From positions 1 through 27,307 of the forward strand of contig PWOD01000064.1 of NCBI GenBank assembly GCA_003557545.1: a stretch of 27,307 nt of DNA, given 5' to 3'. Positions 1 through 27,307 of the stretch are shown one piece after another. A program made the translations under genes and the position numbers. Source of the DNA: a bacterium (GTDB lineage Bacteria > T1Sed10-126). Each line of letters opens with the position of its first letter. The stretch's first letter is position 1. Under the pieces are notes generated by a model. That model had not been told where the DNA came from and did not search any database. It was given only the letters and a program-made list of their open reading frames with translations.

Positions 1-930
1 AAGATGCGTCCTGCCGGCCGTGGTAGGCGTGAAGCCGAGTTTGTTCGTCTGCAGGATCAACTCAAGCAGGAAGGGGCGTTGGATTCGGCCCGGAAGCGGC
101 CGCTGCCTCGGTTTCTCATGTCGGTCGGAGTTGTCACTTCGGCAGACGGGGCAGCTTTCTGGGATATTGTTCAGACTTTGAAACGTCGTTGCCCGATTAT
201 TAAAATAGTGCTGCACCATACACGGGTTAATGGGGAAGAGTCCGCTTCGGAAATAGCGGCAGCAATTAGACGACTACCGCAGCTGGTTGATATAGATTGT
301 ATGATAATTGGTCGCGGTGGTGGTTCGCCTGAGGATCTCTGGGGTTTTAACCGTGAAGAGGTGGCCCGCGCGATTCTTGATTCTCCCTGTCCCGTGATCA
401 GTGCTGTGGGTCATGAGGTTGATCTGACGATTTCAGATCTGGTGGCTGATCATCGATCACCAACCCCTACCGCGGCGGCTGAAGAGGTTGCTCCAGAACT
501 TGTGGAATTCAAAGAGAGGTTGGACAAACAGCTGGTCAGTCTTTATAGAAATAGTAGAAATCAGCTTGATAGAGGCTGGGATCATCTGGTTTATACGGCA
601 GAAAAACAGGTTTTTTCTAATCCCGAAAGCTGGCTGAAAAATTTTCGGCAGCAGTTGTTGGTGAGGTTTGAAAGATTATTTAATCAGTATAAAAAATTTA
701 TTGAAGATGCCTCCCATCGGCTGGATAGAAGGACTGAAAGGTTGAACTCGCTGAATCCTCAGAAGGTTCTGGAAAGAGGATATACTCTGGTTAAACAGAA
801 GGGTAAAATTGTTAGTTCGGTTGAAGCTGTCAAACCGGAGGAGAAGCTGATGGTTCAGTGGCATGATGGAACGATTGAGTTTGAACTGGTAGAAGAGAGG
901 ATGGTCCGGTCGGACGGGGCGAACCAATAA
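1..930 (+). CDS. xseA: Exodeoxyribonuclease VII large subunit, 3' part (5' end outside window)
   Basis: Catalytic subunit of exonuclease VII, which degrades single-stranded DNA in both directions into oligonucleotides during repair. The reading frame is open from base 1, so the gene is cut by the window edge; the ATG at 4 is an internal Met. The N-terminal OB-fold (roughly 100 residues in the family) is missing. The visible part opens in the linker before the nuclease domain and contains the family landmarks GVVTS, IGRGGGSPEDLW, AVGHEVDLTISD and the RSPTPTAAAE stretch, then a long charged helical region (about residues 160-260) and the usual C-terminal VLERGYTLV segment. xseB follows after 22 bp. 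Family assignment is secure; only the length is incomplete. Confidence 0.96.
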   Translation, partial: KMRPAGRGRREAEFVRLQDQLKQEGALDSARKRPLPRFLMSVGVVTSADGAAFWDIVQTLKRRCPIIKIVLHHTRVNGEESASEIAAAIRRLPQLVDIDCMIIGRGGGSPEDLWGFNREEVARAILDSPCPVISAVGHEVDLTISDLVADHRSPTPTAAAEEVAPELVEFKERLDKQLVSLYRNSRNQLDRGWDHLVYTAEKQVFSNPESWLKNFRQQLLVRFERLFNQYKKFIEDASHRLDRRTERLNSLNPQKVLERGYTLVKQKGKIVSSVEAVKPEEKLMVQWHDGTIEFELVEERMVRSDGANQ

Positions 931-952
931 TTTTTTTGTCAGGAGTGAACAG

Positions 953-1201
953 GTGATGGAACAGTCTGAAAAAATAGCTAAGAGCTTTGAGGAAGCTATG
1001 GAAGAGCTGCAGAAAATCTCCCAAAAATTGGAAACAGAGGCCGTATCACTGGAGACAGCAATGGAAAATTTTAAACAGGGACTGGGATTAATTAAGTTTT
1101 GTAAAAAGCGACTGGCTGAGGCTGAACTGCTGATCCAGGAGGTAGATCTGTCGGATCCGGATAATCCGGTGATCAAAACAAAAGAGGGGAGAGAAAGTTA
1201 A
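953..1201 (+). CDS. xseB: Exodeoxyribonuclease VII small subunit
   Basis: Small all-helical subunit that binds the XseA coiled-coil arms to form active exonuclease VII. It is 82 residues, normal for the family, with the typical pattern of an N-terminal SFEEAMEELQKI helix, a short turn (ETEAVSLE), and a second helix running through FKQGLGLIKFCKKRL. An AGGAG at 941-945 serves either GTG 953 (7 nt spacing) or ATG 956 (10 nt); I use 953 but the two differ by one residue. Its TAA overlaps the ispA ATG by one base (TAATG at 1199-1203), so translation of the two is probably coupled. Confidence 0.95.
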   Translation: MMEQSEKIAKSFEEAMEELQKISQKLETEAVSLETAMENFKQGLGLIKFCKKRLAEAELLIQEVDLSDPDNPVIKTKEGRES

Positions 1202-2097
1202 TGCCAGAGTTACCGGAACTGCCAGATTTTTATCAGGAGCAATATGCTCGAGTCAACCGGGCGATTGATCAGTGGCTACCCCAGCCGGGTAAAGATCCTG
1301 AAAAGTTAGTTGAAGGAATGCGTTATGCAGTGCTTAACGGCGGAAAACGTCTGCGCGGAGTTTTAGTGCTTGAAGCAGGGAAAATTAGTGGTGCAAAACC
1401 GGCGGTGGTTGAGGGGATAGCGGCGGCGGTTGAGCTGATACATGCTTATTCCCTGGTGCATGATGATCTGCCGGCAATGGATGATGATGATTATCGCCGG
1501 GGTCAGCCGTCGGTACATAAAAAATATAATGAAGGGCTGGCTATACTGGTGGGTGATGCTCTGTTAACAGAAGCTTTCGGACTGTTGACCCGGCTGTTTG
1601 TTAAACAGCGGGTAAGCGGGGGTTTGGAAATTTTATCCGAGCTAACTGAGGCGATCGGTTATGCAGGTTTGATTGGCGGTCAGGTTTTAGATCTGGACGG
1701 CCCTATCTCCGGCGATGGATTGGAGGAACTCGATCAGATTCACCGCTGGAAGACCGGTGCGCTGATAACTGTCAGCTTAACTGCGGGGGCCCGCGCCGGT
1801 CAGGTTTCCGATCGGTTGTTGCAAGTTCTGACAAAGTTTGGTCAGTCGATCGGACTGGCTTTTCAAATCAAAGATGACCTGCTCGATGTTACAGCAGATT
1901 TTGCTACTCTGGGCAAGCAGATCGGAGCTGACGAGCGTGAAGACAAGCTGACATACCCACGTTTACTGGGAATAGAAAAATCACAGGTACGGGCCGAAAA
2001 ATTGGTCGAGACAGCAGTTGAGTTGCTAGAGGAAACAACTGCTGGTGGAGAGCGGCTGGCTGCTCTTGCCCGGTTTATTATTGAACGGGACCGCTAG
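1201..2097 (+). CDS. ispA: Polyprenyl synthetase (farnesyl/geranylgeranyl diphosphate synthase)
   Basis: Condenses IPP with DMAPP or GPP to make short-chain prenyl diphosphates, the precursors of undecaprenyl carriers and quinones. The 298 residues carry the first aspartate-rich motif DDLPAMD at 88-94, the upstream LNGGKRLR (46-52 region) that binds the diphosphate, and the second aspartate-rich motif KDDLLD at 224-229. Two residues lie between the paired Asp and the third Asp beyond the usual bacterial FPPS pattern (DDxxxxD), which fits IspA-type FPP synthases. The start overlaps the xseB stop. The xseA-xseB-ispA-dxs order is common in Firmicutes and many other bacteria. Exact product chain length cannot be read from the sequence. 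Confidence 0.94.
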   Translation: MPELPELPDFYQEQYARVNRAIDQWLPQPGKDPEKLVEGMRYAVLNGGKRLRGVLVLEAGKISGAKPAVVEGIAAAVELIHAYSLVHDDLPAMDDDDYRRGQPSVHKKYNEGLAILVGDALLTEAFGLLTRLFVKQRVSGGLEILSELTEAIGYAGLIGGQVLDLDGPISGDGLEELDQIHRWKTGALITVSLTAGARAGQVSDRLLQVLTKFGQSIGLAFQIKDDLLDVTADFATLGKQIGADEREDKLTYPRLLGIEKSQVRAEKLVETAVELLEETTAGGERLAALARFIIERDR

Positions 2098-2109
2098 ACT
2101 AAAATACGG

Positions 2110-2115
2110 TATAAT
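2110..2115 (+). promoter_or_regulatory. Possible -10 element upstream of dxs
   Basis: A perfect TATAAT lies in the 75-bp gap between ispA and dxs. No good -35 sits at 16-18 bp (the nearest TTGAAC, 2081-2086, is 23 bp away) and the preceding bases are CGG, only a partial extended -10. This could be an internal promoter for dxs-tlyA-recN, or chance in AT-rich sequence. Confidence 0.3.
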
Positions 2116-2172
2116 CTTTAGTGGAAACAGTAAAAGAGTAAAAATCCTGTCATTCGGTGGAGGTAAATTAGT

Positions 2173-4065
2173 ATGGTTGTATCGGTGGAAAATATTAAAT
2201 CACCTGCAGATATTAAAGAACTCACTGTTGAGCAACTTACAGAACTGGCCAATTCCTGTCGGGAAAAGTTAATTGAATCAGTTTCTGAAACCGGCGGTCA
2301 TTTCGGTCCTAATCTCGGGGTTGTGGAGTTGACTGTAGCCCTGCATTACGTCTTTGATTCACCGGTTGATCGGTTAATCTGGGATGTTGGTCATCAGGCG
2401 TACATTCATAAAATGCTTACAGGTCGGGCAAATAAACTTACGACGATTCGTAAATCTGGTGGGCTCAGCGGTTTTTTGAAAAAGGCCGAGTCCGAACATG
2501 ATATTTTTAATGCCGGACATGCCTCCACCTCTATTTCTGCTGCTTCAGGCGTGGCAGCTGCCAAACAGAATTTTCCTGATATAGGCCAGGTTGTGGCGAT
2601 CATTGGTGACGGTGCTCTGACCGGAGGTATGGCCTATGAGGGTCTGAATAATGCTGGTGGTGAGCGTCTCGATATGACAGTTGTGCTGAACGATAACGGG
2701 ATGGCAATTGCGGAAAATGTGGGGGCGATAACTGAGTATTTTGACCGTTTGATTCATCTTCCTGCTTATGAGCAGATGAAAAGTGAAGTGAAAAAAATTC
2801 TTGATCGGGGACCAAAACGGCTGGGCAGGAAGGCGACCGCTCTGGCTCGAAGATTTGAAATGAGTTTGAAAAACCTGGTAATTCCGCGGTTAATGTTTGA
2901 AGAGTTTGGGTTTCGTTATTTTGGTCCGGTCGATGGGCATGATATTCCTAAACTGGTGGCTGAGTTTGAAAAAGTTAAGGAATATGAGGGGCCGAGATTT
3001 GTTCATGTGTTGACTGAAAAAGGCCATGGATACGCGCCGGCTACGGAGGATCAGTATGCTAATCATGCGGTGCGTCCGTTTGATATAGAAACCGGTAAGC
3101 CCCGGGAAACTAACCGCTTGCCCAAATGGTCCCGCCGGGTGGGCCAGACACTCTGTTCAATTGGAGATCAGGATGACAAAGTTATGGTAATTTCTGCGGC
3201 AATGAAAAAGGGCACGGGAACCGTACCTTTTGCCGAGCGGTTTCCTCAGCGGTTTTTCGACGTGGGAATTGCTGAACAGCATGCGGTTACCTTTGCCGGT
3301 GGCCTGGCCAGCGAAGGGAGTAAACCGTTTGTATGTATTTATTCATCATTTCTTCAGCGGGCTTATGATCAGATTTTTCATGATGTGTGTTTGATGAATT
3401 TACCGGTTAAATTTTTGCTGGATCGAGCCGGGATTGTTGGTGGTGACGGGGAAACACATCAGGGTATTTTCGATCTTTCCTATCTCAGGGCTTTACCCAA
3501 CATGGTTATTGGAGCTCCAGCCACGGACCGGCTGTTACAAAGTTATATTAAAACCGCCGCCGGTTATGATCAACACCCGATAGCCATCCGATTTCCCCGG
3601 GCTACTGTTTCACAGGAGGATGCCAGCGATTTTGCTGATTTAGAGATTTTAACACCGGGGGAGGGAAAATTAGTCAGACAGGGTTCTGATCTGTCGATTT
3701 TTGCAGTGGGCCCTATTTTACAGGAGGCTCTAAAAGCGGCAGAACAGCTGGCTGAAGAGGGTATTGAGGTTGAGGTAATCGATCCACGCTGGGTCAAACC
3801 ACTGGATGAAAAATTGCTGCTGCAGTCAGTTAAAAAAACTGGCAGGCTGATTACTCTTGAGGAAGGGATCAGCTCCGGTGGATTTGGGGGAGCTGTTCTG
3901 GAGTTACTGTCGCGGCATAATATTCGGGTCAACAGCCGGGTTTGTGGGGTAGACGGGGGAATTGTTCCGCATGGTGAACGGTCTGAATATTTACAAAAGT
4001 TTGGGCTTACTGCTGAGGGAATAATCGAAACTACAAGGCAGGTGCTGACGGCAGCTGAAGATTAA
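2173..4065 (+). CDS. dxs: 1-deoxy-D-xylulose-5-phosphate synthase
   Basis: Thiamine-diphosphate enzyme that joins pyruvate and glyceraldehyde-3-phosphate, the first and often rate-limiting step of the MEP isoprenoid pathway. At 630 residues it is full length. The ThDP/Mg site is visible as GDGAL (145-149) with NDN (173-175); His43 in GGHFGPNLG and His429 in GETHQG are substrate/cofactor contacts in the family; the catalytic Glu is E368 in DVGIAEQHAVTF; DRAG is at 417-420. The C-terminal transketolase domain follows (about 490-625). GGTGGAGGT at 2157-2163 is a strong ribosome site 9 nt before the ATG. The gene sits between ispA and tlyA, a classic isoprenoid neighbourhood. The stop codon lies inside the probable tlyA start region. 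Confidence 0.98.
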   Translation: MVVSVENIKSPADIKELTVEQLTELANSCREKLIESVSETGGHFGPNLGVVELTVALHYVFDSPVDRLIWDVGHQAYIHKMLTGRANKLTTIRKSGGLSGFLKKAESEHDIFNAGHASTSISAASGVAAAKQNFPDIGQVVAIIGDGALTGGMAYEGLNNAGGERLDMTVVLNDNGMAIAENVGAITEYFDRLIHLPAYEQMKSEVKKILDRGPKRLGRKATALARRFEMSLKNLVIPRLMFEEFGFRYFGPVDGHDIPKLVAEFEKVKEYEGPRFVHVLTEKGHGYAPATEDQYANHAVRPFDIETGKPRETNRLPKWSRRVGQTLCSIGDQDDKVMVISAAMKKGTGTVPFAERFPQRFFDVGIAEQHAVTFAGGLASEGSKPFVCIYSSFLQRAYDQIFHDVCLMNLPVKFLLDRAGIVGGDGETHQGIFDLSYLRALPNMVIGAPATDRLLQSYIKTAAGYDQHPIAIRFPRATVSQEDASDFADLEILTPGEGKLVRQGSDLSIFAVGPILQEALKAAEQLAEEGIEVEVIDPRWVKPLDEKLLLQSVKKTGRLITLEEGISSGGFGGAVLELLSRHNIRVNSRVCGVDGGIVPHGERSEYLQKFGLTAEGIIETTRQVLTAAED

Positions 4066-4789
4066 AAAACTGGTCAAACTGCTGGTTGAACGGCAGCTGG
4101 CGGCAACCGATAATGAGGCCCGGAAGTTGATTGAAAAGGGCCAGGTTCTGGTGGATGGGTTTCCTGTAAAAAAGGTGGAGACCCGGGTGAAACAGAGCAG
4201 TTCTTTGAAGCTGGTAAACAATCGAGATGATTGGGTGGGCCGGGCAGCCCGGAAGATCTGGCCGTTTCTTCAGCGTGGATGGTTGACCCCGGAAAACAGG
4301 GTGGCGGTTGACGTCGGTGCTTCGACCGGGGGGTTTACTCAGGCCCTGTTGAAAAAATCGGCCCGGCTGGTTTATGCAGTTGATGTTGGTTACGGACAGC
4401 TGGATTATAGTATTCAGCAGGACGATCGGGTTAGACAGCTGGATAGATATAATTTTCGTTATGCGGTGGCCGAAGATTTCCAGCCGGCCGCCGAGATTTT
4501 TACAATGGATGTTTCGTTCATTTCCACAACGATGTTGATAGCTCCTTTAAAAAAAATTATTGTTCCAAACAGTTCCGGGATGGTTTTGATCAAGCCGCAG
4601 TTTGAAGCTACCCGTCGGGAGGCAGGGGATGGAATTATTCGCTCTAAAAATAAGCGAGTGGAGATAGTTGAACGGGTTCTGCAAGGCTGGAGGAGAGAGG
4701 GGTTTGAAGTTGTTGAATGTGAGCCTTCTCCACTGGTGGGATCTTCGGGTAATCAGGAGTTTGTCGCATTATTTAAATTTTTGCTATAG
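4061..4789 (+). CDS. tlyA: TlyA-type rRNA 2'-O-methyltransferase (probable non-standard start codon)
   Basis: S4-domain plus FtsJ-like SAM methyltransferase; characterised members methylate 16S/23S rRNA and some have been called hemolysins. The SAM site is clear (DVGASTGGF at about 84-92, then YAVDVGYGQLDY), followed by MDVSFIS (about 149-155) and LIKPQFE (about 176-182). The S4 RNA-binding domain begins with KKLVKLLVERQLA, encoded directly downstream of ATT 4061. There is no ATG, GTG or TTG ahead of it: the in-frame stop is TGA at 4046-4048 and only CTG 4055, ATT 4061 and CTG 4070 are available. The TTG at 4127 would remove half of the S4 domain. I infer ATT 4061, which overlaps the dxs stop; CTG 4055 is the alternative. 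The usual SRGG-x-KL segment reads GRAARKI here. Confidence 0.85.
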   Translation: MKKLVKLLVERQLAATDNEARKLIEKGQVLVDGFPVKKVETRVKQSSSLKLVNNRDDWVGRAARKIWPFLQRGWLTPENRVAVDVGASTGGFTQALLKKSARLVYAVDVGYGQLDYSIQQDDRVRQLDRYNFRYAVAEDFQPAAEIFTMDVSFISTTMLIAPLKKIIVPNSSGMVLIKPQFEATRREAGDGIIRSKNKRVEIVERVLQGWRREGFEVVECEPSPLVGSSGNQEFVALFKFLL

Positions 4790-4801
4790 GAGCAGGTTAT
4801 A

Positions 4802-6454
4802 TTGTTAGAATCGGTCACTCTCAAAAATCTTGCCCTGATTGATAATCTGCAGGCTGAGTTTGGCCCCGGACTGAATGTTATAACCGGGGCGACCGGTTCC
4901 GGGAAAACTCTACTTTTAAAGGGGATAAAGCTGGTTCTGGGTGAACGGGCCAGTTATGAACTGTTGTCGGCCGAGGCCGACGCGGCTGTTGTTTCGGCTT
5001 TTTTTCAGTTTTCACCGGATGAGCTTCCTGAGGATCTAACGGATCAGGGTGGAGAGCTTCATTGTCGCCGTGTACTTAATCAGAACCACAGTAGTAAAGC
5101 TTATTTGAATGGTGAACGGGTACGGTTAGCCAGCCTCCAGAGATTGCGTAATGAAATAATCGATTTCCATGGCCAGCATGACAATCAAAATATTTTCAAA
5201 CACAGTTATGCCCGGCAGGCGGTTGATCTTTTTGCCGGCAATCAAAAGCTTTTATATGACTATCAGCAGGTTTATCAGGCAAAGTGTGATTTAAGTCGGA
5301 AAATTGAGGGTTTGAAGAATCAGCGAAGCCGGGCGCGAGGGCAAGGAGAGCTGATTTCTCACCAGGTTGAGGAGTTAGAGAGATTTGCCCCTGAGGAGAA
5401 TGAATGGGAGTTGATTGAGGAAAAACGGCGGGAGATGGAAAACCATGAAGAGTTACATAGAAACCTCATGAGCTGTCTGGAAACTCTGGAAGCTCCAGAC
5501 TGTTCGATCAGTGAGTTGATAAACAATCTGCAATATCAATTAGAGCGGCTGACCCGGGGTGATCAGCAGTTTGATGATTGGGTGGGAGAACTGGAGGGGA
5601 TGGGACGCCAGCTTGAAGAGTTGCGTTATCAGCTGCGTTCTGTGCAGGAAGAAACCGGCTTTTCACCGGACAGTTACGAACGTTTAATGGATCGCCGGGG
5701 GCGTTGGATGCAGCTGGCCCGAAAATATAATCTACCGGTGGAGATGCTGGCAGAACATTATCTTAAATTGCGGAATCAGTTGGATTTTTTGAAAACATTA
5801 GACAATCAGATAGAGAAGCTTAATGAGCAGATGAGCGGGGTTGAACAAAGCCTGGTGCAAGCGGCGGAGGAGCTCAGTGAATCTCGCCGGCAAGCTGCCA
5901 AAAAACTTCAGGCAGAGGTGGTTGAAAGGCTTTGTTCACTCAACCTGGAAAAAGCAAAATTTGAGGTAGAAATTCTGCCGGACGATTATCATTCCGACGG
6001 ACAGGATGAGGTGCGATGGTTATTCTCTTCACATCACTCGGAGCCGCTTGATATATTGCAGAAACGGGTATCAGGGGGGGAAATATCGAGGGTTTTACTG
6101 GCGGTTAAGTCAGCCCTTGCGGCGGCGGATAAAACCCCCATACTGGTATTTGATGAGATTGATGTGGGAATTTCCGGGGAAGAGGCCAGAACTGTTGGTG
6201 AAGTGCTGGCCGAGCTGGCTCGTTTTCATCAGGTTATTTGTATAACTCATCTGCCACTGGTCAGTATTTTTGCTGATAATCATCTGCTGGTTGAGCGAAA
6301 AGATGATGCACAGTCTGTTAACATAACTGCGAAAAAACTGCAGGGTGATGATAAAATTAATGAACTGGCCCGGTTATTGTCGGGTGATGTTAGTTCTGCA
6401 GTCTCACGTGAGCAGGCGCTCAAACTTTTACAAGAGGCCGGTAAAGATGGTTGA
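4802..6454 (+). CDS. recN: DNA repair protein RecN (SMC-like ATPase)
   Basis: SMC-family ATPase that acts early in double-strand-break repair and promotes cohesion of broken DNA. At 550 residues it matches the family. Walker A is GATGSGKT (29-36), slightly off the usual GETGAGKS; the RecN-typical DFHGQHDNQ follows near residue 121-129; a long coiled-coil region spans about 150-390; the ABC signature RVSGGEISR and Walker B LVFDEIDVGISG lie in the C-terminal half, with a conserved CITHLP switch. The start is TTG 4802, supported by AGGAG at 4788-4792 (9 nt spacing), which overlaps the tlyA stop. nadK and argR, often found between tlyA and recN in Firmicutes, are absent here. Confidence 0.96.
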   Translation: MLESVTLKNLALIDNLQAEFGPGLNVITGATGSGKTLLLKGIKLVLGERASYELLSAEADAAVVSAFFQFSPDELPEDLTDQGGELHCRRVLNQNHSSKAYLNGERVRLASLQRLRNEIIDFHGQHDNQNIFKHSYARQAVDLFAGNQKLLYDYQQVYQAKCDLSRKIEGLKNQRSRARGQGELISHQVEELERFAPEENEWELIEEKRREMENHEELHRNLMSCLETLEAPDCSISELINNLQYQLERLTRGDQQFDDWVGELEGMGRQLEELRYQLRSVQEETGFSPDSYERLMDRRGRWMQLARKYNLPVEMLAEHYLKLRNQLDFLKTLDNQIEKLNEQMSGVEQSLVQAAEELSESRRQAAKKLQAEVVERLCSLNLEKAKFEVEILPDDYHSDGQDEVRWLFSSHHSEPLDILQKRVSGGEISRVLLAVKSALAAADKTPILVFDEIDVGISGEEARTVGEVLAELARFHQVICITHLPLVSIFADNHLLVERKDDAQSVNITAKKLQGDDKINELARLLSGDVSSAVSREQALKLLQEAGKDG

Positions 6455-6480
6455 GAATGGCGACATAATCTTGATGCTTG

Positions 6481-7101
6481 ATGGTGGCAGTCTTTGCCCT
6501 GGCAATAAGTGCGCATGAAGCGGCTCATGCTTATGCGGCAAAAAAATGTGGTGATCTGACGGCTGATCGTATGGGAAGAATATCATTGAATCCGCTGGTT
6601 CATGTTGATCTGTTTGGCACAATTTTATTGCCGGCATTTTTGATCTTATCCGGTTCACCGTTATTGTTTGGCTGGGCGAAACCGGTCCCGGTTAATACTG
6701 CCAACCTCAATAATCCCCGGCGGGATTCGGCGATTGTTTCAGCTGCCGGACCAATGACTAATTTGCTGTTAGTCCTGGTCGGAGTTACTGTGACGGTTAT
6801 TTTTTTCCCCTTGCTCAGAGGGGTCGAGGGAGCTTTGAGATTGCTCTATTTTAATACAGTAATTAATGTGGTGTTGATGGTGTTTAACCTGATTCCTGTT
6901 CCGCCTCTCGACGGGGGAAAGATTTTTCATTATTTTGCCTCTGCCGAGCAGGAAAAATTTTTACGGGAACATAGTTATCTGCTTATGATAGGTTTTTTGC
7001 TTCTTCTGTTTACCGGTATACTGGGTCAAGTTTTTGGATTTTTTATCAATTTTGTTCTATCTGTTCAGCAGTTATTACTCGTTTTTGTCTGGGGTGTTTA
7101 G
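6481..7101 (+). CDS. M50-family (site-2-protease-like) membrane zinc metalloprotease
   Basis: Integral membrane protein of the bacterial M50 rhomboid-sized group related to site-2 proteases; substrates are usually unknown. The zinc motif HEAAH is at 12-16, followed by the family pattern GDLTADRMGRISLNP and HVDLFGT, the FGWAKPVPVN loop (63-72), AAGPMTN (88-94), and NLIPVPPLDGG whose Asp144 is the third metal ligand. Four to five hydrophobic segments are visible. ATG 6481 (or TTG 6478) has no ribosome site and leaves the first membrane helix short. An ATG at 6447 with AGAGG at 6433-6437 would supply the missing helix but lies in another frame (see findings). It follows recN by 26 bp, where sporulating Firmicutes commonly have spoIVB and spo0A. 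Confidence 0.88.
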   Translation: MVAVFALAISAHEAAHAYAAKKCGDLTADRMGRISLNPLVHVDLFGTILLPAFLILSGSPLLFGWAKPVPVNTANLNNPRRDSAIVSAAGPMTNLLLVLVGVTVTVIFFPLLRGVEGALRLLYFNTVINVVLMVFNLIPVPPLDGGKIFHYFASAEQEKFLREHSYLLMIGFLLLLFTGILGQVFGFFINFVLSVQQLLLVFVWGV

Positions 7102-7104
7102 AAT

Positions 7105-8163
7105 ATGTTGAAACTGGCTCCACAAGGTTATCTTGCCGGTGAGGGAATTTTTCAAACAATTGGTGAACGGCTGGAAAAGCTTGGAGAAAGGGTATTTGTC
7201 ATTACTGACAAGTTTGCCCATAAGAAGTATGAAGATATTATTCGCAGCTCAATAAAGGAGTCGATGCTGGGGGTTAGTTTTGAAGTCTGCCTGGGCCGCT
7301 GCTGCCTGCCGGAGATCGAACGGCTGTCTGAACAGGCCTCTGATGAGAAAGCTGATATTGTTGTTGGGTTAGGAGGTAGCTCAACGGTTGATGTGAGCAA
7401 ATTTGTTGGCCAGATGATTTCAGTTCCGGTAGTAACAGCACCCACGGTTGCCTCCTCTTCAGCTGCATTTACAGGTCATGTGGAACTTTATAGCGAGGAT
7501 GGGGATTATATTAAGCGGGAGTTTCTTGAAAGTTGTCCGAGGTTGTTGATACTGGATTATAAGGCGGCCGGATTAGCCTCCCAACGTCATCTTATAGCCG
7601 GTATAGCTGACGCGTACAGCACTGCTGTCGATCATCCCCGTGACCCATCTAATCTACCTGAAATAATGGTTGGTAAACTGGCGGAAAGTTTGAAGAATAT
7701 TCTGGAAAGTAACGCTGCTGGGGCGATTAAGTCTGCCGAGGATGGAGTGGTAACAGAACAACTTAAACTGGTTGTAGAGGCTATTATTTTGCAGAATGGT
7801 CTGTTGCAAACTCTGGTCACTGATCCTTCACCGGGGATGCTGTCACGTATACTGGCTCGCCAGCTCCTGCCATTTGCTGAAGCGGAGCCTCTACTGGGTG
7901 AAATGGTCGCTTTCTGTTCGCTTGTTCAGGCAGGTTACAGGGGGGTAAAATTTGTTGAGGATATTTACAGTTTTTATCAAACTGTGGATTTAACATCGGG
8001 ACTGGATGAGCTGGGCATATCAGCCAATCAGCGGGATGAGCTATTAAAAGAGGCGGCAGAAGCGGTAGATAGCCACTTGCCCGGCGTTGAGCTGGACGTC
8101 GATGAGCTGGTCGATAGGGTCGAGCAGACCGATCGATTTATCAAAAATAAGGCGATATCCTGA
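7105..8163 (+). CDS. Glycerol-dehydrogenase-fold (iron-ADH superfamily) protein with degenerate metal site
   Basis: The fold is that of GldA / glycerol-1-phosphate dehydrogenase. The N-terminal half has an NAD-binding pattern (VVGLGGSSTVDVSK at about 86-99, then PVVTAPTVASSSA at 108-120 and ELYSEDGDY), and the metal-ligand region AGIADA with Asp169. The two histidines that normally complete the Fe/Zn site are not there: where the family has H-x-HGE-x-VAF the protein reads EPLLGEMVAF (261-270), and no His is found near residue 252. The enzyme may have changed chemistry, use another cofactor arrangement, or be inactive. GGGGTG at 7091-7096 is the ribosome site, 8 nt before the ATG; the gap to the M50 gene is 3 bp, so they are co-transcribed. 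Substrate unknown. Confidence 0.82.
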   Translation: MLKLAPQGYLAGEGIFQTIGERLEKLGERVFVITDKFAHKKYEDIIRSSIKESMLGVSFEVCLGRCCLPEIERLSEQASDEKADIVVGLGGSSTVDVSKFVGQMISVPVVTAPTVASSSAAFTGHVELYSEDGDYIKREFLESCPRLLILDYKAAGLASQRHLIAGIADAYSTAVDHPRDPSNLPEIMVGKLAESLKNILESNAAGAIKSAEDGVVTEQLKLVVEAIILQNGLLQTLVTDPSPGMLSRILARQLLPFAEAEPLLGEMVAFCSLVQAGYRGVKFVEDIYSFYQTVDLTSGLDELGISANQRDELLKEAAEAVDSHLPGVELDVDELVDRVEQTDRFIKNKAIS

Positions 8164-8169
8164 TCTTAG

Positions 8170-8189
8170 AAAATAGCCGGTTATTTTTT
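8170..8189. terminator. Possible bidirectional Rho-independent terminator
   Basis: An inverted repeat AAAATAG / TTATTTT with a CCGG loop is followed on the plus strand by a run of Ts. It begins 7 bp after the dehydrogenase-fold stop and lies between two convergent genes, so it could end transcripts from both sides. The stem is short and AT-rich, so it is only a fair candidate. Confidence 0.38.
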
Positions 8190-8296
8190 CAGGAATAGCA
8201 GAGGATAGCCTGGTTAGTAAACTGATTGGTATGAGCTGTATATTTCCCCGTCCCGTCAAATCATCTTTTATCTAGTCGTATAATAAGATTTTAAAA

Positions 8297-9244
8297 TTAT
8301 CGCATAATCGTATCATCAGAGTCGGAAGGAGGAAGCCAGCCCAGGTTGTCGTTGGTGCTGATAAGTTGCCAGTCGTTGGTGGTTTCCAGAGGGAATATTT
8401 CAGTTCCTGGTTCAAGGGTTGTGAGGGATCGGAATTGTCGCCGTGGACTTGGCCAGATGGCTATTTCTTCAGTCAGTTTAACCGGGTCAGCGGTAGTTTT
8501 ATCCGGTTTTATAATTTTGATCAATGAAGCATGTATCCAGACCGCTCGTCCGTCAGATAACTCGAGATAGGTCCAGTTATTATGCTGGCTGAGCAGTCGG
8601 AAAATCTGATATTTATAAGCCCGTCCGACAATTTCAAACTGCGTGCCCGGCCCCTGGCGTAAATTGGATCTGTCGGTGATTATCTCCGCCCGGGTTTTAG
8701 TACGGGGAGGTGGGGAGATTTTCTGTTGGGTTGATTCAGCCAGAGGAGGTAGTCTATCGAGAAATTTTTCGGCTACCGGTTGTGGCGTTCGAATGTTTCT
8801 AACCAGGGAACTGTGGAGCCAGCCTAACCGACCGGTTTTGTCACGAACTCTGTACCAGCCCTCAAAAAAGTCGAGTTCTGTCAGTAGCTGTCCACCGGTC
8901 AAACGGTCGACAATGGGAAAATTTGTCCCGGGACCTTTCCGCAGGTTTACCTGACTGTATTCACGCCGGATTCCCAGCATTGAAGTTCGGGGTCCCTGGT
9001 AATTGAGAAAGCCTTCCCAATCCTCAAAACCCAGCATTTCAGCTGGTACTGGTTGTTGTTCAACCAGACTGTCCTCTCTGGAGGGCTCTGTCCCGGGAGA
9101 AGTCGGTTGTTCGACTGTGCTGGATTCAGAGGGTGGTTTTTCATCATGATCGCTGGTAGCCCAGTGATATCCACTGAAAAAAGCAACGATAAACAGTAGT
9201 AAACCGGTTGCAAAGATTGTTAGTAGTGGCCATCGAGTTAACAT
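8297..9244 (-). CDS. Membrane-anchored protein with bacterial SH3 (SH3b) repeats
   Basis: Probably an envelope protein that binds peptidoglycan or another wall component. Residue numbers are from ATG 9244. One hydrophobic helix spans about 6-26 (signal anchor), then a Pro/Ser/Glu-rich spacer to about 70. Two SH3b domains are clear: 97-148 with VNLRKGPGTNFPIV and GWLHSSLV, and 190-243 with SNLRQGPGTQFEIV and VWIHASLI. A third weaker copy spans about 258-305 (EIAIWPSP, GTEIF, LGWLPPS). The open frame can extend to TTG 9271, but AGGTGA sits 5 nt before ATG 9244, which also puts the helix at the N-terminus. No enzymatic domain is present. It stands alone on the minus strand between two plus-strand blocks. 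Confidence 0.85.
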   Translation of the reverse strand: MLTRWPLLTIFATGLLLFIVAFFSGYHWATSDHDEKPPSESSTVEQPTSPGTEPSREDSLVEQQPVPAEMLGFEDWEGFLNYQGPRTSMLGIRREYSQVNLRKGPGTNFPIVDRLTGGQLLTELDFFEGWYRVRDKTGRLGWLHSSLVRNIRTPQPVAEKFLDRLPPLAESTQQKISPPPRTKTRAEIITDRSNLRQGPGTQFEIVGRAYKYQIFRLLSQHNNWTYLELSDGRAVWIHASLIKIIKPDKTTADPVKLTEEIAIWPSPRRQFRSLTTLEPGTEIFPLETTNDWQLISTNDNLGWLPPSDSDDTIMR

Positions 9245-9325
9245 TAAATTCACCTGGTAATCATTTTTCAATATTGATCGATCATCCGTAACCGTTGAAT
9301 GGAGGATTTTAACGTCAGGGATGTT

Positions 9326-9354
9326 AATATATACTAGTACCGATTTTTTGTAAA
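9326..9354 (-). promoter_or_regulatory. Sigma-70/A-type promoter for the SH3b gene
   Basis: On the minus strand TTTACA (9354-9349) and TATATT (9331-9326) are separated by exactly 17 bp, each a 5/6 match to consensus. Transcription would start near 9318 and leave an untranslated leader of about 75 nt before ATG 9244. No equally good promoter was found for the divergent HD-GYP gene. Confidence 0.6.
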
Positions 9355-9422
9355 TGTAACAGTTGAAAAATCTAGACAGGGCGGTTGGAAAAATTGCAAT
9401 TAGATAATGGTTTTAGATTTTG

Positions 9423-10886
9423 ATGGCTGGTCAGCGGTGGCTGGAACGGTTATTTGATTTAAATCAGCTGTTGGGGACTGAGGAAGCTGGTGGGTCATCA
9501 GCACGAATTTTACTATTAGAGCTGTCTGATATATTAAAGGCTGACCAGGGAATTCTCTACCAGTTCCAACCGTATTCAGGAAAAAATTATATTGAGCGGA
9601 ATGTTAACTCGAAGTTCGATTGGGAGCTTAGCCAGCAGTTGGAACCGGGGACGGGTAACGCTGCTGAGTATGTGGCAAAATATGGGGTTAGTTTGCAGCT
9701 GCAGGATGAAGATGGTATCGATCCAACGGTGATTTTACCGCTCAAACAAGGGACGGAGAAAAGCTGTTATTATCGGCCCCGGGGGGTAATTTTATTGCCA
9801 ATTATGGATAGTTCCCGAAATACTACCGGGGTTATAATTTTAATGAAAACCGGGAACTCTTCGCGAGGAAATCCTGGTTTTAAGAAGCTGTCATCGGTTG
9901 AACTTAAATGGTTGGAAAAAGTTATGGTTCAGGTAGTTCGATGTCAGACCCGGACAGGCTGGCAAAAGCAGCTTTTTTTGACCCTTGAAGGTATGGTTAA
10001 AACTTTGATTAGAGCGATTGAGAGGAGAAATCAGTCATTCGCCGGTCATAGTGAAAAGATGGCTTTATATGCCTTGAAAATAGCCGGTGCTGTCAGCCGT
10101 GCATCTCGGGGAAAATGGGAGCAGTATAATTTTTCCCCGATCCGCCGGTTAGGAATTTATTTTGCCGCCTTAGCTCATGATGTTGGTAAACTGGCGATAC
10201 CTGACAGAATTTTGCAAAAAAATCGTAAGTTGTCAAAACAGAAGATGCAGGCTCTGCGCTATCTACTGGCCTATCTGGAAGAGACTGAAATCATCGATGA
10301 TATGGAAGAGATTTACAGGGTGATCGAGGAAACTAACAAACTGGGTCAAATAAAGAATAATTTAAAACGTCGTCTTGAGGAGATAGCAGAGATCGAGTAT
10401 GCCCTGCCCGATCAGGAGGTCAAGCGACTATTATCGGAAGATGATTTAGAACAGCTGATAGTTGCAGAGGGCAATTTGAATTCTGCCGAGCGGGAGATTG
10501 TAGCCAATCATCCTTGTGAAACCTACAGGATTTTAAAAGAGTTACCCTGGCCTCAGGAACTTAAAGATATTCCGTGGATAGCAGCCCTTCACCATGAACG
10601 ATTGGATGGAACTGGATACCCCTGGGGATTAAAGGGGGATGAGATACCGCTGGAGGCCAGAATACTTGCTGTGGCAGATATATATGAGGCGTTAACCGCC
10701 TCAGATCGCCCATATCGTGATCAGATCAGCCATGAAAAGGCAGTGGAGATAGTTGAAAAAGAAGCCGCCAACGGAAAAATTGATGGGGATATAGTGAGGC
10801 TATTTATTGATTCAGGCTTATGGAAAGAGGAATCAAACGAGGATTTTTTATTGGAGGTAATGACGGCTGCTATCGATGGACTGTAA
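9423..10886 (+). CDS. GAF-like sensor plus HD-GYP domain protein (probable cyclic-di-GMP phosphodiesterase)
   Basis: Likely a soluble signalling enzyme that hydrolyses c-di-GMP to pGpG/GMP. The first about 175 residues look like a GAF sensor (alternating hydrophobic strands, RGVILLPIMD near 120-129). The HD-GYP part begins with FAGHSEKMA, has the HD pair in LAHDVGKLAIPD (about 252-253) and the GYP loop HHERLDGTGYP (about 390-400), then LAVADIYEALTASDRPY. Between the HD and the next helix (about 270-350) is a long charged helical insertion; I recall similar insertions in a subset of HD-GYP proteins, so it is a subfamily trait. Metal-ligand residues look intact. Start is ATG 9423 (TTG 9420 also possible); neither has a clear ribosome site. 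The lptG-like gene follows after 22 bp. Confidence 0.88.
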   Translation: MAGQRWLERLFDLNQLLGTEEAGGSSARILLLELSDILKADQGILYQFQPYSGKNYIERNVNSKFDWELSQQLEPGTGNAAEYVAKYGVSLQLQDEDGIDPTVILPLKQGTEKSCYYRPRGVILLPIMDSSRNTTGVIILMKTGNSSRGNPGFKKLSSVELKWLEKVMVQVVRCQTRTGWQKQLFLTLEGMVKTLIRAIERRNQSFAGHSEKMALYALKIAGAVSRASRGKWEQYNFSPIRRLGIYFAALAHDVGKLAIPDRILQKNRKLSKQKMQALRYLLAYLEETEIIDDMEEIYRVIEETNKLGQIKNNLKRRLEEIAEIEYALPDQEVKRLLSEDDLEQLIVAEGNLNSAEREIVANHPCETYRILKELPWPQELKDIPWIAALHHERLDGTGYPWGLKGDEIPLEARILAVADIYEALTASDRPYRDQISHEKAVEIVEKEAANGKIDGDIVRLFIDSGLWKEESNEDFLLEVMTAAIDGL

Positions 10887-10908
10887 TATTAAATTGGGAG
10901 TTTGAAAG

Positions 10909-12051
10909 ATGCGACTGCTTGATAGAGAGTTTACTAGAATTTTTATTTGGCCCTGTTTATTTAGCCTCGTGATCTGTGTATTTCTGTTTTTAATTGCTGA
11001 TTTTTTTGGTTTGCTGGATGAGTTGATTGGTTACCAGCCGGCGGTTCAAACAGTTATTCTGTATCTTTATTATAGATTTATCTACGCCGTTTTTTTTATG
11101 CTGCCGTTAGTTGTTATGCTGGGCTCTTTTTGGGGGTTAAACAGCTGGCGCCAGTCTAATCAGTGGACAGCTGTATTAAACAGTGGCAGTTCACCTGCTT
11201 CTCTGCTTAGAGTCCCGCTGGTAACGATTTGTTTATTAACTGTTGCTGCCATTATTTTTAATATATTGTTCATTCCATCGATAATCGACCGCTATAAGGT
11301 CCTGGAAGATTATCAGATACCGGGAGAAACACCGCCGGTTGAGAGCTTTCAGAACCTTCGTTTTCGGATGTTGGACGGTAGTACTGTAAAGATAGGCAAA
11401 CTGTTGCCAGAGGCCGGTATTGCTGAGGATATCGTTGTGATGAGACATGAGGAGGACCTGCTGGCTGAACGGATTGATGCCGAGGAGGCACAGTTTAATC
11501 CGGATAAAGGTTGGCAGGTAAAATATCCTGAAGTAAGAGATTTTGAGTCCGGTCGGCTGGCGGAAATAACCCGACCAACGGAGATTTTTCTGGCTCTGGA
11601 ACCACCGGGTGTTCTAAAGAAGATTATGCAGGCCAACCCACGTCTTGGTGGCCGTCGTCCGGAAGAGTTTACAGTCGAAGAGTTAAGGACAGCCATCAGA
11701 TTTCGCCAGCGACGGGGGATGAATACTACAGCAGAACAGTTGTTTTACCATTGGAAGGTAAGTTATCCGTTGAGTATTATAGTGCTTGCTATAATCGCCA
11801 TATATCTGGCGACCGGAACCCGAATGAGTCGCCCGGCCGGCATAGGTCTGCTGCTGCTTCTGGCACTGCTTTACTGGGCAATTTTTCATATGGTCCTGGC
11901 CTATGCCAAAACCGATTACTTCAGTTTGTTCAGTCCCTACCTGCCAGAGTATAGTCCGGTTTATTTTACCCCGGGATTATTTTTGTTTCTTGGTGTATAT
12001 TACTGGTCGAACAGATTTCAAGCTTTGAGAAGTCGCTGCCCTTCGAGCTAA
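10909..12051 (+). CDS. lptG: LptF/LptG-family permease, LptG-like
   Basis: Inner-membrane subunit of the LptB2FG ABC transporter that extracts LPS from the inner membrane and feeds it to the periplasmic bridge. The 380 residues follow the family plan: start MRLLDREFTRIF, three membrane helices in the first about 125 residues, a periplasmic beta-jellyroll domain (about 130-265; PPVESFQNLRFRMLDG), then a linker and three C-terminal helices from about 285. The ADFFGLLDELIGY region resembles LptG more than LptF, but the assignment between the two is by eye. GGGAG at 10896-10900 is 8 nt before the ATG. It lies downstream of the HD-GYP gene and about 13 kb from the lptF-like partner. It converges on the next gene with an 8-bp gap. 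Confidence 0.85.
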   Translation: MRLLDREFTRIFIWPCLFSLVICVFLFLIADFFGLLDELIGYQPAVQTVILYLYYRFIYAVFFMLPLVVMLGSFWGLNSWRQSNQWTAVLNSGSSPASLLRVPLVTICLLTVAAIIFNILFIPSIIDRYKVLEDYQIPGETPPVESFQNLRFRMLDGSTVKIGKLLPEAGIAEDIVVMRHEEDLLAERIDAEEAQFNPDKGWQVKYPEVRDFESGRLAEITRPTEIFLALEPPGVLKKIMQANPRLGGRRPEEFTVEELRTAIRFRQRRGMNTTAEQLFYHWKVSYPLSIIVLAIIAIYLATGTRMSRPAGIGLLLLLALLYWAIFHMVLAYAKTDYFSLFSPYLPEYSPVYFTPGLFLFLGVYYWSNRFQALRSRCPSS

Positions 12052-12059
12052 ATAGCCTG

Positions 12060-12701
12060 TTATATAAGATGGGTGACCAGCAGTTTGCCAAGTTTTTGAG
12101 CAGCTGTTGGTTGTAATTTGCAGGCTGCCTTGAAATCCGCTGTTTCTCCTGTATCGGCGATAATTTTAATACAGCTGAAATTGGCCGGTGAGCCGCCGGC
12201 AGCGGTTACTGCTTGGAATAGTTTCATTGCCTCCATATCTACAGCAACTGCACCGGTTTTAGTAAACTGGTTTAATCTCTCGGTGTGGCTTAAAATAGGC
12301 GAATTGCTGGTGAGCAACCCACCTCGAACGGCCCGGTCGTCGAGTTGCTGAAACAGGCTCCAGCAGCGGTGATCAGTGAGACTGGCAGTTAGCGTTTGTT
12401 GTTGTCCTCTCTCGTTTAACAGCTGGTCGGCAAATAGAAGCTGATCTTGTTGAAGTTCAGGACTGAGGGCACCAGCGGTGCCAGATAAAACGATTAAATT
12501 AGCGTCAAGCAACCGGCTGATCTGCTGCACAGTATGGTCGATCTGTTCTGAGGAGGAACCACAAATGATCGCCTGATGAGCGGTTTTGTTAGGGGTTTCG
12601 AGCTGATAGAGCAGCCCTTCGGGAGTGACCTTGACCCGCTGTTCCTGACAGCTTTTAAGAAATGGTTTTGCTTCGTATTTATGAGCAAATATGAACAGCA
12701 T
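12060..12701 (-). CDS. Nucleoside phosphorylase-superfamily protein (MTA/SAH nucleosidase-like)
   Basis: Fold and motifs of the PNP/UDP phosphorylase superfamily, probably a nucleosidase or phosphorylase that cleaves a purine nucleoside or a modified one such as futalosine, MTA or SAH. Visible are SGTAGAL (73-79), the ribose-binding VDMEA (154-158) and the Asp that normally protonates the base, D183 in IIADTGE, where MTA/SAH nucleosidases have an SD-x-AD pattern. At 213 residues it is a little short, with a reduced N-terminal phosphate/nucleoside loop. AGGA lies about 8 nt upstream of ATG 12701. It is the last gene of the long minus-strand run, 36 bp after alaT. Substrate not determinable from sequence. 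Confidence 0.72.
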   Translation of the reverse strand: MLFIFAHKYEAKPFLKSCQEQRVKVTPEGLLYQLETPNKTAHQAIICGSSSEQIDHTVQQISRLLDANLIVLSGTAGALSPELQQDQLLFADQLLNERGQQQTLTASLTDHRCWSLFQQLDDRAVRGGLLTSNSPILSHTERLNQFTKTGAVAVDMEAMKLFQAVTAAGGSPANFSCIKIIADTGETADFKAACKLQPTAAQKLGKLLVTHLI

Positions 12702-12737
12702 TCAATCATCCTGTGCCCACCTTTGGAGGGCTGTTAA

Positions 12738-13889
12738 TTAAAGGCTCTGGAGGAACAGTTCAATCCTTTTTAAGGCCTCTCTGAGCTGCTGGAAATCTGT
12801 CGCATAAGAGATTCTTATACGTTCTTCTCCACCGGGGCCAAAGGCGGTTCCCGGGACTGCTGCCACCTGCTGCTGAGTTAGTAGCTTTTTGCAAAAAGTT
12901 GTGGGATCCAGCCCGGTTTTCTTAATTGAGGGGAAGGCGTAGAAAGCCCCGTCAGGTAGCGGGCAGTCGAGCCCGAGCCGGTTGAGTTTTTCATGCACCA
13001 GATTCCGTCGACGCTTATATTCTTTTTTCATCGAGGCGATGGCATCAGCCCCATGGTTGGTTGCTTCAATCGCTGCAAACTGTGAGGTTGTCGGGGCGCA
13101 GAGCATTGTGTATTGATGGATTTTAGTCATGGCGCCGATAATCTTTTCAGGCCCGGTTGCATAAGCAATCCTCAGACCTGTCATCGCACAGCTCTTGGAA
13201 AATCCATTGAAAAATATTGTTCGTTCACGGAGTTCGGGCAGAGTAGGAAGGGGGATATGTTGGAGATCATATGTCAGATGGCTGTAAATTTCATCGGAGA
13301 TGACAATCAGATCGTGTTTAATTATCAGCTCAGCCAGCTGTTCCAACAGGGATTTATCGTAGGTTGTACCGGTGGGATTAGATGGATAGTTTAAGACAAC
13401 TATTTTAGACGCCGGACTAATAGCATCAGCCAGTTTCTCCGGATTAAGCTTGAACTGGTCCGGTTCGGTATTTAAAAGTTTCACCCGGGCACCGGCCATT
13501 TTAGCTGTCGGATAGTAGGAGACATAACATGGTGTGGGAATGATTACTTCATCTCCAGGATTAATCAGGGCCCGCATTGCCAGGTCCATCCCTTCACTGA
13601 CCCCGGTGGTTATGAGGATTTCTTCCTCATAATCGTAGTTGAGCTGGTGGACCTTATCCAGATGGGTGCAGATTGCTTTCCTCAGTTCCGGCATACCTTT
13701 ATTAGATGTATAGTTTGTATAGCCATCTTCGATCGATTTTATGGCAGCTTCCCGGATGTGCCATGGTGTGGCAAAATCCGGTTCGCCAACTCCCAGGGAG
13801 ATAACATCATCCATGCTCATTACCAGGTCAAAAAAATCTCTTATACCGGAAGGCGCAAGTGATTCAACGGTGCGTGAGAGTTCAATCAT
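12738..13889 (-). CDS. alaT: Class I PLP-dependent aminotransferase, probable alanine transaminase
   Basis: Fold-type I aminotransferase of 383 residues. The PLP Lys is K232 in FSKSCAMTGLR; N171 in SNPTG, D199 in ISDEIY and Y202 contact the cofactor; R359 in RIRISYA binds the substrate carboxylate. The pairing with an Lrp/AsnC regulator directly upstream, with a 4-bp ATGA overlap (13886-13889), matches the alaR-alaT (yugG-yugH) arrangement I know from Bacillus subtilis, where the enzyme makes alanine from pyruvate and glutamate. PatA-like aminotransferases are the main alternative, since motifs alone do not separate these groups. Family certain, substrate inferred. Confidence 0.85.
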   Translation of the reverse strand: MIELSRTVESLAPSGIRDFFDLVMSMDDVISLGVGEPDFATPWHIREAAIKSIEDGYTNYTSNKGMPELRKAICTHLDKVHQLNYDYEEEILITTGVSEGMDLAMRALINPGDEVIIPTPCYVSYYPTAKMAGARVKLLNTEPDQFKLNPEKLADAISPASKIVVLNYPSNPTGTTYDKSLLEQLAELIIKHDLIVISDEIYSHLTYDLQHIPLPTLPELRERTIFFNGFSKSCAMTGLRIAYATGPEKIIGAMTKIHQYTMLCAPTTSQFAAIEATNHGADAIASMKKEYKRRRNLVHEKLNRLGLDCPLPDGAFYAFPSIKKTGLDPTTFCKKLLTQQQVAAVPGTAFGPGGEERIRISYATDFQQLREALKRIELFLQSL

Positions 13890-14371
13890 GGAGAGATCGA
13901 CAGCCGGTGATCGGAGGTTGGTGGTTCAAAGTAGAGCCCACCCTCCTTGTAGATTTTTAACATAAAGTGAGATTCGGTTTTGTGAACATTTTTCAGGGGA
14001 GCCAGCTCACGCGCAACAAACTCAGCAATTTCATTCAGCGTACTGGCTTCTACCCAGACCAGCAGATCGTAATCACCGGAGCAGAGATAGCAGGATCTCA
14101 CCTCGGGATGGTCATAGATCTCCCGGGCAATCTGGTCAAAACCTGTGTCCGGTTGTGGTGAAATGTTAACCTCAATCAAACCGATTATCGATTGGGGAGC
14201 ATCGTCCAGTTTAGTTCGGTCAATGACAGTTTTGTAGCCTTTGATTACACCCTCCCGCTCAAATTTTTCAAGTTTTTTGGCAACTTCGGACTCGCTCATT
14301 TCAAGTGCGCCTGCCAGTTCGTTCAATGGCATTCTCCCGTTATCTTCCAAAAGTTCCAGTAGCCGGTCCAT
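13886..14371 (-). CDS. alaR: Lrp/AsnC-family transcriptional regulator, AlaR-like
   Basis: Small (161 residues) feast/famine regulator. An N-terminal winged helix-turn-helix covers about 1-55 (LLELLEDNGRMPLNELA then MSESEVAKKLEKFEREGVI), and a RAM ligand-binding/oligomerisation domain spans about 60-145 (GLIEVNISP, SCYLCSGDYDLLVWVEA). AAGGAGGAG a few bases ahead of ATG 14371 is a strong ribosome site and lies inside the last codons of hpt. The stop overlaps the alaT start, so the regulator probably controls its own operon and alanine synthesis in response to an amino acid; this is inference from the alaR-alaT precedent. Confidence 0.88.
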   Translation of the reverse strand: MDRLLELLEDNGRMPLNELAGALEMSESEVAKKLEKFEREGVIKGYKTVIDRTKLDDAPQSIIGLIEVNISPQPDTGFDQIAREIYDHPEVRSCYLCSGDYDLLVWVEASTLNEIAEFVARELAPLKNVHKTESHFMLKIYKEGGLYFEPPTSDHRLSISP

Positions 14372-14374
14372 AGT

Positions 14375-14923
14375 TTACTCCTCCTTGGTTATTTTGTTTT
14401 TCAAAGTGGCAATATATGGCAGGTTACGATATTTCTGGGCGTAATCAAGACCATAACCGATGAGAAATTTATCGGGAACATCAAAACCCACGTAATCAAC
14501 TGTCACCTCGACCTCACGCCGGTAGGGTTTGTCCAGCAGGACACAGGTTGCAATAGATGCGGGGTTTCGTCCCTTAAGATAGTTGAGTAGATAGTTAAGG
14601 GTCAGCCCGGAATCAACAATATCTTCAACCAGAAGAATATGGCGACCCTCAACATCTTCACTCAGGTCTTTTAACACCCGGACAACACCACTGGTGAAAG
14701 CTGATTTTCCGTAACTGGCGACAGAAAGAAAATCCAGTTCCAGCGGCAGATCGATTTTCCGCATAAGGTCGGCCACAAAGGTTACGCACCCCCGTAAGAC
14801 TCCAACCATCAGAAGTTCCTTTCCCTGGTATTTCTCGGTAATTTTTTTACCCAGCTCCGTGACTTTCTCTTCAAGTTCTTCCTGAGTAAATAAAACTTTT
14901 TCGAACTTATCATCAAATTCCAT
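14375..14923 (-). CDS. hpt: Hypoxanthine phosphoribosyltransferase
   Basis: Purine salvage enzyme that converts hypoxanthine (and often guanine) plus PRPP to IMP/GMP. The 182 residues show the PRPP motif ILLVEDIVDSGLT (96-108), the flexible-loop segment SYGKSAFTSG (70-79), LRGC (43-46) and the C-terminal VDYVGFDVPDKFLIGYGLDY base-binding region. In many Firmicutes hpt sits with tilS and ftsH; here it sits between rsfS and alaR, with 3 bp to the latter. Length and motifs are normal. Specificity between hypoxanthine and guanine is not readable by eye. Confidence 0.95.
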   Translation of the reverse strand: MEFDDKFEKVLFTQEELEEKVTELGKKITEKYQGKELLMVGVLRGCVTFVADLMRKIDLPLELDFLSVASYGKSAFTSGVVRVLKDLSEDVEGRHILLVEDIVDSGLTLNYLLNYLKGRNPASIATCVLLDKPYRREVEVTVDYVGFDVPDKFLIGYGLDYAQKYRNLPYIATLKNKITKEE

Positions 14924-14964
14924 TTTGCCTGCTCACTCCATTTCTAAGTAGTTGTCAGCTAAAT

Positions 14965-15309
14965 TTAATCAGCTTCAAAGATCACCGGGGCATCGGCCCA
15001 CAGTCTATCAAGGTTATAATAGTCTCGTTTCTCTCGGGAAAAAAGATGTAGAACAAAATGGCCGTAATCGACCAGTATCCAGCCCCCCTCGGGGTTCCCT
15101 TCGGTTGAAAAAGGAATTATCCCGGGCTGTTTTTTTAACTCTCTAACGGTTTCCTGAAGAAGAAATTTTAGATGAGTCTCAGACTGTCCTGTGGCAATTA
15201 TGAAACAGTCGGTTAACCCCACCTGTTTTCTGACATCAATAGCCACAAGATTTTCCGCTTTATTGTCCGAAATAATTTTAGCAACTTTTTTTATCAGGTC
15301 AATTTCCAT
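14965..15309 (-). CDS. rsfS: Ribosomal silencing factor RsfS (YbeB/Iojap family)
   Basis: Binds uL14 on the free 50S subunit and blocks joining with the 30S during starvation. The 114 residues show the family signature: KAENLVAIDVRKQ, then LTDCFIIATGQSETHLKF, EGNPEGGWILVDYGHFVLHLF and a final YYNLDRLWADAP. It follows the LCP gene by 46 bp and precedes hpt by 41 bp. The nadD-yqeK-(LCP)-rsfS order is the usual Firmicute context. Confidence 0.96.
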   Translation of the reverse strand: MEIDLIKKVAKIISDNKAENLVAIDVRKQVGLTDCFIIATGQSETHLKFLLQETVRELKKQPGIIPFSTEGNPEGGWILVDYGHFVLHLFSREKRDYYNLDRLWADAPVIFEAD

Positions 15310-15355
15310 CTAATAGAATCACTCTTTTCATAGTTTAAATATCTACCGAAGGTTG

Positions 15356-16507
15356 TTACTGGTTTTCGCTCTGGCTGTCAATAAACGCCAGAATATCTGA
15401 ACCGGCTACAAGTGTAACATCTACAAGGGCCTGGCGTGAGGGTTCAATCTGTAGTTTGCCCAGTCCGAGCAGATTTTTAACTCGATAGGCTGACTGCGGA
15501 TGGTCCCCCCGGTCGATGATACGGGTTGTTTGGTAGTCATGCCGATCGGCGTTACCTAATTCGACCACATCGATAAAATCATATCCCTGAAGTATTTGTT
15601 GAAGTTCCGAAGCCAGTCCACTGACCGAGGTGCCGTTAAGGATTTTGAGTTCGATCGAGGTTAACGGTTGAGCTTCAATTATTTCGGTCATTAAGGGCCT
15701 CGGGAGCATCCGTTTTATTCGATCGACCCGGATCATTTGATGCGCTGCCATCTCCCCGGGAAAAGCATGTAAAAACAGTAGATTATCGGGGGAGAGTTGC
15801 AGCATGATCTCGCCCAGAAGCTTGAGTTCTTCAGTGGTTAAATTGGTGGTTAACCGTTTTTTTAACAGCTCATATGTGCGGAGATCGTTGTGGAGATGGG
15901 GGAGTTTGTTGAGGTTGTTCAACAGGCCAATAAAAAAGTCTTTATGGCGGGCGCGCAAACCCTCCGTGCTATGCTCTTTAAAGGCAGTTGAAACAAATTC
16001 AGCTGCCATATGCCCATCCATCCATCGGGGTTGAAACTGCTCTTGAACAGTTGGATTATAACCAGTCAGATCGGGAATAGCCACACCGCCCAGCAGGTCG
16101 GTGATAAATTTAAGATCAGATTTTCTGGTGATCATCCAGAAATCTATATCCAGTTGAAGATAGTCAGTTAACTGGTCGACAAACAGCTCTGGTCCCAGTT
16201 CGTTGTAAAACCGTGTCAAACTGTTTTCTTCCGCCAGGATGTTGGCATAAAAACGGTTTTCTCCGGCAAAATAGATGGCGCTGAAATTTTTTGTAAGAGG
16301 TTCATAACCAAGCAGGTAAAGGCTGGTTAGCTCTCCATCTTCAAGGTTTAACAAAGCCCCCTGTATATTAAGGCTATGTTCGAGCCGTTCTATCAGCGGC
16401 GGAGCTGTGGGAGGAGAATCGGTCTGGTATGGAGTCAGCAGAAAAAAGAGTAGAAAAGTTCCGAGCACGGCGGCGCTCCAGCCGGCTATAGTTAAATATT
16501 TTTTCAT
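15356..16507 (-). CDS. LytR-CpsA-Psr (LCP)-like membrane protein with LytR_C domain; LCP motifs degenerate
   Basis: A membrane anchor (about 4-25) is followed by an LCP-like extracytoplasmic region (about 45-240) and a LytR_C domain (about 284-374, beginning SIELKILNGTSVSGLA). LCP enzymes transfer undecaprenyl-linked polymers to peptidoglycan. The framework residues DLLGGV (137-142) and the MDGHMAAEF segment are recognisable, but the catalytic landmarks are not: the Asp expected after the first strand is Ser/Leu (TSLYLLG, 61-67), the SIPRDT motif reads YFAGENRF (79-86), and the R-x-R/D-x-x-R cluster is reduced to GLRARHKD (183-190). It may be non-catalytic or have another role. AGGGTG serves ATG 16507, which overlaps the yqeK stop by 4 bp. 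Confidence 0.75.
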   Translation of the reverse strand: MKKYLTIAGWSAAVLGTFLLFFLLTPYQTDSPPTAPPLIERLEHSLNIQGALLNLEDGELTSLYLLGYEPLTKNFSAIYFAGENRFYANILAEENSLTRFYNELGPELFVDQLTDYLQLDIDFWMITRKSDLKFITDLLGGVAIPDLTGYNPTVQEQFQPRWMDGHMAAEFVSTAFKEHSTEGLRARHKDFFIGLLNNLNKLPHLHNDLRTYELLKKRLTTNLTTEELKLLGEIMLQLSPDNLLFLHAFPGEMAAHQMIRVDRIKRMLPRPLMTEIIEAQPLTSIELKILNGTSVSGLASELQQILQGYDFIDVVELGNADRHDYQTTRIIDRGDHPQSAYRVKNLLGLGKLQIEPSRQALVDVTLVAGSDILAFIDSQSENQ

Positions 16508-17118
16508 CTTATCACCCTGTTGTAAGCTTCAACTGATCGAGGATGAATCCTGTGAAACTTTTGGAGACAGAAGCCGATTTTATAACGTAATGTCTCAAGG
16601 GTCAGTCGCTCCAGCGATTTTTTTGTGAAATTATCACGTATGCGTCGGGCGGCGGCAAACTTTCTATCAGTTGATGAAAAATCTGCAACCACCAGCCCGT
16701 CGGCCAGCAGGTTCTTTTTCGGGGCACCGGTGGAGTGTTCGGCGACCGCTCTGACAATTTGATCATCGGGGGAGTAGTGAAGTTTTTCAACCAGCAATCG
16801 GGCGGCGGCCGGGCCATGCCAGAGGGCCGGAATTTTTAGTTCAAGTTGGTCCAGTTTTCCACGATAGTCTGTGGCCAGCTGTTGTTGCGTGTCGCGTGGT
16901 AGATCCCGGGCCAGGTCGTGGAAGATTATTGTTTTAAAAAAATCTGTCTGTTGCCTGTGCAAACCATCAAAACTGCTGCAGAGTAGTTGGCCGTTTTCAA
17001 GTACAGCCAGCGTATGCTGAAGCCGTGCAGGACCGAGCCATTTTTCGGCCAGGTTAAGTTCCTGCGGGTTGATCGTTCCCTGGCGCTGTAGTTGTGTGAG
17101 TTTATCGGTTGGTTTCAC
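16504..17118 (-). CDS. yqeK: YqeK-family HD hydrolase (symmetrical Ap4A hydrolase type)
   Basis: HD-domain metalloenzyme; characterised YqeK proteins cleave Ap4A to two ADP. The metal and active-site residues are H35 in RLQHT, H67-D68 in IFHDLARDL, H101 in LWHGP, H128 in AEHSTGAP and D146 in VVADFSS. The start is GTG 17118, with AGGAG 7 nt upstream, and lies within the last codons of nadD (17-bp overlap). The N-terminus (about 30 residues) is divergent. The adjacency to nadD and rsfS is the standard location of yqeK. Confidence 0.88.
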   Translation of the reverse strand: MKPTDKLTQLQRQGTINPQELNLAEKWLGPARLQHTLAVLENGQLLCSSFDGLHRQQTDFFKTIIFHDLARDLPRDTQQQLATDYRGKLDQLELKIPALWHGPAAARLLVEKLHYSPDDQIVRAVAEHSTGAPKKNLLADGLVVADFSSTDRKFAAARRIRDNFTKKSLERLTLETLRYKIGFCLQKFHRIHPRSVEAYNRVIR

Positions 17119-17743
17119 AATAGATCTCCTGCTGTTCTAAATAGCGATTAACAGCGGCGGGAACCAGATATTTGACCGGCCGGCCATTCTGTAATCGTCG
17201 TCGGATTTTTCTTGATGAAATAGCGATTTCCGGGATTTTAACTGTTATGACTGAGTCGGCGAGCTCCTGAGGTAGATTGTCAGGATCTGTTCCCGGCCGG
17301 TTAATCCCCACGACGGTGCTCGTCTTAAGCAGTTCCTTCCAGTTTTTCCAACTGGTAAAACTGTTTAATTGATCGGCACCAACCAGCAGAAATAGTTGTG
17401 CCCCGGGGAAAGTTTTTTTAAACTGTCTAACAGTATTGTAGCTGTAGGAAATTTCCGGTTGAACTATTTCCAGGTTTGACACTTTAAATTGGGGATTATC
17501 TTCCACCGCCCGCCGGGTCATTTCCAGTCTTAGCTCGCCGGGAGTAGCAGGATTTTCACGGTGTGGGGGCTGCCCCGCCGGAATGAAGTATACTGTATCC
17601 AGATCAAGGCTGATCTGCACCTCCTGGGCGGCGATCAGGTGGCCTATGTGGGGTGGATTGAACATCCCGCCGAACAGCCCGATTTTCAGGGGCGGTTCGG
17701 GAGATCGTTCAGCTACGGATTTGACCCTGGCCATGGATAACAT
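17102..17743 (-). CDS. nadD: Nicotinate-mononucleotide adenylyltransferase
   Basis: Adenylates NaMN to deamido-NAD in NAD synthesis. Nucleotidyltransferase motifs are complete: GGMFNPPHIGH (25-35), PAGQPPHR (55-62), VGADQL (121-126) and the ISSRKIR signature (175-181). The open frame begins at ATG 17743, which lies 35 bp inside the 3' end of proA; a second ATG at 17734 is possible. Neither has a ribosome site, so translation is probably coupled to proA. The N-terminal about 19 residues before the first strand (LKIGLF) are extra compared with typical NadD. Confidence 0.94.
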   Translation of the reverse strand: MLSMARVKSVAERSPEPPLKIGLFGGMFNPPHIGHLIAAQEVQISLDLDTVYFIPAGQPPHRENPATPGELRLEMTRRAVEDNPQFKVSNLEIVQPEISYSYNTVRQFKKTFPGAQLFLLVGADQLNSFTSWKNWKELLKTSTVVGINRPGTDPDNLPQELADSVITVKIPEIAISSRKIRRRLQNGRPVKYLVPAAVNRYLEQQEIYCETNR

Positions 17744-18977
17744 ACTTGGGAATTGTTAGTTCACGCAGTCCCATGGGACCCCGGGCATGGATTCGTTCAG
17801 TGCTGATTCCTATCTCAGCTCCCAAACCAAACTGGCCCCCATCGGTAAACCGGGTCGAAGCGTTAACGTAGACGGCGGCAGAATCGACCCGATCGAGAAA
17901 CTGTTCCGCCTCTGAATAGTTCTCTGTGATAATTGCATCTGAATGGTTTGATCCATGTCGGTTTATATGGTTGATTGCACTGGAACTATCGGGGACAGAG
18001 GCCACACTAAGTTTGAGATCCAGATATTCGGTGTCCCAGTCTTCGTCCCGGGCCTGTTTAAACAGATCGTTTTGAGTAGCGAATTTGTTGAATAGGGTCT
18101 GGTCGAGTCGCAGTTCTACAGATTCATCAAGCAGAGCATCAAAAAGCTCTGTTACGAATTTTTCTGGTAGTTTCTCATGTAACAGCAGTGTTTCCATAGC
18201 GTTACAGACTCCGGGCCGCTGGACTTTGGCGTTTAAACAGATCTGTTTGGCCATTTTTAAATCAGCTCTGTCAGAGACATAGGTGTGACAGATACCCTGA
18301 TAATGTTTGATAACCGGAATAGTAGATTTTTCTGTTACCATTCTGATTAATCCCTGTCCGCCGCGGGGAATAATTACGTCGATAAGATTATCCAGTGTAA
18401 GCATCTCATCAACCAGTGAGTGGCTTTGATTTCTGAGAATTTGTACAGTTTCCCGGGGAAGGATTCCATCCAGTGCCTGCTGTATAAGATCGACCAGCAG
18501 GCAGTTTGAATTAGTCGCCTCTGAGCCTCCTCGGAGGATTGGGCAGTTGCCGGATTTCAGACAGAGAGCTGCCGCATCAACTGTAACGTTGGGGCGTGAC
18601 TCGTAGATAATTCCGATTACTCCAAGCGGGACTCTGACGCGCCCAATTTTTAGGCCGTTGGGCCGCCGGGTTTGATCGATCATTTCACCGACCGGGTCGG
18701 CCAGTTTCATTACGGTCAGCAGCCCTTCAATCATGCCGTCTATCCGGTCATCGTTCAGCAGGAGTCGGTCCAGCAGGGCTGCTGATAGCCCCTGTTGTTC
18801 ACCGGCCTTCAGATCCTTCTGATTGGTCTGTTTGATACGGGAACGATTTTCATCAAGCAGTTCGGCCAGTTTTTCTAACACACGGTTTTTTTCTACAGTG
18901 GAGGCGGTTGCTAACCGGTTAAAGCTTTGACCGGCCTGCTCAGCCACTGTTAATACTGTTTGATTATTAGCAATCAT
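17709..18977 (-). CDS. proA: Gamma-glutamyl phosphate reductase
   Basis: Aldehyde-dehydrogenase-fold enzyme for the second step of proline synthesis, reducing gamma-glutamyl phosphate to glutamate semialdehyde with NADPH. At 422 residues it is full length. The catalytic cysteine is C258 in RPGVCNAMETLL; ESRPNVTVDAAALCLKSGN (126-144), RGGSEA (149-154) and IPRGGQGL (203-210) are family-specific. ATG 18977 overlaps the proB stop by 11 bp. No sign of damage. Confidence 0.97.
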   Translation of the reverse strand: MIANNQTVLTVAEQAGQSFNRLATASTVEKNRVLEKLAELLDENRSRIKQTNQKDLKAGEQQGLSAALLDRLLLNDDRIDGMIEGLLTVMKLADPVGEMIDQTRRPNGLKIGRVRVPLGVIGIIYESRPNVTVDAAALCLKSGNCPILRGGSEATNSNCLLVDLIQQALDGILPRETVQILRNQSHSLVDEMLTLDNLIDVIIPRGGQGLIRMVTEKSTIPVIKHYQGICHTYVSDRADLKMAKQICLNAKVQRPGVCNAMETLLLHEKLPEKFVTELFDALLDESVELRLDQTLFNKFATQNDLFKQARDEDWDTEYLDLKLSVASVPDSSSAINHINRHGSNHSDAIITENYSEAEQFLDRVDSAAVYVNASTRFTDGGQFGLGAEIGISTERIHARGPMGLRELTIPKYVIHGQGQIRS

Positions 18978-20091
18978 CTGAAAACACCACCAGGTTATCT
19001 CGATGTATTATTTCATCATAATAATGGGTTCCAAGAATAGCAGAAATCTCACTGGATTGACATCCTTTTAACTGTTGGATCTCCTGCAGGCTGTAGTTGG
19101 TCATACCACGGGCAAATTCGCGGTTGTTATGGTCGACAATCTTAACCACATCACCCCGTTCAAACAGTCCTTCAGCTCGTTTGATTCCTGAAGGAAGAAG
19201 GCTTTTACCCTGTTTTTTCAGAGCTTCCGCCGCCCCCTGATCGACCTGAATCGTACCTTTGGGAAGTAGATGGTAACCGATCCAGCGTTTTCGACCCCTG
19301 ATTAGATTTTCTTCAGTGGCCGGCGGGAAAAATGTCCCGACCTGATCACCCTGAATTATTTTGTTCAGGATATTTTTTTCATGGCCGGAGGCTATCAGCA
19401 TGGGAATTCCTGAGCTGGTGGCGGTTTCAGCCGCCTTGATTTTGGTCAGCATACCACCAACTGTAGTGCCACGCGGGTCAGCCGGCCCGGCCATTTTTCT
19501 AATATCGCCTGTAATTCTGGGGACCTCAGTTAGCGGTTGTGAGTCTTCCGTCGGCGGTCCTGGATAGAGTCCCTGCACATCGCTCAAAATAATCAACAGA
19601 TCGGCATCTGCAAGGGTGGTCACTAAGACTGACAGGGTGTCGTTATCACCAAATTGAATCTCCTCGGTTGCTACTGTGTCATTTTCATTAACAATTGGGA
19701 TGGTTCCCATCTCCAGCAGTGTGTTGAGGGTATTGGAGGCGTTAAGGTAGGATTCCCGGTCGCCGATCCCGGTCTGGGTCAGCAGCACCTGAGCAGTTAA
19801 TATCTGATATTTTTCAAACAGTTTGCTGTAAAAATTCATCAGAAGTGGTTGACCGATCGCTGCTGTGGCCTGCTTCTGTGGTAAGGTGACCGGCGGGGAG
19901 ATGTTCTGGCGACAGGACAGACCAAAATATATGGCCCCTGAGCTGACCACCACGATCTCTTTATTTAGCTGTCTGAGCTGATTGATCTGGTGGACAATCC
20001 CTTCCAGCAAAACTGGATTATCACGGTTTAACAGGCTGGAACCGATTTTGACGACAATTCGTTTGCAGCTCTTCAGATCTGTTCTTTTCAT
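18967..20091 (-). CDS. proB: Glutamate 5-kinase with PUA domain
   Basis: Phosphorylates glutamate in the first step of proline synthesis; the family is usually feedback-inhibited by proline. The amino-acid kinase domain (1 to about 260) begins RIVVKIGSSLL and contains the substrate region VNENDTVATEEIQFGDND and the ILSDVQGLYPGPP segment. A PUA domain occupies about 280-360 (GAAEALKKQGKSLLPSGI, FERGDVVKIVD), as in long-form ProB proteins. The ATG overlaps the obgE TGA (ATGA). Placement of proBA between obgE and nadD is a known Firmicute arrangement. Confidence 0.97.
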   Translation of the reverse strand: MKRTDLKSCKRIVVKIGSSLLNRDNPVLLEGIVHQINQLRQLNKEIVVVSSGAIYFGLSCRQNISPPVTLPQKQATAAIGQPLLMNFYSKLFEKYQILTAQVLLTQTGIGDRESYLNASNTLNTLLEMGTIPIVNENDTVATEEIQFGDNDTLSVLVTTLADADLLIILSDVQGLYPGPPTEDSQPLTEVPRITGDIRKMAGPADPRGTTVGGMLTKIKAAETATSSGIPMLIASGHEKNILNKIIQGDQVGTFFPPATEENLIRGRKRWIGYHLLPKGTIQVDQGAAEALKKQGKSLLPSGIKRAEGLFERGDVVKIVDHNNREFARGMTNYSLQEIQQLKGCQSSEISAILGTHYYDEIIHRDNLVVFSDDC

Positions 20092-21359
20092 CCTGTATAT
20101 TCAAACTCCTTATCGTCAATCTGTACTGTATCTCCCGGCCGGCACCCGGCCTTCTCTAATTTCTTATGAAGACCGATTTCCAACAGCTGCTGTCTAACAT
20201 AGCTTAAGGCGTCACGGTTATTGAGGTCAAACCGATTGACCAGCTCTTTTACCCTGTCGCCCCGGAGAATAAATCTATCATCCTGTTTGATAACCTCCAG
20301 CGGAGTTTCAGCGGGGAGTCTGACAATCCGAATTTGATCATCCTCCGGCTGAGGTTCCTGACTGTCAGAACTTCTATTATAAATTTCCCAGAGAGATTCA
20401 ACCAGAGTTTTTAAATTTTCACCGGTTTGGGCAGAGATTCCGATCACTGGTCCGGGGGCCGGTGAAATATCCTCAGCAAAGATGTCGACCTCCTGGGGTT
20501 CGACAAGATCCAGCTTATTACAGACGATAATGGTCGGTTTTTTGAGTAATTCGGGGTTGTATTTTTTTAATTCATGCCGGATCGCTTTAAAATCATCGAC
20601 CGGTGTGGGTGCTGATATATCAACCAGCTGGACAAGAATAGTTGTTCTGGCAATATGTCGTAAGAATTTAATCCCCAGTCCGGCCCCGGCGTGGGCGTTA
20701 TTGACCAGGCCCGGGATATCGCAGATAGTCATCCGTTCGAAGCCCTTTTCAAGCACTCCCAGGTTAGGATTGATCGTAGTGAAGGGATAGCTGGCGATCT
20801 CTGGATGAGCGCCGGTAAGGCTGTCGAGGAGAGTTGATTTCCCGCTGTTGGGATAGCCAATCAGTCCGATATCGGCGACCAGCTTAAGTTCTAATCTGAT
20901 TTTTTTATGTTCACCCGCCGCGCCCAGTTCATGGAAATGGGGAGCCTGCCTTCGACTTGTGGTGAAACAGCGATTCCCCCGACCACCGTCACCGCCGCGA
21001 GCGATTAAGAGCTGATCTCCCGCTTCCAGCAGTTCACCAAGTAATTTATTGGAGGAGGCCTCATAGATGATTGTGCCAGGCGGGACTTTGAGGACAAGAT
21101 CATCCCCACTCTGTCCCTTTTTACGATCCGGCCCCCCCCGTGTTCCATCCTCAGCTTTAAGGAGTTTACGGTGATTAAAATCGGACAGGGTATTTTTTCT
21201 TGAGCTGGCCTTAAAAAACAGGCTGCCACCATCGCCTCCGTCACCGCCGGAGGGTCCACCCCGGGCGTTATAGGGCTGCCGTTCAAAGGCGGTACATCCG
21301 TCGCCTCCGGAACCACCCTGAACGATAACTTCAACTTCATCAACAAAAGGTCGGGCCAT
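20088..21359 (-). CDS. obgE: Obg-family GTPase (50S assembly/stress)
   Basis: Essential GTPase that binds the 50S subunit and links ribosome assembly with stress and growth control. Three domains are visible: a glycine-rich Obg fold (1-160), a G domain with P-loop GYPNSGKS (168-175), switch region SYPFTTINPNLG (190-201), DIPG (214-217) and NKLD (281-284), and a C-terminal OCT-type region of about 80 residues after 340. Length (423) fits the Firmicute form with OCT domain. The gene follows rpmA by 57 bp and overlaps proB. Confidence 0.97.
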   Translation of the reverse strand: MARPFVDEVEVIVQGGSGGDGCTAFERQPYNARGGPSGGDGGDGGSLFFKASSRKNTLSDFNHRKLLKAEDGTRGGPDRKKGQSGDDLVLKVPPGTIIYEASSNKLLGELLEAGDQLLIARGGDGGRGNRCFTTSRRQAPHFHELGAAGEHKKIRLELKLVADIGLIGYPNSGKSTLLDSLTGAHPEIASYPFTTINPNLGVLEKGFERMTICDIPGLVNNAHAGAGLGIKFLRHIARTTILVQLVDISAPTPVDDFKAIRHELKKYNPELLKKPTIIVCNKLDLVEPQEVDIFAEDISPAPGPVIGISAQTGENLKTLVESLWEIYNRSSDSQEPQPEDDQIRIVRLPAETPLEVIKQDDRFILRGDRVKELVNRFDLNNRDALSYVRQQLLEIGLHKKLEKAGCRPGDTVQIDDKEFEYTG

Positions 21360-21416
21360 CGGTGTCAGGTCAGCTCCAGTTAAGTTAAGAAAAGGTGAGT
21401 TCTGGCTTGAGTTTTA

Positions 21417-21716
21417 TCAGGCGGTAGCGGCCGTTTTGCTGTTTTCCAGCAGTTCGATCTGCTCTGGAGTTAAAACGGTAACTATTTTTTTATTTTTACC
21501 GCGCCGGCTGAAGAAAAGATAGCCGTCTATCTTGGCAAAAAGAGTATCGTCACTGCCCCGGCCTACATTCATGCCCGGGTGATACTTGGTACCACGCTGG
21601 CGGACAATAATGTTGCCGGCCCGGACCTTCTCACTGTCAAATTTTTTCAGCCCAAGCCGCTTAGATTGACTATCTCTTCCATTTCTTGTCGATCCCTGAC
21701 TTGCTTTTGTGGCCAT
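21417..21716 (-). CDS. rpmA: 50S ribosomal protein bL27, without N-terminal propeptide
   Basis: Ribosomal protein whose N-terminus reaches the peptidyl transferase centre. The 99 residues begin [16 protein letters not shown], equivalent to the mature form of bL27; the leader ending in QFFA that most Firmicutes carry and Prp removes is absent. AAGGAGG is 7 nt before ATG 21716, which fixes the start, and the in-frame codons upstream encode nothing like the leader. [24 protein letters not shown] and [12 protein letters not shown] are typical. A promoter candidate lies in the gap upstream. Confidence 0.96.
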
Positions 21717-21793
21717 TTTAATTCCTCCTTGTAATCTAAATAATCTCTAAGTTGATCGTTCTGACCGATTCAGTATCGACTGACCGGACAAAT

Positions 21794-21822
21794 ATTATAA
21801 ATCAGGATAAGGTTATTTTCCA
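21794..21822 (-). promoter_or_regulatory. Probable promoter upstream of rpmA
   Basis: On the minus strand TGGAAA (21822-21817, 4/6) and a perfect TATAAT (21799-21794) are 17 bp apart, in the 118-bp gap between prp and rpmA. It would add transcription of rpmA-obgE and genes below. The leader also carries two direct copies of CTGACCG (21761-21767 and 21780-21786, plus-strand reading) of unknown meaning. Confidence 0.5.
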
Positions 21823-21834
21823 GAACTTTCGATA

Positions 21835-22188
21835 TTAACTGCTGTTAATCTGCTTCGGCGAACTTAATCTGCAGTTTTTTGGGTAGCCAGCTGCGATCTT
21901 AGCAAGCAACCGGGCGACAGAGCTGAGAATTAAATCCAACAGCTGAGCTTCTTCGGCAGTGATTTTCTCCCGAACTACCTGCCATTCCCACAGGGGAACC
22001 GCCGGTTGTTTAAGCTGTTTTATAGCTCCGGATGAAAAATTAGCGGTTAAATCGACAAGCAATTCGAAAACTGTTGATATGGCCGCACAGACAATATCTT
22101 GACCGCGGGGAGCCTGATCGGCATGCCCGCAGGCTTTGAAACCTGTTATCTCCCCCTGGTTGTTCTGGTGGATGGTTACCTCAATCAT
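21835..22188 (-). CDS. prp: Prp-type cysteine protease (YsxB family)
   Basis: Small cysteine protease encoded between rplU and rpmA; in Firmicutes that have been studied it removes the N-terminal extension of bL27. The 117 residues have the catalytic pair H22 in ACGHAD and C34 in DIVCAAIS, with the helical remainder typical of the family and a slightly long C-terminal tail (CRLSSPKQINSS). Its start is 8 bp downstream of the rplU stop with no evident ribosome site, so translation is probably coupled. Its expected substrate site is missing in the adjacent bL27 (see findings). Confidence 0.9.
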   Translation of the reverse strand: MIEVTIHQNNQGEITGFKACGHADQAPRGQDIVCAAISTVFELLVDLTANFSSGAIKQLKQPAVPLWEWQVVREKITAEEAQLLDLILSSVARLLAKIAAGYPKNCRLSSPKQINSS

Positions 22189-22196
22189 GCGTTTTA

Positions 22197-22511
22197 TCAG
22201 GCAAGATCTATGGATTCCACCCTGAGCCTTGTCAAATCGTCTCTGTGCCCGAGTTTGCGCCGTCTGCCGTGCCGTTTTTTAAAGTTATAGACGGTGATTT
22301 TATCGCCTCGAAAATGCTCGACGATCGAAACCTTAACACTGGCACCATCAACCTGTGGGGTGCCGATCTTCAGGTCAGAATCATCTTTTACCATCAATAC
22401 TTCAGTCAACTCTAGCTCTTCACCTACATCCCCTTCATGTCGGAATACGGTGAATTCGGTATCCGGTTCAACCCGGTACTGGTGACTGCCAACTGCTACA
22501 ATAGCGTACAT
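22197..22511 (-). CDS. rplU: 50S ribosomal protein bL21
   Basis: Ribosomal protein bL21, 104 residues, beginning MYAIVAVGSHQYRVE with the conserved KIGTPQVDGASV segment and the basic FKKRHGRRRKLGHR motif near the C-terminus that binds rRNA. AGAGGAGGT sits 6 nt before ATG 22511. It is the first gene of the 14-gene minus-strand run and has a structured leader upstream. Confidence 0.97.
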   Translation of the reverse strand: MYAIVAVGSHQYRVEPDTEFTVFRHEGDVGEELELTEVLMVKDDSDLKIGTPQVDGASVKVSIVEHFRGDKITVYNFKKRHGRRRKLGHRDDLTRLRVESIDLA

Positions 22512-22660
22512 GTTTAACCTCCTCTGGTTCAGACAGTTCGCGCTTATTTGCCGTTTATTGGGAAAAGTTTACGGTAAGTTCGCGAACCCCCAAAATAAAT
22601 TACGAAATTTCAACTTTATCTGTTCAGTCTGATTCATTACTATAAATGAATTAGGCAAAG
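22512..22660 (-). promoter_or_regulatory. rplU leader, candidate L21-type autoregulatory element
   Basis: The about 150-nt leader is rich in complementary segments: TTGGG (22558-22562) can pair with CCCAA (22589-22593), enclosing the perfect palindrome GTTCGCGAAC (22578-22587); CGCGAAC recurs nearer the gene, at 22536-22544 on this strand; and a 7-bp hairpin ATTCATT/AATGAAT with a 6-nt loop lies at 22632-22651. Autoregulatory L21 leaders are known in Firmicutes. I infer the role from position and structure only and have not matched a known covariance model. Confidence 0.4.
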
Positions 22661-22663
22661 TTT

Positions 22664-22688
22664 ACTATAAAAATCGTCGATCTGTCAA
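22664..22688 (-). promoter_or_regulatory. Candidate promoter for the rplU operon
   Basis: A perfect minus-strand TTGACA (22688-22683) is followed by TATAGT (22669-22664) at 13 bp or TAGTAA at 15 bp. Both spacings are shorter than ideal, so the -10 choice is uncertain, but no better promoter lies upstream of this ribosomal operon. Confidence 0.42.
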
Positions 22689-22698
22689 CTTCTAAGAT

Positions 22699-22740
22699 TA
22701 GTCGGGGTAGTCGGGGTCAGACACTACGTTTTACGTTTTC
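22699..22740. repeat. Tandem short repeats, possible remnant of a REP/RAYT-type element
   Basis: Two adjacent copies of TAGTCGGGG (22699-22707, 22708-22716) are followed by TCAGACACT and two adjacent copies of ACGTTTT (22726-22732, 22733-22739). The GGGGTCAGACACTACG string resembles sequence I recall near REP-associated (Y1-type) transposases in other bacteria; no transposase is present here. Just downstream lie the palindrome TAGACTGTCTA (22748-22758) and the imperfect hairpin CAAACC/GGTTTG (22796-22824). Confidence 0.45.
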
Positions 22741-22844
22741 ATCTTTGTAGACTGTCTAATTTTACTTTAGCTTAACCAGACTGCAGTGGGACGGACAAAC
22801 CATCTTTTCAGGTGATGAGGTTTGCGTTTATAAAAGTTTTAGCT

Positions 22845-22900
22845 GATAGCTGTTAAAATAAACTGCTATCGATTAAATGTCGATAGTTTAAATCTATCGA
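22845..22900. repeat. Alternating inverted repeats with 14-bp period upstream of lptD
   Basis: CTATCGA (22866-22872), its complement TCGATAG (22880-22886) and CTATCGA again (22894-22900) start exactly 14 bp apart; GATAGC at 22845-22850 can also pair with GCTATC at 22865-22870. The set lies 120-175 bp before the lptD-like start. It could be a cluster of operator half-sites or competing RNA hairpins. Function unknown. Confidence 0.5.
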
Positions 22901-23021
22901 CTGGTTTGTAGTAATAACTACTTGATACGGGTACAATATTTAAAATTAGCAGTCCATTTTTAATTGTGTAATTCATAGCAGCTCAACAGTTTATTTATAA
23001 TGCGGAAGTGATCATTCATCC

Positions 23022-25133
23022 ATGCGTTCGGCAATTATTTTGGGCTTTATCGGGACGGCAATTAGCTGTTTATTGATAGTTTTGCCGGTTGGCGAATTAC
23101 TGGCCGTGGAACCGATAGTTATAAAAAATGCAAATTCTATAAGTTTTGATCTGGCCGGTGATCTGGTAGCAGCCGGTGAAGTGGTTATAAGCTGGAAAGA
23201 TTACCAGTTGACGGCGCCGTTAATCATTTACTGGCAGGAGGGCGATTTAATCTATGCCCAGCGGGGGGCGGTCCTGACTCGTGGGGAGGAGAAAATAAGC
23301 AGTCAGGAGATCGGAATATATCAGCAGACGGGAGAGATCTTTGCATCTGATATAAGTGGTGCTCTTGAACCATGGGAGACTACAGCCCGTCGGATTGAGG
23401 GTGATCTGGATGGACGGTTAACCATGCACCGGGCAAGACTGACCACCTGCGATTCGGAAAATCCTCATTATTATTTTACCGGCAGCCGGTTTTATTATTA
23501 TCCGGGTGATAGGTTGACTGGATATAATGTAACCATGTGGGTTGGAGCAGTTCCTGTATTTTATCTGCCCTGGATAGGGGTTGATCTTGGTGATCGCTTG
23601 AGACGCTGGCAGCTGCGGCCGGGATATAGTTCACGGGATGGTTTAAAGCTGGAAGCAAACTATCGATATCTGTTGCCCCTGGACGGGAAACCTTTTGCCA
23701 GTACGATCTATTCTGAGTGGAGTGAATATGTCAGACCGGGATTTGGACTTGATTTTGATCTAATGGATGACCAGCAGCAGGCTTATCTATCTTATTTTCA
23801 ATCAAGTCGCCGACCATTAGTTGAGGATGCTGAAGGGAAGATAGTCAGGGCTGATCAGCGTGAGGATGTGTGGAAATTAGGGGCTGAAATAAAATATCAT
23901 TTTTTGGATGAGCGCTGGCGATTTAAAACAGCTGCTAACTGGACAAATTATCAGCGTTTCAATCGTGATTTTAGCCGGCAGCTGGCTCCCCGCGCTGAAT
24001 CCGACCGCTGGGTTAAAGGTGGATTGTTTTACCGGGGGGAAAGATCGCTTCTGCGGCTGGAAGCGCGGGAAGATGAGAGGGTGGTGCCGGGGGGCGGGTT
24101 TGCTGATTTCGAACGGTATAATGCAGTTATGCCCGGACTTTCATATCAGATTTTTCCTGTTCTGACAGAATTTTATGGCTGGTTCTTTTATTCTGATTTG
24201 ACTTTCGAACTTGATCGGACTTATACCGAAGAGACTGAACGCTATTTATGGAGCGGTAGAACAGAGGCTACAGTTTCAAAAAATATTATACAGAATCGGT
24301 TTTTTAGTCAGTCGTTGCGGTTGGCTTATGGTTTTAATTATAATGAAGTTCCCGGGCCGGATGGTTTTGAAATGCGCGATCATGGTGATGTTGGTTTTGA
24401 GCTTACCAATCGCGTACGTTTGCCTTTGCGGTCAACTGTGGAGCTTGATTATAGTCTTCAGCGAAGAACGTCTCGAAAGTCGGAAGCGGTTGTGGGAGAG
24501 GTGCTGGGGGTTGCACAGCAGTCGGAAGAGAATGCGTTAGATCGACATCGGCTGGATGCTGCATTAACTTTGCGCAGGAACAGTTCTTATTTTGAATTAT
24601 CAGGCGGATATGATCTACGAAATCCGGTCGATCAACAGCTTGATTCTGACAGCCGGCTCTTGCCGGTGATAGTTCATGCCAATCTACGTCCAGGAGAAAA
24701 TTGGGATTGGCATCAGTACCTTCGTTATGATCCGCGCGATGGTGATATCTGGCAGGCCAATACAAAATGGCGGTTTGACCATGGAGACCGGCTTGAGCTC
24801 TCCCTGGGCTGGAATTATAACCGGGATCAAGCGGGTGAGCACAGGTCATTTTTAGAGCATGGTTTTGATTGGACCATTGTCCCGAAAAATTTGCGTCTGC
24901 GTGGTCAGGTTTCATATGATCTGGAGGAATCAGATTTTGATGAGATGAGATTTTTGCTGGACCGGAATCTGCATTGTTGGGATATGCAGCTGATGTACAG
25001 AGAACTATCAGATGCAGATCGGCAGATCTGGATGATGTTAACCCTGTCTGATTATCCTGACAGAGGTCTGGGAATGGAACGTGATATTGAGACTGATGAG
25101 GTGGATCTTACCGGTTCGATTCCGCGGGAATAG
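23022..25133 (+). CDS. lptD: LptD/OstA-like LPS-assembly outer-membrane protein
   Basis: Outer-membrane beta-barrel that, in Proteobacteria, inserts LPS into the outer leaflet with LptE. The 703 residues comprise a signal peptide (about 1-28), an OstA/LptA-like N-terminal domain (about 30-115, GDLVAAGEVVISW, QGDLIY-like strands), the conserved TTCDSENPHYYF (141-152) and AVPVFYLPW (176-184), and then alternating amphipathic strands with many aromatic and charged residues to about 690, typical of the barrel. Mature-chain cysteines are only C143 and C652 (see findings). GGAAG at about 23004 is the nearest ribosome site and is weak. The lptF-like gene follows. Presence of this gene marks a diderm. 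Confidence 0.9.
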   Translation: MRSAIILGFIGTAISCLLIVLPVGELLAVEPIVIKNANSISFDLAGDLVAAGEVVISWKDYQLTAPLIIYWQEGDLIYAQRGAVLTRGEEKISSQEIGIYQQTGEIFASDISGALEPWETTARRIEGDLDGRLTMHRARLTTCDSENPHYYFTGSRFYYYPGDRLTGYNVTMWVGAVPVFYLPWIGVDLGDRLRRWQLRPGYSSRDGLKLEANYRYLLPLDGKPFASTIYSEWSEYVRPGFGLDFDLMDDQQQAYLSYFQSSRRPLVEDAEGKIVRADQREDVWKLGAEIKYHFLDERWRFKTAANWTNYQRFNRDFSRQLAPRAESDRWVKGGLFYRGERSLLRLEAREDERVVPGGGFADFERYNAVMPGLSYQIFPVLTEFYGWFFYSDLTFELDRTYTEETERYLWSGRTEATVSKNIIQNRFFSQSLRLAYGFNYNEVPGPDGFEMRDHGDVGFELTNRVRLPLRSTVELDYSLQRRTSRKSEAVVGEVLGVAQQSEENALDRHRLDAALTLRRNSSYFELSGGYDLRNPVDQQLDSDSRLLPVIVHANLRPGENWDWHQYLRYDPRDGDIWQANTKWRFDHGDRLELSLGWNYNRDQAGEHRSFLEHGFDWTIVPKNLRLRGQVSYDLEESDFDEMRFLLDRNLHCWDMQLMYRELSDADRQIWMMLTLSDYPDRGLGMERDIETDEVDLTGSIPRE

Positions 25134-25284
25134 AGACAGCAGTAGTTGTGATTTAGATCGCGATGGTTGCAGTTTGTTATATTTTGGAATATTTTGTTAA
25201 TTAAGAGAGTGGGATTGTTTTTTCAAGCTGGTCAAAACAGATCACTGGTGGATATTTTTTTAAACTGGATGGTTGTTGATAGGT

Positions 25285-26415
25285 ATGAAATTTAAAACTC
25301 GTTATATTTTACATGAACTTACTGTACCTTTTTTGTTGGGCCTTGCGCTGTTCACCGGTGTGTTTTTAATGCATGGTTTATATGATCTGACAGAATCTGT
25401 TATTAGTCATGGGTTTTCCTTTCCGAGGATGTTTTTGCTGGTACTGTCTGGTTTGCCTGAAACATTTTTTTTAACTGCTCCGATGGCAGCTATACTTGGA
25501 GTTTTGATGGGTTATGGAAGGTTAGCTGCGGATAATGAGCTGGTTGCTTTTCGGGTTGCGGGATTTTCCCTGATTTCGTTGATAATTCCAGCCCTGGTGG
25601 CCTCCTTGCTCCTTTCAGGGGGATTGCTGGCTCTCAGGCAGTATGGGCAACCGGCACTGGGCCGGGCCCGGGTTAATCTGCTTGAGCAGATGGCGATGCC
25701 GGCACCAGAGAGATTAATGGCAGCCGAAAGTTATCTCGAGCTTGGTCCCTATACGATTTACGCTGCAAGCGTTGAAGGTAATCAGATGGGTGATGTTTAC
25801 CTGGAAGATAGATCCGGGCCATATCCGATTGATATTTATGCTCGTCAGGCCTCATGGATAAGATATTCTCCCGAACTTTATCTGCTCCGGCTGGAAGATG
25901 GCAGCATGCATCAAAATCCTGATGAGGCCGATTACCGTGTGTTGAGTTTCCAGCGGCAGGATGTTCAGATTGATCTAACAGAGGTGGTCGGCCGTTCAAT
26001 ATCCGGGGGTGAGGAGACCACTTCGATTGTCGATCTATACCGCCGCAAAGAGAGTTCGTACAAGCGTTATCTGGAGGGAAAAAAACAGCTGGCCGAGGCG
26101 GAAAAAATTGTTAGATTGAGGGAGAATTATCGGGAAGATTTATTGGAGTTTCACCGGGCACTGGCCCTTCCGCTGGCCCCGTTTTTTCTGGTGCTTATTG
26201 CTGCACCACTGGGGATGTTAGCCCGACAGAGTGGGAAGGCAATCGGGTTCATTTTAAGTCTGCTGTTAATTTTCTTGTATTATCTGTTTTCTATTCTAAT
26301 CGAACCGTTAGCCATCCAGGGATTGGTTCCTGCAGGGTTAGCCCTCTGGGTGCCCAATATTTTATTTGGGCTGTTGGGTATCGTGTTGATCTACCGGTTA
26401 CAGGAACGGGGCTGA
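25285..26415 (+). CDS. lptF: LptF/LptG-family permease, LptF-like
   Basis: Second transmembrane partner of the LptB2FG exporter. From ATG 25285 the 376 residues begin KFKTRYILHELTVPFLLGL, match the LptF N-terminus and contain the TAPMAAILGVLMGYGRLAADNEL and FRVAGFSL segments typical of LptF, then a periplasmic beta domain (about 130-255) and three C-terminal helices (from about 290). The open frame reaches TTG 25273, but the four extra residues do not fit the family. No strong ribosome site is visible. The 151-bp gap after lptD has no terminator that I can see. Assignment as LptF rather than LptG is by eye. Confidence 0.85.
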   Translation: MKFKTRYILHELTVPFLLGLALFTGVFLMHGLYDLTESVISHGFSFPRMFLLVLSGLPETFFLTAPMAAILGVLMGYGRLAADNELVAFRVAGFSLISLIIPALVASLLLSGGLLALRQYGQPALGRARVNLLEQMAMPAPERLMAAESYLELGPYTIYAASVEGNQMGDVYLEDRSGPYPIDIYARQASWIRYSPELYLLRLEDGSMHQNPDEADYRVLSFQRQDVQIDLTEVVGRSISGGEETTSIVDLYRRKESSYKRYLEGKKQLAEAEKIVRLRENYREDLLEFHRALALPLAPFFLVLIAAPLGMLARQSGKAIGFILSLLLIFLYYLFSILIEPLAIQGLVPAGLALWVPNILFGLLGIVLIYRLQERG

Positions 26416-26443
26416 GTTATTTTAGGTTTTGTACCAAAGGATA

Positions 26444-27094
26444 TTAGAGATTTCGTTTGGCCAGCATGATGTCGATTCTGTCGGAAACTGTCTCCATCCT
26501 GTCTGAGATAGATGCAATAAGATGGACCAGATCCCTCGCCTGCATTTTTTCGGCCAGATCCAGCTCTTCATGTTCGAAGATATCACTGATCAGTTTCCAT
26601 TCTATCTGATCGATTTTCTGTTCGGCATTTTCTACTTGCTGGGCTCGTTTGCTGGCCTCTTTCCAGCTTTTATCAAGCACATCAATTATTTTAAGTAGGG
26701 GGTCCAGACAGTCCACGACCTCAACCGTGAGTTCTTTAACCCGGGGGAGCAGGTCTTCCGGTATGTAGGGATTTTGCTGGGCAACGAAATCACTGATTGT
26801 TTCGGCCCGGTTAGCGATTTTGTCTATTAGCTCGACCAGACTGATATAATCGCCACGGTATGCGGGCATGAAGGCTCCCTCATAGATTTTTAACTCGATC
26901 TCTCGGCGGATCTCATCAGCTGCATGTTCGGCCTCATGCACCTGGTATGAGAGGTCACGAAATTTTTTATCCCCTTTTAGATATAACTGCATCATTTGGG
27001 AAAAAGTTTCAAGACAGTCCTGAACAGATTCTAACTGTTGGTTTATTAGTTGTTTTACATCATCTTCTCTTTGACCAAAAAACAAAGTTATCAC
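26444..27094 (-). CDS. DUF47 / PhoU-like helical protein
   Basis: All-helical protein of the DUF47 (TIGR00153, PhoU-related) family, 216 residues, with the pattern VHEAEHAADEIRREIE (52-67), LVELIDKIANRAETISD (86-102) and a second metal-binding-like half DQIEWKLISDIFEHEELDLAEK and LIASISDRMETVSDRIDIML. Family members are usually encoded beside a Pit-type phosphate permease and probably regulate it. No permease is visible: the downstream neighbour lptF is convergent (28-bp gap) and the upstream 213 bp hold no gene. Start is GTG 27094, weakly supported by AAGG only two bases away; TTG at 27085 is possible. Confidence 0.88.
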   Translation of the reverse strand: MITLFFGQREDDVKQLINQQLESVQDCLETFSQMMQLYLKGDKKFRDLSYQVHEAEHAADEIRREIELKIYEGAFMPAYRGDYISLVELIDKIANRAETISDFVAQQNPYIPEDLLPRVKELTVEVVDCLDPLLKIIDVLDKSWKEASKRAQQVENAEQKIDQIEWKLISDIFEHEELDLAEKMQARDLVHLIASISDRMETVSDRIDIMLAKRNL

Positions 27095-27307
27095 AACCTT
27101 GATAGAAATTTGAATTACAACCCTCTAATTATGGTTGGTTGTTGTGAAAAAATTAAGAGTTTTCTACCCTGTTTTTGAAAATTTATTGAGTCTACCGCAA
27201 CAAGTCCAAGTTTATCAAGTTTTTTATGACATACAATATTTTTGTTCTTTGTTGTCCATTAAATAAAATATTTCACGATAAACGGATAAGAGGCCAATTT
27301 TTGTCCC

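Follow-up and report, generated by a model that had tools for sequence, protein, structure and literature searches.

The window, by which we mean the whole 27,307-nt stretch of DNA that was analysed, contains on its minus strand the genes rplU, prp, rpmA and obg in this order, together with the following features:

22197–22511, minus strand: rplU, bL21, upstream gene of the operon
21835–22188, minus strand: prp, ribosomal-processing cysteine protease (Pfam Peptidase_Prp), 117 aa, predicted pI 6.7
22123–22125, minus strand: codon of the catalytic H22, invariant in the aligned Prps
22096–22098, minus strand: codon of D31 (from the alignment), a loop residue needed in S. aureus Prp (PMC9405229 section 3.3.1)
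22087–22089, minus strand: codon of the catalytic C34, invariant in the aligned Prps
21747–21749, minus strand: in-frame TAG closing the reading frame, 11th codon upstream of the rpmA start
21724–21730, minus strand: AAGGAGG ribosome-binding site of rpmA, read directly, 7 nt from the ATG
21417–21716, minus strand: rpmA, bL27 without leader (Pfam Ribosomal_L27, E 1.7e-34; TIGR00062, 118.9 bits)
20088–21359, minus strand: obg, downstream gene of the operon

As the first-pass annotation had stated, bL27 is encoded directly as its mature form: reading the sequence confirmed the AAGGAGG 7 nt before the ATG, and the LQ(F/L)F'A leader (the prime marks the cut) by which we define a long bL27 is missing. 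A leader hidden 5' of rpmA was ruled out, as neither an ATG, GTG or TTG codon nor Q-F-F-A was seen in the ten codons that follow the TAG; since the frame is closed by this stop and contains no start codon, a QFFA-like leader on bL27 cannot be made. The in-frame upstream start that the annotation had envisaged as a counter-finding was thus looked for and not found. Its other reservation, an isolated assembly error, did not hold up either: the other sampled genus of the family (G001, L007) has the identical rplU-prp-rpmA order with a short bL27, which rules out an assembly artefact as the source of this arrangement. Short bL27 together with prp was seen again in at least ten other families.

The product of prp scored above the cut-off of Pfam Peptidase_Prp (PF04327; 65.9 versus 27 bits, E 3.9e-18) and matched the NCBIfam Prp models at scores below their own cut-offs. 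The catalytic pair (H22, C34) described at first pass was confirmed, D31 is present as well, and the gene is located between rplU and rpmA; all three residues align with those of S. aureus Prp (4PEO/7KLD), and H22 and C34 were invariant across 58 aligned Prps. An AlphaFold2 model (mean pLDDT 89.7) showed the topology of the family, and its best Foldseek matches were 7KLD and 7JVS, structures of S. aureus Prp with bound substrate (7kld_B, E 3.7e-8, TM 0.75–0.82). The predicted pI of 6.7 agrees with the neutral pI that PMC9405229 gives for Prps not acting on L27. Residues and modelled fold point to a working cysteine protease of the Prp family, its activity being predicted.

The host genome (G000; 2.15 Mb in 239 contigs, about 92% complete) contains one Prp. 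The window also holds a gene that matches LptD weakly and permeases of the LptF/LptG type (23022–25133, 25273–26415 and 10909–12051, the third of which we take to belong to this set by recognition only). These genes suggest that the bacterium has an outer membrane to which LPS is exported. Membership in the Halanaerobiales, assumed at first pass, was not supported: only G001, from another genus of the same family, was closer than 'same domain' in the sample, all other genomes sharing the domain alone. The nearest named L27 (62% identical) does come from a MAG labelled Halanaerobiales, the locus of which contains no prp. The G001 Prp is 28% identical to that of the host, keeps H22 and C34 and has N instead of D at position 31; synonymous sites between the two prp genes are saturated, the genomes being too far apart for dN/dS. 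D31 is essential in S. aureus Prp (PMC9405229), and among the aligned sequences it was missing only in short-L27 lineages (L007, L119, L120, L181 and L280, from G001, G304, G383, G133 and G270).

FlhB as candidate client of Prp in the host lineage

The flhB gene of the host genome, assigned by Pfam, is located on contig C151 as the last gene of a cluster whose preceding members we take, from recognition of their sequences, to be fliM, fliY, fliO, fliP, fliQ and fliR. The N-terminus of its product reads MENQLFSIDLKELDPLQLENFDLQFF'ASAEDEGRTEDPT, with the site FDLQFF'AS directly before the conserved FlhB core; the FlhB of G001 reads SLDLQFF'ASAEDEGRTEEPT, with LDLQFF'AS in the same place. No ATG, GTG or TTG was found upstream of LDLQFF'AS in G001 (L093, 1381–1500), reflecting either a sequence error or initiation at an unusual codon such as ATA or ATC. 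When the whole host assembly was scanned with a DNA pattern for sequences coding for [DN]-[ILVMF]-Q-[FL]-F-A, three matches were obtained, one in FlhB, one in the interior of DnaA and one in a chance frame of 14 aa. The latter two were rejected as Prp targets, and FlhB was the sole protein with an N-terminal canonical Prp site found in this 92%-complete assembly. The host combines four features of the Prp-FlhB phenotype of PMC9405229, namely a Prp, a short L27, FlhB and an N-terminal Prp-type site on the latter.

According to the mechanism that we propose, FlhB would be made with the N-terminal leader MENQLFSIDLKELDPLQLENFDLQFF, and Prp, using its C34/H22 dyad, would cut it between F26 and A27, leaving ASAEDEGRTEDPT; one cut (F'A) is predicted in the candidate cleavage peptide ENFDLQFFASAEDEG, and the predicted product would correspond to the FlhB N-terminus as it is encoded in Prp-less spirochaetes. 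We infer that this cut is made in vivo and that FlhB is defective when left uncut. The client of Prp in the host lineage would be FlhB and not bL27, and prp would remain between rplU and rpmA by inherited operon position, not because bL27 needs it. The suggestion of the first-pass annotation that Prp has another substrate in this lineage is strongly supported, and FlhB with FDLQFF'AS can be named as that probable substrate.

Prp next to a short bL27 is not new in kind. Hotinger et al. (2022) reported Prp without long L27 in all Spirochetes and in some Thermotogae and Tenericutes, and stated that the substrate in such bacteria 'has yet to be elucidated' (PMC9405229). FlhB was proposed as a Prp substrate in a 2015 thesis (reference 16 in PMC9405229) because its N-terminus resembles the L27 site, a likeness that PMC9405229 presents in a table compiled by hand for about a dozen species; for bacteria that have no long L27, among them those causing syphilis and Lyme disease, the substrate is stated as unknown, with FlhB as a proposal. 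In the literature searched, we found no experimental test of FlhB cleavage by Prp in any species, and relative to that literature the comparative evidence presented below is new. The window Prp shares with the S. aureus and B. subtilis enzymes (MEROPS C108, ysxB, PF04327) the fold, H22/D31/C34, a full-length G21–D31 loop and the place between rplU and rpmA; it differs in its neutral pI, in the leaderless bL27 next to it and in having FlhB as sole predicted client. The cleavage motif of the bL27 extension of Firmicutes, Fusobacteria and Synergistetes is found in the host on FlhB and is absent from the bL27 of the host family. With the Prps of Spirochaetes and Thermotoga the window Prp has in common an adjoining leaderless bL27 and an FlhB with an LQxF'A-like N-terminal site (PMC9405229), although the host belongs to a lineage of its own, for which relatives above the rank of family are missing from the sample, and its canonical FDLQFF'AS is closer to the L27 consensus than the sites of T. 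maritima or Borrelia (PMC9405229).

Prp, bL27 leaders and FlhB sites across genomes

Among the 80 named loci nearest to the window L27, 42 showed a long bL27 with an adjoining prp (including L063 and L076, which read SMQFFAHKK), 33 a short bL27 with no prp there, and one, a Spirochaetes MAG (L038), a short bL27 with prp; the remaining four were left unclassed owing to a contig edge or unusual sequence. Since a leaderless bL27 normally goes with the absence of prp among these loci, keeping the gene needs a reason. The assumption that Prp implies a bL27 leader stood in one direction only, and Prp with short L27 is also on record (PMC9405229).

A domain-wide sample of 386 genomes was searched with a profile built from diverse Prps, and Prp-like genes were found in 34 of them. 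Fifteen of these had a long bL27; sixteen encoded FlhB and combined a short bL27 with a prp placed between rplU and rpmA; two (G239 and G368) had a catalytically dead copy, a short bL27 and no FlhB; and one (G187) had a lipoprotein-like Prp elsewhere in the genome. The motif Q-x-F-[AG] just before the FlhB core was present in 18 of 24 flagellated genomes with Prp and in 0 of 104 without, the latter having been taken from an E-value-ranked list and not by random draw. Counted by family, which lessens the effect of kinship among genomes that are not independent and are partly incomplete, it occurred in 13/17 Prp-positive and 0/87 Prp-negative families (Fisher 2e-13). This result supports a client relation between Prp and FlhB.

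The strict site was found in 13 of the 16 short-L27 and in five of the eight flagellated long-L27 genomes with Prp, and the FlhB site or a variant of it was seen in every one of the 16 flagellated genomes in which prp adjoins the gene for a short bL27. Of the three short-L27 genomes off the strict pattern, two, from different genera of one family, showed LNWFG and one showed DPLQFAES. The active-site loops of the corresponding Prps are altered, suggesting that protease and site vary together. Two apparent exceptions were resolved. G270, listed as a Prp-negative genome with a site, proved to have a divergent prp when a better profile was used; G284, listed likewise, also lacks rplU, so the locus is absent from its assembly. 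A seeming counterexample, G187, with Prp and short L27 but no FlhB, has no prp between its rplU and rpmA, its Prp domain belonging to a lipoprotein-like protein. The latter (L281, 4640–5143, plus strand) is a 168-aa protein with a C-terminal Prp domain and a lipoprotein-like signal (LIHTLVYGC), encoded away from rplU-rpmA, and is apparently an exported Prp.

The phylum of G018 was taken as Spirochaetota because its FlhB N-termini match the Borrelia and T. pallidum rows of Table 3 in PMC9405229. Of its 296 genomes, 283 had FlhB and 235 had Prp, the latter occurring in 234 of the 283 FlhB-positive genomes. Twelve of the 13 genomes without FlhB belong to a flagella-less family (f307), and all twelve were without Prp; the thirteenth, 67% complete, had Prp. 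In the Treponema-like genus g377 (family f276), the sampled species with Prp have FlhB with DLQWF'AAEDEGRTE or a close variant, while four species without Prp according to the profile search (G614, G629, G666 and G669; L360–L363) encode FlhB from MAAEDEGRTE or MAADDEGRTE, with a purine-rich ribosome-binding site and an in-frame stop immediately upstream of the start. In these four species the encoded N-terminus of FlhB coincides exactly with that expected after cleavage by Prp, which we regard as the strongest evidence within the phylum. The Prp-less families f274, f293 and f297 (L345, L348, L349, L351–L355) have a long FlhB N-terminal stretch that ends in FAAEDE or LAAEDE and contains no Q, representing either a decayed site or the site of an unrecognised protease. 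Eight spirochaete genomes without Prp keep a canonical FlhB site; six are less than 90% complete, which leaves G470 (91%) and G635 (96%) unaccounted for. These eight genomes count against FlhB as the client, as do the three variant sites, the long Q-less FlhB N-termini of some Prp-less families and the N at position 31 of the G001 Prp.

The role of Prp and alternative readings

The protease and its FlhB site are intact in the host, bL27 has no leader, and Prp and the FlhB site were seen to co-occur and to be lost together across genomes. The best explanation of the whole is, with high probability, that Prp has been kept as a working protease that matures FlhB instead of bL27; judged from sequence comparison, the window prp is most likely not a relic.

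The first-pass annotation had alternatively considered that the leader was lost recently and that prp is on its way out. The poor conservation of Prp between the two genera and the lack of D31 in G001 would fit a decaying gene, but this reading is very unlikely because prp is intact in both genera: the frame and the catalytic dyad are preserved, the Prp fold is predicted with confidence, and the short bL27 is common to the whole family and to ten other Prp-bearing families. Real decay looks different elsewhere in the sample, where prp is usually lost, or its catalytic residues are, once both leaders are missing. A further cellular or phage substrate is conceivable in that the capsid and scaffold proteins of phage 80alpha carry Prp sites (PMC9405229 Table 1) and divergent sites would escape a pattern search, yet in the 92%-complete assembly FlhB alone was found to carry a canonical site at its N-terminus, and we consider such a substrate extremely unlikely as the reason for keeping prp.

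That Prp serves as a dedicated assembly chaperone of bL27, with no cleavage needed and catalysis incidental, is unlikely. Such a role has been discussed for Prp of S. aureus, a species in which L27 supplied in pre-cleaved form impairs growth (PMC9405229 section 3.3.2). It would account for G239 and G368, which have a short L27 and no FlhB and keep between rplU and rpmA a Prp-like gene without H22 and C34; in a comparison of these two genomes only, its dN/dS is about 0.1, a constraint equal to that on rplU and rpmA, and it appears to evolve under purifying selection. However, most short-bL27 lineages without flagella or an FlhB site drop prp and keep bL27, as illustrated by the named short-L27 loci, 33 of which lack prp while one has it, and by the flagella-less spirochaete family; the invariance of the dyad in all 58 aligned Prps also argues against incidental catalysis, and the FlhB site and its removal in Prp-less relatives would be left unexplained. 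A cleavage-independent chaperone function could coexist with cleavage of FlhB. The dead Prp-like gene (L278, about 1488–1815, plus strand; L279, minus strand; sequence QGDESAEGLAAAALVE) has apparently been retained, perhaps for a chaperone function towards bL27.

With FlhB maturation by Prp as the preferred reading, the comparative data sharpen the earlier proposal to a single predicted cut at a named bond, for which the Prp-less Treponema-like species, with an FlhB starting at that bond, provide a natural control. If it is true, a ribosomal protein and the flagellar export gate would be matured by the same small protease, and the presence of Prp would be predictable from the N-termini of bL27 and FlhB. 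More tentatively, and with the chances somewhat against it, FlhB maturation might be the older or more widespread task of Prp, the bL27 leader being a second client that Firmicutes, Fusobacteria and relatives recruited at a later stage; Prp would then persist only as long as one or both of the leaders are present, and on its loss FlhB would be re-encoded in pre-cleaved form. Mycoplasma pneumoniae, which has no flagella, is given with a short L27 in Table 2 of PMC9405229, yet its Prp is reported as essential (PMC7737663); its published L27 start may be mis-annotated.
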